From assembly GCA_020444165.1 (NCBI GenBank), contig JAHLLK010000004.1, forward strand, positions 1 through 64,000: a stretch of DNA of 64,000 nucleotides, in the 5' to 3' direction. How positions within the stretch are numbered: the first letter of the stretch is position 1; every line of letters begins with the position of its first letter. Under the pieces are notes generated by a model that saw only the letters and a program-made list of their open reading frames with translations, was not told the origin of the DNA and ran no database searches. This document shows, piece after piece, positions 1-64,000 of the stretch. The stretch is from Deltaproteobacteria bacterium. Lineage in GTDB: Bacteria; Desulfobacterota; Desulfarculia; Desulfarculales; Desulfarculaceae. The position numbers were made by a program, and so were the translations under genes.

Positions 1-54
1 ACACTGAACCTACGGATTAAGAGTCCGTTGCTCTGCCAGTTGAGCTAGCAGCCC
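1..54 (-). tRNA. tRNA-Lys (anticodon CTT), 3' part outside the window
   Basis: Reading the minus strand from 54 downward gives acceptor half GGGCTGC, the TA linker, D stem GCTC/GAGC, and anticodon stem ACGGA/TCCGT around the loop CTCTTAA. The anticodon is therefore CTT, which reads lysine AAG codons. The window starts inside the T-arm, so the 3' acceptor strand cannot be checked. Confidence 0.9.
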
Positions 55-89
55 GTGGCATGCGTTTTTATCAGGGGATCGGAGTTTCG

Positions 90-1052
90 TCAACCGCTTT
101 TTGGGTGGAAGGGCCTTTTAGCCAACTCCCGCGCCAGGGAGGCTCCCCGGGGCCCATCCTCTAGGGTTTTCAACCATCTGGGTGGTAGGTTTTCCACGCC
201 CCAGTAGGCCCCGGCCAGGGCGCCGGCCATGGCCCCGATGGTGTCCGTGTCGCCCCCCAGGCTCACCGCCAGCACGATGGCGTCCGCGGCCGAGTCGGCC
301 CACAGGAAGGACCCCAGGGCCGGGGGCACCGACTCCGGCGCGGTGACGTCACAGGTGTACTCCCCGCTGAGGCGCGCGCGGGCCGCGTCCTCGCCCAAGC
401 CGGCCAGAGGCGGCAGGGCGGCCAGGCGCGCCGCGGTGTGGGCGTCCACCGCGGCCACCCGGGCGGCCAGGTGGACCACGAACGCCGCCTGGTCCCTGGC
501 CTGCCCCGCGGCCCCCAGGCGGCAGGCCAGGCCCACGGCCAGGGCCTGAGCCGCGGCGCCGGCCAGGCCCTGGGGATGCTGATGGGTGATGCGGCCCTGG
601 TCCAGGGCCGCTGGCAGGAGGGTCTCCTCGTCCGGGGCGAAGTAGGCCCCCAACACCCCCACCCGCATGGCCGCGCCGTTGCCAAAGGAGTCGGTGCCCA
701 CCTGGTCCCAGGCCATCCCGGCCCGGATGCGCTCCACCACCCCGAAGATACGCGCGCCGTAGCCTCGCCGGGGATCGAAGTTGGCGGCGAAACGCTGGGC
801 CAAATCGGCCGGGTCCAGGCCCTGGCAAAGCACCAGGCTCTCCAGGAGAGCCAGCATCATCTCCGAATCGTCGGTGTAGTTGCCGGCCGGCAGGCGCCCC
901 GGCAGGAAGCGGTCCAGGCGGCCATGGGCCTGGCGGATGGCCTGGGGCGTCCAGCCCTCCACCGGCATGCCCAGGGCGTCGCCGCACATGGTGCCCAGGG
1001 CCGTGCCGGCCAGGCGGGAAAAGCTGAAAGCCGGCGGCGGGGCCGGGCTCAT
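90..1052 (-). CDS. ADP-ribosylglycohydrolase (DraG/ARH) family protein
   Basis: A 320-residue protein of the ADP-ribosylglycohydrolase family, which removes ADP-ribose from proteins or small molecules using a binuclear metal site. The family signatures are visible: an N-terminal GTMCGDALGMPVEGW stretch, the metal-binding NYTDDSEM motif near residue 60, and the C-terminal GGDTDTIGAMAGALAGA motif near residue 265. The length is normal for the family. The start codon overlaps the stop of the upstream PAS-SpoIIE gene (ATGA), so the two are probably translationally coupled, which suggests but does not prove a joint signalling role. The target is not predictable from sequence; many members of this family are not nitrogenase-specific. 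Confidence 0.85.
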   Translation of the reverse strand: MSPAPPPAFSFSRLAGTALGTMCGDALGMPVEGWTPQAIRQAHGRLDRFLPGRLPAGNYTDDSEMMLALLESLVLCQGLDPADLAQRFAANFDPRRGYGARIFGVVERIRAGMAWDQVGTDSFGNGAAMRVGVLGAYFAPDEETLLPAALDQGRITHQHPQGLAGAAAQALAVGLACRLGAAGQARDQAAFVVHLAARVAAVDAHTAARLAALPPLAGLGEDAARARLSGEYTCDVTAPESVPPALGSFLWADSAADAIVLAVSLGGDTDTIGAMAGALAGAYWGVENLPPRWLKTLEDGPRGASLARELAKRPFHPKSG

Positions 1053-2164
1053 GCCGTCAGCTTCACGGCCAGGAAGGTCAAATCGTCCTCCAGGGCGGGG
1101 GTTTCGGCATGGTCCAGAATGGCCTTTTCCAGGTCCGCCACCAGCTCGCCCGGCTCGCCGCCGCCCAGCCCGGCCACCAACTCTTGCAGCCGCTCCAGGC
1201 CCAGGGGATGCCCGGCGGGACTTTCCGCCTCCAGAGCCCCGTCAGAAAACACCAGCAGGGTGGAGCCGGACGTCAAATCCACCTGGTCCGCCTGGAAACT
1301 TTCCCCGGGGAGCATGCCCAGGGCCAGGTTCTGAGGCTCCAGGCGCGCCACCTCGCCGGAGGGCCGGCGCAACAGGGCGGGCGGGTGGCCGGCCGCGGAG
1401 TAGTGGAGGCTGCGGTTCCGCGTGTCCACCACCCCCATGAAGGCGGTGGCAAAGCTGTCGCCCAGGGTGAGGGTCTCCAGGTTGCGGTTCAGAAGGGTCA
1501 AAAACTCGGCCGGCCGGTCCAGAAAGTGGGCGTTTTCGTGCCACAGGGCCTGCAGGGTCATGGTGTACAAGGCAGCTCCCAGACCGTGTCCCGAGACGTC
1601 GGCCAGCATGAAGGCGTGGCGGTCCGCATCCAGGCTCTCTACCTGGTAGCAGTCCCCTCCCACCACGCCGCAAGGCCGGTACAGAGCCTCGAAGCGGGGG
1701 TTTTGCCGGGGGAGTTGCTTGGGCAGGGCATGCCGCTGCACCCGCCGCGCCTGCTCCAGGGCCAGCATGTTCTCGGTCTCGTCGCTGAACACCTCCACCC
1801 CGCCCACCACCGTGCCCTGCCGGTTGATGAGCGGCGACACGGACACGCTCACCGGCACCCGGCCGCCGTCCTTCTTGCGGGCGAACACCACCTGGGAGGT
1901 GGCGGAAGCCTTCTTGGAAGACATGCAGCGGTGCAGGGGGCAGCGCCCGGGGGAGCAAAGCTGGCGGCCGTGCCGGTCCACGTGGACCAAGACATCTTCG
2001 GAACAGCGCCGGCCGAGGACTTCTTCCACGGTCCAGCCGGTTATCTGTTCAGCGCGCCGGTTCCAGTAGAGGATCTTGCAGGTGGGATCGACCACATAGA
2101 TGCCCTCCAAGGTCTGGTCGAGGACATCCTCGGCGGCAATGCCCAGGGATTCTAAATTTGGCAT
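1049..2164 (-). CDS. PAS domain-containing SpoIIE/PP2C-type serine phosphatase
   Basis: About 371 residues. An N-terminal PAS sensor domain (about residues 10-125, with YVVDPTCKILYWNRRAE and the typical C-terminal PAS strand ending GGVEVFSDETE) is followed by a SpoIIE/RsbU-like phosphatase domain. The metal-binding acidic motifs of that fold are visible: GGDCYQ, MLADVSGHGLGAALYTM and LLVFSDGALEAE. Such proteins dephosphorylate anti-sigma antagonists or similar partners in response to a signal. I chose the ATG at 2164 because the PAS-like sequence begins just after it; an in-frame start at 2293 would add a low-complexity extension. No strong ribosome binding site is seen at either. It overlaps the downstream glycohydrolase gene by ATGA. 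Confidence 0.8.
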   Translation of the reverse strand: MPNLESLGIAAEDVLDQTLEGIYVVDPTCKILYWNRRAEQITGWTVEEVLGRRCSEDVLVHVDRHGRQLCSPGRCPLHRCMSSKKASATSQVVFARKKDGGRVPVSVSVSPLINRQGTVVGGVEVFSDETENMLALEQARRVQRHALPKQLPRQNPRFEALYRPCGVVGGDCYQVESLDADRHAFMLADVSGHGLGAALYTMTLQALWHENAHFLDRPAEFLTLLNRNLETLTLGDSFATAFMGVVDTRNRSLHYSAAGHPPALLRRPSGEVARLEPQNLALGMLPGESFQADQVDLTSGSTLLVFSDGALEAESPAGHPLGLERLQELVAGLGGGEPGELVADLEKAILDHAETPALEDDLTFLAVKLTA

Positions 2165-2409
2165 GGCGGGACCCAAAGGAAAAAGGAGATATTTTCGCGG
2201 CGAGCGCGCCCCCCGGTGCGCGGCGCCCAGCCTAAGCCCGCTCCCCCCGCTGCGCGTTGGGGATGACCAGGAGGGATGAGGGCAGCAAGCCAATCGGTAC
2301 CATTTTACCGCAACCCGCTGGCTTGTACCGGTCCGTAGCCCCCGGCCCTGGCGGAAAAGTGCCCCTGTGGTATGCTCGAACCCGAACTTTTCCGGCGGGA
2401 AGTTGGCTG

Positions 2410-2568
2410 ATGACCTACACCCCCAATGTCACTTGCGCGGATTACCGGGAAGGGCAACGTCTCCTGGCCCTCCGGCGGCAGTTGGCCCAGCCGGAGCTCC
2501 CGGCCGCGGAAAAGCGCCGTCTGGAGGCCGAGATCGCCGAGCTGGAACAGGCCTTGGGCCTGGACTAG
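2410..2568 (+). CDS. small hypothetical protein, helical, 52 aa
   Basis: A 52-codon frame starting at an ATG after a purine-rich GGCGGGAAG stretch. The product begins MTYTPNVTCADY and then is almost entirely a charged helix (REGQRLLALRRQL ... LEAEIAELEQALGLD), with heptad-like leucines suggesting a short coiled coil. It lies alone on the plus strand between two minus-strand genes and ends 43 bp from the end of the ABC-F gene. I do not recognise a family. The codon use looks like real coding DNA of this genome, but short helical frames also arise by chance in G+C-rich sequence. Confidence 0.5.
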   Translation: MTYTPNVTCADYREGQRLLALRRQLAQPELPAAEKRRLEAEIAELEQALGLD

Positions 2569-2610
2569 CCCGGGTCCTCCCCTGCTCCTGAGAAACCTCC
2601 CCGCCGGGTA

Positions 2611-4620
2611 TCACTCCTCGGCGATGTCCCTTTCCGCCTCCTCCAGCTCCATGGCCAGGTTCTCCCACTGCAACGAGACCTCTTCCAAATGCTCCTTGAC
2701 CTGGGCGTGGGCCAGGGACAGCTCCGACCAGCGGCCGGGTTCGCCGCCCAGGTCGGGCGACAGCATCTGGGCCACCAGCTCGTCCAGGCGGAGGGTCGCT
2801 TCCTCCACTTCCTTTTCCAGGCGGGTCAGCTTTTTTTTGAGCGGACCCAAAAGCTTGTAGCGGGCTTGGCGCTGCTCGGCCTCGGCCCGTTTCCGGGCGT
2901 TGCTCTTCTTCCCCGTGGCCTTGGACCGGGCCTCGTCCGCCGGGGCGGTGGGGGTGGCCGCCGCGGGGGGCTCTGGGGCCGGGGCCGCCTCCCCGCCGGT
3001 CTCGGCTTCCTTGAGCCGCTTTTTCCACAGGCGCTCGAAATCGTCGTAGTTGCCGGGCAGCAGGGTCACCTGGCCCTCGCCGGCCACGTAGGCCAGCTTG
3101 TTGGCCACCGCGTTGATCAGGGCGCGGTCGTGGGAGATGAGCACCAGGGTGCCGGTGTAGTCCTGCAAGGCCTTTTCCAAAACCTGGCGGCTGGTGAGGT
3201 CCAGGTGGTTGGTGGGCTCGTCCAGCAAAAGCAGGTTGGGCTCGGTCAACAGAAGCTTGGCCAACACCAGCCGGCTCCGCTCGCCGCCGCTCAACACCTT
3301 TACCTTCTTGAACACCTCGTCGCCCTTGAACAGGAAGGCGCCCAGGATGGAGCGCAGCCGGGCGGTGGCCATGAGCCCGGCCACGGTGGAAAGCTCTTGA
3401 AGCACCGTGCGTTCCGGGTCCAGGTCTTCCAGGGCGTGCTGACTGAACACGCCCATCTTCACCCGGCCGCCCACCAGCCGCCGCCCCCCCTGGGGTTCCA
3501 CCAGCCCGGCCAAAAGCTTCAGAAGTGAGGACTTGCCCGCCCCGTTCTTGCCCAACAGGGCCATGCGGTCGCCCCGCTCCACCATGAGGTTCAGGTCCCG
3601 GTACACCACCTTGGGGCCGTAGGCGAGGTCCACGTTCAACAGCTCCACCACCACCTTGGCCGAGCGCTCGGCCGGGGGCAGTTCCAGGCTCATGGCCTCG
3701 TCCGAGGGCGGAGGCTCCAGCATCTCCATCTTGTCCAGCGTCTTCAGGCGGGCCTGCACCTGTTTGGCCCGGTCCTTACGGGAGCGGTTGCGATCGATGA
3801 ACCGCTGCATCTCCCGGATGCGCTCCTGCTGGGACTCATAGGCCGCCTGCTGGGCTTTGCGGCGCGACTCCCGCTGCTCCACGTACTGGCTGTAGTTGCC
3901 GCCGTAGAGGAAGAGCTGGCCGTCGGCCACCTCCACGATGCGGTTGACCACCTTGTCCAGGAACACCCGGTCGTGGCTCACCAAAACCAGGGAGGCCGGC
4001 ATCTGGGTGAGCTGATTCTCCAGCCACAACAGGGAGTCCAGGTCCAAATGGTTGGTGGGCTCGTCCAGGAGGATGAGGTCCGGCTGCGACAGGAGGATGC
4101 GGGCCAGGGCCGCCCGCATGAGCCAGCCGCCGGAGAGGATGGACACGTCCTTTTCCAGTTGCCAGTCCTCGAAACCCAGGCCGGCCAGGGTGCGGCGGGC
4201 GCGGGACTCCAGGTCATAACCACCCAGGCCCTCGAAGATGTGCAGGAGCTGGCCCTGGCGCGCCAGGAGTTCGGCCTCCTCGGCGGGGTCCGGCCGCTCG
4301 GCCAGGGCCTGGTGCACCTCGTCCAACTCCTGATCCACCTCGCCCAGGCGGTCGCCGGTGTCCATGGCCAAGTCCAGCACGGTCTGGCCGCTCAGCTTCA
4401 GGAGGTCCTGGGGCAGATGGCCCAGGCGCAGATGGCGGGCCCGGAACACCTCGCCCTGGTCGGGCTCGATCTCCCCCAGCATGAGCTTCAGGAGAGTGGA
4501 TTTGCCCGCGCCGTTGGGCCCCACCAGGCCCAGGCGCTCCCCGGGCCCCACGTGGAGGCTCACGCCTTTCAGCACGTCTTGCCGGCCGTAATACTTGGAA
4601 ACTTGGTGCAAGGTAATCAT
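2611..4620 (-). CDS. ABC-F family ATP-binding protein (Uup/YheS-like)
   Basis: A 669-residue soluble protein with two ABC ATPase domains and no membrane segments, the layout of ABC-F translation factors that act at the ribosome. Domain 1 has Walker A GPNGAGKST, signature LSGGW and Walker B LILLDEPTNHLD. Domain 2 has GKNGAGKSS, LSGGERSRL and LLLLDEPTNHLD. The linker between them is highly charged (RNRSRKDRAKQVQARLKTLDKM), and the C-terminus is a lysine/glutamate-rich coiled coil after an Ala/Pro spacer. I chose the start at MITLHQVSKYYG; an ATG 9 bp upstream is equally possible. It is divergent from the nucleoside transporter gene. Subfamily assignment (Uup versus EttA) is not secure. Confidence 0.9.
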   Translation of the reverse strand: MITLHQVSKYYGRQDVLKGVSLHVGPGERLGLVGPNGAGKSTLLKLMLGEIEPDQGEVFRARHLRLGHLPQDLLKLSGQTVLDLAMDTGDRLGEVDQELDEVHQALAERPDPAEEAELLARQGQLLHIFEGLGGYDLESRARRTLAGLGFEDWQLEKDVSILSGGWLMRAALARILLSQPDLILLDEPTNHLDLDSLLWLENQLTQMPASLVLVSHDRVFLDKVVNRIVEVADGQLFLYGGNYSQYVEQRESRRKAQQAAYESQQERIREMQRFIDRNRSRKDRAKQVQARLKTLDKMEMLEPPPSDEAMSLELPPAERSAKVVVELLNVDLAYGPKVVYRDLNLMVERGDRMALLGKNGAGKSSLLKLLAGLVEPQGGRRLVGGRVKMGVFSQHALEDLDPERTVLQELSTVAGLMATARLRSILGAFLFKGDEVFKKVKVLSGGERSRLVLAKLLLTEPNLLLLDEPTNHLDLTSRQVLEKALQDYTGTLVLISHDRALINAVANKLAYVAGEGQVTLLPGNYDDFERLWKKRLKEAETGGEAAPAPEPPAAATPTAPADEARSKATGKKSNARKRAEAEQRQARYKLLGPLKKKLTRLEKEVEEATLRLDELVAQMLSPDLGGEPGRWSELSLAHAQVKEHLEEVSLQWENLAMELEEAERDIAEE

Positions 4621-4685
4621 GGGGTGCATTGTTACCATTGGCCTGCAAGCCCTGCAAGCCACGGTTTCGTGGTCAAGTGGACCGT

Positions 4686-4693
4686 GCTATGAT
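4686..4693 (+). promoter_or_regulatory. possible extended -10 promoter for the CNT transporter
   Basis: TGCTATGAT is an extended -10 element (TGn plus TATGAT) about 43 bp upstream of the ATG at 4736, in the divergent spacer between the ABC-F and transporter genes. No good -35 is seen at the expected distance, which is usual for extended -10 promoters. Confidence 0.3.
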
Positions 4694-4735
4694 GTCCGCC
4701 GCTCCCGCCGGCCGGCGGGTAAAGGGAGGTTCACC

Positions 4736-6043
4736 ATGCAAGCGGCGCCCTGGTTTTACAACTTCATCAGTCTGGGTGGCGTTGCGGTTATCCTCTTGTT
4801 GGCCCGGCTGTCGGGCCTGGGGCGCGGACCCGCCCGCTGGACCACCGTGGCCTGGGGGCTCGGCCTGCAATTCACCCTGGCCGCGGTGTTCTTCTTCCTG
4901 CCCTGGGGCAAGGGCTTCTTCCTGATGATCAACGACGTGGTGTTGGCCTTGATCCAGGCTTCCCGGGCCGGCATCGCCTTTCTCTTCGGCCCCCTGGCCG
5001 TGGGCCCGGGCCAGACCGGCCCGGACGGACAGCCCTCCCTGGGCTTCATCCTGGCCATCCAGGGCCTGCCCACGGTGATCTTCTTCATGGCGCTGTCGGC
5101 CCTCCTCTACCAACTGGGCGTGATGCAGCGGGTGGTCCGCATCTTCTCCCGGCTGTTCGTGAAAACCCTGGGCAGCAGCGGGGCCGAGTCCCTGGGCGTC
5201 GCCAGCAACATCTTCGTGGGGGTGGAGTCGGCCGGCATGGTGCGGCCCTTCCTGCCCACCATGACCCGCTCCGAGTTTTTCTGTCTCCTCACCGCGGCCA
5301 TGTCCACGGTGGCCAGCACCACGCTGGGCATCTACGTCGCCACCCTGCACCACATCTTCCCCAACATCGCCGGCCACCTGATCAGCGCCTCCCTCATGTC
5401 GGCCCCGGCCGCGGTGGTGGTGGCCAAGCTCATGGAGCCGGAGACCGGCCAGCCCCTCACCGCAGGCCGGGTGGTGGACCCGGAGATCGGCCGTTACGAG
5501 GGCCTGATGGAGGCCATCAACCGGGGTTCCCTGGACGGGGCGCGGCTATTGGTGGGCATCTGCGCCCTCTTGGCCAGCTACCTGGGCCTGGCCGCCCTGG
5601 CCCAGATCATCCTGGGCTGGTTGGGCGGGCTGGTGGGCCTGCCCGGCCTGGAGTTGAAAAGTCTCTTGGGCTACGCCGCCTGGCCCCTGACCCTGGCCAT
5701 GGGGGTGCCGCCGGTGGACGCCCTGGCCGTGGCCCGGCTTTTGGGCGAGCGCCTCTTGGTGACCGAGATCCCCGCCTACGCGGACCTGGCCCAGCTCCTG
5801 GCCCAGCATGGGCTGGTGTACAGCCGCAGCGTCCTGGTGGCCTCCTATGCCCTGTGCGGCTTTACCCACGTGGGCTCGGTGGCTATTTTCGTGGGGGGGT
5901 TCGGCGCCCTGGCCCCGGAGCGTCTGGGCGAACTATCCCGCCTGGGCTTCAAGGCTTTGTGGGCCGCCACCCTCACCACGGTGATGACCGGCTGCGTGGC
6001 GGGGATTTTCGCTTCGGGCGGCAGCTTGTTGCTGGGCAATTAA
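4736..6043 (+). CDS. concentrative nucleoside transporter (CNT/NupC) family permease
   Basis: A 435-residue inner-membrane protein with about ten hydrophobic segments. The conserved CNT core is recognisable: a NIFVGVESAGMVRPF segment (the family's substrate-binding GQTE-like region, here with VES), AAMSTVASTTLGIY, then LGYAAWPLTLAMGVPPVDA and the C-terminal YALCGFTHVGSVAIFVGGFGALAPER. CNT proteins import nucleosides with Na+ or H+. The start at 4736 is set by the strong ribosome binding site AGGGAGGT, 6 bp upstream; the frame stays open further upstream but without a site. Specificity cannot be read from the sequence. Confidence 0.85.
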   Translation: MQAAPWFYNFISLGGVAVILLLARLSGLGRGPARWTTVAWGLGLQFTLAAVFFFLPWGKGFFLMINDVVLALIQASRAGIAFLFGPLAVGPGQTGPDGQPSLGFILAIQGLPTVIFFMALSALLYQLGVMQRVVRIFSRLFVKTLGSSGAESLGVASNIFVGVESAGMVRPFLPTMTRSEFFCLLTAAMSTVASTTLGIYVATLHHIFPNIAGHLISASLMSAPAAVVVAKLMEPETGQPLTAGRVVDPEIGRYEGLMEAINRGSLDGARLLVGICALLASYLGLAALAQIILGWLGGLVGLPGLELKSLLGYAAWPLTLAMGVPPVDALAVARLLGERLLVTEIPAYADLAQLLAQHGLVYSRSVLVASYALCGFTHVGSVAIFVGGFGALAPERLGELSRLGFKALWAATLTTVMTGCVAGIFASGGSLLLGN

Positions 6044-6148
6044 CTTCCTGTTGCCGATTGGGCTTCATTGGCCTCGACAACCGGGGATGAGAATTGCTAA
6101 CTTATGGCTCGCAGAGAAAATATGCCAGTTCATTGAGGTGAGCTCATC

Positions 6149-7723
6149 GTGGCCGAAAATCAAGAAGCCCAAAACACCGCCGAGCCGGAAAAGGAAAAAA
6201 CGCCGGACCTTATGGAGGGTACCCGGCTGAAGCTTTCGGTGACCCCGGATAACATGCAGGCCGCCATCAACGGCGAAGTGGACCCGGGTCTGGACCGTAA
6301 ACGGGTGCAATATGCCCTCACCCAGATACTCAAAGACTACGGGATAAGACACGGGCTCTTGAGCACCGGCATCCTGGCGGCCATTGACAAACTGGCCAGC
6401 GGCGAGAAACTCACCGGCCATCCGGTGGCCAGCGGCACCCCCCCCGAGGAGGGCAGCGACGCCTACATCGAGCCGCTGGTGGAGCTGGTGAGCAACGTGG
6501 TGGGCAAGACCAGCGAATCGGGGCACATCGACTTCCGGGACCGCGGTCCCCTGCCCGTGGTGACGCCCGGTACGCCGGTGGCCCGCCTGTTCCGGGGCGT
6601 GCCGGGCAAGCCGGGCCGGGATGTTTACGGCCGCGAGATCAGGGCGCCCGAGATCCGCACCCTCAGGTTCAACCGGGGCAAGGGCGTCACCCTGGAAGAG
6701 GAAAACACCCTGTTGGTGTCCTCGGTCCAGGGGGTGGTCACCAACCCGGCGGAGAACAAGTACGAAGTCCTGAACGTCCTCGAAATCGACGGCGACGTGG
6801 ACTACAACGTGGGGCACATCGATTTCCCCGGCCTGGTGCGGGTCAAGGGCGCGGTGATGCCCGACTTCCGGGTCAAGTCCACCTCCCTGCACGCCGAGAC
6901 CCTGGAGCCCGAATCCATCGTGGAGATAGAGGAGGACCTGGTGGTCCGGGGCGGCATCATGGGCGCCAAGGTCAAGGTGGACGGCAACATCACCACCCGG
7001 TTCATGCGCGACTGTTTCGTGGAGTGCAAAGGCAACATCACCGTGGAGACCGAGTTGGTCGCCTGCCGCATAGAGTGCGGCGGCGCCTTCAAGATCACCG
7101 CCCGCGACGGTCGCATCGTCAACAGCACCATCCGGGCCATCAAGGGGGTCATGACCGGCGACATCCTGAGTTCCAGCAAGAACGCCACCGAGATTCAGAT
7201 CGGGGCCCACCCCGAGTTCGTGGCGCGTTTGGGCGCGCTGCGGCGGGAGCTGGAAGCCCTGGAGGAGAAGCTGGAAGCGGTGGAGGAGAACGTGACCGTC
7301 CAGGCGCAGGATGCCGAGGCCCTGGAAAAGGAACTCCGGGAGATGATCGAGCTTTGCCGGCAATCCCCCCCGGAGGAGCAAAAAGGCATCATCTGTCAGT
7401 TGCAGCTGTTGAAACCCATGCGGGAGAACCTCCGGGAGGGCCTGGCCGAGGGCGAGGCCCAGATGGAGACCCTCACCGCCGAGGTGCAGGAGCTGCGCGC
7501 CCGGGTGGCCGAGATGGAGGCCCTGGTGCCCACCGGCGCGGTGTGGCTGGATGTGCGGGGCCGGGCCGAGCCCACCACGGTGATCCGCGGCTCGCGCTCG
7601 ATCATGACTTTGAACAACATCGAGCGCCACTTCTCGGCCCGCGAGGCCGGGATCAAGGACAAGGCCAGCGGCAAGCAGGTGGTGATCATCAAGCTGGCCA
7701 ACCTCCGCTCCCAGGCCATGTAA
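6149..7723 (+). CDS. FapA/DUF342 family protein (flagellar assembly protein A-like)
   Basis: 524 residues, beginning at a GTG with GAGGTG upstream. The middle (about residues 95-340) is the DUF342/FapA region: HIDFRDRGPLPVVTPGTPVARLFRG, then a run of short Gly-rich beta-helix turns (KVKVDGNITTRFMRDCFVE, IECGGAFKIT, GRIVNSTIRAIKG). It is followed by a long charged coiled coil (about residues 365-455) and a small beta C-terminal domain. Proteins of this family are linked to flagellar assembly or polar organisation in some bacteria, but many members occur away from flagellar genes, as here. The exact role is unknown. Confidence 0.75.
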   Translation: MAENQEAQNTAEPEKEKTPDLMEGTRLKLSVTPDNMQAAINGEVDPGLDRKRVQYALTQILKDYGIRHGLLSTGILAAIDKLASGEKLTGHPVASGTPPEEGSDAYIEPLVELVSNVVGKTSESGHIDFRDRGPLPVVTPGTPVARLFRGVPGKPGRDVYGREIRAPEIRTLRFNRGKGVTLEEENTLLVSSVQGVVTNPAENKYEVLNVLEIDGDVDYNVGHIDFPGLVRVKGAVMPDFRVKSTSLHAETLEPESIVEIEEDLVVRGGIMGAKVKVDGNITTRFMRDCFVECKGNITVETELVACRIECGGAFKITARDGRIVNSTIRAIKGVMTGDILSSSKNATEIQIGAHPEFVARLGALRRELEALEEKLEAVEENVTVQAQDAEALEKELREMIELCRQSPPEEQKGIICQLQLLKPMRENLREGLAEGEAQMETLTAEVQELRARVAEMEALVPTGAVWLDVRGRAEPTTVIRGSRSIMTLNNIERHFSAREAGIKDKASGKQVVIIKLANLRSQAM

Positions 7724-7748
7724 GGGGCTATTCCAGCGACCAAAAGCT

Positions 7749-7777
7749 ACGGGGTGGCGGAAGTTCCGCCGCCCCGT
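7749..7777. terminator. bidirectional hairpin terminator between convergent genes
   Basis: A near-perfect 14-bp stem (ACGGGGTGGCGGAA / TTCCGCCGCCCCGT) with a 1-nt centre, 25 bp after the FapA-like stop and upstream of the end of the convergent minus-strand gene. It is followed by CCCGTTT on the plus strand and AGCTTTTGG on the minus strand, so the T-tracts are short. Confidence 0.55.
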
Positions 7778-7942
7778 CCCGTTTGGGGCCGGAGGTGGCG
7801 GTCCGCGCCGCTCTCCCCTGCCTTTTCCTTTTCCGGCGACTGACCGCGCCCCGCGCCCCCGCCCATCTTTCCGGTTGGCCGCGCCTCAGCCCCGCCTCTT
7901 GGCCTGGGGCCCCGTGACCCTGGCCCACCGCCCCGGCCCGGC

Positions 7943-10900
7943 TCAGGGCGCGAAAGCGAAGCCCAGGGAGGAATGCTGCTGCCAACCCGGCAGGTTGGCC
8001 AATATCCACTGCATCTCCCGCAGCTTCAGGGTGTAGAGGTGGCAGCCCTCGATGGTGTTGTACAGCTTGTACACCTCCCGGGTTCCCGGGGCCTGGGTGG
8101 GGAACACATATCCCTCCACGCCCTCATAGCGCCAACCCAAGCCCACCAAAACGTCCCGCTCGGAGCCGCTCAGGGTGTAATAGTGCTGCCCACTGTAGGG
8201 GCAGTAGAGCCGCAGCACCGCCCGGTTGGCCACGCTCTGGGCCGCCTGCACGTAGAACGGCGCGGGGGCGCACTCGGCCTGGTAGCCGCAGGTGAGCGCG
8301 CGGTTCATCTCGCTCGCGGAGATGGTGTAGAAGTGATCGTACAGTCCGGGGTGGTAGGCCCGCAGCAGGCCCGGGCAGGCCCCGGCGTCCACGGTCACGC
8401 TCACCGGCACGGTTTGCGGGCTGTTGCTGGCCGCCGGCCCGCTGATGGTCAGGTTCGCGGTGTACACCCCAGGGGCCATACCCACGGGGTCCACGGTGAG
8501 GGTGTGCCCCACCGGGCTGCCCGCGCAGGTCCCTCCGTCCGGGCTCACCGTGAGCCAGGCCTGGTCGCTGGCGATGGTATAGGCGTAGCTGCCCCCGCCC
8601 GCGTTGGAGACAGTCAGCCCGGTGCTGGCCGGCCCGCCCTGGTACGGCGCGCTCAAAGTCACGGGGGACGGGCTGGCCGCGATGGCCGTGGTGATGGTGG
8701 GGGTGAAGGACAAGGCCGTGGACCAGCGCCCCTGCCCGGCCGCGTAATCGGCCCGCACGCTCCACAGATAGGTCTGGCCGTACCGGAAGGCGAAGCTGGG
8801 GTGCACGGTGCAGACCCCGCCGCTGCAATAGGCCGCGGCCGGATAGGCCTGCTCCCGCCAGAGCCCGTCGTCGCCCCAGATGGAGAGGTAATAGGTGTCC
8901 GGTTGGTCGCCGGCCGGCTCCAGCCAGGCGAGGGTGGGGGTCAGGCTGTCGGCCCAAACGCCGTTGGGCCCCTGCCCCACCGGAGCCCCCGGTCCCACCA
9001 GGGCGGCGTAGACCTGCTGATGGCCCGTGGCGTTGGGGTCCAGGTTGCTGTCGGAGTCCACATTGAAGGTTACAGTCCGGCCGTCGGGGGAGATGGCCGG
9101 CAAACCGGCGCCCAGGAACCCCAGGTGGGAACGGGTCAGCATGATGGTGCGGCCGGTGGCCAGGCAGCGGACGAAGACATCCCGGTAACCCGGGTTGTCG
9201 TCGCTGGTCAGGTTGCTGGCATCCGAAGCGAAGACCACCGACGCACCATCAGCGGAGATGGCGGGCTTCACGCTGTCCCCGTTGCCCGCCCCACCATCAG
9301 CGGCCCGGCTGACCAGTATCACCTCGCCGGTGGTCAGGTTCTTGGCATAGGCGTCCGCGAAACCGTTGTTGCCATCCGCCGCCAGGTTGCCGGCTGAGCT
9401 CTCGAAAACCACCAGGTTGCCGTCCGCGGAGATGTGGGGCCGATCGCAGTCCGCGTCAGCCGCCACGCCGCCGGCCGTGCAACTCACCAGTTCCGTGGTG
9501 TCGTTCACGGTGTCCCGCCGGAATATCTGCTGGTTGGTGGTGCCTCCGGGCACCAGATTGGTGGCCGCGGAGCGGAACACCACATAGCGGCCATCGCCGC
9601 TGACATCGGGCCAAAGGGAGTTGTCGTTACCCTGGGCCCCGTTAAAGGCCAAACTCACCAGGGTGGTGGTGTTGTTCTGGAGATCTCGCGCGAACACGTC
9701 GTTCCGGCCATTGAGGTCGCCCGCCACCAGATTGTCGGCCAAGGAGTTGAACACCACCTGACGGCCGTTCCCGCTGAAACGGGGATACCTCGAATAACCA
9801 TTGCCGGTTACACCACCGGTGCTTTGGCTGACCACGGAAGCCGCCCCGGTTTCCAGGTCACGCAAGAACACCTGCTCGTTGACCGTGGCCGGAGCCACCA
9901 GGTCGGTGGCCTCGCTGCTGAACACCACTTGCCGCCCGTCCCAGGAGACCATGGGAGTCCAGGAATCGTGATTACCGGTGGCCGTGCCGGCCGCGTTCAG
10001 GGTGGCGCACACGGTCTGTCCGGTGGCTCGGTCCCGCACGAATACGTCGAGATGGCCGCTGCCATCCAAAGGGGTCAAATTCTCGGCCCTGGTATAGAAA
10101 GCCACCCAACGCCCGAAAGTGGTGCTGGAGCTCCAAGAGGAAACGTCATCGCCCAGGACTCCGGCGTCGCTCCTGCTGACCAGGCCGTCGTCCGGATAGC
10201 TGCCGCCGGGCCCGGAGAGCCAGGCATAGGCCTCCTTGGCGGCCAGGGAAGGGTCGTTCACCAGGGCCGGGTCCTCGCCCAAAAAGCCCACCATCCGGCC
10301 GTCCAGGGGCAGGGCCGTGTTGTCGCCGGCGTTCTGGCCCATGGCGCCATCCGGGCGTTTGGAGAGCAATCGGAATTCTCCGGTCCACAGGTCCAGGCGG
10401 TAGGCCTGGCGAATGCCGTTGGAGCCCTCGGCGGTGAGGTTGGCCGCCCGGCTCTCGAAGGCCAGGTAGCGGCCCTGGTCCAGGGCCGGGTATTCACAGT
10501 GGTTGTCCGCGGCCACGCCGCCCTGGGTCAAGCTCAAGAGCCGCAGGGAGGGAGCCAGGCGGTCATAGAGGAACAGGTTGTTGGTGGAGGCCTGGGTGCG
10601 GGGGTCCAGGTTGCCGGCCATGCTGTGGAACACCACATAGCGGCCGTTCGGACCCAGACGGGGGTCGCGGGCGTCGTGGTCACCCTGGGCGCCGTCCGGG
10701 GCCTGGTCCAACAGGCGGGCCTCGCCGGCGGAGAGGTCCCGCAGATAGACATGGATGCGAAGCGCCGCGGTGCCGCCGGCCACCAGGTCGGTGGCCAGGG
10801 ACTCGAAAGCTACGTAACGCCCATCAGGCGACACCGAGGGGAACCAGCTGGCGGAGTTGCCGGTGCCAGTGCCGGCGCTGTTCCAGCTCACCAGCACGGT

Positions 10901-11572
10901 GGCCGCGGTCTGGCGGTCGTGCCGGAACACGTCCAGGAAGCCGTTGGTGTCGGAGTCGGCGGTCAGGTTGGCGGCCGTGGAAGAAAACACAACGTAGCGG
11001 CCTTCCCGGCTGAGGAAGGCCTCGTTGCACTCGCCGCCCGCGGCCGCGCCCCCGCCGTCCACCAGGCTGACCAGGGTGGTGACCCTGCTCACCCGCTCGT
11101 GCGCGTAGACCTGGGCCTGCCCGTTGGCCAGGGGCGAGAGGTTGCCGGCCCGGGAGAGGAACACGATGTACGAGCCGTCGCCGGAGATGGCCGGGGCGTA
11201 GCTTTCGCCGTCGGCCTGGCTGCCGTCGCTGGCCACGCTCACCCGGGTCACCTGGCCGGTGGCCCGGTCATGCAGGAACACGTCCTGTACCCCGTTGGTG
11301 TCCCCTTCCACCAGATTGGAGGAGCCTGAGGCGAACACCGCGTAACGCCCATCCTCGCTCAGCCAGTTGCGGGCGGAGCTGACCTCGGTGCCATCCTCCT
11401 GGGGAACGCCATAGGTGCTCTGGCTCAGGCGGGTGATGGTCTCCAGGGCCGCGGCCGGAGCGGGCCAAGCCAGGCACCCAGCCCAGAGGACCCCCAGGAG
11501 CCCAAAGCCAAAGAGGAGAGTCCAAGCGGTCCGGGCGCGAACGGCGTCAGCGGGACGGCGGAAAATTTCCAT
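7943..11572 (-). CDS. large secreted beta-propeller (TolB/PD40-like) protein with BACON-like and DUF5648-like C-terminal domains
   Basis: 1209 residues. It has an N-terminal signal peptide (hydrophobic segment about residues 17-43, ending AAALETI). About residues 45-880 consist of some 14 repeats of a roughly 55-residue unit: calendar-like ISGDGRYVVFxSxAxNLV, then D-N/T-N, DVFxRDLATGxTTxVS. These are TolB/PD40-type propeller blades. Next comes a fibronectin/BACON-like segment (SPSPVTLSAPYQGG ... WLTVSPDGGTC). The C-terminus has three LYxxxxxxHxYT repeats (YHPGLYDHFYTIS, LYCPYSGQHYYTLS, LYNTIEGCHLYTL), the DUF5648-type pattern. It is probably a cell-surface or secreted protein; its ligand is unknown. 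The DNA repeats follow the protein repeats. Confidence 0.75.
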   Translation of the reverse strand: MEIFRRPADAVRARTAWTLLFGFGLLGVLWAGCLAWPAPAAALETITRLSQSTYGVPQEDGTEVSSARNWLSEDGRYAVFASGSSNLVEGDTNGVQDVFLHDRATGQVTRVSVASDGSQADGESYAPAISGDGSYIVFLSRAGNLSPLANGQAQVYAHERVSRVTTLVSLVDGGGAAAGGECNEAFLSREGRYVVFSSTAANLTADSDTNGFLDVFRHDRQTAATVLVSWNSAGTGTGNSASWFPSVSPDGRYVAFESLATDLVAGGTAALRIHVYLRDLSAGEARLLDQAPDGAQGDHDARDPRLGPNGRYVVFHSMAGNLDPRTQASTNNLFLYDRLAPSLRLLSLTQGGVAADNHCEYPALDQGRYLAFESRAANLTAEGSNGIRQAYRLDLWTGEFRLLSKRPDGAMGQNAGDNTALPLDGRMVGFLGEDPALVNDPSLAAKEAYAWLSGPGGSYPDDGLVSRSDAGVLGDDVSSWSSSTTFGRWVAFYTRAENLTPLDGSGHLDVFVRDRATGQTVCATLNAAGTATGNHDSWTPMVSWDGRQVVFSSEATDLVAPATVNEQVFLRDLETGAASVVSQSTGGVTGNGYSRYPRFSGNGRQVVFNSLADNLVAGDLNGRNDVFARDLQNNTTTLVSLAFNGAQGNDNSLWPDVSGDGRYVVFRSAATNLVPGGTTNQQIFRRDTVNDTTELVSCTAGGVAADADCDRPHISADGNLVVFESSAGNLAADGNNGFADAYAKNLTTGEVILVSRAADGGAGNGDSVKPAISADGASVVFASDASNLTSDDNPGYRDVFVRCLATGRTIMLTRSHLGFLGAGLPAISPDGRTVTFNVDSDSNLDPNATGHQQVYAALVGPGAPVGQGPNGVWADSLTPTLAWLEPAGDQPDTYYLSIWGDDGLWREQAYPAAAYCSGGVCTVHPSFAFRYGQTYLWSVRADYAAGQGRWSTALSFTPTITTAIAASPSPVTLSAPYQGGPASTGLTVSNAGGGSYAYTIASDQAWLTVSPDGGTCAGSPVGHTLTVDPVGMAPGVYTANLTISGPAASNSPQTVPVSVTVDAGACPGLLRAYHPGLYDHFYTISASEMNRALTCGYQAECAPAPFYVQAAQSVANRAVLRLYCPYSGQHYYTLSGSERDVLVGLGWRYEGVEGYVFPTQAPGTREVYKLYNTIEGCHLYTLKLREMQWILANLPGWQQHSSLGFAFAP

Positions 11573-12211
11573 GAATTGCCTCCGGGGCTGGGGGCGGCGG
11601 CAAGAAAGGAGGAAGGTAAATGGAAAAGCGTGCGCCCCGATGAATATTGACCACGCCTATCATTTAGCATACAAACCACCATTTATTAGCACGAGATTGC
11701 CGTTTTAAGCAAGTCCGCCGTATGGTTGGTGAATCGCGTGGCGGGCGGGAAAGGCATCATGGCAAGGGGACGGGGAAAAATAATTTTCCCCGAGAAACCC
11801 GGGCCGGCCGGCGGCAGGGGCTCAGGTTTCGAGCAAAGCGGCTCCGCCCTGGCGCCGCTCCCTTTCGCGCGGCCCGAGCCTGCTGTTCCAGCTCCTTGCC
11901 AGCTCTCCAGAGCTTCCCGGCCGCGCGGGAGCCCGGAAGAGCGGAGGAAGCCCGCTCTCCGGGCCCGGGGTTAACCGGTTGACGAGCCGGGCGCGCTTGC
12001 CATATGGTGGTTACAAAACAGGCAAAAGTTGATCGGAAAGGTGACTTTTCGGTGTTATTGCAGGCTATACCGGCTTCATGAGCTCAAAAAATCAGCGCTT
12101 ACGGCTCTCACTTGGCCGGGCCCGAGCCCGCCAGGTTCACCGTCACCATGCGTGGCCACCCCTTCCCTGCCCCAGCAACCCGGACTCCCCGAGGGGTGAA
12201 AGGTACTGACC
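11573..12211. other. 639-bp intergenic region without a supported gene
   Basis: The divergent spacer between the large secreted protein and the PAS gene. It holds an AT-rich stretch (about 11640-11715), a short GGGGAAAA-ATAA-TTTTCCCC hairpin (11772-11791) and then G+C-rich sequence. The open frames inside lack ribosome binding sites and any family resemblance, so I call none. Confidence 0.5.
11683..11712 (-). promoter_or_regulatory. possible promoter for the secreted beta-propeller protein
   Basis: On the minus strand TTGCTT (11707-11712) and TAATAA (11683-11688) are separated by 18 bp in the only AT-rich part of the upstream region, about 110 bp before the start codon. This fits a sigma70-type promoter but matches are imperfect. 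Confidence 0.3.
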
Positions 12212-13267
12212 ATGGCGAAGGAACGATCCCCGGAACCAGCGCCCTCTCCCGGGGAGAGCCGGGAGCGGAACGACGAAGCAACCCACGCCGCCGCGGCTCT
12301 CTGGCCCGGGGGCGGGGAACCCTACTGGAATTTGTTCCAGGCGGTAAACGACGGCGTTTGCCTCCATGAGGTGGTTTTCAAAGCGCAAACGCCCGTGGAT
12401 TATCGCATCCTGGACATCAATCCCAAATATGAAACCCTCACCGGCATCACCCGGCTCACGGCCGTGGGAGCCTTGGCCTCCCGGCTTTATGGCTGTGACC
12501 CGCCGCCCTATCTGGACCTATACTCCCAGGTGGCCCGGACCGGGGAACCCGTCACCTTTGAAGACTACTTCGCACCTCTGGACAAACATTTTCTGATTTC
12601 GGTTTGCGCCCTGGGGCCAGGCAGATTCGCCACGGTTTTTCAGGACGTGACCCACCTGAAAAAGGTCGAAGAGGCTCTGCGGGAAAGCGAGGAAAGGTTC
12701 CGCACCCTCTACTACACCACTCCGGATGCGGTCAACGTCAACCGCTTGGATGACGGACTTTACGTGGATATCAACCAAGGGTTCACCCGCATCACCGGCT
12801 ATCTTCGTGAAGAAGTAATCGGTAAGACCTCTATTGAATTAGGCATCTGGAAAGTGCCGGCCGACCGGCTAAAACTGGTGGAGGAGCTGCGGGGTCACGG
12901 TTTTTGCGACCGTCTGGAGACCGAGTTCGTCATGAAGGGCGGCCGGACCATCTACGGCGCCATGTCCGCCAAGGTCATCAGCTTCCAGGGCGTACCGCAT
13001 ATCATCTCCATCACCCGGGATATCACCGTCCAGACCAGGCTGGCCCAGGACAAGGAGCGGCTGATCGGGGAGCTCAAAACGGCCCTGTCCGAGGTCAAGG
13101 CCTTGCAGGGACTCATCCCCATCTGCGCCAACTGCAAGAAGGTGCGGGACGACCAGGGGTATTGGAACCAGATCGAGGCCTACATCAGCGCCCACTCCGC
13201 GGCCCAGTTCACCCACGGCATCTGCCCGGACTGCGTGAAGATTCTCTACCCCGAGCTGGGGAAGTGA
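12212..13267 (+). CDS. PAS-domain signalling protein with C-terminal four-cysteine domain
   Basis: 351 residues, no membrane segments. After a polar N-terminus there are two PAS domains (about residues 30-155 and 160-285; the second has the YTTPDAVNVNRLDDGLYVDINQGF and ITGYLREEVIGKTS signatures). A short coiled coil follows (LAQDKERLIGELKTALSEVKALQG), and the protein ends with a compact tail containing PICANCKKVRDDQGYW and HGICPDCVKILYPEL. This CxxC...CxxC tail is common at the end of PAS and response-regulator proteins in environmental bacteria and probably binds a metal; its output is not known. There is no kinase, GGDEF or HTH domain, so the partner must be another protein. It is followed by repeat R1. 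Confidence 0.75.
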   Translation: MAKERSPEPAPSPGESRERNDEATHAAAALWPGGGEPYWNLFQAVNDGVCLHEVVFKAQTPVDYRILDINPKYETLTGITRLTAVGALASRLYGCDPPPYLDLYSQVARTGEPVTFEDYFAPLDKHFLISVCALGPGRFATVFQDVTHLKKVEEALRESEERFRTLYYTTPDAVNVNRLDDGLYVDINQGFTRITGYLREEVIGKTSIELGIWKVPADRLKLVEELRGHGFCDRLETEFVMKGGRTIYGAMSAKVISFQGVPHIISITRDITVQTRLAQDKERLIGELKTALSEVKALQGLIPICANCKKVRDDQGYWNQIEAYISAHSAAQFTHGICPDCVKILYPELGK

Positions 13268-13341
13268 CCCGGCCTGCTTGCCCGCCGCCCCGCCGCGCCG
13301 GCACGCCGGAGATGATTTTTCCCCAACCCACCTAAACATAT

Positions 13342-13430
13342 GAAGTTTTTTGGGGCAAAGGGGGTGTGGGGGAAAACCCTTTTTTGTTCACAAAAAGGGG
13401 GGTTCCCCCACATCTTCCTCTTTCTCCGCC
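13342..13430 (+). repeat. interspersed repeat R1, copy 1
   Basis: Starts GAAGTTTTTTGGGG, continues through a G-run (GGGGGTGTGGGGG), and forms a roughly 20-bp imperfect stem ending in CCCCCACA, followed by CATCTTCCTCTTTCTCC. It lies between convergent genes (PAS protein and metF) and abuts the metF stop. The same layout recurs at 26003, 46958, 56975 and, shortened and inverted, at 52216. It may serve as a transcription terminator for both genes. Confidence 0.8.
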
Positions 13431-13436
13431 AGGCTC

Positions 13437-14336
13437 TTAGACTGCTTCCACCCCGGCCTGGGCCAGGATCGCCGGCACCACGTCGGTCCAGCCCATGGGC
13501 ATGATGTGCACGCCCTGCACCAGGGGTTTCAGCTCCCGGATGAGTCGGGCCGTCATCTCCACCGCCTTTTTCTTGCGGTCGCCCTCGGCCACGCTGTCCA
13601 TTTCCTTGATCCAGGCCTGGGGCACGGTGATGCCCGAGACGTGCTCGTTCATGTAGCGGGCCATCTGGGGCGATTTGATCACCACCACCCCCAACTGCAC
13701 CGGCTTGCCGAACTTGGCGGCCTGGTTCATGAAGCCCTCGAACAGGGCCGGGTCATACACCGCCTGGGTCTGGAAGAACTCGGCCCCCACGTCCACCTTC
13801 TTCTTCATCTTCATGAGTTGCAGGTCCAGGGGCTGGAAGCCCGGGTTCACCACCGCGCCCAAGGCCAGGTCCGGGGGGTTCTCGATGGGGTTGCCCACCA
13901 TGTCGTGGCCTTCCCGCAGCCCGGCGGCCATCTTGATGAGCTGCACCGAATCCAGGTCGAAGACGGGCTTGGCCTCCCGGTGGTCGCCCAGCTTGATGTG
14001 GTCGCCGGTCAGGAGCAGCACGTTGTCCATGCCCAGGGAGTAGCCGGCCAGGAGGTCGGATTGCAGGGCGATGCGGTTGCGGTCGCGGCAGGTGAGCTGC
14101 CACACCGGCTCCAGACCGGCCTGTTTGAGGCCCACGCAGGCGGCCAGGGAACCCAGGCGCATCACCGCGGCCTGGTTGTCGGTCACGTTCACCGCGTGCA
14201 CCTTGCCCTTCAGGTGGGCGGCTTCCTTCATATGCTGGGGAGGCAGGTTGCCGTTGCGGGGCACCGCGCCCTTCAGGGGGCCCACCTCGCTGGTGACCAC
14301 GAACACGCCTTTATCGAAAAGTTCGGTCAGTTTCAT
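13437..14336 (-). CDS. metF: methylenetetrahydrofolate reductase (MetF family)
   Basis: A 299-residue TIM-barrel protein that reduces methylene-THF to methyl-THF in the methyl branch of the acetyl-CoA pathway. Family landmarks are present: TSEVGPLKG near the N-terminus, HAVNVTDNQAAVMRLGSLA, QLTCRDRNRIALQSDL, LGMDNVLLLTGDH (flavin site region) and GAEFFQTQAVYD. The short form without a long C-terminal extension is the acetogen/sulfate-reducer type that works with MetV. metV lies 59 bp upstream on the same strand, so the two are probably one transcript. A GGAGAGGAT site precedes the ATG. Confidence 0.9.
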   Translation of the reverse strand: MKLTELFDKGVFVVTSEVGPLKGAVPRNGNLPPQHMKEAAHLKGKVHAVNVTDNQAAVMRLGSLAACVGLKQAGLEPVWQLTCRDRNRIALQSDLLAGYSLGMDNVLLLTGDHIKLGDHREAKPVFDLDSVQLIKMAAGLREGHDMVGNPIENPPDLALGAVVNPGFQPLDLQLMKMKKKVDVGAEFFQTQAVYDPALFEGFMNQAAKFGKPVQLGVVVIKSPQMARYMNEHVSGITVPQAWIKEMDSVAEGDRKKKAVEMTARLIRELKPLVQGVHIMPMGWTDVVPAILAQAGVEAV

Positions 14337-14395
14337 CTCGCTTATCCTCTCCTCGGCCCGGAAAGGGCCGCGCAGCCTAATGCGGGGTAGTTCCC

Positions 14396-15115
14396 TCAGT
14401 CCTGGTTGCTGACCGTCACATCGCCGGCCTGGGAGCAGAAGGTGGCCTGGTCGGGGCCCACGGTCAGGCGGCGGGGACGGCCCCAGCGGGCGTAGTTCTT
14501 GGGCGCCCGGTAGGGGGAGAGGATGTCCAGGCGGTCCAGGGCCTTCAGGCGCTCATAGATCATGATCCAGGCGCAGTCCCGGTTGGGGTCCACCTCGCAT
14601 TTGCCGTCCTGGGCCCCGCCGCAGGGCCCGTTCAAGAGGTTCTTGGAGCACAGCGTCATGGGGCAGAGCCCGCCGGTGTACTCGATGACGCACTGGCCGC
14701 ACAGGGAGCAGAACTCCTGGATCTCGCTGTCGGACACGGTCTCGCCGCCGAAGATGGTGTCGCAGCCGGGGTGCACCATGGCCCCGCCGGTGGCGTCCAG
14801 CACGGTGTGGATGCCCTGGCCGCAGGAGAGCACCAGGAAGGAGTCAGCCTGGGCCACCTCCTCGGCCCGGTCCTCCATGAGCACCTTCTGGGTGTTGGAA
14901 AGCTTGCACAGGGACATGCCCATGGGCCCGGGCACGGCCCAGCCCACCACGGCCACGCCGCGCCGGGCCAGCCGCTCGGCCATGGCCTGGGTCTCCGTCT
15001 CGCCGCCCGAGTGGCATTTCATGGCGCAGTTGAAGCAGCCCACCACGAACACCTTTTCCCCGGGCCTGAGCGCCCCCACGATCTCTTCGATGGGTTTCTG
15101 AATGGTTGCGTGCAT
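14396..15115 (-). CDS. metV: MetV, iron-sulfur partner of methylenetetrahydrofolate reductase
   Basis: 239 residues matching the family annotated as the methylenetetrahydrofolate reductase C-terminal domain (MetV). It is cysteine-rich, with clusters at VGCFNCAMKC near the N-terminus, LSCGQG, EFCSLCGQC near residue 135, and LCSKNLLNGPCGGAQDGKC. In acetogens MetV binds Fe-S or zinc and zinc-like sites and links MetF to the electron donor. An excellent ribosome binding site (AAAGGAGATGAC) precedes the ATG. It sits directly upstream of metF. The AT-rich stretch upstream (about 15186-15240) probably holds the promoter, although I see no clear -35/-10 pair. Confidence 0.88.
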   Translation of the reverse strand: MHATIQKPIEEIVGALRPGEKVFVVGCFNCAMKCHSGGETETQAMAERLARRGVAVVGWAVPGPMGMSLCKLSNTQKVLMEDRAEEVAQADSFLVLSCGQGIHTVLDATGGAMVHPGCDTIFGGETVSDSEIQEFCSLCGQCVIEYTGGLCPMTLCSKNLLNGPCGGAQDGKCEVDPNRDCAWIMIYERLKALDRLDILSPYRAPKNYARWGRPRRLTVGPDQATFCSQAGDVTVSNQD

Positions 15116-15353
15116 GTCATCTCCTTTGGGTCACGCCCATGGGCCGGCCTCCCCCCGCCTGGTCCCTGCCCAGGCGGCTGGCCGCCATTATTGGTACTAT
15201 ACTACTAGTAATTATTCTGTTTTAGTTATCTAACGATAGCAAGCCCCTCCCCCATTAGGCAAGGTCAGAGTGGCCGCATCTTCGCCGGTGACGACGCCCC
15301 GGCAGAGGCGGCGGCCGCGGAGTTATACTGGGTTTCAAAGGAGGGAGGGGGTT

Positions 15354-15713
15354 ATGGAGCAACCGGTGGTGCTCTGGTACGTGGCCGCTGCCACGTTTTT
15401 GCTCTGTCACGAGATGGACTCGGCTTATTGGAGGGAATGGGAGATGTTCCGCCTGCCCGGGGGGCCGGGCCTGTTCATGGCCCTGCACCTGCCCCTGGTG
15501 GCCCTGGTGCTGGCCGGGCTTTTGAGCCTGGCCGCGGGAGGCGGCTTTGGCCGGGTGATGGCCTGGGCCCTGGCCGGGGCCGGGGTCCTGGCCGCCGGTC
15601 TGCACGGCGGCTTCCTCCTGGCCGGGCGGCCGGAGTTCCGCTCCCCGGTGTCCCTGGGCATCCTGGCCGGGGGGGTGCTCACGGCCTTGGGGCTGGCTGG
15701 GAGCCTTTTGTAG
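15354..15713 (+). CDS. small membrane protein, DUF6713-like
   Basis: 119 residues with four hydrophobic segments, starting at an ATG behind a GGAGGGAGGGGG tract. The N-terminal FLLCHEMDSAYWREWEMF motif followed by transmembrane helices resembles the DUF6713 family (HELDA...EWR), small integral membrane proteins of unknown function. The gene stands alone, divergent from metV. I know of no established role. Confidence 0.65.
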   Translation: MEQPVVLWYVAAATFLLCHEMDSAYWREWEMFRLPGGPGLFMALHLPLVALVLAGLLSLAAGGGFGRVMAWALAGAGVLAAGLHGGFLLAGRPEFRSPVSLGILAGGVLTALGLAGSLL

Positions 15714-16030
15714 CCCGGGGTATTGGAGCGGAGGGCTGGAGGCTGACCCGGCGGGCCTCCGGGTTCGCTGCACCTGAGCAAGCAGGTGGGGAAGGTCAAG
15801 GGAGCCAGGGAGGGGCACCGCGGCTTGCCCGCGCTGCCCAGCCCCGCCTAGCGGACCTGGTTCCCCCGCCAGCGGTGAGGCGCGGACGAACTCCATCCGC
15901 CCATGAGGAGCGCGAAGCCGGCCCCCCAGGGGTGCGGCGGCTCCGGGACGCCACCGGACCCGCTGCCGCACCTCGGCCCAACGGGGGCAGGCCAGCGCGT
16001 CGTGAGGGCACCCGCGACATGCCCTGTCGC

Positions 16031-16126
16031 AACCAAGCCCACCGCGGGTAGGCCGGGCGCGTGGCACAACCCGGCACAGCGGCCCCGGAAAACCCCCTTT
16101 TTCCTTCACCACCCTTTTCTTCTTCA
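16031..16126 (+). repeat. direct repeat, copy A
   Basis: Begins AACCAAGCCC, contains TAGGCCGGGCGC in the middle and ends with GCCCCGGAAAACCCCC followed by TTTTTCCTTCACCACC. A second copy starts 186 bp downstream at 16217. The edges are well conserved and the middle diverges. Confidence 0.6.
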
Positions 16127-16216
16127 CTCTCCGCCGTGGTGCGCCCCCTGGTTGGCGTCCGTTACCCTGGTCTCCTGCCTCACTCCCGCCACGGCGCCCG
16201 CGTCCCGCCGCTTCTT

Positions 16217-16313
16217 AACCAAGCCCGCTTCGGCTAGGCCGGGCGCCGGCCCCCACCCACAACCACTGCCCCGGAAGACCCCCTTTTTCCTTCACCACCG
16301 TCTTCTTCTACCC
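16217..16313 (+). repeat. direct repeat, copy B
   Basis: The same order of blocks as copy A: AACCAAGCCC, TAGGCCGGGCGC, GCCCCGGAAGACCCCC, then TTTTTCCTTCACCACC. The spacing between blocks is preserved to within a base or two, consistent with an old duplication rather than chance. Confidence 0.6.
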
Positions 16314-16343
16314 CTTTCGAAGGCGAGGTACCTGGCCGGGGCC

Positions 16344-16384
16344 AAAACACCGCCGGCCAGGGCGCAGGGCCCCTGCCGGCGGTG
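16344..16384 (-). terminator. rho-independent terminator of the RND operon
   Basis: On the minus strand, just after the RND pump stop, CACCGCCGGC pairs with GCCGGCGGTG (10 bp) and is extended inside by CAGGG/CCCTG; TTTTGG follows directly. Confidence 0.7.
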
Positions 16385-16403
16385 ATATCGGCGCGATAAG
16401 GAT

Positions 16404-19400
16404 TTATTCGGCCGCGTCGGGCGGGGGCGGAGCGCCGCCGGCCGCCTGGCCCTGGCGTTCGGCCAGCCAGCGCTCTTTCATCTTGATCACCGGCCCCCAC
16501 ACCGAGAGCTGATCCAGGTAGGAGTAGATCACCGGCAGCACCAGCAGGGTGAGGCCGGTGGAGGAGATCATGCCGCCGGCAATGGCCACGGCCATGGGCT
16601 GGCGGCTCTCGCTGCCCGCGCCCAGGCCGATGACCACCGGCAGCACGCCGCCGATGGTGGACACCGCGGTCATGAGGATGGGCCTGAGCCGGGTGGTCCC
16701 GGCCTCCACCAGGGCCTCCTGGAGATCCAGGCCCCGGGCCCGGAGCTGGTTGGTGAAGTCCACCAAGAGAATGCCGTTCTTGGTGGCCAGACCCACCAAG
16801 AGGATCAGGCCGATCATGGAGAACAGGTTGAAGGTGTTGCCCAAAACCAACAGGAGGCCGAAGGCCCCCACAAAGGAGAGGGGCAGGCCCATCATGATGG
16901 ACAGCGGCTGCAAAAAGCTCTCGAACTGGGCGGCCAGCACCATGTAGGTGAGCACGATGGCCAGGGCAAAGGCAAAGACCACGTAACCCAAGGTCTCCTG
17001 GAACGACTCGGCCCCACCGGCAAAGGAGTAGGTGTAGCCGTCGGGCAGGACCTCCTCCACCGCCTTCTCCACCTCGGGCAGGGCCTCGCCCAGCACCTTG
17101 TCCTCCAGGCTGGCGTACACCGTGGCCGAGCGGCTGCGGTCGCGGCGGTTGATCACGCTGGGGCCCACCCCGGTCTCCAAGTGCACGAAGCTGGAGAGGT
17201 CCAGGAGCTGGCCCGCGGAGGAGCGGATGTAGATGCGCTCGATGTCGCCGGGCATGAGCCGCTGGTCCTTGACCAGCCGCACCCGGACCTCGTAGCGCTT
17301 GCCGCCGTCGTTGTACTCGCCCACCTTCACCCCGCCCAACAGGGCGGCCACGGCCGAGGCGATCTCCCGCACGTTGACCCCGGCGTCGGCCGCCCGCTCG
17401 CGGTCGATCTTCACCCGCACCTCGGGCTTGTTCACCTCCAGGTCCCGGGTGATGCCCACGTAGCCCGGCAGGGCCCGCAGCCGCTCCATCATCTCCCGGG
17501 AATACTGGTCCAGCTTGCCGATATTTGGCCCCTGGAGCACCAACTGGATGTCCTCGTTGCGGGCCCCGCCGCCCAGGGGCGAGACGTCGGTCACCGCGGC
17601 CCGGAGGTCGGGGATCTCCTTCAGGGATTTCCGGAGCACCGACTGCACCTGGAGCTGGCTCAGCCGCCGCTGGTCCCAGGTCTTCAGGGTCACCAGGGCG
17701 GTGCCCTTGTTGGCCCCGCCCCAGCCGGTCACCGAGAAGAAATGGTCGATCTCGGGCACCGCCTTGAGGCTGGCCTCCACCTGGCGCATCACCGCGTCGG
17801 TCTTGTCCATGGAGTAGGACAAGGGGGTCTCCACCCGGACCCGGATGCGGCCCTGGTCCTCGGCAGTGATGAACTCCTTGCCCAACAGGCCGAACAGCCA
17901 ACCGCCCACCAAAAGCGCCGCAAAGCCCAGGGCCAACACCGACAGGCGGTGGCCCAGGCACCATACCAGAATCCGCCGGTACAGCCGGGCGGTGCCCTCC
18001 ATGCCCCGGTTGAACAGGTTGAACAGGCCGCTGCGGGCTTGGTGCACCGTGAGGAAGCGGGCCGAAAGCATGGGCACCACGGTGAGCGCCACCAGGGTGG
18101 AGCAGGTGACCGAAAAGGCCAGGGTCACCGCGAACTCGAAGAAGAAGCGCCCCACCATGCCGCCCATGAAGGCCACGGGCAGAAACACCCCGGCCAGGGC
18201 CAGGGTGGTGGCCACCACCGCGAAGGCCACCTCGTTGGAGCCGTCATAGGCCGCGGCAAAGGGCCCCTTGCCCAGCTCGCTCCGGTGGCGGTAGATGTTC
18301 TCCACCATGACGATGGCGTCGTCGATCACCAAGCCCACCGCGGTGACCAGGGCCAACATGCTCATGTTGTTCATGGTGAAGCCCATCCAATACATGCAGG
18401 CGAAGGTGGCCACGATGCTGGTGGGGATGGTAAGGGCGCTGATAAGGGTGGTGCGGAGGTTCTGCAGGAACAACAGGATCACCAGGGCGGCGATGACCCC
18501 GCCCAACAGAAGCTGAAAGCGCAGCTCGTCAATGGACTGCTCGATGAACACCGTGGTGTCCGTGGCCACCTGCACCTTCATGCCCTCGGGCAGGATGCGC
18601 TGGATCTCCGGCAGCATGGCCCGGACGTCGCGGGCAATGGCCACCTGGTTGGCCCCGGAGCGGGGCGAGATGCCCACCCCCACGGTCTTTTCGCTGCCCT
18701 CGGCCTGGGTGGTGAAGCGGGCCACGCCCATGCTCTCCTCCCGGGCCGCCCGGGCAAAGCCCAGGTCCTTCAGGCGCACCGGCGTGCCGCCCCGGTAGAC
18801 CACGATGAGGTCGTTGAACTGGGCCGGGGTCAGGAACTCGCCCACCGTGCGGATGAGGAACTCCTTGTCCGCGGACTCGATCTTGCCGCCGGGCACCTCC
18901 ACGTGCTGGGCCGTGAGGGCCTGCACCACTTCGTCCACCCCCACCCCGTAGGCGGCCAGGGCCTCGCGCTGCAACCAGAGGTGGATCTCCTTTTTGCGGC
19001 CGCCGCCCACCCGCACCTCGCCCACCCCCAGGATCCGCTGCAGCATGGGGCGCACCTGCTCGTCGGCCACCTTGGTGATCTCCTCGATGGCCTGCTGCCC
19101 GGCCACCGAAAGCCAGATGATGGGCTGGGCGTTCAAGTCCAGCTTGTTGATGTAGGGCGCGTCGGCGTCGTCAGGCAGCTCCCGCTGCTTGACCGAGATC
19201 TTGTCCCGCACCTCCTGGGCGGCCACGTCCACGTCCTTGTCCAGCTCGAACTCGATGGTGATGCGGCTGCGGCCCTGCATGCTCTGGCTGGTGATGTGCT
19301 TGATGCCGCTGACGCTGCTGACCGCGTCCTCCAGCTTGTCGGTGATCTGGTTGTCCACCTCCTCGGGGCGGGCGTTCTCCCACACCGTGGTCACGGTGAT

Positions 19401-19532
19401 CACGGGGTAGTCCACGTCCGGGAACAGGGAGATGCCCAGCCGCTGCAGGCCGATGACCCCGAACACCACCAGCGCGGTGATGAGCATGGTGGCCGCCACG
19501 GGACGGCGGATGGAGAATTCGGGGAGAAACAT
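16404..19532 (-). CDS. RND-family multidrug efflux pump, inner-membrane subunit (HAE1/AcrB type)
   Basis: 1042 residues, the normal length for AcrB/MdtB/MexB-type proton-driven pumps. The N-terminus MFLPEFSIRRPVAATMLI leads into TM1, and the large periplasmic loop follows (FPDVDYPVITVTTVWENA). The TM4 proton-relay motif LVTAVGLVIDDAIVMVENI contains the paired acidic residues. The second half repeats the layout (LLVGLATKNGILLVDFTNQ). It is the last gene of the tetR-tolC-adaptor-pump operon, 3 bp after the adaptor stop. The substrate is unknown. Confidence 0.93.
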   Translation of the reverse strand: MFLPEFSIRRPVAATMLITALVVFGVIGLQRLGISLFPDVDYPVITVTTVWENARPEEVDNQITDKLEDAVSSVSGIKHITSQSMQGRSRITIEFELDKDVDVAAQEVRDKISVKQRELPDDADAPYINKLDLNAQPIIWLSVAGQQAIEEITKVADEQVRPMLQRILGVGEVRVGGGRKKEIHLWLQREALAAYGVGVDEVVQALTAQHVEVPGGKIESADKEFLIRTVGEFLTPAQFNDLIVVYRGGTPVRLKDLGFARAAREESMGVARFTTQAEGSEKTVGVGISPRSGANQVAIARDVRAMLPEIQRILPEGMKVQVATDTTVFIEQSIDELRFQLLLGGVIAALVILLFLQNLRTTLISALTIPTSIVATFACMYWMGFTMNNMSMLALVTAVGLVIDDAIVMVENIYRHRSELGKGPFAAAYDGSNEVAFAVVATTLALAGVFLPVAFMGGMVGRFFFEFAVTLAFSVTCSTLVALTVVPMLSARFLTVHQARSGLFNLFNRGMEGTARLYRRILVWCLGHRLSVLALGFAALLVGGWLFGLLGKEFITAEDQGRIRVRVETPLSYSMDKTDAVMRQVEASLKAVPEIDHFFSVTGWGGANKGTALVTLKTWDQRRLSQLQVQSVLRKSLKEIPDLRAAVTDVSPLGGGARNEDIQLVLQGPNIGKLDQYSREMMERLRALPGYVGITRDLEVNKPEVRVKIDRERAADAGVNVREIASAVAALLGGVKVGEYNDGGKRYEVRVRLVKDQRLMPGDIERIYIRSSAGQLLDLSSFVHLETGVGPSVINRRDRSRSATVYASLEDKVLGEALPEVEKAVEEVLPDGYTYSFAGGAESFQETLGYVVFAFALAIVLTYMVLAAQFESFLQPLSIMMGLPLSFVGAFGLLLVLGNTFNLFSMIGLILLVGLATKNGILLVDFTNQLRARGLDLQEALVEAGTTRLRPILMTAVSTIGGVLPVVIGLGAGSESRQPMAVAIAGGMISSTGLTLLVLPVIYSYLDQLSVWGPVIKMKERWLAERQGQAAGGAPPPPDAAE

Positions 19533-19535
19533 GGC

Positions 19536-20702
19536 CTAGCTCGCCTTTCCGGCCGGCGCGGCCGGGGCGGGAGACGTGGTTGGGGTGGCCGTGGGGCTGG
19601 TCTTGACGGACACCTTCTGGCCGTCCTTGGCCGCGAACTTGCCCTGGCGGACCACCTGGCTCCCCGGGGGAAGGGGCGGGGCCAGCACCTCGGCCCAGCC
19701 GGTGGTCACCCAGCCCAGCTTGATCGGCACCTTGTGCGCCACCCCCCCGGTCACGGTGTAGAGGAAGGCCTCGTCCTCGGTCTGGATGATGCTGTCCCAG
19801 GGCACGGTGGCCGCGTCGGGGTGCACCTCGGTCACCAGCTCCACCCGGGCGAACATGCCGGGGTTGAGCCGCCTTTGGGGGTTGGCCACCCGGGCCTTTA
19901 CCTGGAAGGTGCGGGTGCTGGTGTCCACCAGGGGGGCAATGAAGAAGATCTGGCCTTCAAGGGCCTTTTCCCCCTCGGAAGCCACCCGCACCTTGACCGT
20001 CTGGCCCAGGGAGAGCCGCGACTTGTAGCGCTCCGGCACCTGGAAGGAGAGCTCCAGGGGATCCAGGTCCACCACGGTGACCACCGGATCGCCGGCTTTG
20101 AGGTAGTCCCCCACCGAGATGGTCTTGGCCCCCACCACCCCGGCGAAGGGCGCCCGGATCTCGGTGTCGGCCAAAAGCTCCTGCTGCCGGCTCAACTCAG
20201 CCCGGGCCTGGGTCACGGCCAGCTCGGCCTCCTTGATGCCGGTTTCCAGCTCGTCGAACTTGAGCTGGGACACCAATTTTTCCTTCACCAGGGGCCGGTT
20301 GCGCTCCAGGGTGCGCTTCTGGTTGGCCAGCCGCACCTCCAACTGGTTGATCTGGGCCTCCAGGCGGTGGATCTCCGAGGTGATCGTTTCGCCGTCCAGC
20401 TTGACCAACAGCTCGCCCGCCTTGACGTCACCGCCCTGGGTAAAGGCGATGCTATCCACGCTGGCGGCCAGCTCGGCCCGCAGCGTGACCTGGTCGCTGG
20501 ATTGCAGGGTGCCCACCCGCTCCAGGAGGTATTCCACCCGCCGGGGCACCACTTCCCCCACGGTAACCGGGGTGTCCGGCGGCGCCACGGCGGCCGGCTG
20601 GTCGCCCGCGGAGCCGCAGCCCCCGCCGGCCAAAACGGCCAGACCGGCCCAAAGCGCCACCAAACCCAGAGCCTTGCTCGCGAAGCGGGATAGGGCAGGC
20701 AT
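19536..20702 (-). CDS. RND efflux periplasmic adaptor (membrane fusion protein)
   Basis: 388 residues. It has a hydrophobic N-terminus ending near AGGGCGS, which may be a lipobox, then the adaptor layout: a beta-barrel/lipoyl half (LRAELAASVDSIAFTQGGDVKAGELLVKLD), a helical hairpin (QINQLEVRLANQKRTLERN), the second lipoyl half (RAPFAGVVGAKTISVGDYL) and membrane-proximal domains. It bridges the RND pump and the TolC channel in the periplasm. The tail is Thr/Pro/Ala-rich. Its ATG overlaps the stop of the tolC-like gene (TGATG), supporting coupled translation. Confidence 0.92.
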   Translation of the reverse strand: MPALSRFASKALGLVALWAGLAVLAGGGCGSAGDQPAAVAPPDTPVTVGEVVPRRVEYLLERVGTLQSSDQVTLRAELAASVDSIAFTQGGDVKAGELLVKLDGETITSEIHRLEAQINQLEVRLANQKRTLERNRPLVKEKLVSQLKFDELETGIKEAELAVTQARAELSRQQELLADTEIRAPFAGVVGAKTISVGDYLKAGDPVVTVVDLDPLELSFQVPERYKSRLSLGQTVKVRVASEGEKALEGQIFFIAPLVDTSTRTFQVKARVANPQRRLNPGMFARVELVTEVHPDAATVPWDSIIQTEDEAFLYTVTGGVAHKVPIKLGWVTTGWAEVLAPPLPPGSQVVRQGKFAAKDGQKVSVKTSPTATPTTSPAPAAPAGKAS

Positions 20703-22315
20703 CAGTTTTTTTCCTCCTGGGTTTTCATTTGAATATCGAAACGGGCCAGATTGGTCCCCATGCCCCGGTAGAGCGCGGCCAGGCCCTTGTTGTAGTCGGT
20801 GAGGGCCGCCACCTTGCGGATGCGCGCCTCGATGAGCTTGTCCTGGAAGTCCAGGATGCGGAAGGTGTCGGAAAGCCCCTCGGCCAGTTGCTTCAGCTCC
20901 TGGGTCAGGGTGATCTGGGCCAGGTCCTCGAAGCGCTGGGCCACGGCCACCCGCTGCAAGCCCCGGCGGATGCTCACCAGGGCGTTGTCGATCTCGGTGA
21001 TGATGGCCCCTTCCAGGCGCTTGACCCGGTAGATGGCCCGGCGCTTCTCCAGGGCGGCCTGGTTCTCCCGGGCCCGGGCCGAGCGGTTGCCCAGGGGGTA
21101 GGTGACCCGAAGCCCCAGGTACCAGCCATAGCCGTCGCCGTCCGCCAGGCTGTTATAGGATTGGCCGTAGTCGCCGTCATAGGGGCTGGACCACGGCCCG
21201 TCGTCGTAGGTGTCGCTCCGCGCAGTGCCCGAGAGCCCGTTCACCGCGAGGCTGCTCTCCAGGTCCAGGCGGGGCAGGGTCTGGTTGGTCTGGTAGTCCA
21301 GGCGGAGCTGGCGGTTCTCCACCTCCAGCTTGCTGAGCCGCAGATCCGAACGGTTGGTCAGGGCGGTGGACAGGGAGTGCTCGCGGTCAGGCACCTGTTG
21401 CTGCAACCATTTCTGGGGCACGGCCTGGGTGCGGAGCACTTGGCCGTACAGGGCATCGCCGGGGCGGACCTCCAGGAGGTCGGCCAGGCGGTTGGAAGCA
21501 GTCTCCACCAGCTGGCGGGCCAGCACGATCAGCTCGTCTCGCTGGGCCACCGCGGTTTCGGCTTCCTGCACCTCGGTGATGGGCACCACCCCACTCTTGA
21601 ACTTCTCCTGGTTGCCCCGGAGAAGCTCCTCGGCCTGGGCCCGGGACTCGATGCGGTGCTTCAACACCGCCTCGGCCGCGGCCAGGTCGTAGTAGGCCAG
21701 CTCGATGGATAGAAGCGTCCGCTCCATTTGGTCTGTAAAGCCCAGGCGGGCCTGGGCGAACTGGTTCTGGGAGATGGTCAGGTCGGTGGTGTTCACCGTG
21801 CGCCCGAAATCCCGCAAAAGGGGTTGGGTGAGGTCCAGGACCAGGGCATTGCGGTAATAGGGGTTCAGCCCCACCGAGGTGGAGTTGGTAGCCACCCCCC
21901 GGGTGAGAAAGCCCAGGCGGGACTCCAGGCCGGTGGCCGCGAACTTCTTGCTTAGGCCGGCCCCGGCCTCGCTGGCGTCCAGGGTCTCCACCCCGCCGGG
22001 CGCGCTGAACAGAGGGCTGGCGTCCCGGTTCTGGCTGGTGAAGCTGTAGGCGTCCAGGGCCGGGTCGAACACGGCCTCCTGCACCAGCACCCCCTCCTGG
22101 CTGTAGGGGATGTTCACCTCTTCCATCTTGAGGTTCAGGTTGGCCTCGAGGCCCTTTTGCAGGGCCTGGCGCAGGGTCAAGACCGGGCCAAAAGGCAGGC
22201 CTTCCGGCTCGGGGACCGGCTCGGCGGCCCCGGCAGGCCCCGCCGCGGCCACCACGAGAAGGAAAACCCCCAGGGCGGCCAGCCCCAGGCCGGGCAAGCT
22301 CCAATGATGTTTCAC
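20702..22315 (-). CDS. TolC-family outer-membrane efflux channel
   Basis: 537 residues. A signal peptide (LAALGVFLLVVAAAGPAGAAEP) precedes two TolC repeats rich in long amphipathic helices. The first holds VLTLRQALQKGLEANLNLKMEE and the second begins at RSDLRLSKLEVENRQLRL. It provides the outer-membrane and periplasmic tunnel for the RND pump encoded downstream. Its start codon overlaps the tetR stop (ATGA), placing all four genes in one transcriptional and translational unit. Confidence 0.9.
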   Translation of the reverse strand: MKHHWSLPGLGLAALGVFLLVVAAAGPAGAAEPVPEPEGLPFGPVLTLRQALQKGLEANLNLKMEEVNIPYSQEGVLVQEAVFDPALDAYSFTSQNRDASPLFSAPGGVETLDASEAGAGLSKKFAATGLESRLGFLTRGVATNSTSVGLNPYYRNALVLDLTQPLLRDFGRTVNTTDLTISQNQFAQARLGFTDQMERTLLSIELAYYDLAAAEAVLKHRIESRAQAEELLRGNQEKFKSGVVPITEVQEAETAVAQRDELIVLARQLVETASNRLADLLEVRPGDALYGQVLRTQAVPQKWLQQQVPDREHSLSTALTNRSDLRLSKLEVENRQLRLDYQTNQTLPRLDLESSLAVNGLSGTARSDTYDDGPWSSPYDGDYGQSYNSLADGDGYGWYLGLRVTYPLGNRSARARENQAALEKRRAIYRVKRLEGAIITEIDNALVSIRRGLQRVAVAQRFEDLAQITLTQELKQLAEGLSDTFRILDFQDKLIEARIRKVAALTDYNKGLAALYRGMGTNLARFDIQMKTQEEKN

Positions 22316-22896
22316 GATGTTTCCCCTTGCAAGGCGCGGCGGCAGAACCGCACCACGGCCTCGGACATATCCGGGGTTTGGGAAAGCCCCAAGAGTTTCA
22401 CCTTGGTCACCCCCGCCACCAGTCCCCGGAGCAGAAAGATGGTTTCCTCGGGCTCCAGGTGGGAGTTCACCGAGCCGTCGGCCTGGCCGCGCACCACCGC
22501 GGCCCGCAGCAACTGGTTCAGCTCCTCCAGGCGGCCGCGGAAGCCGTCATTGTGCGGGGACTCGCCCAAAGTTATGCTGGAAGGCAGGTCCCGCACCAAC
22601 ACCCGGTTTTCCGCCGGCCTCTGCTCCAAGAGCCGGAAGTGTTCGGTCAGGTAGTTCTCCAGGGCCGCCATGCCCGTGGGAGCCTGCTCCATGACTCCGC
22701 GGAGATCTTCCAGGTAACTATCCATCATTTCATGGAAAATCGCCGCCAGAATCCCTTCCTTGGTCTGGAAGTGATAAAAGACCGTACCTTCGGAGACCTC
22801 GGCCCGCAGGGCCACTTCGTGGGTGCTGGTGGCGTGGTAGCCCTTTTCCGCGAAAAGCTGGATGGCCGCGGTTTTTATGGCTTCCCTGCGATCCAT
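22312..22896 (-). CDS. TetR/AcrR-family transcriptional repressor of the RND operon
   Basis: 194 residues. The N-terminal HTH is canonical for TetR: MDRREAIKTAAIQLFAEKGYHATSTHEVALRAEVSEGTVFYHF is the recognisable block (helices about residues 5-48). The C-terminal part is the helical ligand-binding and dimerisation domain. I chose the ATG at 22896 because of the upstream AGGAGA site and because the TetR fold begins exactly there. It is the first gene of the efflux operon, and a palindrome overlaps the promoter, so it very likely represses its own operon and is released by an effluxed compound. Confidence 0.9.
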   Translation of the reverse strand: MDRREAIKTAAIQLFAEKGYHATSTHEVALRAEVSEGTVFYHFQTKEGILAAIFHEMMDSYLEDLRGVMEQAPTGMAALENYLTEHFRLLEQRPAENRVLVRDLPSSITLGESPHNDGFRGRLEELNQLLRAAVVRGQADGSVNSHLEPEETIFLLRGLVAGVTKVKLLGLSQTPDMSEAVVRFCRRALQGETS

Positions 22897-23036
22897 ATTT
22901 CTCCTGCGGACCGGGGCGGGCTGGCCGCCCGGGGGCCGGCGAAAATCAGGCCCGGGAGCTCCGCCGAGGGGATGGAGCCGCCGGGCCGCGTGCAGGCGCC
23001 CGGGGCGGAACGCACCGGGCCACGCTCTTGACTGAG

Positions 23037-23074
23037 TAATCACTTGATTATCTTCGCGTCAGAAGCATTGTCAA
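23037..23074 (-). promoter_or_regulatory. promoter and TetR-type operator of the RND operon
   Basis: On the minus strand TTGACA (23069-23074) and GATAAT (23047-23052) are separated by 16 bp, a strong sigma70 promoter. A perfect 14-bp palindrome, TAATCAAGTGATTA (23037-23050), overlaps the -10 and the start point, which is the expected place for a TetR-family operator. Confidence 0.7.
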
Positions 23075-23142
23075 GTACGACGTGACCCTGGCATACTTTT
23101 CCCCGCGGCGGCGCCCCTGCCGGCCGCCCTGGGAGGTTTGTC

Positions 23143-25815
23143 ATGTACTCCGGCAGAGAGGCTCGTTCCGGGCTCACTCCCCAGCGGGAGAAGTGGCTGG
23201 TGGTCCTCTGCCTGCTCCTGGCCGCCGGTAGCCGGGCCCTGTATTTCTCCGCCCCGGCCATGGACTCGGACCAGGCCATGGTGGGGCTCATGGCCCAGCA
23301 CATGCTGCGGGGTGATTTCACCGCCTTCTGGTGGACCACTTTTTACGGCGGCACCTTCGAGTCCTTTCTCACCGCCCCCATTTTTTGGCTGCTGGGCATC
23401 AGCCGCCAGACCCTGATCCTGGCCCCGGTGCTCTTGTCCCTGGCCTTCCTCCTGGGGCTCTACTGCACCGCCCGGGAGATAGGCGGCCGGCGGCTGGCCC
23501 TGGTGGCCCTGTTCCTGGCCGCCCTGGGGCCTTTCCACCTCACCTGGAGCTCAGTCCTGGCCCGGGGCATCTACATGACCATGCTGGCCTGCGGCTCCTG
23601 GCTTTTGTGGCTCACCCTGGCCCTGCTGCGGGACCGTTTCTCGCCCTCCCGCCGGACCTGGGCCATGGTGGCCTGGGGCCTGTTGGCCGGGTTGGCCTTC
23701 TGGACCCACCCCCTGGCCGTGTGCTACTTGGGGCCCGCGGGGCTGTTGCTGTGGCGCCGGGACCCTCGCCTGCCCCTCCGGGGACGCTTTTGGCTCCTCT
23801 GCCTGGCCTTTGGGTTGGGCAGTCTGCCGTTTTGGGTCTACCAACTGAACCACGACTGGGCCACCTTCCGTTTCATGGCCTCGCCCCAGCAGAAAGAGAC
23901 CCTGGCGGCCACCCTGCACAACCTGGGGTACTGGGTGCTGCCGGTGGTGCTGGGCGTCAAGGGCTACTTCACCCAGGAGTGGCTGGTCATGGTGCTGGCC
24001 CCGGTCAGCCTGGGGGTGGAGGTGATAGCCGTGGTCTGGTCCCTGGGCCATGGCGGCCGGAACCTCTGGCGCCGGCTGGTCCACGGCGACCAGGGCGACG
24101 GCTCGGAGCTGCTCTTCCTGGTGACGCTCACCCTTTGCGGGCTGTGTCTGGCGGCCCGCTGGCCCATGGTGGGGCTGATCCGCTATTTGCTGCCCCTCTA
24201 TCTGGTCCTGCCCATCCTCCTGGCCCAGGCCTTCTGGGCCGCCCAGGCCTGGGAAAGCACCCGGGTGCCGGCCCGGGCCGGGCTCTTGGCTTTGGGGCTG
24301 TTGTTCGTCCTGGGGGTGGTGCGCATGTCGCCCCTCATGAACCAGCCCGTGGTGGAGCAGTACACCTGGGAAACCCGGGAGGCCCGGGCCTTGTGCCAGA
24401 CCATGCAGGCCCACCACACTCCCAACGCCTACGTCATGACCTTTGGCGAGTCCTTCCGCCTCACCTTTGACAGCGGGGAGCGCTGCCGCTTCCCCCTGGC
24501 CTACGTGGCCGGGCAGCGCTGGCCTTACCTCACCGACACCCTCCGGGCGCCGCAGGCCCCCGGCCTGTACCTGGACCCCAACTACATGGAGATCATGGCC
24601 GACAACCTGCCGGCCATGGGCGCCACCTTCCGGCAATTCAACGTGGGCTTCTGCCTGGCGACCAACCTCAACCCGCCTCCCACCCGGCCCGTGGCCCTGG
24701 CCGGCCAGGATTTCCGGGCTGTGTCCCCGGACCGGAGTTGCCTGGCCGCCGCGGCGGTGGACGGCAACGCCGGCACCTTCTGGACCCCGGGCAAGAGCCA
24801 AGAGCCCGGGCAGTTCCTCCTTTTGGACCTGGGGAAGAAGCGGGAGCAGGTCTGCCAGCTCCTGGTCTTTTGCGGGGATTTCAGCGCCCTGCCCCAAACT
24901 GTCGAGCTGTGGGGCGATCCCGGGAACGGGACCTGGGAGCTTTTGGGCACCCAGCACGCCCTGCCGGCGGCCTGGGTGTGGGAGGCCGGCCGCCTGGTCC
25001 CCCAACCGCTGGCCCCTTGGCTGGAGTTCCGCTTCTCCCCCCAGCCGCTCTCCCGCCTGAAGCTGGTGCAGACCGCCACCAGCCAACGGCCCTGGCGGGT
25101 GGTGGAGTTGGTGGTGGGGGTGGGCGGCGGAGAGAGCGAGGACCCCCGCCAGGCGGCCGCCTGGCTGGCCCAGGAGATCCCGGGCCGCACGGCCGTGTGG
25201 TGCCCCCCGGGGCTGGACGCCTGGCTGCCCCCCCGGCTCCAGTTCCAGCTACCCTGGCAAAACGGGGGCAACCCCTGGCATGGGGTGTTGGATCACCGGC
25301 TCTTGGTGGACGCCGCCGAGGTGCGGCATTTGGTGGTGCCGGCCGGGCTCACCGCCCCGGCGCTGCGGGCCCTGGGCCGGGCCGGCTGGCGCGCCGCCAC
25401 CCAGACCCGCTTTGGCTACACCCTGTTGACCGCCCAGCGGAACCCGGAGCCCCCGGGAACCCTGGTGGCCGAAGACTTGCGGCCCCGGCAGGAGGGCGAA
25501 GCTTTGGTATGGGATCTGGGGGGAGAACGGCGCTGCAGCCGGGCCTCCCTGACCAACCCGGATCTTTTTGCCTGGAGCCCCGAGGCCTACAGCCTGGAGT
25601 ATCAGGTGGGAGACGGCCCCTGGCAACCCCTGGCCTTCCGGGTCAGCACCTCCTCCGGGCTGTACTGGGCCGGCATGCTGCCCTTGGCCGGGCCGGACCG
25701 CACGGTGCGGCTGGATTTCCGCCCGGTGACGGCCGCGCGTCTCCGGCTCCGGGGAGAGTTCCCCTGCCGCCGCCTGCCGGCCGGATTGGTTATGGATTTG
25801 TGGCTGCGGGACTAA
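23143..25815 (+). CDS. membrane glycosyltransferase (GT-C/ArnT-PMT-like) with C-terminal discoidin-like domains
   Basis: 890 residues. The N-terminal ~430 residues contain about ten or more hydrophobic helices with the GT-C style acidic motif in the first loop (FSAPAMDSDQAMVGLMAQHML), as in dolichyl/undecaprenyl-phosphate-sugar mannosyl- or arabinosyl-transferases. The C-terminal half is soluble. A segment near 540-650 (AAAVDGNAGTFWTPG ... GQFLLLDLG) resembles a discoidin/F5-8C carbohydrate-binding fold, and a second such segment lies near 790-885. A GGGAGG site lies upstream. It stands alone and is divergent from the RND operon. The acceptor and sugar donor are unknown. Confidence 0.7.
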   Translation: MYSGREARSGLTPQREKWLVVLCLLLAAGSRALYFSAPAMDSDQAMVGLMAQHMLRGDFTAFWWTTFYGGTFESFLTAPIFWLLGISRQTLILAPVLLSLAFLLGLYCTAREIGGRRLALVALFLAALGPFHLTWSSVLARGIYMTMLACGSWLLWLTLALLRDRFSPSRRTWAMVAWGLLAGLAFWTHPLAVCYLGPAGLLLWRRDPRLPLRGRFWLLCLAFGLGSLPFWVYQLNHDWATFRFMASPQQKETLAATLHNLGYWVLPVVLGVKGYFTQEWLVMVLAPVSLGVEVIAVVWSLGHGGRNLWRRLVHGDQGDGSELLFLVTLTLCGLCLAARWPMVGLIRYLLPLYLVLPILLAQAFWAAQAWESTRVPARAGLLALGLLFVLGVVRMSPLMNQPVVEQYTWETREARALCQTMQAHHTPNAYVMTFGESFRLTFDSGERCRFPLAYVAGQRWPYLTDTLRAPQAPGLYLDPNYMEIMADNLPAMGATFRQFNVGFCLATNLNPPPTRPVALAGQDFRAVSPDRSCLAAAAVDGNAGTFWTPGKSQEPGQFLLLDLGKKREQVCQLLVFCGDFSALPQTVELWGDPGNGTWELLGTQHALPAAWVWEAGRLVPQPLAPWLEFRFSPQPLSRLKLVQTATSQRPWRVVELVVGVGGGESEDPRQAAAWLAQEIPGRTAVWCPPGLDAWLPPRLQFQLPWQNGGNPWHGVLDHRLLVDAAEVRHLVVPAGLTAPALRALGRAGWRAATQTRFGYTLLTAQRNPEPPGTLVAEDLRPRQEGEALVWDLGGERRCSRASLTNPDLFAWSPEAYSLEYQVGDGPWQPLAFRVSTSSGLYWAGMLPLAGPDRTVRLDFRPVTAARLRLRGEFPCRRLPAGLVMDLWLRD

Positions 25816-25930
25816 TTTCATGGAGACCGGGGGCATCTGGCTGTGCCGGTCCGGTGCGAAAGGTCATCTGAACAACCAGCCCGTACAAAGCATCGTCCCC
25901 AAGCCCCCGCCCCTCATGAAATATCTGAGC
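25814..25930 (+). repeat. interspersed repeat R3, short copy
   Basis: Starts at the stop codon with ATTTCATG and ends with CATGAAATATCTGAGC, so the ends are inverted. Inside is GGCATCTGGCTGTGCCGGTCC, shared with the R3 copy at 60151-60397 apart from its first bases. The central CGTAGC/GCTACG hairpin of the long copy is missing, so this looks like an internally deleted version. Confidence 0.65.
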
Positions 25931-25943
25931 CTAGACCACCAGG

Positions 25944-26000
25944 CTGGTTATGGATTCACCTCAAGCAGGCGAAGCCAGCTTGAGGTGAATCCATAACCAG
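25944..26000. repeat. perfect 23-bp inverted repeat
   Basis: The 23-nt arm at 25944-25966 is the exact reverse complement of 25978-26000, around an 11-nt loop (AGGCGAAGCCA). It lies between convergent genes and is followed by the T-run of repeat R1, so it could act as a terminator for the glycosyltransferase. Confidence 0.8.
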
Positions 26001-26002
26001 CT

Positions 26003-26093
26003 AAAGTTTTTTGGGGGAGGGGGGTGTGGGGGGAGGGGTCCTTTTTTTCAAAAAAGGACCCCTCCCCCCACCTCTTCCCATTTCCCCCCCAAA
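26003..26093 (+). repeat. interspersed repeat R1, copy 2
   Basis: AAAGTTTTTTGGGGG, then a G-run, then a virtually perfect stem of about 22 bp (GTGGGGGGAGGGGTCC / GGACCCCTCCCCCCAC extended by T/A runs), then CTCTTCCCATTTCCCC. It ends 3 bp before the stop codon of the convergent secreted-protein gene, as copy 1 does for metF. Confidence 0.8.
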
Positions 26094-26096
26094 TCC

Positions 26097-26897
26097 CTAG
26101 ATCTTGCGCAGCCAGAAAGCCAGGTCGCCCTGGGCGTAGGAGCTGCCGCAGTCCGCGGCCACGTAGGCCGTGCCCCGCAGCAGGTCGCCGTCCAGCCAGA
26201 GGGAATAATCGGACCACGCGTTGGTGGTCTGGCTCCCGTCGCTGGCGGTGACGCTCACCGTGCCCGCGATGCGGTCGGTGCCCAGGTCATAGACCAGATC
26301 GTTGTGGCCCCAGGTGTGATAATCGCCGCGGTCTACCGCGAAATCCATCTCCACGTCGGCCTCGCCGCCGAAGAAGTCCACGTCATAGGAGAAGGTAGCC
26401 CAGCCCACGCCCTGTTGCCCGTCCTGGTCAAAGGTCCAGTCCACCCGGTCGTCGCTCCAGTTGAACTCGTAGTTCTCGCCGCCGAGCCCGGCCGCGGCGC
26501 CCAGGTCCATGGGCCACGAAGGCGTGGCGCCGGTGTAGTCATAGGTGCCCTCGATCTCCCCGGTGTCGGCGTAGTAAAAGCCGTGGGCCTGGCCGGTGTT
26601 GAGCGAGCCGTTGATCACCATGTCCCAGGTGACCTCGCCCTCAAGGTCCCGGCCGTTGGCGTCGTTGATCCAGTTCAGCAGGTCCAGGAAGGATACGGAG
26701 TCGCCTTCATAGGCCGCGCCAGGTTCCGGGACCCGGGCCTGGTCGCCGGGCAAAAGCTCCTGCCCAAAGTTGGCCGCTCCCCAGAAGGGGAGTTCCTGGC
26801 ACACGGCGGGGCGGGGGGAGCAGAGCAAAAGCGCGGCCGGCAGCAGGGCCGCCAGGACCCACCGGGTCCATCCTAGGGAAAACTTGTGACTGGCCAT
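26097..26897 (-). CDS. secreted hypothetical protein, beta-rich
   Basis: 266 residues. A clear signal peptide (WTRWVLAALLPAALLLCSPRPAVCQE) precedes a mature protein rich in Asp, Gly, Trp and Tyr with alternating beta-type pattern (DVDFFGGEADVEMDFAVDRGDYHTWG, VTWDMVINGSLNTG). It resembles secreted or cell-surface beta-sandwich proteins, but I recognise no family. I chose the ATG at 26897 because GAGGTT precedes it and the signal peptide begins there. No neighbour suggests a function. Confidence 0.6.
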   Translation of the reverse strand: MASHKFSLGWTRWVLAALLPAALLLCSPRPAVCQELPFWGAANFGQELLPGDQARVPEPGAAYEGDSVSFLDLLNWINDANGRDLEGEVTWDMVINGSLNTGQAHGFYYADTGEIEGTYDYTGATPSWPMDLGAAAGLGGENYEFNWSDDRVDWTFDQDGQQGVGWATFSYDVDFFGGEADVEMDFAVDRGDYHTWGHNDLVYDLGTDRIAGTVSVTASDGSQTTNAWSDYSLWLDGDLLRGTAYVAADCGSSYAQGDLAFWLRKI

Positions 26898-27359
26898 GGG
26901 AACCTCGCTAATTGGCGTTGCCGATACAGGGCAAGCGGGGTCTTGCGACGAAAGATGACCGGCAGGCCACCTTCCGTACTTAATATTCCTTGAATTTTTT
27001 CTTTTCCTGAGAGGGATCATAAGCAAAAAAACCTGCCCGCGTCCATGCTTTTCGGCGCGCAACTGGGTAAGGAACCTGGAATTGTCACCAGATATTCCCC
27101 TGCCATCCCGCAGAATTGGGCTTCCAGGCAGGAGTGGAATGGGGAAAACTTTGACGATAAGCAGGAAACGATATCAATAGGACTTGTCACCGCCGCACCA
27201 GAAACCAAAAGCCGGCCTGGCCCGCCCCACCCCCTGCCCCGGAGAGGGCGCCGCGGGGAAAGAGCCGGGGCAGGAGCCACCTCCCCGCCATGGGGACGCG
27301 GGCAAAGCTGTGGTATATTTGGCTGGATAACAACCGCTTAACCTGCCACGAGGTGAAGC
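26898..27359. other. 462-bp divergent intergenic region, no gene supported
   Basis: The spacer between the secreted protein (minus) and the Memo-AMMECR1 gene (plus). Its middle is unusually AT-rich (about 26975-27180) and probably contains promoters for both. A TTGACG-like box at 27151 on the plus strand has only a weak -10 partner. Confidence 0.45.
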
Positions 27360-28886
27360 ATGCATCTGCCCGCCGCCGCCCGCCTGGTCCGAGCGCTCGC
27401 TGGGATCCTGGCCCTGCTCTTCCTGAGCGGGAGCCCGGCCTGGGCTGACTCCGGGGACCGCCCCGCCGCCCTGGCCGGCGCCTGGTACCCCGGCACCGCC
27501 CCGGAACTCCGCGCTACGCTCGCCGAGTACCTGAAACTCCCGCCCGGTGCTCCACCCGACCGCGTGGCGGCCCTGTTGGTGCCCCACGCCGGCTACCCCT
27601 ATTCCGGGGCGGTGGCCGGGGCGGGCTGGGCCCTGGCCGGCCGGCTTTCCCCCCCGCCCCGCACGGTGATCCTCTTGGGTCCCAGCCACCGCTATCCCCT
27701 GACCCGCCCCAGCGTCTGGACCCGGGGCGGCTACGAGACCCCCCTGGGCCGCATCCCGGCCGACGCCAAGCTGGCCGCGGACCTGGCCGCCGAAATCGGG
27801 GCCGAATTCGTGCCCCAGGCCCACCTCATGGAGCACAGCCTGGAAGTCCAGATGCCCTTTATCAAGGCGGCCCTGCCCGGAGCCTCCCTGGTGACCGTGC
27901 TCACCGGCCCGCCGGACCCGGCCGCGGCCCGCCGCCTGGGCCGGGCCCTGGCCGCGGAGGCCCGGGGCGGCGGCGTGCTCCTGGTGGCCTCCAGCGATCT
28001 CTCGCACTTCCACGACCTGGCCACGGCCCAGGAGATGGACGGCCGCCTGGCCGCCCGGGTGCGGGCCTTGGACCCCGGGGCCTTGTGGGACCTGGCCCGG
28101 GAGGACCAGGCCGAGGCCTGCGGCCTGCAAGGGCTGTTGGCCGTGATGTACGCGGCCCGGGACCTGGGGGCCAAGACGGGCCGGGTGCTCCGTATGGACA
28201 CCAGCGCCGCCTCCACCGGGGACCGCACCCGGGTGGTGGGCTATCTGGCCGCGGCCATCCCCCTGGGGGGAGCGGCCGCCCCGGCCTCGGCTGCGGCCCC
28301 GCCAGCCACCCCCGTGGCCACTCCGGCCCCGACCCCGGCCCCCTCCCGCTCCGAGCTGGACCCGGCGCACCGGAAGATGCTCCTGGACCTGGCCCGGCAG
28401 GCGGTGCTGGCCGCGGCGGCGGACAAACCCCTGCCCTCGCCGCCGGAGGGGGACCCTCAGCTGGCCCGGCCGACCCGGGTCTTCGTGACCCTGCGGGAGC
28501 GGGGTGAGCTGCGGGGCTGCATCGGCGACCTGAGCGGCCAACGCGGCCTGGGCGAGGCGGTGGTGGCTATGGCCCGGGCCGCGGCCCTGGAGGACCCCCG
28601 CTTCCCCCCGGTGACCCCGGCCGAAGCGCCGGGGCTCACGCTGGAGATCAGCGTGCTCACCACCCCGGAGCCCTGCACCCCCCAGGAGGTGCGGGTGGGG
28701 GTGGACGGCCTCATGATCCAAAAAGGCTTCCATCGGGGGCTCCTGTTGCCCCAAGTGCCCGGCGAGCTGGGCTGGGGGCGGGAGGAGTTCCTGGCCGGAT
28801 TGTGCCACAAGGCCGGCCTGCCGGCCGACGCCTGGCGCGACCCGGATACCCGGCTCTGGCGTTTCCAGGCCTTGGTGTTCCCATGA
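27360..28886 (+). CDS. AmmeMemoRadiSam fusion: Memo (AmrB) plus AMMECR1 (AmrA)
   Basis: 508 residues with an N-terminal signal-like segment (LAGILALLFLSGSPAWADSGD). Residues about 35-305 are a Memo domain (PHAGYPYSGAVAGAGWALAG, LLGPSHRYPL, AHLMEHSLEVQMPFI, LLVASSDLSHF), a metal-binding fold related to dioxygenases. After an Ala/Pro linker, residues about 330-508 are an AMMECR1 domain (VFVTLRERGELRGCIGDLSG, AALEDPRFPPVTPAE). The two domains are usually separate genes next to a radical SAM enzyme; here they are fused, and the radical SAM gene follows with an ATGA overlap. The reaction of this three-part system is not firmly known. Confidence 0.85.
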   Translation: MHLPAAARLVRALAGILALLFLSGSPAWADSGDRPAALAGAWYPGTAPELRATLAEYLKLPPGAPPDRVAALLVPHAGYPYSGAVAGAGWALAGRLSPPPRTVILLGPSHRYPLTRPSVWTRGGYETPLGRIPADAKLAADLAAEIGAEFVPQAHLMEHSLEVQMPFIKAALPGASLVTVLTGPPDPAAARRLGRALAAEARGGGVLLVASSDLSHFHDLATAQEMDGRLAARVRALDPGALWDLAREDQAEACGLQGLLAVMYAARDLGAKTGRVLRMDTSAASTGDRTRVVGYLAAAIPLGGAAAPASAAAPPATPVATPAPTPAPSRSELDPAHRKMLLDLARQAVLAAAADKPLPSPPEGDPQLARPTRVFVTLRERGELRGCIGDLSGQRGLGEAVVAMARAAALEDPRFPPVTPAEAPGLTLEISVLTTPEPCTPQEVRVGVDGLMIQKGFHRGLLLPQVPGELGWGREEFLAGLCHKAGLPADAWRDPDTRLWRFQALVFP

Positions 28887-30022
28887 GCTATAACCGTCGC
28901 GTCTTTTTGCAGCAGGCCCTGGCCCTGGGCGGCCTGTGCCTGACCGCCCCCGCTGCCGCCTTGTTCCCCAGCCGGGCCGCGGCCGCGCCGCGCCTGGCCC
29001 GCGGCCTCGCCGGACGGCACCTCTCGCCGTTTTTCCGGCCCCTGGCGGACGGCTTCGTGCAGTGCACCCTGTGCCCCCACGCCTGCCAAGTGGGGCCGGG
29101 CGAGCGGGGCTCCTGCGGGGTGCGCGAGAACCGGGACGGGCGCTACTACTCCCTGGTCTACGGCAACCCCTGCGCCGTGAACCTGGACCCCATCGAGAAG
29201 AAGCCCTTTTTCCATGTGCTGCCCGCCACGCTTTCGCTGTCCCTGGCCACGGCCGGCTGCAACCTGCACTGCCAGTTCTGCCAGAACTGGGAGATCAGCC
29301 AGAAGCGGCCGGAAGACACCATGAACACGGCCCTTTCCCCGGCCGAGGCGGTGCGCCAGGCCAAGGAAATGGGAGCCCGCTCCCTGGCTTCCACCTACGT
29401 GGAGCCCTCCATCTTCTTCGAGTACATGCTGGACTTGGGGCGGGAAGCCAAGAAGGCCGGCCTCCTGAAGGTCATGCACAGCAACGGCTTCTTGAACGCC
29501 GAGCCGCTTGGCCAACTCTGCGAGGTGCTGGGCGCGGCCTGCGTGGACCTGAAGTCGGTCAACCCGGACTACTACCGCCAGATCTGCGGCGGCGAGCTGG
29601 CCCCGGTGCAGGCCACCCTGCGCCGCCTGGCCCAGGCCAAGGTGCACACCGAGATCGTGCACCTGATGGTCCCCACCCTGAACGACGACCCGGCCGAGAC
29701 CAGGAAGCTGATCCGCTTTGTGCACGACGAGCTGTCGCCGGATACCCCCGTGCATTTCACCCGCTTTTACCCACGCTACAAGCTGAACAACCTGCCGCCC
29801 ACCCCGGTGGAGACCCTGACTCGGGCCCGGGACCTGGCCCTGGAAATGGGCCTAGCCTATGCCTACGTGGGCAACGTGCCCGGCCACCCGGGCGAGAGCA
29901 CCTATTGCCCCGGATGTCACACCCGGCTCATCGAGCGGGTGGGCTATGAGGTGCGGGAGGTCAAGATGAAGGACGGGCGCTGCCCGGCCTGCGGGCGGGC
30001 GGTGCCGGGGATTTGGGCCTGA
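28883..30022 (+). CDS. amrS: AmmeMemoRadiSam system radical SAM enzyme, Tat-targeted
   Basis: 379 residues. The N-terminus has a twin-arginine signal (NRRVFLQQALALGG ... SRAAAAP), so it may be exported folded. A four-cysteine motif (CTLCPHACQVGPGERGSC) and a C-terminal CPGC...CPAC pair accompany the radical SAM CxxxCxxC motif (CNLHCQFCQNWE, about residue 135). This belongs to the PflA-like AmrS family that is always found with Memo and AMMECR1. Its start overlaps the stop of the fusion gene, strong evidence for a shared operon and function. A Tat signal on a radical SAM enzyme is notable, since S-adenosylmethionine and reductant are cytoplasmic. Confidence 0.87.
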   Translation: MSYNRRVFLQQALALGGLCLTAPAAALFPSRAAAAPRLARGLAGRHLSPFFRPLADGFVQCTLCPHACQVGPGERGSCGVRENRDGRYYSLVYGNPCAVNLDPIEKKPFFHVLPATLSLSLATAGCNLHCQFCQNWEISQKRPEDTMNTALSPAEAVRQAKEMGARSLASTYVEPSIFFEYMLDLGREAKKAGLLKVMHSNGFLNAEPLGQLCEVLGAACVDLKSVNPDYYRQICGGELAPVQATLRRLAQAKVHTEIVHLMVPTLNDDPAETRKLIRFVHDELSPDTPVHFTRFYPRYKLNNLPPTPVETLTRARDLALEMGLAYAYVGNVPGHPGESTYCPGCHTRLIERVGYEVREVKMKDGRCPACGRAVPGIWA

Positions 30023-30346
30023 GACTGGTTGCGGGGCATTCTGTCTATGGGGGCCTATGATCGTTGTCACCCCGGCCAGACCGCATCGAGCGGGCCAAGC
30101 GAACCCAAAATCCGGCCCCAGGCAGAGCAAGATACCGTCGCGGGCTTGGGCAGGGGCCACGCCCAAGGCAGGCAACCAAGCGCCCAGGTTGCGGCGAACT
30201 TGGCCTATTCCCCCGGGACAAAACTTTGGACAGGCCTGAGCACAACCAAGTATGCTTGTGCAACCCAATGGCGCCTCGCTGGGGTACTGTACTGCCACCC
30301 ATTCCCCCTGGCTCCAGACTTCGAAATACGGTAAAAGGTTGCGCCC
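30023..30346. other. 324-bp intergenic region, no gene supported
   Basis: Between amrS and the NMT1-like gene. It contains a small inverted repeat, CTTGGGC/GCCCAAG (30145-30167), and no recognisable family. The base composition shifts toward A/T at its right end, where the next gene begins. Confidence 0.45.
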
Positions 30347-31369
30347 ATGTCCTTCCTCGCTTGGCTGGCTTGCCGTTTCAACTCAATTTTCAGATCCCTG
30401 GCGGCATGGTTGCCGGCGCTGGCGCTGGTCCCGTTGCTGGTCTTGGCGGTTGAACCGGCCGCAGCCCAGGACAAGGTCCAGGCTCCCACGGCGCTGGAAG
30501 AAATCACCCTCCAATTGAAATGGCGGCACCAGTTCCAGTTTGCCGGCTATTACGCGGCAATTGAAAAGGGATATTACCGGCAGGTTGGTCTAAAAATTAA
30601 ATTGTTGGAGGCCACCGCAGGCGTAGATCCGGCGGAGGTAGTGCTTGGGGGGCGGGCGCAATATGGGATCGCCACTTCCGACCTTGTCCTGCTCAGGAGT
30701 AAGGGTAAGCCGGTAGTGGCTCTGGCCGCCATCTACCAGCACTCGCCGCTGGTGTTTTTGACCCTGGCGAATCAAGGCATTGCCACGGTTCACGACCTTG
30801 CGCACCAAGTCATAGCGGTAGAGCCGCAAGCAGCCGAGTTGTTGGCGTACTTGGAAAAGGAGGGCTTAAAACTCTCCAAATTGAAAATAGTTCCCCATGG
30901 TTTCGATGTGAAGGCTCTATTGCAGGGCGAGGTGGCCGCCACCTCGGCCTATTCCACGGACGAGCCCTTTGAACTCAAACAGGCGGAAGTGGCCTACAAG
31001 ATCTTCGATCCACGCTCGGTGGGCATAGACTTTTACGGCGACACTCTATTCACCACTGAAGCTGAACTGGCCAAGCATCCCGCCAGAGTAGCCAGATTCG
31101 TGGAAGCCACTCGGCAAGGGTGGCGCTACGCCATGGATAACCCGGATGAAATCATTGCCTGCATATTGGCCAAATACAGCAAGCGCCACTCCCGGGAGCA
31201 GCTGAAATTTGAAGCCACCGAGAGCCGCAACCTGATCCTTCCCGGGGCCGTGGAATTTGGCCATATGAATCCAGAACGCTGGCGCCGCATTGCCGATACC
31301 TATGCTTTTTTAAAAATGATGCCCGCCAACTTTGACTTTTCGGGGTTCATCTACAATCCCAAGCCTTAA
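30347..31369 (+). CDS. NMT1/THI5-like periplasmic substrate-binding protein
   Basis: 340 residues with a signal peptide (LPALALVPLLVLAVEPAAAQ). The mature part is the NMT1/THI5 type-II binding fold: ITLQLKWRHQFQFAGYYAAIEKGYYRQVGL, then VLGGRAQYGIATSDLVLLRSKG, YKIFDPRSVGIDFYGDTLF and FVEATRQGWRYAMDNPDEI. Such domains bind thiamine-precursor pyrimidines or similar nitrogen compounds, either as ABC-transporter receptors or as N-terminal sensors of histidine kinases and diguanylate cyclases. Here the protein stops at FIYNPKP, just where a sensor protein would continue, and no permease or kinase gene is adjacent. It is distinctly AT-richer than its neighbours, suggesting acquired DNA. Confidence 0.8.
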   Translation: MSFLAWLACRFNSIFRSLAAWLPALALVPLLVLAVEPAAAQDKVQAPTALEEITLQLKWRHQFQFAGYYAAIEKGYYRQVGLKIKLLEATAGVDPAEVVLGGRAQYGIATSDLVLLRSKGKPVVALAAIYQHSPLVFLTLANQGIATVHDLAHQVIAVEPQAAELLAYLEKEGLKLSKLKIVPHGFDVKALLQGEVAATSAYSTDEPFELKQAEVAYKIFDPRSVGIDFYGDTLFTTEAELAKHPARVARFVEATRQGWRYAMDNPDEIIACILAKYSKRHSREQLKFEATESRNLILPGAVEFGHMNPERWRRIADTYAFLKMMPANFDFSGFIYNPKP

Positions 31370-31662
31370 CATAATCTGTTCCTAAGGCAAAAACGTCAAC
31401 CTGGGTGCCTGCCTCGGCCTTGCCCGCAACTACAGCGGGTCGTTAGATACCGACCGGCTCGGGAAGATGGCCGTTAGCGCCAGGTACCGCGCCAGGTACC
31501 GCGCCAAGATGCCTTACCAGGGCGGTTTCGGCAGCTTTGAGGATGAGCCAGGGAACGACCAAGCCAGATATCTTGTAACCCCGAGAGTTGCCGCCAAATT
31601 GGGCGTAGGAACCGACAAGCACCCCACCGCGCTCCCGAGATGGCGGACCCTCAGCCGGCCCC
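31370..31662. other. 293-bp intergenic region with a short tandem repeat
   Basis: Between convergent genes. It carries a tandem GCGCCAGGTACC unit repeated around 31477-31510. No coding sequence or clear terminator is visible. Confidence 0.45.
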
Positions 31663-33969
31663 TCAACTCCGCCCTGCCCCCCGCCAGCTCAGCCACCCGG
31701 CCAGGGGCGGCAGGGCCAAGCCGGCCAGCAGGTAGAGTCCGACCGGCAGCCCCAGGGTGGGCATGAGTTCCACAGCCAGCAAGCCGCCCAGCAGCCCGCC
31801 CCACAGGTCCAAGCCATACAACCCGCCGCCCACCCGGCGCAGTTCGTCCGGTCCGGGGCAGGCTTCCGCCAGGGCCCAACGCCCGGCCAGGGCGAAGTAG
31901 GCCCCCGTGGCCGCCCCGCCGGCCACGGCCAGGGCCAAGAGCAGCCCAGACGCGCCGGAGCCCAGCTCCGGCAGGTGGGCCAACACCCCGGCCAGGCCCA
32001 AAGGGCAGAGCCCCAGGGCCACCCCGGCCCAGGCCGGAGCGGCCGGCCCCACCCGGCGAAGCCGCGCCGCCCCCAGGGAAGCCGCGGCCAAGCCGGCCAT
32101 GAACGCGGCGGAAAGGGAAGCCAGGCCCAAATACACCGCCCCGGTGACCACCTGCCAGGCCAGGAGCAGGGACACCGCCAGGCCGGTGGAGATCAACCCG
32201 GCGGAGAACACCCCCCCGCGCGCCACCCGGCCGGCCCCACTCCGCCGCCCCCAAACCCAGGCCAGGGCGGTCCAGAGGGCCACGGCCAGGAGCAACCAGG
32301 CCGGAGACAGCCCGGCCAGGGCCACCGCCGCCGCGGAGCTGCCGCCGAGGCGGCCGCCCCAATACCCCGGATCCCACCACAGGGCCAGAGGACGCAGGTC
32401 CCGGTTGGGGTCGGGGGAGCCGCTGGCCGCCAACCCGGCCCGGAGCTGGGCTATGCGCCAAGGGTTCAGCTCATAGGCCAGGACGCCCTGCCGCATGGCC
32501 GGCGAGGGTGGCCAGCCGGCCGCGGCCAGGCGCGCCTGCCAGACGGCCGGCGCGGCGGGCAGGTCCTCCGGCCGCCGGGCCAGGAAAACCCGGAGTTCCG
32601 GGCCGTTCAGCAGCACCACCTGCCCGAAGGCTTCCCGGGCCGCGGCCAGCACCGCGCCCAGGCGCAGGGCCTCCAGCCGCCCGGCCAGGCCCTCGGCTCC
32701 GGGCAGGGAGACCAGGGCCACGCCGCCCGGGTTCAGCCGCCGGGCCATCGCCGCGAAGCCCTCCAGGCTGTAGTAGCGGTTCAGGGCCACGGTGACCGGC
32801 GGCGGCTGGGCCGCCACCACCAGGTCCCAGCGCCGGTCCGCGCGGTCCAGGTAAACCCGGCCGTCCCCGGTCAGGAGGTTCAGGTTGGGCGGCGGGGCGG
32901 CCGCGTTCACGGTGCGGGCCAAGTCCCCCAACCAAGGATCCAGGTCCACGCTGGTCACCCGGGCCGCGGGGGCCAGCCGGGCGGCCTCGGCCGCCAGGCC
33001 GCTGGCCCCTCCGCCCAGGAAGAGAATTTCGCGGGCCCCGGGCCGGGCCAAGAGCGGCAGGCGCGCCCCCCGCGCCACCCGCTCCGGGTCCGGCAGGGAA
33101 AACTCGTACATACCGTTGGCGAAGAGGTCGGTCTGTCCCTCCCGCTCCGCGGCCATGAGCTGGGCATAGGGGCTCTCCACCAGCCCGGTAATCCGGCGGC
33201 CGGGCCACTGCTCCCCCCGGCTCCACTTTTCCAGGGGGCCGGGCCAAACCAAAAGGGCCAGGCAGCCCAGCACCAGGGCCGGGGCCAACCAACCCCCCAT
33301 TCCGGAGCGGGACCGGGCGGCCAGCCCTGCCCCGGGCAAGGCGGCCAGGGCCAACAACGCAGCCGGGGAGAGCCAACCGGCCAGGAGCACGGCGAAGAGC
33401 CCCGCGGCCAGGGTGTGGCCCGCAGCTTCCCAACCATAGAAGCAAGAGAGCCGGGCGCCGGGCGCGCCCTCCCGGGCCGGCCTCCCGGCCAGGAGCCGGG
33501 GAAAGGCCGCGCCCGCGGTCAGGGCGAAAGGCGCCAGCACCAGGAGCGAGAGCCCGGCGGCCGTGACCAGGGGTGCCGTGCGGCCGGCTTCCCAGCCGGC
33601 CAGGCCCGGTCCCAGGCGGGCCAGGAGCAGGCTCGCCAGGGCGGCCGGCCCCAATAGCGCCAGGGGCCAAACCGCCGGCCCCTGCGCCAGGCGCCGGCGG
33701 GCGGCCACCAGGCTGCCCAGGCCGGAGAGGAACAGCCAGGCCGCCAAACCCAGGCCCAGGCCAAACTCATTGCCCCCGTTCAGGACCAAAAGCTCCCGGA
33801 GGAGCACGGTTTGGCCCAGCCCGGCAGCCCAGCCCAGGGCCAGGGGCGCCAACCAGTCGGACCAGTCCGCCCCGTCCGGGATCGTCCCGGGCAACGCCGC
33901 GGCAAAGCTGGTCTTTTTAGCCTTTTCTTGACTCATTCCCACCAGTTCTTCTATGGTTGGTTGAGCCAT
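31663..33969 (-). CDS. fused membrane/spermidine-synthase-like protein
   Basis: 768 residues. About seven hydrophobic helices lead into a Rossmann methyltransferase-like domain of the spermidine synthase type (EILFLGGGASGLAAEAARL, VTSVDLDPWLGDLARTVN, RVYLDRADRRWDLVVAAQPP, YYSLEGFAAMARRLNPGGV), and further helices follow. Such fused MFS/spermidine-synthase proteins are widespread, but the polyamine-synthase activity is mostly unproven. The ATG at 33969 follows GAGGGCGGGCGGG; the in-frame ATG at 33936 is an alternative start. The protein is extremely Ala/Leu/Gly-rich. Confidence 0.75.
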   Translation of the reverse strand: MAQPTIEELVGMSQEKAKKTSFAAALPGTIPDGADWSDWLAPLALGWAAGLGQTVLLRELLVLNGGNEFGLGLGLAAWLFLSGLGSLVAARRRLAQGPAVWPLALLGPAALASLLLARLGPGLAGWEAGRTAPLVTAAGLSLLVLAPFALTAGAAFPRLLAGRPAREGAPGARLSCFYGWEAAGHTLAAGLFAVLLAGWLSPAALLALAALPGAGLAARSRSGMGGWLAPALVLGCLALLVWPGPLEKWSRGEQWPGRRITGLVESPYAQLMAAEREGQTDLFANGMYEFSLPDPERVARGARLPLLARPGAREILFLGGGASGLAAEAARLAPAARVTSVDLDPWLGDLARTVNAAAPPPNLNLLTGDGRVYLDRADRRWDLVVAAQPPPVTVALNRYYSLEGFAAMARRLNPGGVALVSLPGAEGLAGRLEALRLGAVLAAAREAFGQVVLLNGPELRVFLARRPEDLPAAPAVWQARLAAAGWPPSPAMRQGVLAYELNPWRIAQLRAGLAASGSPDPNRDLRPLALWWDPGYWGGRLGGSSAAAVALAGLSPAWLLLAVALWTALAWVWGRRSGAGRVARGGVFSAGLISTGLAVSLLLAWQVVTGAVYLGLASLSAAFMAGLAAASLGAARLRRVGPAAPAWAGVALGLCPLGLAGVLAHLPELGSGASGLLLALAVAGGAATGAYFALAGRWALAEACPGPDELRRVGGGLYGLDLWGGLLGGLLAVELMPTLGLPVGLYLLAGLALPPLAGWLSWRGAGRS

Positions 33970-34091
33970 GCCCGCCCGCCCTCGCTGTCCCGCTGTTCTG
34001 GGGAACCCATCCGCCGTTTCCCGGCCCGGGCCAGGGGGGCCTAGTTAATTTTGCCCCACGCACCTCACGCACAGCCACTAGGAGAGCTTAA

Positions 34092-35903
34092 TTGGCCAAA
34101 AAATATCTGCTGAGAATCCTCATGATCGTGCTGGTGACAGCCCTGGCGGCCTGCGCCAATGAAAACTTTGAAAAGGGTAAGGAGTATCAGCAGAAAGGCG
34201 ATCTGGAGCAGGCCATCCAGGCCTACCAGACGGCTCTCTCGGAAACCGAGGCCGGCGAGACCCGCCAGGCCATCCAGTCCGCCCTGGACAGCGCCAAGAC
34301 CGCCCTGGTGAGCCAGAAGCTCCAGGAAGCCTCCTTCGCGGCCGAGGGCTCGCCGCCGGCGACCATCGGCAAGTTGAACCAGGGCCTGGATATCCTGAAC
34401 CGCTACCTGCCCTATGACGACCCCAACCACCGCCTGGCCGCCAAGATCGCGGACTATACCGCCCAGCTGAACAAATTGAACCAGCAGGTGGCCGCCGCTC
34501 TCCAGGAGTCCCACCAGCTTTTCCGGCAGAACCAGCCGCTGGAGGCCCTGGCCCGCATGGACCAGGCCCTGGCCCTGAATCCCGGCTCGGCCGACCTACA
34601 GGCCCAGCGGGCCCAGCTTTTGCAAAGCTGCCGGGGCACCCTGGCCGCCAGCCTGGGCCAAGCCCTGTCCCAGCGGGATTGGCCCGAGGTGCACAAATTC
34701 CTGCCGAGGCTGAAAAGCGTGGCCCCGGCCGACCCCCAGGTGGCGGCGGCGGAGCAGGCCCTGGCCCAGGACGAGCTGAACGACACCCGGGCCAAGGTGG
34801 AGGAGATGATGTCCTCCAACCAGTGGTATCAGGCCTTTGTCACCATCACCTCCTCGCCGGTGGGCGAAAAGCTGGACGATCTCCTGGGCCGGGTGCGGGA
34901 CCAGGGCGGACGTTATTATGTGACCAAGGGTCAGGAGTTTTTAAAAGAGGGCAAGACCTATCGCGCCTACGTGGCGGCGGTGAAGGCCAAGGTGCTCCTG
35001 CCCAATGACCGCGAGGCCTTCAACCTGGCCAAGGCCACCGAGGACGCGTTGGACCAGGCCCTTTCCCAGTATGTGGCCGTGGCGGCCTTTGACGCCCCGG
35101 CCGACGAGCCCGACGCGGGCAAGCAGTTCTCCGATGACCTCATCAGCTACCTGTTCCGCGAGTTCCCCTACGGCATCCACCTGGTGGAGCGCCAGAAAAT
35201 CGACCTGGCCCTTTCCGAGCAGTCCGGCGACGTCGGCAAGGCCGGCCAGCTCTTGGGGGTCAACCTCATCATCACCGGCAACGTCTCGCGGCTCAAGGTG
35301 GAGCGCCAGGAGCATTCCTACAAGGCCGTGGCCAAGATCCCGGTGGGCACCTCCACCCGCCTCAATCCCGAGTACCAGGTGATGGTGGCCAAGTACGGCA
35401 CCGACCCGGCCAACTGGCCGGAGCAGGTGCCCATGACCGTGGAGCAAAAGGACTACAGCGCCATTCCCTACAACAAGGGCCGGGCCCTGGAGGCGGGCTA
35501 CCTCAACGTGTCGGTGCGCATCTTCGACGTAAAGAGCGGCTCCATTGTCTACGCCAACGTGTTCAAGCTGGACAAGCGCTTTGAGGACCAGTTCCAGGAG
35601 GGCGTACCCCAGGCCGAGCCCCCGGTGGCCGACGATCCCCTGGTGTTGCCCACCGAGACGGAGGTCAAGACCCAGTTGACCGACACGGTGATCAAGGAGC
35701 TGGCCCAGGTGGTGCTGAAGCTGTTCGAGAACCGCGAGAAGCAGTTCCTGGAGCGGGCCGAGTTCTATCTGAAGCGCCGCGAGTTCGACCAGGCCATGGC
35801 CCAGTTGGCCCTGGGCCACTACTACGCCCGCAAGGGCAACCTGACCACGGACAATCCCCAGGTGAAGGAAATCAACAGCCTGATCCTGAAGCTCACCGAG
35901 TAA
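34092..35903 (+). CDS. TPR-containing lipoprotein with CsgG-like C-terminal half
   Basis: 603 residues, starting at a TTG with AGGAGAG upstream. A lipoprotein signal ends in the lipobox LAAC (VLVTALAAC). Residues about 22-310 carry TPR-like helical repeats (FEKGKEYQQKGDLEQAIQAYQTAL, LFRQNQPLEALARMDQALAL). The second half (about 315-510) has a CsgG/FlgT-like pattern: VAAFDAPADEPDAGKQFSDDLISYLF, GIHLVERQKIDLALSEQSG, LLGVNLIITGNVSRLK. This fold assembles outer-membrane-associated proteins or curli-like secretion. The exact role is unknown. Confidence 0.7.
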   Translation: MAKKYLLRILMIVLVTALAACANENFEKGKEYQQKGDLEQAIQAYQTALSETEAGETRQAIQSALDSAKTALVSQKLQEASFAAEGSPPATIGKLNQGLDILNRYLPYDDPNHRLAAKIADYTAQLNKLNQQVAAALQESHQLFRQNQPLEALARMDQALALNPGSADLQAQRAQLLQSCRGTLAASLGQALSQRDWPEVHKFLPRLKSVAPADPQVAAAEQALAQDELNDTRAKVEEMMSSNQWYQAFVTITSSPVGEKLDDLLGRVRDQGGRYYVTKGQEFLKEGKTYRAYVAAVKAKVLLPNDREAFNLAKATEDALDQALSQYVAVAAFDAPADEPDAGKQFSDDLISYLFREFPYGIHLVERQKIDLALSEQSGDVGKAGQLLGVNLIITGNVSRLKVERQEHSYKAVAKIPVGTSTRLNPEYQVMVAKYGTDPANWPEQVPMTVEQKDYSAIPYNKGRALEAGYLNVSVRIFDVKSGSIVYANVFKLDKRFEDQFQEGVPQAEPPVADDPLVLPTETEVKTQLTDTVIKELAQVVLKLFENREKQFLERAEFYLKRREFDQAMAQLALGHYYARKGNLTTDNPQVKEINSLILKLTE

Positions 35904-35926
35904 CTTCCGCCCCCTGACGAGGAACC

Positions 35927-35965
35927 GCGGCGGGTGAGGCCATGCGCCTGGCCCGCCGCTTTTTT
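35927..35965 (+). terminator. rho-independent terminator after the TPR lipoprotein
   Basis: GCGGCGGG pairs with CCCGCCGC across a 17-nt interval that can pair further, and TTTTTT follows directly. It lies 24 bp after the stop codon. Confidence 0.85.
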
Positions 35966-36117
35966 GCGTGGCCGTAGCGCATTTCATTCCCGCCTCCGGA
36001 TGCCATTTTTCCCGGCAGGGCCCTACCCAATCTCCGGCTTTTTCTCTACCATGTTAGAAACACCCGGCTGTTCCACGCTCCGGCGCCGGGCGGTCACTCT
36101 TGCACGAGGTGAGGATT

Positions 36118-38610
36118 ATGCCAGTCAGCCAACTATCTGCCCAGCAAGCTGAGAAACTCACCCTGGACGATCTTTATCAGGCCGTGGAGTCTTCGCCGGC
36201 GGGCCTGGCCCCCGGGGAGGCCGCCGCCCGCCTGGCGCAATTAGGCCCCAACGCCCTGGAAGAACACAAGAAACACCCCCTCCTGGAGTTCCTCCGGTTT
36301 TTCTGGGGCCCCATCCCCTGGATGATCGAGGCCGCCGCGATACTCTCGGCCCTGGTCCACCACTGGGACGACCTGACCGTCATCCTGGTGCTTCTGGTGT
36401 TCAACGGGCTGGTGGGTTTTTGGCAGGAGCACAAGGCCGCCTCGGCCCTGGCCGCCTTGCAGAACCAGCTGGCCCTCACCGCCCGGGTGAAACGCGGCGG
36501 CGCCTGGCAGGAGGTCCCGGCCCGGGAGCTGGTGCCCGGCGATCTGGTGCGGCTGAAATTGGGCGACATCGTGCCGGCCGACGCCAAGCTGATGGCCGGG
36601 GACTACCTCACGGTGGACCAGTCCGCCCTGACCGGCGAGTCCTTGCCCGTGAACAAGAAGCCCGGCGAGATGGCTTTTTCCGGTTCGGTGGCCCGGCAGG
36701 GTTCGGTGGAGGCCGTGGTCACGGCCACCGGCGCGGAGACCTTTTTCGGGCGCACGGCCAGTCTGGTGGAAGGGGCCGGGGCTCCCTCCCATTTCCAAAA
36801 GGCCGTGCTCACCATCGGGGACTATCTCATCTTCCTGACCCTCGGGCTGGTGACCGTGCTCATCCTGGTGGGCCTGGGGCGAGGGGCCCATCCCCTGGTC
36901 CTGGTGCAATTCGCCCTGATCCTCACGGTGGCCGCCATTCCGGTGGCCATGCCCGCGGTGCTCTCGGTCACCATGGCCGTGGGCGCGCTGTCCCTTTCCA
37001 AGATGAAGGCCATCGTCAGCCGCCTGGAGTCCATCGAGGAAATGGCCGGCATGGACGTCCTCTGCTCGGACAAGACCGGCACCCTCACCCAGAACCAGCT
37101 CACCCTGGGCGACACCTCGCCCCTGGCCGGCGCCACCGCGGCGGAGCTCTTGTTCACCGCCGCCCTGGCCAGCCAGGAGGAAGGCAAGGACGCCATCGAC
37201 TCGGCCATCCTGGCCGCCCAGGACCCGGCGGCCCTGGCCGGCTACACCCAGGAGCGCTTTCAGCCCTTTGACCCGGTCAGCAAGCGCACCGAAGCCCAGG
37301 TCAAGGCCCCGGACGGGACCGTGTCCCGGGTGGCCAAGGGCGCGCCCCAGGCCATCCTGGCCCTGTGCCCGGGCGACGACGCCCTGGCCGGGCAGGTGTC
37401 GGAGCTGGTGGAGCAGTTCGCGGCCAAGGGTTACCGCACCCTGGGGGTGGCCAGGGCCCCGGAGGTGGGCCCCTGGACCTGCCTGGGGCTGTTGTCCCTG
37501 TTCGACCCGCCCCGGGAGGACGCCGCCCTCACCATCCGCCAGGCCCAGGAGCATGGCATCGTGGTCAAGATGGTCACCGGTGACCACGCGGCCATCGCCC
37601 GGGAGACCTGCCGCCAGTTGGGCCTGGGGCAAAACATCGAATCGGCGGACCAGTTGTTCGAGGGAACCGGCGGGGTGGAGCACCCCGAGCCAAAGACCGT
37701 AGCCATTGTGGAGCAGGCGGACGGCTTTGCCCAGGTCTTCCCGGAGCACAAGTATGGCATCGTGAAGGCCTTGCAGCAGGGGGGGCATTTGGCGGCCATG
37801 ACGGGAGACGGGGTCAACGACGCCCCGGCCCTGAAACAGGCCGACGTGGGCATCGCGGTTTCCGGGGCCACGGACGCGGCCCGGGCGGCGGCGGATTTGA
37901 TCCTCACCGCCCCGGGTTTGGGGGTGATCATCTCGGCGGTGGAGGAGGCGCGGCGCATCTTCGAGCGCATGAATTCCTACGCCACCTACCGCATCACCGA
38001 GACCATCCGCATCATGTTCTTCGTGGTCCTGGCCATGCTGTTCTACAATTTTTACCCCATCACGGCCATCATGATCATCCTGCTGGCCCTGTTGAACGAC
38101 GTGCCCATCATGACCATCGCCTCGGACCGCACCGAGGTGGCGCCCCGGCCGGTGCGCTGGGACATGCGGCGGGTGCTCACCGTGGCCACCGTGCTGGGCA
38201 CCCTGGGCGTGGCCGAGACCTTCCTGCTCTTGATCATAGCCCGCTCCTGGCTGCATCTTTCCGCGGCCGAGGTGCAGTCCCTGATCTTTTTGAAGCTGGC
38301 GGTGGCCGGCCATTTGACCCTGTTCGTGGCCCGCACCCGGGGCTTCTTCCTGCGGCCGCCCTACCCCTCCCCGGCCATGATCTGGTCGGCCCTGGCCACC
38401 AAACTATTGGCCACCCTGGTGGTGGGCCTGGGCTGGTTCGTGGCCCCCCTGGCCTGGGACATGGTGGGCCTGGTCTGGGCCTACTGCCTGGTCTGGGTGT
38501 TCGTGGAGGACTGGGCCAAGATCGCGGTGTATCAGCACCTGGCCCACCGGGGCCCCCGGCACCAGCGCTTCCTGACCCCGCTCAAGAAGCATTTGCACCA
38601 TAACCTCTGA
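36118..38610 (+). CDS. plasma-membrane proton-efflux P-type ATPase
   Basis: 830 residues of the P-type ATPase IIIA (proton pump) class. The ATG at 36118 follows GAGGTGAGG. Landmarks in order are the actuator motif TGES, the phosphorylation motif CSDKTGTLTQN near residue 320, and the hinge motif MTGDGVNDAPALKQADVGIAV near residue 560, with about ten membrane helices before, between and after. It would export H+ (possibly another cation) at the cost of ATP. The Lys-rich regulatory tail typical of fungal pumps is short here (LTPLKKHLHHNL). It stands alone downstream of the TPR lipoprotein terminator. Confidence 0.9.
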   Translation: MPVSQLSAQQAEKLTLDDLYQAVESSPAGLAPGEAAARLAQLGPNALEEHKKHPLLEFLRFFWGPIPWMIEAAAILSALVHHWDDLTVILVLLVFNGLVGFWQEHKAASALAALQNQLALTARVKRGGAWQEVPARELVPGDLVRLKLGDIVPADAKLMAGDYLTVDQSALTGESLPVNKKPGEMAFSGSVARQGSVEAVVTATGAETFFGRTASLVEGAGAPSHFQKAVLTIGDYLIFLTLGLVTVLILVGLGRGAHPLVLVQFALILTVAAIPVAMPAVLSVTMAVGALSLSKMKAIVSRLESIEEMAGMDVLCSDKTGTLTQNQLTLGDTSPLAGATAAELLFTAALASQEEGKDAIDSAILAAQDPAALAGYTQERFQPFDPVSKRTEAQVKAPDGTVSRVAKGAPQAILALCPGDDALAGQVSELVEQFAAKGYRTLGVARAPEVGPWTCLGLLSLFDPPREDAALTIRQAQEHGIVVKMVTGDHAAIARETCRQLGLGQNIESADQLFEGTGGVEHPEPKTVAIVEQADGFAQVFPEHKYGIVKALQQGGHLAAMTGDGVNDAPALKQADVGIAVSGATDAARAAADLILTAPGLGVIISAVEEARRIFERMNSYATYRITETIRIMFFVVLAMLFYNFYPITAIMIILLALLNDVPIMTIASDRTEVAPRPVRWDMRRVLTVATVLGTLGVAETFLLLIIARSWLHLSAAEVQSLIFLKLAVAGHLTLFVARTRGFFLRPPYPSPAMIWSALATKLLATLVVGLGWFVAPLAWDMVGLVWAYCLVWVFVEDWAKIAVYQHLAHRGPRHQRFLTPLKKHLHHNL

Positions 38611-38650
38611 CCTGCCCGGAGCCGGCGGCTCCGGCCACCCCCAAAAACCA

Positions 38651-38681
38651 CGCGCCGTCCGGGTGAGCCCCGGGCGGCGCG
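38651..38681 (-). terminator. hairpin terminator for the CMD-family gene
   Basis: CGCGCCGTCCGGG pairs with CCCGGGCGGCGCG around TGAGC. On the minus strand it is followed by TGGTTTTTGGG. It lies between convergent genes and may also stop the ATPase transcript. Confidence 0.55.
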
Positions 38682-38705
38682 TTCAGTTCAGGCGCCGGGC
38701 GGAAG

Positions 38706-39485
38706 TCAGTCCGTCACGACCTCCTGGAGGGCCGCCACCCCGTTCAAGGCGCTGGGGAAGCCGGCGTAAATAGCCAATTGATTCATCACCTCCAACAACT
38801 CCTCCTGGGTCATGCCCACGGCCAGGGCCGCCTTCAGATGCACCTTGAGCTGGGGAGTCATGCCGCCCCGGGCGGCCGCCGCGGCGATCATGACGGTCTC
38901 CTTCCAAGCCGGGGGCAGATGGGGCCGGGAGATGACGTCGCCGTAGCTGAATTCCAGGATGAAATCGGCCAGGGCCGGGGCGATCTCCGCCAGGGAATTC
39001 AGCACCTCTTCCCCGGCCGGGCCGCTGGTGGCCTCCAGGGCGGCCAGGCCCCGCTCCCGGCGGGCGCCCTGGGGCGCGGGCACCAGTTCCACGGCCAGGC
39101 CCCGCTGCTCGAACACAGCCTGGGCCGCGGCCAAGCCGTTCAGCCCGGCCGGGAACCCGCAGAACACGGTGACCAGGTACATGATCTCCACGATCTGCCG
39201 GGGGGTGACGCCCACGTTGAGGGTCCCGCCCAGGTGAAACTTGAGCTGGTCGGGGGCGTTGCCCAGGGCGGCCAGGGCGGCCACGGTGGCCACCTGGCGA
39301 GTGGGCAGATCCAGCCCCGGGCGGCTGATCACCGTGCCGTAAGCGAACTCCACGATGAAATCGCCCAGCTCCGGGGCCAGGGTCCGCAGATTGTCCTGCA
39401 CCTTGCGGGCGGACATCTCATCCAGGGCGGCCAGAAAGCGGAAGCCCGTCTCCCTGAGCTTGGCCCGTTCTTCTTCTTGCGTCAT
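38706..39485 (-). CDS. tandem carboxymuconolactone decarboxylase-fold protein
   Basis: 259 residues with two copies of the CMD/AhpD helical fold. Each begins with LADFILEFSYGDVISRP-like and VEFAYGTVISRP-like segments and continues into LKFHLGGTLNVGVTPRQIVEIM and LKVHLKAALAVGMTQEELLEVM. The usual CxxC catalytic pair of AhpD is missing, with only a single cysteine in TVFCGFPAG of the first domain, so a peroxidase role is unlikely. The start at 39485 follows GAGGAAAGCGAGAGA. It is likely a monocistronic gene. Confidence 0.8.
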   Translation of the reverse strand: MTQEEERAKLRETGFRFLAALDEMSARKVQDNLRTLAPELGDFIVEFAYGTVISRPGLDLPTRQVATVAALAALGNAPDQLKFHLGGTLNVGVTPRQIVEIMYLVTVFCGFPAGLNGLAAAQAVFEQRGLAVELVPAPQGARRERGLAALEATSGPAGEEVLNSLAEIAPALADFILEFSYGDVISRPHLPPAWKETVMIAAAAARGGMTPQLKVHLKAALAVGMTQEELLEVMNQLAIYAGFPSALNGVAALQEVVTD

Positions 39486-39560
39486 TCTCTCGCTTTCCTC
39501 ACAAACTATCCGCGGGGCCATTCGCAGCCCGGGGGCCGGCGATGGGCTCAGCCTCTATGG

Positions 39561-40382
39561 TTAGTGAAAACCTTCCACCTTGTGGCCCGCGGGCGGCGGC
39601 GTGGGGGTGGCCCGGGGCGGCAGGCTCAGGACCTCCTCTTGGAGGCCGGAGCCGGCCGGGGTGGCAGCCGGCGCCGCCGGAGAGGCCGGTGAGCCCGGCG
39701 TCAGGGCCGGAACCGCGGCCGGAGCGGGGCCGGCCGCCGGCGTGGGCAGGACCAGGGGCGGGAAACCACCCGGCGGCGCGGATCGAGGCTCGCTGACCAA
39801 CTGGTCGTTGGCAAAGGTTCCCTGATAGGGCGGATGCCCCACGGGGTAATACACCCCCAGGCCCTCCTTGCGGCCATCCCGGAACTCGCCCTCGTAGCGG
39901 TCGCCGCCGGGCAGGGTCTGAATCCCCAGGCCGTTCGGCAGGCCCGCCTTGAACTGGCCCTGGTAGGTCTCGCCGCTCACCGAAAGGTACTTGCCCTGGC
40001 CGTTGTACAACCCCTGGGCGAACCCGCCCTCATAGCGGTCGCCGTTGGCCTGGGTCAAAGCCCCTTGGCCGGAGAACTGCCCGTTCTGGAACTGGCCCTG
40101 ATACTTGAGCCCATCGGGCCGGGTGAACACCGCCCGGCCGTTCTCCACGTCATGGGTGAACTCGCCGTCGTACACGCGGCCGTCCGGGTAGGTGCATTTC
40201 ACCCAGCCCTGGCGTTGACCGCCCTGCCAGGAGCCCTGGCACACGGTGCCGTCGTCATAGACCATGGTGCCTTGCCCGTTGGCGCAGTCGCCCTCCTGGC
40301 AGCCGGCGGCCGCGGGGGCCGCCCACAGGACCAGGCAGACCAGGGCCCAGCCAAAGAAACCGTAGGGTAGCAAGCGGGACAA
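39561..40382 (-). CDS. secreted MORN-repeat protein
   Basis: 273 residues. A signal peptide (YGFFGWALVCLVLWAAPAAAG) leads into about seven MORN repeats (GQGTMVYDDGTVCQGSW, YDGEFTHDVENGRAVF, YEGGFAQGLYNGQG and others), and a Pro/Ala-rich low-complexity tail follows. I place the start at the TTG (40382) because AGGGAGGATGGT precedes it and the signal peptide begins there; the frame extends further upstream into a non-signal region. MORN repeats in bacteria are usually lipid- or peptidoglycan-associated. The DUF4412-like gene is 88 bp upstream on the same strand, possibly co-transcribed. Confidence 0.7.
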   Translation of the reverse strand: MSRLLPYGFFGWALVCLVLWAAPAAAGCQEGDCANGQGTMVYDDGTVCQGSWQGGQRQGWVKCTYPDGRVYDGEFTHDVENGRAVFTRPDGLKYQGQFQNGQFSGQGALTQANGDRYEGGFAQGLYNGQGKYLSVSGETYQGQFKAGLPNGLGIQTLPGGDRYEGEFRDGRKEGLGVYYPVGHPPYQGTFANDQLVSEPRSAPPGGFPPLVLPTPAAGPAPAAVPALTPGSPASPAAPAATPAGSGLQEEVLSLPPRATPTPPPAGHKVEGFH

Positions 40383-40470
40383 ACCATCCTCCCTGTTCGC
40401 GAGCGGGCTGTGGTGGATCAGGCTGGACTCCGGGCGCCCCGGCCGGGCGGGACAGCCTGGGGCCGGGTGG

Positions 40471-41148
40471 TTACTTCTGGGCCGGCGGGCCGCTGGGCAT
40501 CTGGCCCAGGGGCATGTGGCCCGCGCCGCCCGAGCCACCCATACCGCCCATACCGCCCGCGCCGCCCATGCCGCCCAGGGGCTTGGTGGGCATGGGCATG
40601 ACCTTGAAGTCGGCCGGCGGCTGGAACACGTCGTCGGACACCCCGCCTTCCTTGATGTTCACCAACTCGTAGGAGATTTCCTTGCCCTGCATCATGTGCA
40701 CGCTCTTGATGGGATAGCCCAGCTTCTGGGACACCCACACGATGGTCCGCACCTTCTTGTCCTTGGGCGTCTCCAGCTCGTACTTGTCGCACTCGTAGCC
40801 GGAGACCTTTTCGGTGCCCAGCTTTTTCTTGGGCACGTTGGAGAGGTCCGGCGCCGGCCGCTCTTGCCCCTTGGGCAGCGGACGCTGCATGGACATGCAG
40901 ACCTTGGCTGTTTCGGTGCACACCAGCGTGGTGTTGGTCTTGAGATCGATGAACTGCATGGATTTGACCCCGCGCATGTTCATGTCCATGCGCAAATGGT
41001 CACCCTTGACGTAGATCTTGCCCGTGTTTTGCATCTGACCGGACATCACGGTGTCGGCCGAGAAATCGGCGGCCTGGGCCGCCGGAGCCAGGGCCGCCAG
41101 GGCCAGCAGCGACAGGGTCAAAACCAGCCATTTAGGCGTATTAGCCAT
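40471..41148 (-). CDS. DUF4412-like exported protein with Gly/Met-rich tail
   Basis: 225 residues. A signal peptide (LVLTLSLLALAALAPAAQAAD) is followed by a beta-rich domain with the DUF4412-type layout (FSADTVMSGQMQNTGKIYVKGDHLRMDM, FIDLKTNTTLVCTETAKVCM, VSGYECDKYELETP, VWVSQKLGYPIKSVHM). The last 40 residues are Gly/Met/Pro-rich (GGMGGAGGMGGMGG). DUF4412 proteins are periplasmic or outer-membrane proteins of unknown function. The start at 41148 follows GGAGGAAAG. Repeat R2 copy A lies immediately upstream of its ribosome binding site. Confidence 0.7.
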   Translation of the reverse strand: MANTPKWLVLTLSLLALAALAPAAQAADFSADTVMSGQMQNTGKIYVKGDHLRMDMNMRGVKSMQFIDLKTNTTLVCTETAKVCMSMQRPLPKGQERPAPDLSNVPKKKLGTEKVSGYECDKYELETPKDKKVRTIVWVSQKLGYPIKSVHMMQGKEISYELVNIKEGGVSDDVFQPPADFKVMPMPTKPLGGMGGAGGMGGMGGSGGAGHMPLGQMPSGPPAQK

Positions 41149-41172
41149 GAAATCTTTCCTCCGTGTGGAGCA

Positions 41173-41315
41173 GGCTGTTGCAAAACAGCCGGCTAGGTGC
41201 GCCAAGGACGGCGCGCCAAATTGCGCGGCTTTGCAAAAGCGAGCAATTTTACAAACGTGGCAAAACCGCGTATTCACCACGTTAGGTTGACAAAGGCCAG
41301 GACGGCCTTTGTCAG
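41173..41315 (+). repeat. interspersed structured repeat R2, copy A
   Basis: Four consecutive hairpins: GGCTGTT/AACAGCC, the GGCGCGCC block, AACGTGG/CCACGTT and GACAAAGGCC/GGCCTTTGTC. An inverted copy lies at 43332-43483. The shared core GCGCCAAGGACGGCGCGCC is identical in both, and stem positions differ by paired changes. Confidence 0.8.
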
Positions 41316-41438
41316 CAATCGGGCCTGGATGGGCGGCCTTGACCCGGGAGGGGCGCCCCCCGGGCAGCGGCGCCTGCCCTCAAATTTTAGCACAGGCCCG
41401 GAAGCGGGGGGAAACCGCCGCCCTGGGGAAAAGAAATC

Positions 41439-43289
41439 TCACTCCGTGGCCGGCGGCTCCTCATCCCCCTGGCCGCCGGGCCCCGGGCTGGCGGTCTCCA
41501 GGATGCCCAGCCGGGTCTGGCGGGCCTGGTTGGCCCGGAGCGCCCGGGCCTCTTTGCCCAGGTCTTCCAGGAGCTGGGCCCCTTCCTCCAGGCCGGCCAC
41601 CGCGGCGGACAAGGGCTCCAGGGGGCCGGTGGGCGGCACCAGGGCCGCGGCCGCGGCCACCTGCTCCCGGATGCGCTGGTTCTTCACCCGGCGGCCGGTC
41701 TTGAACATCACCAGGCCGTAGGCCGGCAGCCACAGGAGCAGGAACAGGAACCCGGCGTGCAAATAGAAGTTGAAGCCCAGCCAGCTCTCCTGCCACCAGC
41801 GCTGGCCCAGGATATAGGCCACATGCCCCAGAAACGGCAGGGGCAACAGGGCCAACAGCTCGTCGTACCAGCGCACCAGGCCCTGGCCCATCTCCCGGCC
41901 GGCCTCCTCCAGAGCCTGGCTCAACACCTCGAACAGCATGGCCTGGTTGCGGTCCTCCAGGCGCTGCAGGGCCCGGAGCTTCTGGGTGAGGTTGGCCAGG
42001 GAACCGCCCACCAGGGGCACTCCCCGGAGTTCCTCCCACACCTCCCGCCAGGGGTCCTCGCGCACCGCCTCCTGCCCGGCCGCCAGGAAAAAGCCCTGGT
42101 CCTCCAGGCTCATCATCGCGCGGCGCTCCAGGTCCTCGAAGCCGCCGCGGGAGCGTTGGGCCAAGTGTTCCACCAGGCGCTTCAGGTCGTAGGTGCCCTG
42201 GAACACGCTCCAGAACGAGAAGCCGAACTTGAACAGGCGGGTCAAGGACACCCCCCGGGACAGCATGCGCCACACCTGCCAGGCCGAAGAGATGCCGGCC
42301 AGCCGGGCGTGCAGGGCCAGGGGCAGGGTCAGGGGCCCCCGGGCCTCCTGGGGCAGGCGGCCCACCAAGTGCCGGCGCAGGATGGGGGCCAGGGCCGGGT
42401 AGAGGTCCGCCCGGTCCAGCACCTGGCCCACCAGACGGGACAGCTCGGCGTGCAGCTCCAGGAGAATATCCTCCAGCCCGGCCCGGGCGGTGCGGATCTC
42501 CTCCAGGAAACGGGGGTCGGCGGCCCGGGCCAGGGCCCCCAACAGGGCGTCGTCGGCCATGATCTGGCGCAGCCCGCCCCGCCAGGTGCGCTCCAGGATC
42601 AGCCCGGCCAGGCGGGACACTCCGGGGTCGGCCGGGTCCATGGCCGAGACCAGGAACACCGAGGATTCCCGGGCCGGGAAGCCCACCTCGGCCAGGCGGC
42701 GGGTGAGCTGGCCGTGGGCCGCCTGCCGCTCCGCGGCCCCGGGCAGGGTGTCGGCCTTGTTCATCACGAAAAGCCAGCGTTTCTTCTCGCTCCAGTCCCG
42801 CACCTCGGTCAAGAGGTCCAGGTTGGAGACCTTGTCCGGGTCGGTGACGTAGACCACGATGTCGGCCAGGGCGATGGCCTGGCGGGCCACTTCCCGGTTG
42901 GCCAGCTCCAGGCTGTCCAGGTCCGGGGTGTCCACCAGGGCCAGGCCCTCCTGGGGCCAGGAGGTCTCCTCCACCGGCTCCAGGCCCAGGCCGGCCAAGA
43001 GGGCGGCATCGCGGGGGGCCCGGGCCAGGTGGGGCCGCCGGGTGCAGGGCCGCACGTCGCCGGACACCCGGCTCACCTCGCCGCCGCCCACGATGGCGTT
43101 GAACAGGGCCGACTTGCCCACCCCGGTGCCGCCCACCAGGGCCACGATGGTGGGCCGCTCCCGGTCCGTGACCAGGGCCAGGGTCTCTTCCAGGCGCTCC
43201 ACCGCCCCGGCCACCGCGGGGTGGGTTTCATAGGCGGTCAAGAGGGCCAAAACCCGGCCCGCCTGCTCCTTCAAGCGCAAGACTCCCAA
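41439..43289 (-). CDS. dynamin-like GTPase, membrane-associated (first of a pair)
   Basis: 616 residues. The GTPase domain shows P-loop GGTGVGKSALFNAI near residue 55, switch II DTPDLDSLELAN and NKAD (KRWLFVMNKADTLPG). The rest is mostly helical, with a hydrophobic hairpin near residues 500-545 (FNFYLHAGFLFLLLWLPAYG) and a basic stretch after it. This suggests a membrane-bound bacterial dynamin-like or related large GTPase. The start is a TTG at 43289 behind GGGAGG. It lies downstream of a second GTPase gene; paired dynamin-like genes often act as a heteromer. R2 repeats flank it in inverted orientation. Confidence 0.75.
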   Translation of the reverse strand: MGVLRLKEQAGRVLALLTAYETHPAVAGAVERLEETLALVTDRERPTIVALVGGTGVGKSALFNAIVGGGEVSRVSGDVRPCTRRPHLARAPRDAALLAGLGLEPVEETSWPQEGLALVDTPDLDSLELANREVARQAIALADIVVYVTDPDKVSNLDLLTEVRDWSEKKRWLFVMNKADTLPGAAERQAAHGQLTRRLAEVGFPARESSVFLVSAMDPADPGVSRLAGLILERTWRGGLRQIMADDALLGALARAADPRFLEEIRTARAGLEDILLELHAELSRLVGQVLDRADLYPALAPILRRHLVGRLPQEARGPLTLPLALHARLAGISSAWQVWRMLSRGVSLTRLFKFGFSFWSVFQGTYDLKRLVEHLAQRSRGGFEDLERRAMMSLEDQGFFLAAGQEAVREDPWREVWEELRGVPLVGGSLANLTQKLRALQRLEDRNQAMLFEVLSQALEEAGREMGQGLVRWYDELLALLPLPFLGHVAYILGQRWWQESWLGFNFYLHAGFLFLLLWLPAYGLVMFKTGRRVKNQRIREQVAAAAALVPPTGPLEPLSAAVAGLEEGAQLLEDLGKEARALRANQARQTRLGILETASPGPGGQGDEEPPATE

Positions 43290-43331
43290 TACCCCGACCT
43301 CCCTTTCAGTCTTCCTTCAGCTATTGAAGAT

Positions 43332-43483
43332 GTTGAAAAAGTCCCTCCATGGCCTTTTTCAACCGAAGCTGGCAAAAGCGTGGTTTTGCCAGCTTCGTCA
43401 AATTGCCTGCTTTATCAAAGCCGCGCAATTTGGCGCGCCGTCCTTGGCGCGCCTCGTCGGCTGTTTAACAACAGCCGACGAGG
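43332..43483 (-). repeat. interspersed structured repeat R2, copy B (inverted)
   Basis: Reading the minus strand: CGTCGGCTGTT/AACAGCCGACG hairpin, GCGCCAAGGACGGCGCGCC core, CGAAGCTGGCAAAA/TTTTGCCAGCTTCG hairpin and GAAAAAG/CTTTTTC hairpin. The order and spacing match copy A. It overlaps the last codons and stop of the upstream GTPase gene. Confidence 0.8.
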
Positions 43484-45363
43484 CCGGCCAGCCTGGTCAG
43501 GTCGTCCCCCAGACGGGCCAGGCCCTCTTGGAAACGGGCCATCCCGCCGCCCTCCAGCTCCGCGATCTTGGCCGCCACCGGATCCAAGAGCAGCGGCCGG
43601 GCAAAGTGCTCCCGGGTGTGGGCCACCAACTGGCGTCCCCGGGCCTTGCGCCACGACTCGTGGGCTTGGCGCACGGCCATCTCCAGTTGGTAATCCACGA
43701 TGAGCTGGCCCATGAGCTGGCCCACCACGGCGCCGGCCGGCCCGGCCAACAGGGTGCTGGTCAGCGGCCCGCCCAAGAGGACGTCCACGGTGACAAAAAC
43801 GCCGCCCATCACCGCGGTGATGGTGCCGCTCAACACCGAGAGTTGCAGGGCCTTGGAGGAGTTGTCAGCCATCCACTGGCGGCAGATCTCGGCCAGGATG
43901 CTGTTCCAGTCCGGGGGCAGGGGCGGCAGCGGCACCTCCAGGAGGTGGTCCAGATAGCGGTGCACCCGGGGTTCGTCCAGGCCCCCCAGGCCCTGGAACA
44001 GTTCCGGCTCCTCCAGGGCCAAGACCCGCCAGGTCTTGGCCAACTGGGCCGCGTGCCGCCGGACCCCCTCCCCCTCGGCCGCCTTCAGCTTCTGGAACGC
44101 GGCCTCCTGGTCTCCCAGGCGCTTCCTGAGGCGCTCGGCGGCCTTGCGCCCCGGCAGGTTCAGGTAGTAGAGCGCCCGGGTGGCCCAGTTCCGCTCCTTC
44201 AGCTCCTCATGGGCCAGGTTGGAGAGGGTGATGAACATGTCGCCGATGGGGAACTCCTGCAGGCCGGCCTCCAGGAACTCCTCCCGGAGCCCGGCCTCCA
44301 GGCGGCGGGTCAGGCCGGCCAGGCGCGAGGCCCGCTCCGCCACCCGCGCCACCAGCCGCTCCCCGGCCTCCCGGCCCCCTTCCAGGGCCAGGTGCAGGCT
44401 TTCCAGCTGGAGATGGCGGGGGGAGCGGCTTTGCAGGGCCTCGGCCAGGGGCGGGGCGGCCGGATCCAGGGGCAGGGCCGTGGGCGTCTCGCCCGGGGCC
44501 AGGGGCGGGCTGGCGTAGGCCGTGGCCCGGGCCAGGAACTCGTAAGCGCTGCGGCCGTCGGGCCGGCGCCCGGCGAAGTCGTCGCGGCGGGACAGCTTGG
44601 CCAAAAGGTCGGGCCAGATGGCCCGGCCCTCCTCCGGGGTGGTCTTGGTGAGGAGAAAGAGCAGCATGGCCGCCCGCTGGCAGCAGAACAACAGCTGCTC
44701 CACGGTGCGCTCGTCGGCGTAGCCCTCCTTGTACACCAAAAACAGCACCACCTCGGCCCGGCGCACCATGGCCTCGGCCTTCTGGCGGTTCAGGGTCTCC
44801 ACGGTGTTGAAGTCCGGCACGTCCACCAGGACCAGGGGCAGGGCCGGGCCGCGGCCGGGGGTGAAAAACAGGAGCCCGGCCGGAGTGGCGGGGTCGCCCA
44901 GGTTGGCCGACAGGCTGGCCTGGTCCGGGTCCAGGGGCGCCACCCGGAAGCCCGGGAACATGCCGGCCACCTCGTTTTCCCGCAGATCCCCGGGCACCGA
45001 GGCCAGGGAGGCGAAGGTGGTGGGCCGAATGGCCGGGCTCACCGGCACCGGCAGGCCGGAGAAGGTGCGGAAAAAGCTGCTCTTGCCCGCGCCGGAAGGG
45101 CCAAACAAGACGGCCACGGGGTACTTGAACAGGGCCAGTTGCTCGGCGTGGGCCAAAAACTGGGACCAGGCCGGGTCCTCGCCGGCCAACAGGGCCTGGG
45201 GGTCGCGGGAGCCCCCGTCCCCCCCTGCCCCGCTCGCTCCGCCCGGCCGGCCGGCCGCGGGCCCGGGGCCCAACAAACCCCGCAGGGCCGGGGCCGCGTC
45301 CCGTAGCCAGCGGGTCTCCCCTTGCAATTCCGCCAAAAGAGAAGTCAGCTCGGAAACCGTCAA
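43465..45363 (-). CDS. dynamin-like GTPase (second of the pair)
   Basis: 632 residues. The P-loop is GPSGAGKSSFFRTF, near residue 88, in an unusual position after a Gly/Ala-rich N-terminal stretch. VDVPDFNTVETLNRQKA supplies the switch II region; the NKXD motif appears as LTKTTPEEG, which is divergent, so GTP specificity is uncertain. A long helical middle follows, with a hydrophobic segment near residues 520-560 (LSGTITAVMGGVFVTVDVLLGG). The start is a TTG at 45363 with AGGAGC upstream. The last six codons and the TAA are part of repeat R2 copy B, so the C-terminus LVGCC comes from the repeat. Confidence 0.7.
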   Translation of the reverse strand: MTVSELTSLLAELQGETRWLRDAAPALRGLLGPGPAAGRPGGASGAGGDGGSRDPQALLAGEDPAWSQFLAHAEQLALFKYPVAVLFGPSGAGKSSFFRTFSGLPVPVSPAIRPTTFASLASVPGDLRENEVAGMFPGFRVAPLDPDQASLSANLGDPATPAGLLFFTPGRGPALPLVLVDVPDFNTVETLNRQKAEAMVRRAEVVLFLVYKEGYADERTVEQLLFCCQRAAMLLFLLTKTTPEEGRAIWPDLLAKLSRRDDFAGRRPDGRSAYEFLARATAYASPPLAPGETPTALPLDPAAPPLAEALQSRSPRHLQLESLHLALEGGREAGERLVARVAERASRLAGLTRRLEAGLREEFLEAGLQEFPIGDMFITLSNLAHEELKERNWATRALYYLNLPGRKAAERLRKRLGDQEAAFQKLKAAEGEGVRRHAAQLAKTWRVLALEEPELFQGLGGLDEPRVHRYLDHLLEVPLPPLPPDWNSILAEICRQWMADNSSKALQLSVLSGTITAVMGGVFVTVDVLLGGPLTSTLLAGPAGAVVGQLMGQLIVDYQLEMAVRQAHESWRKARGRQLVAHTREHFARPLLLDPVAAKIAELEGGGMARFQEGLARLGDDLTRLAGLVGCC

Positions 45364-45616
45364 GCCCCGCTCCTGTCCCGCCCAGGGGTATTTGCCCAGC
45401 CCGGCGCCCCCCAGGCTGCCGGGAGACCGCAGGCACGATTCCTCATGTTACCCGCCGCCTTGCCCGGCGGCCAGGATAAATCCCCCGGGCGCCAAGCCCC
45501 GGTTGACACGGCGCGGTCCCGGGGTGCTATTTTGATAATTGAATGGCCCTCAGCCCCGGCAAATCCCCGCCGGTGGCGCGGAGGGGGCCGTCCTCCCAGA
45601 AGGGAGTGGGTTGAGC

Positions 45617-46849
45617 ATGCGACACGTCATCATTGGCAACGGCGTGGCCGCCATCAGCGCCGCCGAAACCATACAAGCCCTGGATCCCGCGGCCGCGGTG
45701 ACCCTCCTCTCCCGGGAGGACGGGCCGCCCTACTGCCGGCCCATGATCAGCCTGGCCTTGCAAGGCACCGCCAGTTTCGACGACCTCCCCATCCGTCCCC
45801 CCACCTATTACCAGGATCGGGGGTTCACTTTTTTAGGCGGCTCCACGGCCGTGGAGCTGGACCTGGACCGCCAGCGGGTGCGCACCAGCCGGGGCGAGGA
45901 CCTGCCCTATGACCGGCTGCTTTTGGCCTCGGGAGCCGACCCCCGGCCCCTCAAAGCGCCGGGGGCGGACCTGCCCGGGGTCTTTGCCATGCGCGACGCC
46001 GCCGACGTGCGGGGCATGCTGGAGGCCCTGCCCGCGGCCAAGCAGGCCCTGGTCCTGGGCGGCGGCCTGGTGGGTTTCAAGGCGGCCTACGGCCTGTTGC
46101 ACCGCGGGCTCAAGGTGACCATGCTCATCGCCTCTTCCCACCCCCTGGTGATGCAGGTGGACCCCCGGGCTGGGGCGCTCATCCGGGACGAGCTGGAGAA
46201 AAACGGCCTGGAGGTGCGGGTGGGCGTGGAGGTGACCGCCCTGGAGGCCGTGCGAAGCCGGGTGGCCCTGGCCCGGCTGTCGGACGGCGGCAGCCTGGCC
46301 ACCGACCTGGTGGTGGTGGGCAAGGGCGTCTCCCCGGCCATTTCCTATCTGGACCGCGAGCGCATCAAGGTGGACCTGGGGGTGGTGGTGGATGAGCATC
46401 TCCAGACCACGGCGCCCGGGGTCTACGCGGCCGGGGACTTGGCCGAGCACACCGACGTGGCCCGGCAGCGGCCCTGGGTCAACGCCATCTGGCCGGTGGC
46501 CGTGGAGCAGGGCCGCCTGGCCGGGGCCAACATGGCTGGCCGGCCGGTGGCCTACCGGGGCAGCCTGGGCCGCAACGTCATCCGGGTCTTTGGCCGGGAC
46601 GTACTGACCGCCGGCCTGGTGAACCCGGCCGCGGACGACATCTGCCAGACCCTGGAGGACGAGGATCCCCGCCGGGGCTGGTACCGCCGCCTGGTGTTCC
46701 AGGGCGACACCCTGGTGGGCCTGGCCCTGGTGGGCGGCATCGAGCAGGGCGGGGTCTTGATGAACCTGATCCAGAGCCGGCTGCCGGTGAGCGGGGACAA
46801 GGCCCGGCTCCTGGAGCCCGGCTTCAACTTCGCCTCCTTGGGGGCTTAG
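45617..46849 (+). CDS. FAD-dependent NAD(P)H oxidoreductase of the CODH cluster
   Basis: 410 residues. Two dinucleotide motifs are present: an N-terminal FAD site IGNGVAAISAAETI and a second at VLGGGLVGFKAAYGL near residue 145. The C-terminal family motif VYAAGDLAEHTDVARQ is also visible. This pattern fits the nitrite-reductase-like/NADH oxidase branch of pyridine nucleotide-disulfide oxidoreductases, but no redox-active CxxC is seen. It is the first gene of a plus-strand group with the CooF-like ferredoxin and CooS, so it probably passes electrons between CODH ferredoxin and NAD(P). The start at 45617 is the ATG opening the FAD motif. Confidence 0.8.
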   Translation: MRHVIIGNGVAAISAAETIQALDPAAAVTLLSREDGPPYCRPMISLALQGTASFDDLPIRPPTYYQDRGFTFLGGSTAVELDLDRQRVRTSRGEDLPYDRLLLASGADPRPLKAPGADLPGVFAMRDAADVRGMLEALPAAKQALVLGGGLVGFKAAYGLLHRGLKVTMLIASSHPLVMQVDPRAGALIRDELEKNGLEVRVGVEVTALEAVRSRVALARLSDGGSLATDLVVVGKGVSPAISYLDRERIKVDLGVVVDEHLQTTAPGVYAAGDLAEHTDVARQRPWVNAIWPVAVEQGRLAGANMAGRPVAYRGSLGRNVIRVFGRDVLTAGLVNPAADDICQTLEDEDPRRGWYRRLVFQGDTLVGLALVGGIEQGGVLMNLIQSRLPVSGDKARLLEPGFNFASLGA

Positions 46850-46957
46850 TTGGGAGCCGGTCGGAATATGCGTGCCAGGGCTATCTTGAGCCACTTCCTC
46901 ACTTTCAGCAGGAACCGCGGCTTGTATATGGCCATTGCTAATCTTGTTGAAAATCAT

Positions 46958-47043
46958 GAAGTTTTTTGGGGGAAGGGGGGTGGGGGGAAACCCCTTTTTG
47001 TTCACAAAAAGGGGTTTCCCCCCACATCTTCCCCTTTCTCCGA
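46958..47043 (+). repeat. interspersed repeat R1, copy 3
   Basis: GAAGTTTTTTGGGGG, a G-run, then a perfect stem of about 20 bp (GTGGGGGGAAACCCC / GGGGTTTCCCCCCAC with T5/A5 extension, loop around TTCA), then ATCTTCCCCTTTCTCC. It lies between two co-directional genes, unlike copies 1 and 2. Confidence 0.8.
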
Positions 47044-47068
47044 ATGATTCTTAGCCGGAGGGAGGACC

Positions 47069-47674
47069 ATGAAACAAGTGATCGTGCATCCCGAGCGTTG
47101 CGTGGGCTGCATGCAGTGCATGCCCGCCTGCGCCGCGGCGCACAGCCGCTCCCGCACCCTTTTGGGGGCAGTGGGCGAAACACCCCGGCCCCGGCCCCGG
47201 GTGCACGTGGGCGCCGGGGTTTGGGGCGAGGGCTTCCCCAACCGCTGCCGCCACTGCGACCCCGCGCCCTGCCAGCAGGCCTGTCTGCCCGGCGCCATAT
47301 TGCGGGACCCCCAGAGCGGAACCGTGCTCATCGACCCGGACCGGTGCATCAACTGCGCCTCCTGCGCCATGGCCTGCCCCTTTGGGGTGATCCGCTACCA
47401 TCCCGACTTCGCGGCCCCTCTGGGCAAGACCGTGGCCGTGAAATGTGACAATTGCCTGCAACGCCAGGAGGAAGGGCTGATTCCGGCGTGTGTGGAGGCT
47501 TGCAAGGTGGGGGCGCTGACCTTTGAGGAGCCTGACGCCGCCCTGGCCCGGCGCACCCGGGAGGTGGCCCGCAGCGTGAGCCTGGGCGCGGAGATCAGCG
47601 AAACCCCGCCGCCGCCGGGGATGGCCCTGTTGGCCGCGGTGAAGCGGGCCGCCCGGGAGCTGGCCGGCCGCTGA
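47069..47674 (+). CDS. cooF: CooF-like four-cluster ferredoxin
   Basis: 201 residues with four cysteine groups in the CooF/DmsB pattern: CVGCMQCMPACAAAHS, CRHCDPAPCQQACLPGAI, CINCASCAMACPFGVI and CDNCLQRQEEGLIPACVEAC. It should carry four [4Fe-4S] clusters and shuttle electrons from CO dehydrogenase. A good GGAGGGAGGACC-type site precedes the ATG. cooS follows 80 bp downstream. A role in other oxidoreductases cannot be excluded from the sequence alone, but the location supports CODH. Confidence 0.85.
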   Translation: MKQVIVHPERCVGCMQCMPACAAAHSRSRTLLGAVGETPRPRPRVHVGAGVWGEGFPNRCRHCDPAPCQQACLPGAILRDPQSGTVLIDPDRCINCASCAMACPFGVIRYHPDFAAPLGKTVAVKCDNCLQRQEEGLIPACVEACKVGALTFEEPDAALARRTREVARSVSLGAEISETPPPPGMALLAAVKRAARELAGR

Positions 47675-47754
47675 GCCGGGGATGAAGCGATTTTTTCGAT
47701 AATGAACGTATGCAACCGGGGCCTGGCCGCCCCGGATGGGGCCGGGAGGAAAAA

Positions 47755-49647
47755 ATGAGTCATCACGACGAGTTTTCCAAGCTGACCATGGTGGAGGATG
47801 CTCAGCTCATGCTGAAAAAGGCCCGGCGGGACCAGGTGGAGACCGTCTGGGATCGCCTGAAGGCCCAGGAGCCCCACTGCGGCTTCTGTGAGATGGGGCT
47901 TTCCTGCCGCATCTGTGTCATGGGCCCCTGCCGCATCGACCCCTTTGGCGAGGGTCCCCAGCGGGGGGTGTGCGGCGCTGACGCGGACATCATCGTGGCC
48001 CGCAACCTGGGCCGCATGATCGCGGCCGGCTCGGCCTCCCACTCGGACCACGGCCGCGACCTGGTGGAGGTGTTGGCCCGGGTGGCCGAGGGTCAGGCCC
48101 CGGGCTACAGCATCAAGGACCCGGCCAAGCTGCGGGCCGACTGCGCCCTCTATGGCATCGCGGTGGAGGGCAAGGACGACCTGACCCTGGCCGGGGAGCT
48201 GGCCGACGCATTCTTTGAGGAGTTCGGCACCCGGAAGAAGGCCTTGACCATGCTGGACCGGGCCCCGGAGCCCCGCCGGAAACTGTGGGCCAAGCTGGGC
48301 ATCACCCCCCGGGGCATCGACCGCGAGACCAGCGAGATGATGCACCGCACCCACATGGGGGTGGACAACGACTGGGTGCGCCTGTTGTTGCACGCGCTCC
48401 GGAATTCCCTCTCGGACGGCTGGGGCGGGTCCATGATCGCCACCGAGGTGAGCGACATCCTCTTCGGCACCCCGGCGCCGCGGCCCAGCCAGGTGAACCT
48501 GGGCGTCTTGCAGGAGGACCAGGTCAACGTCATCGTGCACGGGCACAACCCCGTGGTGTCGGAGACCATCCTCACCGCCTGCCAGGATCCGGAGTTGCTG
48601 AAACTGGCCCAGGAACACGGGGCCACGGGCATCAACCTGGTGGGGCTGTGCTGCACCGGCAACGAGCTGATGATGCGCCACGGCATCCCCATGGCCGGCA
48701 ACCACCTGATGACCGAGCTGGCCCTGGTCACCGGCGCGGTGGAGATGCTCATCGTGGATTACCAGTGCATCATGCCCTCCCTGGGGCAGATCGCCACCTG
48801 CTACCACACCAAGATGATCTCCACCAGCGACAAGGCCGGCTTCCCCGGGGCCGAGCACCGGGAGTTCCATCCCCACAACGCCCTGGAATTGGCCCATCAG
48901 GTGGTGAAGGAGGCGGTGGAGAACTTCGCCCGCCGGAACCCGGACAAGGTCTACATCCCGGTGGAGCCCACCGAACTGATCAGCGGCTTCTCGGTGGAGG
49001 CGGTGCTGGCGGCCCTGGGCGGCAGCCTGGACCCGCTGTTGGACGCCATCAAGTCCGGCGCGCTCCGGGGCGCGGTGGGCGTGGTGGGCTGCAACAACCC
49101 CAAGATCAAGCAGGACTACGGCCACGTAACCCTCATCAAGCGCCTGATCGAAAACGACATCCTGGTGGTGGACACGGGCTGCGCCGCGGTGGCCAGCGCC
49201 AAGGCCGGCTTCAAGCAGGCCAAGTCGGCCGAGCTGGCCGGGCCGGGGCTCAAGGCCGTGTGCCAGGCCTTGGGGGTGCCGCCGGTGCTGCACGTGGGCA
49301 GTTGCGTCGACAACGTGCGCATCCTCACCCTGTGCGCGGCCCTGGCCGACGCCCTGGGGGTGGACATCAGCGCCCTGCCCGTGGCCGGCGCGGCGCCGGA
49401 ATGGTATTCGGAAAAGGCCGCGGCCATTGGCTGCTACTTCGTGGCCTCGGGGGTCTACACCGTGTTGGGGCCCATGCCGCCGGTCACCGGCAGCATGAAC
49501 GTGGCCGGGATGTTGACCGGGGGCCTGAACGACGTGGTGGGCGCCTCCTTTGCCGTGGAGCCCGATCCCGAGGAAGCCGCCCTCCTGATCCGGCGCCACA
49601 TCGAGGCCAAGCGGGCGGCCCTGGGCCTGGATTCCCGCCCGGTGTAA
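47755..49647 (+). CDS. cooS: anaerobic carbon monoxide dehydrogenase catalytic subunit
   Basis: 630 residues, the normal length for Ni-CODH. The N-terminal cluster region is present (CGFCEMGLSCRICVMGPCRIDPFG), followed by VCGADADIIVARNLGR. Later cysteine and histidine motifs typical of the C-cluster include VGVVGCNNPKIKQD, VDTGCAAVASAKAG and LHVGSCVDNVRI. It interconverts CO and CO2 using a NiFe4S cluster. The start at 47755 follows GGGAGGA. It is the last gene of the FAD oxidoreductase-cooF-cooS group and ends at a strong terminator. No cooC or cooA-like gene is visible in the window. Confidence 0.93.
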   Translation: MSHHDEFSKLTMVEDAQLMLKKARRDQVETVWDRLKAQEPHCGFCEMGLSCRICVMGPCRIDPFGEGPQRGVCGADADIIVARNLGRMIAAGSASHSDHGRDLVEVLARVAEGQAPGYSIKDPAKLRADCALYGIAVEGKDDLTLAGELADAFFEEFGTRKKALTMLDRAPEPRRKLWAKLGITPRGIDRETSEMMHRTHMGVDNDWVRLLLHALRNSLSDGWGGSMIATEVSDILFGTPAPRPSQVNLGVLQEDQVNVIVHGHNPVVSETILTACQDPELLKLAQEHGATGINLVGLCCTGNELMMRHGIPMAGNHLMTELALVTGAVEMLIVDYQCIMPSLGQIATCYHTKMISTSDKAGFPGAEHREFHPHNALELAHQVVKEAVENFARRNPDKVYIPVEPTELISGFSVEAVLAALGGSLDPLLDAIKSGALRGAVGVVGCNNPKIKQDYGHVTLIKRLIENDILVVDTGCAAVASAKAGFKQAKSAELAGPGLKAVCQALGVPPVLHVGSCVDNVRILTLCAALADALGVDISALPVAGAAPEWYSEKAAAIGCYFVASGVYTVLGPMPPVTGSMNVAGMLTGGLNDVVGASFAVEPDPEEAALLIRRHIEAKRAALGLDSRPV

Positions 49648-49670
49648 CCAGCGCAACCCCAAAAACCAGC

Positions 49671-49708
49671 CGCGAGGCCGCCCCCCACCGGGACGGCCTC
49701 GCGTTTTT
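49671..49708 (+). terminator. rho-independent terminator after cooS
   Basis: CGCGAGGCCG pairs with CGGCCTCGCG around a 13-nt loop and TTTTT follows. It is also the divider between the CODH group and the convergent lipid-transport operon. Confidence 0.85.
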
Positions 49709-49735
49709 GGGCTGACGATTTTCCGCCGGGCAAGG

Positions 49736-50362
49736 TCATTTCAGCTTGCCCAGCGCCGCGGCGATCTCCCGGGCCAGCTCGGCCAAGGCCCCGCTCTGGG
49801 CCGCCACCAGGGACGCGGTGCTCCAGGCCCCGATTTCCCTGACGATGTGGCTGTGGCCGCGCGCCGCCGCCTGCGGGTCCTGGCGGCCCCGGAAGATGAG
49901 CCAATCCGCGGTCAAGACCGCTTGGCCTGCCTGATTGCCCTCGAAAGCCAACACGTTCACCGCCACCTGGAAGTCGAAGTTGACCTGGGAGCGCCAGGGG
50001 TAGAACCGGAAATCCTGGGAGTTCAGCAGATTGGTCAGGTCTTCCAGCAGGACCCGGCTGAACGACTTGTCCAGCGGTTCGGCCCAATGCTCGAACTCGG
50101 TGAACTCCAGTTGGTTGGGCCCCTGACGCAGGACGATCTGGGGGCGGTCCAGATAGGCGGGCAGCTCCACCGGACCCACGGCCACTACCCGGGCCGTTTT
50201 TTCCGGTCCGGCCGGGGAGTCCGTTGCCGGCGTCCCCAGGCTGTTCAACATGTAGAACTGGGTGCGGGGGCTGGAGCCCAGGCAACCCGGGGCCAGGCCC
50301 AGGACCAAAGCCAGCAGGGCGGTCACGGCCGCGCCAGACAGCTTCTTGGCGTGCGGTCTCAT
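49736..50362 (-). CDS. lipid-transport auxiliary lipoprotein (PqiC/DUF330 family)
   Basis: 208 residues. A lipoprotein signal ends at GLAPGC. The mature part has the family signature YMLNSLGTPATDS, then VVAVGPVELPAYLDRPQIVLR and LEFTEFEHWAEPLDKSFSRVL, typical of ABC-type transport auxiliary lipoproteins encoded next to MCE proteins. It presumably sits on the outer or inner membrane and joins the Mla-like complex. The ATG is 2 bp after the stop of the MlaD-like gene, so it is the last gene of the operon. Confidence 0.85.
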   Translation of the reverse strand: MRPHAKKLSGAAVTALLALVLGLAPGCLGSSPRTQFYMLNSLGTPATDSPAGPEKTARVVAVGPVELPAYLDRPQIVLRQGPNQLEFTEFEHWAEPLDKSFSRVLLEDLTNLLNSQDFRFYPWRSQVNFDFQVAVNVLAFEGNQAGQAVLTADWLIFRGRQDPQAAARGHSHIVREIGAWSTASLVAAQSGALAELAREIAAALGKLK

Positions 50363-50363
50363 A

Positions 50364-51389
50364 TCATTCCTTCTTCCCCTGCAAGAGGGCCTCGGGGTGC
50401 CGCTCCAGGTAGTTGGCCCAGATGCGCACGGACCGGGCCGCGGCGCTCAGCTCCTCCAGGGTCTGGGACACCTCGTACTTTATTTGGGATTTGTCTCCCA
50501 GGATACGGTCCGCGCTGACCATGACCTTCTGCGCCTCGGTGATGGTCAGGTTGGCGGCTTCCGCGGTCTGGCGGATGCTTTCCACCAAGGGGGTCACCCG
50601 GTCGTCCACGTTGCGCAGGAGTTGGGTGGCTTCGTCCGCCAGGGGGTCCACCTTGGAGTCCACCCGCTGGACCAACTGGCGGGTGTCCTTGACCGCTTTC
50701 TGCAGCTCTTCGGTCAGGCTGGTCACCCGCTGGTCCAGGTTGCTGAACAGGTCCCGGGCCTTTTCCAGGGTGCTGCCCAGGTTTTTGGCCGCTCCCTGCA
50801 GCGCGGGCGAGTTCACCAGGCGGTCGAGGCCGCCCAGGGCCCCATTGAGCCGCTCGGCAATCTGGTTGAGAGGCAGCTTTTCCAGGCTCTGGGAGAGCAT
50901 ATCCATGGTGGAGGGAATGGTGGGTATTTCCGGCAGGTCAATGAACTTGTTCACCAGCCGGACGGGTTCCTTGGGATAGAAGTCCAGGTTGATGGCCAGT
51001 TGGCCCGTGACCATGCTCTGGGTCTGCAACTGGGCCCGGAGGCCCATTTTGATCAATTCATGCAAGGGCCTGGCCTGGGGGTTCAGATGCTCCTTTTCCA
51101 CCAGTTGCAGGCTGCCGGGGTCGAATTCCACGATCACGGGCACGGAGAAGTCCAGTTCCTTGGGGTCGGCCAAAAGCTTTATCTCCCTTACCGAACCGAC
51201 CTTCACGCCTTTCAGATATAACGGCGCGCCCACATTGAGTCCGCCGACCCCGCCTTGGAAATACATCACGAAGTCTTTGGTTTTTTTGAATAACTTGCCG
51301 GAGCCGAAGATCATCACTCCGGCCATCGCCAGCGCCAGCGCGCCCACCACGAAAGCGCCGACCAGGGTCTTGTTCGCTTGGCGGCTCAC
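50364..51389 (-). CDS. mlaD: MlaD-like MCE domain protein
   Basis: 341 residues. A single N-terminal membrane helix (VGAFVVGALALAMAGVMIFG) is followed by the MCE domain with the signature GLNVGAPLYLKGVKVGSVREIKL. A long coiled-coil/helical tail follows (about residues 150-330). MCE proteins form the lipid-binding channel of Mla-type phospholipid transporters. The longer C-terminal helices than in E. coli MlaD resemble the MCE forms with a periplasmic needle. It is in one operon with the ATPase and permease. Confidence 0.88.
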   Translation of the reverse strand: MSRQANKTLVGAFVVGALALAMAGVMIFGSGKLFKKTKDFVMYFQGGVGGLNVGAPLYLKGVKVGSVREIKLLADPKELDFSVPVIVEFDPGSLQLVEKEHLNPQARPLHELIKMGLRAQLQTQSMVTGQLAINLDFYPKEPVRLVNKFIDLPEIPTIPSTMDMLSQSLEKLPLNQIAERLNGALGGLDRLVNSPALQGAAKNLGSTLEKARDLFSNLDQRVTSLTEELQKAVKDTRQLVQRVDSKVDPLADEATQLLRNVDDRVTPLVESIRQTAEAANLTITEAQKVMVSADRILGDKSQIKYEVSQTLEELSAAARSVRIWANYLERHPEALLQGKKE

Positions 51390-51447
51390 GTCCCGCCTCC
51401 CTGCCTGGTTGAGGAAAAGGTTGACCCCGGGCCGACGCGGCCGAGGG

Positions 51448-52209
51448 CTACTCCTGACCCCGGGTCAGGAAGCTCCGCACCGTGGGATCCCGTGACTGGG
51501 CCAGGAGCTGATGGGGATCGCCCTGGGCGATCATGGTCTTTTGCACCGGGTCCAGGAAAACCGAGTTGTTGCCAATGGCGAAGATGCTGGCCAACTCGTG
51601 GGTCACGATCACCACCGTGGCGCCCAGGCTCTCCCGGAGCGAGAGGATCAGCTCGTCCAGGAGGTGGGCGCTGATGGGGTCCAGCCCGGCCGAGGGCTCG
51701 TCAAAGAACAGGAAGGCCGGGTCCAGGGCCATGGCCCGGGCCAGGCCGGCCCGTTTCTGCATGCCGCCGCTGATCTCCGCGGGGTAATACTCCTCAAAGC
51801 CGGCCAGGCCCACCAGGGCCAGCTTCAGGGACGCCAGCTCCCGGATTTCCGCGGGGGCCAGGCTGGTGTACTGCTCCAAGGGCAGGGCCACGTTCTCGGC
51901 CAGGGTGAGGGAACTCCACAAAGCCCCGCTCTGGTACAAAATGCCCACCTTTTGCATGAGGTGGCTGCGTTCCTGGGGTGAGGACCGCCACAGGCCCTGG
52001 TCGCCGTAATACACCTCGCCCGCGGCCGGCCGCTTGAGCCCGATCATGTGACGGAGGAGCGTGCTCTTGCCGCAGCCGCTGCCGCCCATGATGATGAAGA
52101 TGTCGCCCCGGTTCACCGTGAAGTTCAGGTCCCGCTGCACCACGAAGCTGCCGTAGGCCATGGTGAGGCCTTGGACGGTGAGGCAGGGTTCGCCGGCCGG
52201 AGCGCTCAT
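51448..52209 (-). CDS. mlaF: ABC transporter ATPase of the Mla-type lipid transporter
   Basis: 253 residues, a single ABC domain: Walker A GGSGCGKST, signature ISGGMQKRAGLARAM, Walker B FLFFDEPSAGLD and the switch histidine in VIVTHELASI. It drives phospholipid movement between the membranes with MlaE and MlaD. A shortened R1 repeat lies between it and the permease gene, so the transcript likely reads through it. Confidence 0.9.
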   Translation of the reverse strand: MSAPAGEPCLTVQGLTMAYGSFVVQRDLNFTVNRGDIFIIMGGSGCGKSTLLRHMIGLKRPAAGEVYYGDQGLWRSSPQERSHLMQKVGILYQSGALWSSLTLAENVALPLEQYTSLAPAEIRELASLKLALVGLAGFEEYYPAEISGGMQKRAGLARAMALDPAFLFFDEPSAGLDPISAHLLDELILSLRESLGATVVIVTHELASIFAIGNNSVFLDPVQKTMIAQGDPHQLLAQSRDPTVRSFLTRGQE

Positions 52210-52215
52210 GTCCCT

Positions 52216-52275
52216 AAAAGCCCTCCGGAGAACGAGGAAGACGTGGGGAGAAACCTCTTCCCCAAAAAAACTTCA
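52216..52275 (-). repeat. interspersed repeat R1, copy 4 (degenerate, inverted)
   Basis: On the minus strand GAAGTTTTTTTGGGGAAGAGG passes almost directly to TTTCTCCCCACGTCTTCC, with the central stem mostly lost. The ends match the other R1 copies, so this is an internally deleted copy. Confidence 0.65.
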
Positions 52276-52378
52276 TAGTTTTCATTGTGTTGAGCTAAAT
52301 CCCTCTTCAGCCCGGAGTTCCTGCCGTATTTGGGGAAATGACATAAAACCGCCATGGCGCCACTGCTCCGACTCATCC

Positions 52379-53512
52379 TTATATCCCGATCACGTTGCAC
52401 ATGATGGTGATGAGGGCGGTGGCCACGATGATGCTCACGATGCCCGTGACCACGGCGGAGGTGGCCGCCTCGCCCACGGCGGAGGCGCTGCGGCCGCAGT
52501 CCATGCCCCGCATGCAGCCGGATACGGCCACCAGCACCCCGAACACGCTGGCCTGGAAGATGCCCACCCAGAAATCGGTGAGGGAAATGGAGGCCTGGGT
52601 CTGCTGAAAGTACTCCACCAGACCCAGGTCCAGCATGCCCAGCCCCACCACGAAGCCGCCCAACACGCCCATGAGGTCGGCGTAGAGGCACAACAGGGGC
52701 ATCATCAGGGCCAGGGCCAACATGCGGGGCAGCACCAGGAAGTTCATGGGCGACATGCCCAGGGTCCGGAGCGCGTCGATCTCCTCGTTCACCTGCATGG
52801 TGCCGAGCTGGGCCGCGAAGGCCGCCCCGGTGCGGCCGGCCATGATGATGCCGGTCATGATGGCCCCCATGACCCGCACCATGGCCACCCCCACCAGGGA
52901 GGCCACGTAGATCTGGGCCCCGAACATGACCAACTGCACCGCGCCCACAAAGGCCAGGATCATGCCCACCAACAGGCTGATGAGCGACACGATGGGCAGG
53001 GCCTGGACCCCGCATTCCTGCATGATGAGCCAGAGATCGCGGCCGCGGAAGCCGGCCCTGCCCCGGAGGAGCCCCCAGCCCGCGAGGGCGGCCTCGCCCA
53101 CGAAATCCAGCATCTCCCGCGCGCCGCGGGCAAAGTCCACGGCCTCCTCGCCCACCCGGCTGAAGAAGGAAACCCGCGCCACCTCCCGCCGGGCGCCCTG
53201 GCGTTCCGGCACCTTGGCGGCCAGATCCAGGAGTTGGGGCACTCCCTCGGGCAGGCCCTGGGGGTCGAAGGCGATGTCCTGGGCCAGGCAGAGGTTTTTG
53301 AGGCGCACCAGAAAGGTCAACAGGCTGCTGTCCCAGGCCTCCACGCCCCCGGCGTGGAAAACCAGGCGGACCGGCCGGCCGGCGCCGGCCAGCTCCCCCT
53401 GGAGCGCCGCAGCGTCCGGCTGGGGGGCCTTGATGCTCCAAGCCCCGGCCAACCGGACCTGGATGGTGTCCGGCGCCGGGCGGCTGAATTCCAAACGACT
53501 GGTGCTGTTCAT
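52379..53512 (-). CDS. mlaE: MlaE-like permease with N-terminal STAS (MlaB-like) domain
   Basis: 377 residues from the ATG at 53512. Residues about 1-100 form a STAS/MlaB-like domain (LEFSRPAPDTIQVRLAGAWSI ... VEAWDSSLLTFLVRL). Residues about 140-377 are the MlaE permease core, with the family motifs GAIMTGIIMAGRTGAAFAAQLGTM and EEIDALRTLGMSPMNFLVLPR and about six helices. STAS fused to MlaE replaces the separate MlaB found in E. coli. It is the first gene of the operon. Confidence 0.88.
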   Translation of the reverse strand: MNSTSRLEFSRPAPDTIQVRLAGAWSIKAPQPDAAALQGELAGAGRPVRLVFHAGGVEAWDSSLLTFLVRLKNLCLAQDIAFDPQGLPEGVPQLLDLAAKVPERQGARREVARVSFFSRVGEEAVDFARGAREMLDFVGEAALAGWGLLRGRAGFRGRDLWLIMQECGVQALPIVSLISLLVGMILAFVGAVQLVMFGAQIYVASLVGVAMVRVMGAIMTGIIMAGRTGAAFAAQLGTMQVNEEIDALRTLGMSPMNFLVLPRMLALALMMPLLCLYADLMGVLGGFVVGLGMLDLGLVEYFQQTQASISLTDFWVGIFQASVFGVLVAVSGCMRGMDCGRSASAVGEAATSAVVTGIVSIIVATALITIMCNVIGI

Positions 53513-53777
53513 GCCCGTTTCCGCTGGCTCGAGAGGCCTTTCTGGAGGGGTGCCGGGAAGAAAATGGCCCACGCCAGGAAAAGACACCTTGGTTGCCTCA
53601 GGCGGCGGACACCAGGCATCTCTTTAAAAACTAAAAGGTTTTTGGGGAGATTGCAACGTGAAGAAAAAAAGTGGCGCAATTTTCACCCCCCGGAGACACG
53701 CGTGGCTCCGGGCAAAGAAGGGCCGCCCCGGTCAGGAGCGGCGGAGGGGCTTGGCCGGGAGGTGGGAAAGGGAAAGC

Positions 53778-54020
53778 TCATTCCTCCTCGGCCTGGCGCT
53801 GAATCTCCCGAAAGCGGTCCGTCTCGGTGAACTTGCGCAACTCGGCGGCGGCCGCGTCCTCCGGGGTCAGGTGAATCTCGCCGCATTGGGGGCAGGTCAG
53901 GTCCACCTCTTCTCCCACGGTGCGGGCCCGGATCTCCTCCACGCTCATGTGGCCGATGGCTCCGCACTTGGTGTCCACCCGCTCCACGCGCACCAGCACG
54001 CGCTTGCTCTTTGGCGCCAT
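53778..54020 (-). CDS. small zinc-ribbon-like protein, 80 aa
   Basis: 80 residues. Two cysteine pairs, of which one is CPQCGE and the other only a single C plus H (KCGAIGHMS), suggest a partial metal site, and the tail is a charged helix (RKFTETDRFREIQRQ). It starts 52 bp after the corrected end of the hydrogenase large-subunit gene, with AGGGAG upstream, so it probably belongs to the hydrogenase operon. I recognise no characterised family and would not assign a function. Confidence 0.6.
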   Translation of the reverse strand: MAPKSKRVLVRVERVDTKCGAIGHMSVEEIRARTVGEEVDLTCPQCGEIHLTPEDAAAAELRKFTETDRFREIQRQAEEE

Positions 54021-54072
54021 GTCCGAACTCCCTGGCTGCCGGCCCGAGCTCCGTCCCGGCCGTAGCTGAAAC

Positions 54073-55524
54073 TTACCGTGAGACCCTATCCCCGGCCACC
54101 CGACGCCCCTGGGCGTCGAAAACCGTCACTGCGACCACGCGTCCGCCGTCCAGGCGGTGGGTGGCGCAGCTCAGTCAAGGATCATAGCAGCGCACCGCCA
54201 TTTCCACCTGGTTCAGGGCTTCCTCCGTGACCTCGCCGCCGGTGAGGAGGCTCCGGGCGGCCTGCTGCACCGAGAGGTTCATGGGGGCCAGGTTGTGGGT
54301 GGTGCCCACGATGAGGTTGGCCCGGGTGATGAGCCCGTTGGCGTCGGTGGAGTAGTCGTGCAACAGGGTGCCCCGGGGAGCTTCCACGCAGCCCACTCCG
54401 CGCCCGGCCCGGGGGGCCACCTGGGCCCGGATCTCCCGGCCGGTGATGCCGGGATCTTCCAACAGCTCCACCACCCGCTCGGACGCGTACAACAGCTCGA
54501 TGAGCCGGGCCCAGTGATAGAGCTGGGTGGACTGGGCCGGCCGGCCGAAGCGGCGGCGGAACTCCTCCAGCTCCCGCTGGGCCAGGGGGGTGGAGATGCC
54601 GGCGCAGACGTTCAGGCGGGCCAAGGTGTTGGTGCGGTAGATGCCCTTGGGGGCGTCCGGGTCCAGGGAGAACCCCTCGCCCCAGGAGCGGGCATAGGGG
54701 AACTTGCCGTAGGACCAGGGCTCCACGTGCTCGCCCAGATAATCCTGGTATTCGTTGTCCGCGAAAACGGTGTGACTGCCGTCGGGCTTCATGAGCCGCA
54801 GCACCCCGTCGAAGAACTCCAGGGAGCCGTCCGAGGGATTGACCAGGCCCAGGAAGCCGGTGGTGACCTGGCCCAGGCCCAGGAGCTTGTCGTCCAGCTT
54901 GGCGAACACGTGCTCCTTGGCGTAGGCCATGGCGAAATGGGCGAAATCCAGCATCTCCCGGCTGGCGGCCAACAGCTCCCGGCGCTCGGCCTCGCTCATG
55001 GGCTTGGCAAAGCCGCCCGGCACCATGGCCACCGGATGGATGACCTTGCCCGCGAAGCGCTCCATCATCATCTGGCCCAGGTGGCGCATCTTCACCACCC
55101 GGCGGGTCAGCTCGGGGTTGGCCGCGGCCAGACCCAGGACGTTCCGGGTCTCGGGCGGCGCCCCCGGCTCCAAAAGAAAGTCCGGGGCGGCCAGGAAAAA
55201 GAAATGCAGGATCTTGTCGTTGATGTGGGCCATCACCTGCATCAGCTCGCGGAGCTTCTGGCCCGTGGGCGGGGGCTGCACTCCGAAGCAGGCGTCCACC
55301 GCCTTGTTGGCCGCGGTGTGGTGCATCCAGGGGCAGATGCCGCAGATGCGGCTGACGATGCGGGGCACCTCCTCGGCCGGGCGGCCTTCCAAAAATTTCT
55401 CAAAGCCCCGGAGCGACATGATATGGAGCTTGGCGTCGGCCACCCGCCCCTCGTCATCCAATTGGATGGCGATGCGGGCGTGGCCCTCGATACGGGTTAC
55501 CGGTTGGATATTGATGGTTCGCAT
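54073..55524 (-). CDS. mvhA: [NiFeSe] hydrogenase large subunit (MvhA type), selenoprotein with in-frame UGA
   Basis: 483 residues with selenocysteine at position 450. The N-terminal RICGICPWMH (residues 59-68) supplies two metal-site cysteines. Near the end the frame reads RCYDP-UGA-LSCATHRLDGGRVV and continues 33 more codons to a TAA at 54073. The DPUxxCxxH pattern is the L2 motif of the large subunit, with U in place of the terminal nickel-ligand cysteine. Simple ORF calling stops at the UGA (54175-54177) and loses the second metal ligand, the histidine and the tail cleaved by the maturation protease. A stem-loop follows. The F420-nonreducing type, with small subunit MvhG and MvhD beside it, oxidises H2 and feeds HdrA. 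Confidence 0.88.
54143..54157 (-). promoter_or_regulatory. bacterial SECIS candidate of mvhA
   Basis: A 15-nt hairpin, CCGCC/GGCGG with loop UGGAC, starts 17 nt after the UGA and places its loop 22 nt downstream, within the range of bacterial SECIS elements. The loop has the G residues that SelB recognises. G+C-rich coding DNA makes such stems common, so alone it is weak evidence. Confidence 0.6.
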
Positions 55525-55540
55525 GGGGGATAACCTATTT

Positions 55541-56479
55541 TCAGCGCTTGGCGGGGCGGGGGCGCAGGTGGCCGTGGGCCCCCGAAAAGCGCAACAGCGA
55601 GCTGGGATCGACCAGGTCCCGGGGGGACACGGCGTTGCTGGCCAGGGCGTTCAAAAAGTCCAGGAGCTGATTGCCCCCCTGGCGCACCGGGCCGTAACAG
55701 CCCCGACAGGGCACCCGGGCCGCGAGGCAGCGCGGCGCGGCGCCGCCGGGGCCAGCACAGCCGGCCCGGGTCACCGGCCCCAGACACACCAGGCCCTGCT
55801 CCAAAAGGCAGCGCATCTGGTCCAGGGGCTTGTCCGGATCGTACACCGCGTTTTGCAGGAAGCGCCGCACTTTCTTGAGGGAGCCCTTGCCTTCCCGCAC
55901 CGTGGGACAGGTGTCGCACACGCTTTTGCCGGCCAAGTTGGGAGCGTTTCCCTCCAGGGCCGCGGTCAGGGTCTGGGCGATCTGTCCAGGGTGGGGCGGG
56001 CAGCCGGGCAGGTACACGTCCACCGCCACCTTCTCGTCCAGGGCCAGGACCCGGGGCAGGAGGGACGGCACGGTTTCGGTGGGGTCCGGGGCCGGGTCGG
56101 TGCTCTCGCTGGTGCGGAACACCCGCTCGGTCAGGGCGGCCAGGGGGGATTCATTGGCCAGGGCCGGGATGCCGCCGTGGGTGGCGCAGGTGCCCAGGGC
56201 CACCAGCACCCGGCACTTCTCCCGCATGGCCTGGAGCACGGCCAGATGCTCGGCGGTGCGCACCCCGCCGGAGACCAGGCCCAAATCGGCTGCGGGCAGC
56301 TGGGGGCGGTCCAGGTCCCCCTGACCCAGGGGACCGTAGTATTTGTGGTCCATCAACAGCGGCAAATGCACGAAGCTGAGGCGGGGCAAAAGGTCCAACA
56401 GGCCCTCCCCCAGGTTCAACAGCGACATCTCGCAGCCCGCGCAACCGCCCAGGCACTCCCCGGCCACTCGGACCTGCAT
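55541..56479 (-). CDS. mvhG: F420-nonreducing-type hydrogenase small subunit (MvhG)
   Basis: 312 residues. The small-subunit proximal cluster motif is near the N-terminus (GECLGGCAGCEMSLLNLGE), with the further cysteines at VALGTCATHGG and VYLPGCPPHP, and a C-terminal group (CLGPVTRAGCAG, CRGCYGP). It relays electrons from the Ni site of MvhA through Fe-S clusters. Its start codon overlaps the mvhD stop, and mvhA follows 16 bp downstream, supporting a three-subunit hydrogenase in one operon. Confidence 0.9.
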   Translation of the reverse strand: MQVRVAGECLGGCAGCEMSLLNLGEGLLDLLPRLSFVHLPLLMDHKYYGPLGQGDLDRPQLPAADLGLVSGGVRTAEHLAVLQAMREKCRVLVALGTCATHGGIPALANESPLAALTERVFRTSESTDPAPDPTETVPSLLPRVLALDEKVAVDVYLPGCPPHPGQIAQTLTAALEGNAPNLAGKSVCDTCPTVREGKGSLKKVRRFLQNAVYDPDKPLDQMRCLLEQGLVCLGPVTRAGCAGPGGAAPRCLAARVPCRGCYGPVRQGGNQLLDFLNALASNAVSPRDLVDPSSLLRFSGAHGHLRPRPAKR

Positions 56480-56907
56480 CAGGCCACCTCCTGGCCGTCA
56501 CCCGCCATGAGGGGGTTGGGTCCCAGGCTCAGGGCCAGGTCGGTCATCTGGGTGGCCGCCGCGGCGAACCGCTCCGCCTCGGAGGAGGAGCACCACACCA
56601 GGCGGAAACGCTCCGGCTCCAAGCCGTAGACTTCCATCATTTCCTCGACCACGGCCAGCCGGGCCTCGGCCTTCAGATTACCGTCCAGGTAGTGGCATTC
56701 GCCAGGGTGGCACCCCATCACCAGGACCGCGTCCGCTCCCTGGAGAAACGCCTCCATGACCAAGCCCGGATGCACCATGCCGGTGCACATCACCCGGATC
56801 AGGCGCAGATTGGCGGGATAGGACAGCCGGGAGGTGCCCGCCAGATCCGCGGCGGCGTAAGAGCACCAGTTGCAGGCGAAAACGAGAATCTTCGGCTCGT
56901 AGCTCAT
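56479..56907 (-). CDS. mvhD: hydrogenase iron-sulfur subunit MvhD (hydrogenase-Hdr linker)
   Basis: 142 residues. The family signature is clear: ILVFACNWCSYAAADLAG, IRVMCTGMVHP and VMGCHPGECHYLDGN. MvhD carries a [2Fe-2S] cluster and links the hydrogenase to HdrA. All expected cysteines are encoded as Cys; there is no in-frame UGA here, unlike the neighbouring subunits. The start at 56907 follows CGGAG; an ATG at 56925 in the same frame is less well supported. Confidence 0.9.
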   Translation of the reverse strand: MSYEPKILVFACNWCSYAAADLAGTSRLSYPANLRLIRVMCTGMVHPGLVMEAFLQGADAVLVMGCHPGECHYLDGNLKAEARLAVVEEMMEVYGLEPERFRLVWCSSSEAERFAAAATQMTDLALSLGPNPLMAGDGQEVA

Positions 56908-56974
56908 GAGCTGATCTCCGTGCATTCCAGCAGGAAAAATTGTCGAGGCCTAATGCACGACCTAATTAAAACAC

Positions 56975-57057
56975 GGAAGTTTTTGGGGGGAAGGGGGGGG
57001 GAAGCATCCTTTTTTGAAAAAAAGGGTCCTTTCCCCCACATTCTCAATTCTCCCCAA
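56975..57057 (+). repeat. interspersed repeat R1, copy 5
   Basis: GGAAGTTTTTGGGGGGAAGG, a G-run, then an imperfect stem (GGGGGGAAGCATCC / GGGTCCTTTCCCCC) and CACATTCTCAATTCTCC, ending about 6 bp before the hdrA stop. It lies between hdrA and mvhD inside the operon, in the same relation to the minus-strand gene as copies 1 and 2. Confidence 0.75.
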
Positions 57058-57062
57058 AATAC

Positions 57063-60000
57063 CTACCCGGACAAGGCCGCGGCCACCTGGGACGAGAGCT
57101 GGCGGTAGCTGAAGCCGGCCACGTCGATGCCCTCCTTGGGGCAGGTGGCCTGGCAGGAGCCGCAGCCCTTGCATTTGGCCGGGGCCACCTGCACCAGGAG
57201 CTTGCCTTCGTCCCCCTCGCCCTCCCCGGCCACCCTGAGCAGGGTGATGGCGCCGTAGGGGCAGACGTCCAGGCACAGGGCGCAGCCGTCGCAGAGCTCC
57301 GGGTTCACCATGGCCTTGATGGGCTCCAGGTCCAGGGTGCGCTGGGCCAGGACGGTCTGGGCCCGGGCCACCGCGGCCTGGGCCTGGGTCAGGCTCTCCT
57401 CGATGGGTTTGGGATAGTGGGCTAGGCCGGCCATGAACATGCCGTCCGAGGCGAAATCCACCGGCCGGAGCTTGCTGTGGGCCTCCAGCATGAAGCCGTC
57501 CGCATCCTGGGAAAGCTTGTAGATGCGGGCCAGCTCGGCGGTCTCCGGATGGGGCACGATGGCGGTGGCCAGGACCAGCACGTCGGCCGGGAGCCGGAGC
57601 GGCTCGTGCAGCACGTGGTCCCAGACCAGGACCTCCACCCGATCCGGCTCGGCCAGCTCCACCACCGGCTTCTCGTGCATCTCATAATTGATGAACACCA
57701 CGCCCAGCTCGCGGGCCCGCTGGTAGAGCTCCTCGCGCTGGCCGTAGGTCCGCATGTCGCGGTACAGGATGAAGACGTTGCGCTCCGGATTTTCCTCTTT
57801 CAGCTCGATGGCCGCCTGCACCGAATGGGTGCAGCAGACTCGGGAGCAATAGGGGCGCTCCGGCTCGCGGGAGCCCACGCACTGGATGAACACGAAGTTG
57901 TGGCCCTTTTTCACCCGGTGGTCGCCCAGGGCGTGCAGGGTGTCGAATTCCAGGGTGGTGTAAACCCGGCGGGACTGGCCATAGCCGTACTCCACCGGCC
58001 GGTAGGGCTGGCCGCCCACGGCCAGGACGGTCACCCCGTGCTCCAGGGACAAGGGGCCGTCCGGGGTCTCCACCGTGGTGACGAAGTTGCCCACGAAGCC
58101 CTCGGCCTCCTTGATGCGGCTCTCCAGATACACGTTGATCAGGGGGTGGTCCTTGACCTGGGCCACCAGGCGGTCCACCCCCGGCCGCACCGCCTCGTTT
58201 TTCCAGGTTTTGTAGAGATGCAGGGCGTTGCCGCCCAGGCGGGGGCTCTTTTCCACCAAATGCACCGGGAAGCCCTGCTCGGCCAGGCCCAGGGCCACGG
58301 TGATGCCGGTGAGCCCGCCGCCCACCACCAGGGCGTTGTGGTTCACCTCCACCAGGGGGGCCTGGGCCGCCCGGGCCAGAGTCACCTTGGCCACGGCCAT
58401 GCGCACCAGGTCGCGGGCCTTGTCCGTGGCCATCTCGGGCTGGCCGGCGTGCACCCAGCTGTCCTGGTTCCGAATGTTGGCCATCTCCAGGAAGCATTCG
58501 TTGAGCCCGGCGTCCTTCAGGGTCTCGCGGAACAGGGCCTCGTGGGTGCGGGGGGTGCAGGCCGCCACCACCACCCGGTTCAACCGCTCGCGGTCGATGA
58601 TCTGGCGGATGCGCTCCTGGCTGTCCTGGGAGCAGGAGAACAGGTTCTCTTCCACGTGCACCACGGCGGGCAGGCCCGCGGCATAGGCGGCCACGGCCGA
58701 GACGTCCACCACCCCGGCGATGTTGGAGCCGCAGTGGCAGACGAACACGCCCACCCGGGGGGCCTCTCCCTCCGAAACCCGGGGGGGCGGGAACTCCTTG
58801 GTGCGGGTGAGGCTGCCCCGGGCCTTGGCCAGGGGCAGCACCGCCGCCGCCGCCGCGGCCGAGGCCTCGGTGACCGACTGGGGGATGTCGTGGGGCCCGG
58901 CAAAGCAGCCGGCCACGAAGACCCCGCCGGTGCCCTGGGCCGTCACCGGGGCGAAGCAGGAGCGGGTGACAAAGCGGTTGCGGTTCAATTTCACCCCGGT
59001 GAGCCGGGCCAGTTCCACGGTGCTGGGCGAGGTCTCCAGCCCCACCGAGAGGACCACCAGGTCGAACTCCGCGCCCACCTGCTTGCCCCGGTCGGTGATG
59101 TAGCGCAAGAGGATGGCGCCCTTGTCGTCGGCCGGCTCCAGGGTGTGCACCCGGCAGCGGTGGAACTTGATGCCGGCCTCCTTGGCCCGCTGGTAGTAGC
59201 GCTCGAAATCCTTGCCGTGGGTGCGGATGTCCACGAAAAAGACGGAGATCTCCAGGTCCGGCTCATGGTCCAGGGCGATCATGGCCTCCTTGATGGCGTA
59301 CATGCAGCACACGCCGGAGCAGTAGGCATGGCCCGCCTTGTTCACGTCGCGGCTGCCCACGCACTGCAAAAAGGCCAGGCGGCGCACCCGGCCGCCGTCG
59401 CTGGGCCGGATCAGGCTGCCCTCGGTGGGACCGGCCGCGGCCAGATAGCGCTCCAGCTCCAGGGAGGTGATGACGTTGGGGAACTGGTCATAGCCCCAGG
59501 TGCGGATGCCCCGGGGACTGAAGGGCCGGAAGCCCGGGGTGAGGATCAAGGAGCCCACCCGCACGCTGCGCTGCCGGGCGGTGTCGGAAAAGTCGATGGC
59601 CCCGGCCGGGCAGACCTTTTCGCAGGTGCCGCAACGGCCCTCGGTGAGCTTCAGGCAGCGCTCGGGATCTATCTGGAATTTCAGGGGCACGGCCTGGGGA
59701 TACTTCACATAGATGGCTTTCCGGACTCCCAGACCCTGGTCATACTCGTCCGGCGCTTTTTGGGGGCATTTTTCCGCGCACTGCCCGCAGGCGATGCACT
59801 TTTCCTCGTTGACGTAACGCGGGCGCTGTTCCAGCGTCACGGTAAAGGCCCCGGCCTGGCCGGACACCTCCACCACGTCCGTCAAAGTCATCAATTCAAT
59901 ATTTAAGTGCCGACCGCACTCAACCAACTTGGGCGAGATAATTCACATCGAGCAGTCGTTGGTTGGGAAGGTCTTGTCCAACTGGGCCATGGTGCCGCCG

Positions 60001-60122
60001 ATGGCCCCGCTGTGCTCCACCAGGTAGACGTGATAGCCCCCGTTGGCCAGATCCAGGGCGGCTTGCATACCGGCAATGCCCCCGCCCACCACCATCACCG
60101 CCCCGATAATCTCTTGGCTCAT
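57063..60122 (-). CDS. hdrA: tandem HdrA-like flavoprotein, selenoprotein with in-frame UGA
   Basis: 1019 residues with selenocysteine at position 60. It starts at an ATG with GGAGGAG upstream. Residues 1-59 are the HdrA FAD site ([19 protein letters not shown]) up to TFPTNDCSM; the UGA (59943-59945) is followed by [17 protein letters not shown], the exact place of the conserved CSMC cysteine. A ferredoxin-like motif follows ([11 protein letters not shown], about 109). A second full HdrA unit starts near residue 600 ([19 protein letters not shown]), and two ferredoxin motifs close the protein ([14 protein letters not shown] and [15 protein letters not shown]). The tandem arrangement likely gives two flavin sites. 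It pairs with MvhD and the HdrC/D-like protein. Simple ORF calling drops the N-terminal flavin domain. Confidence 0.88.
59903..59923 (-). promoter_or_regulatory. bacterial SECIS candidate of hdrA
   Basis: UUGAGUGC pairs with GCACUUAA (8 bp, one G-U) around the loop GGUCG, whose GGUC resembles the SelB-binding loop of E. coli fdhF. The loop begins 27 nt after the UGA, within the usual window. The stem overlaps the coding sequence, as is normal in bacteria. Confidence 0.7.
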
Positions 60123-60150
60123 GGCGCCAACTCCTCCCCCCATAGGCAAG

Positions 60151-60397
60151 CTCGGATATTTCATGAAGCCCGGGCGTCCGGCTGCGCCAGATGTCCGCCT
60201 GCTTCGTTGCGAACTGCGCTCCAACCTCGACGTAGCTTTGGCTACGCCTCTCGGTTGTCGTTTGTTCGTCGCCTTGCCGGCCGCCATCTGGCTGTGCCGG
60301 TCCAAGTGACAAAACGTGACCTGAAAAACCGGTCCAAATCAGTTCGTAGGCGGCCTAACCATCCGGCCCACATGAAATATCCGGGCTGGCCGGACGC
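60151..60397 (+). repeat. interspersed palindromic repeat R3, long copy
   Basis: Ends are inverted (GGATATTTCATG at the left, CATGAAATATCC at the right). A second inner pair (GGCTGCGCCAGATG / CATCTGGCTGTGCC) surrounds CGTAGC-TTTG-GCTACG at the centre. It fills the gap between the hdrA ribosome binding site and the stop codon of the upstream gene, inside the operon. A shortened copy lies at 25814. Confidence 0.75.
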
Positions 60398-60398
60398 T

Positions 60399-61871
60399 TT
60401 ACGACGCCCGGCTGGATTGGCTCTCTCCGGGCAGGACCAAGCTATTGGCCACCAGTTCCCAGAGATAGCGGACCTCCACATTAAGGTTGTACTCCCGGTT
60501 GAGGCTTTTCAGGATCTGATCGCGGCAGTTGTGGCAGGGCGTCACCACGCGGGACGCCCCGGTGCGCTTGATCTGCCGGGCCTTGAACCGGCCATAGAAA
60601 ACCCGCTCTTCGTTGAAGGACATGGCCCAGGCGCCGCCGCCGGCGCCGCAGCAGTAATTGCCTTCGCGGTTGGGGTACATCTCCACGAAGTTGGGCGTGC
60701 ATTGCCGGGCCACGAAGCGGCCCTCCTCGGCATAGCCCTTGCCAAAGGCCTTTTCCGACTTGCGGGTGTAGTTGCAGGGATCGTGATAGGTGGTCAGCTC
60801 CGGATGCCGCGAGGGATCCAGCTTTATGCGCCCTTCCTGGATGTAGCGGGCCAAAAGCTCCATTACGGTAACCACCTCGAACTTCTGTAAATCTTCCGGG
60901 AACCAGCGTTGCAGACCAAGCCTGGTCGCATAATAGGCGTGGCCTCACTCGGGTAGGAGTAAGGTCTTGCAATCCAGGCGGTGCATGTTCTCCACCACCC
61001 GTCCCACCAGGGTGCGCATGGACTCGTCGTCTCCGGTGAACAGGGCCCAGTTGACCCCTTCCCAGTTCACCGAGGGAATGGTCCAGTCCTCGCCGGCGGC
61101 GTGGAAGATCTTCCACCAGTGCTTCAGGTCGTCGGGCTCGGCAAAGGGCTCCTTGGAGTTCACGGTGATCATGAGGTTGGCCCCCACCTTGTCCACCGGC
61201 ACCTGGAAACCGGGGCAGCTCTCCTCGGCCAACTCCTGGCCCAACTGCCCCAAGAGGGCGAGAAAATCCTCCCGGGGAATGCCCAGGTTGTTGCCCCGGG
61301 CCAAGTCCATCAGCACCCCGCGGTGCATGGGATGGGGCACCCGGTCGCGGTCCCGGAGCCCGCGCACGGTCCGGAGCATGGCCACCAGCTCCACGTTCAT
61401 GGGGCAGGCTTCCTCGCATTTGCCGCAGAGGGTGCATTTCCAGGGCCACTGCGACTCGATCAGCTCCTCTTCCAAGCCCAGAACCACCTTCCGCACCGCC
61501 TTGCGGGGGTCCAGGCCGTCCACCCCGCTGATGGGGCAGGCGCTGGCGCAGCTCCCGCAGGTGAGGCACACGTCGGCCCAGGAGGCGTCCTTCCGGAGCC
61601 GGGTGGTCCGCCGCCCCAGGGTGCGCACGGTGGGCTGGTGCAGGTAGAGGTTTTTCTTGACGGTCTGGTCCGCGGCCAGGGGCTTGGTCCGGATGGTGGC
61701 CGGATTGATGTTGAACTCCCGGCACAGACGGTTGAACTCCTGGGGGCTCAACACGATGCCCTTGCCTGGCGCGGGACCGGCTTCCAGACGGCCTTGCTTG
61801 ATCCAATTGCGGATGGTGTTGCGGTGCACACCCAGCTTGTAGGACAACTCCGAGACTTTCACTACAAACAT
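60399..61871 (-). CDS. HdrC/HdrD-like iron-sulfur protein with N-terminal HTH, selenoprotein with in-frame UGA
   Basis: 490 residues with selenocysteine at position 309. The start at 61871 overlaps the protease stop (TGATG). Residues 1-55 are a MerR/excisionase-type HTH (VSELSYKLGVHRNTIRNWIKQG). Residues about 100-160 hold two ferredoxin motifs (CLTCGSCASACP, CTLCGKCEEACP) as in HdrC. Then the frame reads LLLPE-UGA-GHAYY: UGA at 60945-60947 sits in the conserved PECGHA cysteine of HdrD/DsrK-type proteins. The CCG domain follows (YHDPCNYTRK, NYCCGAGGGAW, CHNC). Simple ORF calling splits it in two. It would receive electrons from HdrA, and the HTH fusion is unusual. Confidence 0.85.
60910..60930 (-). 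promoter_or_regulatory. bacterial SECIS candidate of the HdrC/D-like gene
   Basis: UGC-GACCA / UGGUC-U-GCA forms an interrupted 8-bp stem with a GGCU loop 22 nt after the UGA. The position and G-rich loop fit a bacterial SECIS. The bulged U in the stem is a common feature of such elements. Confidence 0.6.
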
Positions 61872-62371
61872 CAGGCTCTCGCAATCTCTTGCAGAATCTG
61901 CAGAATCCACGCCGAGGCCCGGGGTACCGCCGCCGCCACCGGTGGGGACAGCCCGGGGTTCACCTGTTCCGGCCGCGCCGCCACCTTGACGGCCAGGATG
62001 CGCACCCGGGTGGCGGTCTGGGTGGCCAGCTCCCGGAGCAGGTTCAAGGACGGAAAATGGTGGACGCTGAAGTCATGAGCCTTGGCCGGGTCCACTTGGG
62101 ACACGGTCAACTCGGCCAACTCGCCGGGCGCCAGATCCGGAGGGTCGGCGGCGTCCACCAGGATCAATAGCCGGGGCCGGGTGGGGGAGAGCAGGAGGTC
62201 GAACAGGAGATCGCGGATGCCGGTGCCCACGTCGGCGGCATGGACCTCGTCCGGGAGCTGGTGGTGCGTGAGTAGGTGCTCAATTACGGCCGGACCGAAG
62301 CCGTCGTCGCCCAAGAGGGTGTTGCCACAGCCCAGGATCTGGATCGGCTTGGAAGTGAGTTGCTGGTACAT
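61871..62371 (-). CDS. hydrogenase maturation protease (HycI/FrcD family)
   Basis: 166 residues. The start IQILGCGNTLLGDDGFGPAVIEHL has the conserved GNxLLGDDGxG motif, and LLILVDAADP gives the second conserved aspartate of the nickel-sensing protease. These enzymes cut the C-terminal peptide of the large subunit after the metal site; the target is likely the DPULSCATH tail of MvhA in the same operon. It is the first gene of the operon, directly behind the promoter, and its stop overlaps the ATG of the HdrC/D-like gene. Confidence 0.85.
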   Translation of the reverse strand: MYQQLTSKPIQILGCGNTLLGDDGFGPAVIEHLLTHHQLPDEVHAADVGTGIRDLLFDLLLSPTRPRLLILVDAADPPDLAPGELAELTVSQVDPAKAHDFSVHHFPSLNLLRELATQTATRVRILAVKVAARPEQVNPGLSPPVAAAVPRASAWILQILQEIARA

Positions 62372-62436
62372 GAGAGCCCGTCGCGGCCCTGGGCCGAACT
62401 GAGGTTGTGCTCTTTGTGCTGTCTGTGCCCCCTTCC

Positions 62437-62473
62437 GATCAAATATTGATAGTACAAGTGAATTTGTTTGTCA
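62437..62473 (-). promoter_or_regulatory. promoter of the hydrogenase/Hdr operon with inverted repeat
   Basis: On the minus strand TTGACA (62468-62473), 17-bp spacer, TATCAA (62445-62450). An inverted repeat ATCAA-N3-TTGAT (62437-62449) overlaps the -10. The transcript would begin about 70 bp upstream of the protease gene. No FNR-type spacing (TTGAT-N4-ATCAA) is present. Confidence 0.6.
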
Positions 62474-62592
62474 ACCCTTCGCCGACCTCCCGATACAAAG
62501 AATTGGCGGTGAATTAAGGTATTAAGTTACTATTATTTCTGAAGGTTATAGGAACCGGCTCCCCGCGGGCCGTCCTTGGCGGGAACCCGTGG

Positions 62593-63474
62593 TCAGACCA
62601 ATTTTTTCCCGGCCGTAGCCGCGGCCTGCCACAGTGCATGGGCTTGGTAGGAACTTCGCACAAGTGGCCCGCTGGCCACGGCCCGGAAACCCAGGGCCAG
62701 GGCCTCCTCCCGCCAGGCCGCGAACTCGGCCGGGGGGAGGTGCCGGGCCACGGGCAAATGCTCCGGGGAGGGGGCCAGGTATTGGCCCAGGGTGAGGAGT
62801 CCGCAGCCCGCGGCCAGGAGGTCGCCCAGCACCTGACGCACCTCGTCCGGACGCTCGCCCAGGCCCAGCATGAGCCCGGACTTGATCCCTCCGCCCGGGG
62901 CCTGGGCCGCCCGGGCCAACAGCTCCAGGGAGCGGCCGTAGTCGGCCCCGGGCCGGGCCCGGGCATAGAGCCGGGGCACGGTCTCCAGGTTGTGGTTCAA
63001 CACCGCGGGCCGGGCGGCCAGCACGGTGGCCAGGCAATCGGCCCGGCCGCCCAAGTCGGAGATCAGGACCTCCAGGCCGGTGGCGGGACAGGCTTCCCGC
63101 ACCGCGGCCAGGGTGCGGGCCACCTGCCCGGCCCCGTGGTCGGGCAAATCGTCCCGGGTCACCATGGTGAGTACGCAATAGGTCAGGCCCATGGCCGCCA
63201 CCGCCCGGGCCACCCGGGCCGGCTCGGCCGGGTCGGGCGGGGACGGTGCGCCCTGGCGCACCGCGCAGAAGCGGCAGGCCCGGGTGCAGGTGGGGCCCAG
63301 GAGCAGGAAGGTGGAGGTGCCGGCGGCGAAACACTCGCCCCGGTTGGGGCAATGGGCCTCGCGGCACACGGTGTGGAGCCCCAGGCCGCGGTGCAGCTCC
63401 TCCAGGCCGCGCACCCGCCCGGCCGGCGGCAGGCGGTGTTTGAGCCAGGGCGGTTTGGGCTGACGGGGGGGCAT
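62593..63474 (-). CDS. lipA: lipoyl synthase
   Basis: 293 residues, a radical SAM enzyme that inserts sulfur into octanoyl groups. Both clusters are visible: the auxiliary cluster motif TVCREAHCPNRGECF near residue 40 and the radical SAM motif CTRACRFCAV near residue 65, plus the C-terminal RSSYQA that closes the auxiliary site. GGGAGA precedes the ATG. It stands alone and may serve the glycine cleavage system or 2-oxoacid dehydrogenases. Confidence 0.93.
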   Translation of the reverse strand: MPPRQPKPPWLKHRLPPAGRVRGLEELHRGLGLHTVCREAHCPNRGECFAAGTSTFLLLGPTCTRACRFCAVRQGAPSPPDPAEPARVARAVAAMGLTYCVLTMVTRDDLPDHGAGQVARTLAAVREACPATGLEVLISDLGGRADCLATVLAARPAVLNHNLETVPRLYARARPGADYGRSLELLARAAQAPGGGIKSGLMLGLGERPDEVRQVLGDLLAAGCGLLTLGQYLAPSPEHLPVARHLPPAEFAAWREEALALGFRAVASGPLVRSSYQAHALWQAAATAGKKLV

Positions 63475-63734
63475 GGTCTCTCCCGGTTTCGGGCCGACCG
63501 GGGCTATCTCCCCGGCCGCGGGCTGGGATCATGTTAGCACTTCCCACCCTCCCCCGCCGGGGCAAAGCCCGGGCCCCAGCCCTTGACAAACCGGTTAACT
63601 TCCGGCGACGTCTTGGCGACCCTATTGATTTTTCTAGCTAAGTCGCGGAATATGCCCACAAGGCACCGGCCACGGGCCGGCCTTGTGTTGGGCGGCGGAT
63701 GGCGGGTAGAATTGAACTATCAGAGGGGTCGCTT

Positions 63735-64000
63735 ATGGTCATGGAATCCGATCCGCGCGTGTTCAAGATCGAGTTCACACCCCCGTCACCAATTTTCCGG
63801 GGCGCTTACCGTCTGGCGGCCGGCGCCCTGGAGCGCGCCTTTCTGTTGCGGCGCCTGGACCAGGTGCACGCGGCCGCCCGCAGCGCGGCGAGCCTCTCCG
63901 AGTTCCTGGCCAAGAGCCTGGCGCTGTTGGGCGTGGAGGTGGAGGCGTCTCCCGCCACCCTGAGCCGCATCCCCGCCAAGGGCCCGGTGGTGGTGGTGGC
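63735..64000 (+). CDS. lysophospholipid acyltransferase-like protein, 5' part only
   Basis: The first 88 codons of a plus-strand gene running past the window. The product starts MVMESDPRVFKIEFTPPSP and reads on to SRIPAKGPVVVV, the sequence that in this family leads directly into an NHPFG-like acyltransferase motif. That motif itself lies outside the window, so the call rests on this lead-in only. GAGGGG precedes the ATG at 63735; a second ATG two codons later is an alternative. A hairpin, CACAAGGC/GCCTTGTG (63657-63687), lies in the presumed 5' untranslated region. Confidence 0.6.
   Translation, partial: MVMESDPRVFKIEFTPPSPIFRGAYRLAAGALERAFLLRRLDQVHAAARSAASLSEFLAKSLALLGVEVEASPATLSRIPAKGPVVVV

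Follow-up and report, generated by a model that had tools for sequence, protein, structure and literature searches.

An operon with the gene order glpC-hdrA-frhD-frhG-frhA, in which GlpC, HdrA, FrhD, and FrhA are selenoproteins, was described in 2006 for Syntrophobacter fumaroxidans, where it occurs in three copies, and for Desulfotalea psychrophila (Zhang et al. 2006, PMC1794560), and the accessible part of a 2026 review restates it as a five-gene selenoprotein operon (PMC13188914). We found the same order on one strand of a 64,000-nucleotide stretch of DNA (hereafter the window), and it was kept in relatives rather than the joined genes being separate in all of them, the outcome that an earlier note on this DNA had named as refuting its reading. 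The operon itself is not new: going by the accessible part of the 2006 description, the two have in common the gene order, a doubled HdrA, an origin in Desulfobacterota, and selenocysteine (Sec) in GlpC (the CCG protein here), HdrA, and FrhA (MvhA here). However, MvhD, the counterpart of FrhD, has Cys here and Sec there, and the window operon is therefore a three-Sec form that is not identical to the 2006 operon. It further includes a protease gene and a gene for a zinc-ribbon-like protein, and the accessible part of the 2006 description mentions neither a helix-turn-helix (HTH) domain nor an operator (PMC1794560).

More distant relatives share parts of this architecture. The methanogen Mvh-HdrABC complexes (5odc, 8rvu) have the MvhAGD and HdrA families and HdrC- and HdrB-like parts in common with the locus, whereas here HdrC and HdrB are fused, one complete CCG motif is present, HdrA is doubled, and an HTH is added. 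HmcF, TmcB, and DsrK also combine an HdrC-like ferredoxin part with a CCG domain and gave the CCG protein its best NCBIfam scores, which lay below the curated equivalog cut-offs (236 of 750, 203 of 735, and 164 of 400 bits, respectively); the protein differs from them by a Sec in its UGH motif and by the HTH in front.

Operon layout and gene content

The minus strand carries, in order, genes for the protease, the CCG protein (HdrCB type), HdrA, MvhD, MvhG, and MvhA, followed by a seventh gene (Table 1). The earlier note had placed the first six on one strand, overlapping and behind one upstream promoter. All six were found there, preceded by a single promoter-like sequence (a consensus match only), but the overlaps held for just two pairs, protease/CCG and MvhD/MvhG, as the CCG protein and HdrA genes are separated by a 276-nt gap and HdrA and MvhD by 137 nt. 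Position 60122 is probably the start of HdrA. Profile and similarity comparisons recovered the complete set of Mvh-Hdr components (MvhA, MvhG, MvhD, HdrA, and counterparts of HdrB and HdrC), which agrees with the earlier reading of an Mvh-Hdr type complex that has Sec in the CCG protein, in HdrA, and at the nickel site and in which a single fused protein replaces HdrB and HdrC.

Table 1. Features of the operon and its upstream region (positions within the window)
Feature	Positions	Strand	Basis or remark
Sigma-70-like promoter, TTGACA-N17-TATCAA	62446..62474	-	consensus match only
Candidate operator, three GCACA(A) units, 9-bp period	62405..62428	-	34 bp before protease ATG
Hydrogenase maturation protease (HycI/FrhD type)	61871..62371	-	PF01750 5.5e-15; TIGR00072 above cut-off
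HTH-CCG protein: HTH, HdrC-like [4Fe-4S] part, HdrB-like CCG domain	60399..61871	-	Sec at UGA 60945-60947
Winged HTH, 66 aa, excisionase/MerR-type, N-terminal on CCG protein	61674..61871	-	HTH_17 27.4 bits, cut-off 27
bSECIS-like hairpin, CCG gene	60901..60939	-	loop GGCU, 22 nt after UGA; local fold
HdrA, doubled form, about 1019 aa	57063..60122	-	Sec at UGA 59943-59945
bSECIS-like hairpin, hdrA	59896..59934	-	loop GGUCG, 27 nt after UGA
MvhD, Cys only	56479..56925	-	PF02662 1.9e-49
MvhG, hydrogenase small subunit	55541..56479	-	family profile matches
MvhA, [NiFeSe] hydrogenase large subunit, C-terminal extension	54073..55524	-	Sec at UGA 54175-54177
bSECIS-like hairpin, mvhA	54130..54167	-	loop UGGAC, 22 nt after UGA
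Seventh operon gene, 80-aa protein, CPxCG pair (zinc-ribbon-like)	53778..54020	-	downstream homologues

The seventh gene, like the HTH on the CCG protein and the operator, had gone unnoticed in the earlier note. Of 80 loci, 53 have its homologue downstream, and several of the remaining ones are truncated; the protein encoded in the window matched no Pfam profile above the cut-off. Within the window, Rfam returned one partial tRNA at the edge and nothing else, and ARAGORN returned no tRNA. A plasmid origin was considered and rejected, as tblastn of the CCG protein against plasmids gave four weak matches in four records, none of them covering 80%.

The HTH domain and the candidate operator

PutA and BirA exemplify trigger enzymes, metabolic proteins with a DNA-binding domain. 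The HTH of the CCG protein would sit in a different setting, namely an iron-sulfur, mostly Sec-containing subunit of a hydrogenase/Hdr complex. Its predicted structure (pLDDT 92) had a MerR-like winged HTH fold with likeness to BldC, RacA, and Xis; the recognition helix (HRNTIRNW) was nearly invariant, and the HTH residues were kept in 115 of the 117 full-length homologues among the top matches listed. All 10 genomes examined had a single HTH of this kind. At five other loci, it was carried by HdrA and not by the CCG protein, with the repeats still present; in both architectures, enzyme subunit and HTH form a single polypeptide in which the HTH precedes the UGA. According to the accessible part of a study of BldC, its protomers occupy 9-bp direct repeats in a head-to-tail arrangement (PMC5859096). 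BldC and Xis, each a lone MerR-like winged HTH, thus have in common with this locus the fold and 9-bp direct repeats, the repeats here being predicted sites, and differ in that the HTH here is fused to a redox enzyme subunit and the unit is GCACAA instead of AATTnnnnC.

The candidate operator is the sole GCACn5 triple in the 64 kb on either strand, and no other site of the window reaches its matrix score (11.3, the window being one of the 55 training loci). Matrices trained without the window still recovered it (10.5 vs a threshold of 7.9, and 6.1 vs 4.2), while one of the two window-free matrices missed it in a run with four loci left out (5.9 vs 8.9). Across loci, 72 of 78 operon upstream regions scored at least 9, compared to 0 of 234 shuffles and 1 of 234 stretches from the same loci, and GCAC pairs at spacing 9 numbered 65 vs 1.6 in controls. 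Expectation-maximization recovered the repeat in 9 of 12 random starts, between which matrix thresholds differ; the other three converged on another, weaker motif, probably because the first protease codons lay within the regions. A motif learned in one clade also turned up in the other, with all loci in 50 of 56 and 20 of 21 cases, and in 42 of 54 and 15 of 19 without L008, L031, L037, and L038, the first two of which have no or weak sites. Relative to consensus-based promoter calls, the operon site starts a median of 21 bp downstream of the -10 box; in 39 of the 54 loci with a call, its distance from that box falls between -30 and +60. Reading the element as a sigma-54 promoter (GGCAC-TGTTT-GC as -24/-12) was rejected, as the spacing from GG to GC is 8 and not the 10 of the sigma-54 consensus, and it often abuts the ATG.

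Sites across genomes and a possible dual role

The exact 15-bp pattern GCACAANNNGCACAA matched 25 times in genomes with the HTH vs 3 times when reversed; in a second comparison, the counts were 10 vs 3 in HTH genomes and 63 vs 65 in HTH-free genomes, and enrichment was thus confined to genomes with the HTH. Matches upstream of the HTH operon accounted for 12 of the 25 and 5 of the 10. In some lineages, sites also precede [NiFe] hydrogenase, nuo, and second hdr operons: they were present upstream of hydrogenases in 14 of 30 cases in HTH genomes vs 0 of 26 without HTH, and upstream of nuoA in 11 of 30 vs 0 of 23. At the level of sequence, the repeats track an HTH on the CCG protein or HdrA, with or without hydrogenase genes.

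The conserved HTH, together with matching repeats that lie by the promoter of the operon itself and ahead of other hydrogen and energy genes, suggests that the electron-carrying CCG subunit probably doubles as a gene regulator. We consider it likely that the locus encodes an Mvh-Hdr complex whose HTH-CCG subunit is a DNA-binding autoregulator of H2 metabolism, i.e., a trigger enzyme. Mechanistically, the operon would supply a selenium-dependent, H2-oxidising, presumably electron-bifurcating complex in its three-Sec form, and the BldC/Xis-type winged HTH of the HdrCB-type subunit may bind head to tail on the 9-bp GCACA(A) repeats at its own promoter and, in some lineages, on those at [NiFe] hydrogenase, nuo (complex I), and second hdr operons. 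Transcription of H2-metabolism genes, presumably under repression, would then be coupled to the amount or state of the subunit as the putative signal.

That the HTH subunit is an activator and not a repressor is conceivable but doubtful: classical MerR proteins are activators, and sites scoring at least 9 lie upstream of nuoA (around -200 and between -300 and -400) and of hydrogenases (-135 to -490), but the operon site typically sits past the -10 box of the consensus promoter calls. HTH folds can also be used for protein contacts, and the locus might be nothing more than the known selenoprotein Mvh-Hdr operon, with the HTH serving for docking or oligomerisation instead of DNA binding and an unrelated regulator using the repeats. 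The accessible part of the published operon description, which makes no mention of an HTH, accords with this reading (PMC1794560), but the confinement of GCACAANNNGCACAA enrichment to HTH genomes, the repeats that accompany the HTH on either subunit irrespective of hydrogenase genes, and a period equal to the 9 bp given in the accessible part of the BldC study (PMC5859096) make it unlikely.

Should a subunit of a bifurcating complex indeed be a transcription factor, tests could begin at once on the regulator, its site on DNA, and the predicted regulon, with the 66-residue domain and the 24-bp site as starting material. To our knowledge, little is settled on how H2, redox, or the supply of selenium governs hydrogenase levels in sulfate reducers, and we are not aware of a further selenoprotein that has a DNA-binding domain. 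A search of open-licence PMC literature by titles, term counts, and abstract openings turned up no report of an Hdr subunit with an HTH.

Several sites stand apart from these patterns. No site reached 11 at the HTH-free MvhA loci (24 of 32 fetched) other than at L152 and L167/L168; the L152 site (11.1) lies inside mvhD on a cut contig, and L141, L144, L146, and L147 have a similar coding match within mvhD. Seven of the 25 GCACAANNNGCACAA matches fell in coding or unrelated places; one lay at an rnfC/rnfD junction (probably by chance), and another, 617 bp ahead of a hydrogenase gene, within the gene next to it (L223). Intergenic EamA/dihydroorotate-dehydrogenase-like sites in three genomes (G005, G008, and G009; names assigned by eye) did not fit a hydrogen regulon. 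A looser pattern gave 32 matches in 10 genomes vs 10 for its reversal, and those inspected were mostly in coding sequence or upstream of unrelated genes.

Selenocysteine codons and hairpins

Three of the six genes had earlier been read as encoding Sec, and in-frame UGAs, bSECIS-like hairpins, and Sec or Cys in relatives bear this out for the CCG protein, HdrA, and MvhA. The translated frame of the CCG protein crosses a single TGA at U322 (LLLPEUGHAYY), HdrA has an in-frame TGA within NDCSMUIISP in an otherwise open frame, and the MvhA frame is open across a single TGA at U450 (DPULSCATH); the similarity of relatives continues past each. Counting readable genes and including the window, the aligned codon was TGA in 60 of 81 CCG, 61 of 76 HdrA, and 47 of 48 MvhA genes. 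The CCG position was C, S, L, G, or T in the other 21 loci, and MvhD had Sec in 39 of 64 readable genes, at the position where the window has Cys. The earlier claim that the whole electron path is selenium-dependent was right for MvhA, HdrA, and the CCG protein but overstated, because MvhD and MvhG lack Sec and the CCG site is non-Sec at those 21 loci.

It is quite unlikely that Sec decoding itself acts as a switch, whereby without selenium the CCG protein (or HTH-HdrA) would end at the UGA, freeing an HTH fragment that lacks the catalytic half, occupies the repeats, and resets the hydrogenase/complex I regulon, and with selenium the full subunit would join the Mvh-Hdr complex; the HTH operon also occurs with a non-Sec CCG site, which speaks against a general switch of this kind. 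Termination at the TGAs, with the operon a pseudogene or a source of split proteins, would fit the single TGA per frame in three genes but is extremely improbable, given that dozens of species keep TGA at these three codons and others have Cys there, that hairpins after Sec codons were stronger than after non-Sec codons, and that the selenoprotein families are already published in the accessible parts of two papers (PMC1794560, PMC13188914).

All three hairpins in the window have a G within the first two apical-loop positions. Those of MvhA and HdrA are the minimum-energy fold of 53 nt and that of the CCG gene is the best local hairpin only, and z-scores against shuffles were modest (-1.9, -0.7, and -0.6, respectively). 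Of 10 related genomes, 9 had a tRNA-Sec scoring above the Rfam cut-off, as did 5 of 14 control genomes.

Selenocysteine codons in a known operon

The selenoprotein operon itself is already known. Zhang et al. (2006, PMC1794560) describe glpC-hdrA-frhD-frhG-frhA, with hdrA doubled and with GlpC, HdrA, FrhD, and FrhA as selenoproteins, in Syntrophobacter fumaroxidans and Desulfotalea psychrophila. Other reports place mvhA2DG beside a selenocysteine (Sec) HdrA1 in Desulfobacterium autotrophicum, with bifurcation proposed by the authors (PMC2702500), assign Sec to both hdrA and mvhD of Desulfococcus multivorans (PMC5109826), and, in a 2026 review, list an Fe-S oxidoreductase-like selenoprotein family with the motif UGH (PMC13188914). 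The window differs from the 2006 operon in MvhD (FrhD), which carries Cys here and Sec there.

Three long minus-strand frames of the window are each broken by one TGA, and reading this codon as Sec gives LLLPEUGHAYY in the HdrCB-type CCG protein (GlpC), NDCSMUIISP in the doubled HdrA, and DPULSCATH in MvhA (FrhA). The earlier note's claim that three genes of the operon encode Sec was borne out, as most relatives have TGA at the same codon and bSECIS-like hairpins follow the TGAs. Among 80 fetched relatives and the window (denominators being genes that could be read), TGA occupied the aligned codon in 60/81 CCG genes (the rest being 15 with Cys, 3 with Ser, and one each with Leu, Gly, and Thr), 61/76 HdrA genes, and 47/48 MvhA genes. 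The window's hairpins, with G at the first loop positions, lie 22–27 nt past the TGAs, and two of the three are the minimum-energy fold; mean hairpin strength at Sec versus non-Sec sites was −13.4 versus −6.1 kcal/mol for CCG and −10.9 versus −7.6 kcal/mol for HdrA. Nine of 10 related genomes have a tRNA-Sec scoring above the cut-off, and the closest matches to the window were Desulfarculales, with Desulfocarbo indianensis (L001, L002) at 74%.

The Sec states were nested without exception: Sec in MvhD never occurred without Sec in CCG (39/39 loci), nor Sec in CCG without Sec in HdrA (56/56), nor Sec in HdrA without Sec in MvhA (40/40), counting pairs of readable genes per locus in L001–L080 and treating related loci as independent. 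All four proteins carried Sec in 33 of 81 loci. The nesting suggests that selenium was gained or lost in order along the electron path.

Direct repeats accompany the helix-turn-helix domain

Upstream of the operon, 57 of 78 regions (window included) contain the 7-mer TGCACAA, against an average of 1.43 for random stretches drawn from the same loci in 30 sets, and GCAC pairs at spacing 9 numbered 65 versus 1.6 (runner-up spacing 18, with 12 pairs). An EM search of 55 loci with CCG identity under 85% returned the direct repeat AtGCACA.tTTGCACAAtg as top motif from 9 of 12 random starts, and the derived matrix scored at least 9 in 72/78 upstream regions versus 0/234 shuffles and 1/234 same-locus stretches; of the 41 groups into which dissimilar upstream sequences fell, 38 had a site. 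With matrices trained on one clade and scored on the other, 50/56 and 20/21 regions exceeded the 99% level of the shuffles, as did the window under both matrices; minus four loci, these values were 42/54 and 15/19, and the window passed with one of the two. The window's triple repeat, 18 bp past the −10 box, is its top-scoring site and the sole GCACn5 triple in 64 kb.

At the level of sequence, these repeats and the winged helix-turn-helix (HTH) at the N-terminus of the CCG protein occur together. The HTH was found in 10 of 148 Desulfobacterota genomes (E ≤ 1e-9), single copy in each, and G046, recognised by reading, brings the total to 11. By hand tally, the exact pattern GCACAANNNGCACAA had 10 matches versus 3 for the reversed pattern in these 11 genomes, and 63 versus 65 in the other 137. 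Five of the 10 preceded the HTH operon (two in G039, and one each in G046, G115, and G149), two a second hdrA operon (G062, G098), and one, by ~300 bp, the gene for the small subunit of a Tat [NiFe] hydrogenase (G099); the remaining two fell inside a coding sequence (G054) and elsewhere (G115). In MvhA genomes without the HTH, no match lay on the MvhA contig except in G108, ~630 kb off. A second set of 29 HTH genomes, reached via related loci and sharing G128 with the first, gave 25 matches versus 3 reversed; 12 of the 25, spread over 9 genomes, preceded the HTH operon. Among 32 loci fetched around MvhA, all 8 with the HTH had an upstream site (scores 8.5 to 16.4), whereas among the 24 without it a non-coding site of at least 11 appeared only in L167 and L168, whose genomes carry the HTH elsewhere.

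The HTH was also found as an N-terminal fusion to HdrA (L141, L144, L146, L147, and L215), and the first four of these loci have a gene, FrhB-like by eye, between MvhD and MvhG; L146 additionally keeps a CCG gene there. Hydrogenase genes were absent from the stretch fetched in 7 of 80 loci with the HTH-CCG operon (L013, L017, L027, L030, L044, L046, and L062). Upstream repeats were retained in both groups, and thus the HTH and its sites are separable from CCG chemistry and from the hydrogenase. Where HdrA normally begins, the fused HTH-HdrA of L141, L144, L146, and L147 retains a Met inside its chain, making two start sites possible.

Putative autoregulation and regulon

The reading we consider most likely is that free HTH-CCG (or HTH-HdrA) subunits would line up head to tail along the repeats around +1, repressing the operon, and would leave upon entry into the Mvh-Hdr complex or through the redox state of its clusters. 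BldC offers a likeness in its 9-bp direct repeats, each bound by one protomer, head to tail (PMC5859096). The operon sites had a median position of +21 past the −10 box and lay within −30 to +60 in 39 of 54 loci, which supports repression at the operon; sites at nuoA (complex I) lie farther out, where activation would be possible.

Using a matrix from operon sites only (score at least 9 within 500 bp upstream), a site preceded the hydrogenase in 14 of the 30 loci listed (the cap) from 34 HTH genomes versus 0/26 from 34 genomes without the HTH (Fisher 2.7e-5), and nuoA in 11 of the 30 loci listed (again the cap) versus 0/23 from as many genomes (Fisher 0.0012), in tests that treat related genomes as independent and between groups that are also unequally distant from the query. 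A site also lies ~200 bp before a gene in G185 that by eye encodes a class III cytochrome c. Repeats were further seen between EamA-type transporter and dihydroorotate-dehydrogenase-like genes in L083, L087, and L213 (genomes G009, G005, and G008), genes with no evident tie to H2 metabolism.

Other features

Features of the window within the operon and elsewhere
Feature	Position	Remark
Presumed MetV/MetF-like pair	13437-15115	by eye
Presumed CooS-like CO dehydrogenase with ferredoxin and flavoprotein genes	45539-49647	by eye
Seventh gene, 80-aa zinc-ribbon-like protein, after MvhA	53778-54020	homologue downstream in 53/80 loci
CCG-HdrA gap, 276 nt	60123-60398	versus some 13-20 nt in L001, L002
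Direct repeats	62405-62428	

The seventh gene is conserved with the operon also in loci without MvhG/MvhA. The long CCG-HdrA gap may be an insertion or a signal-bearing stretch.
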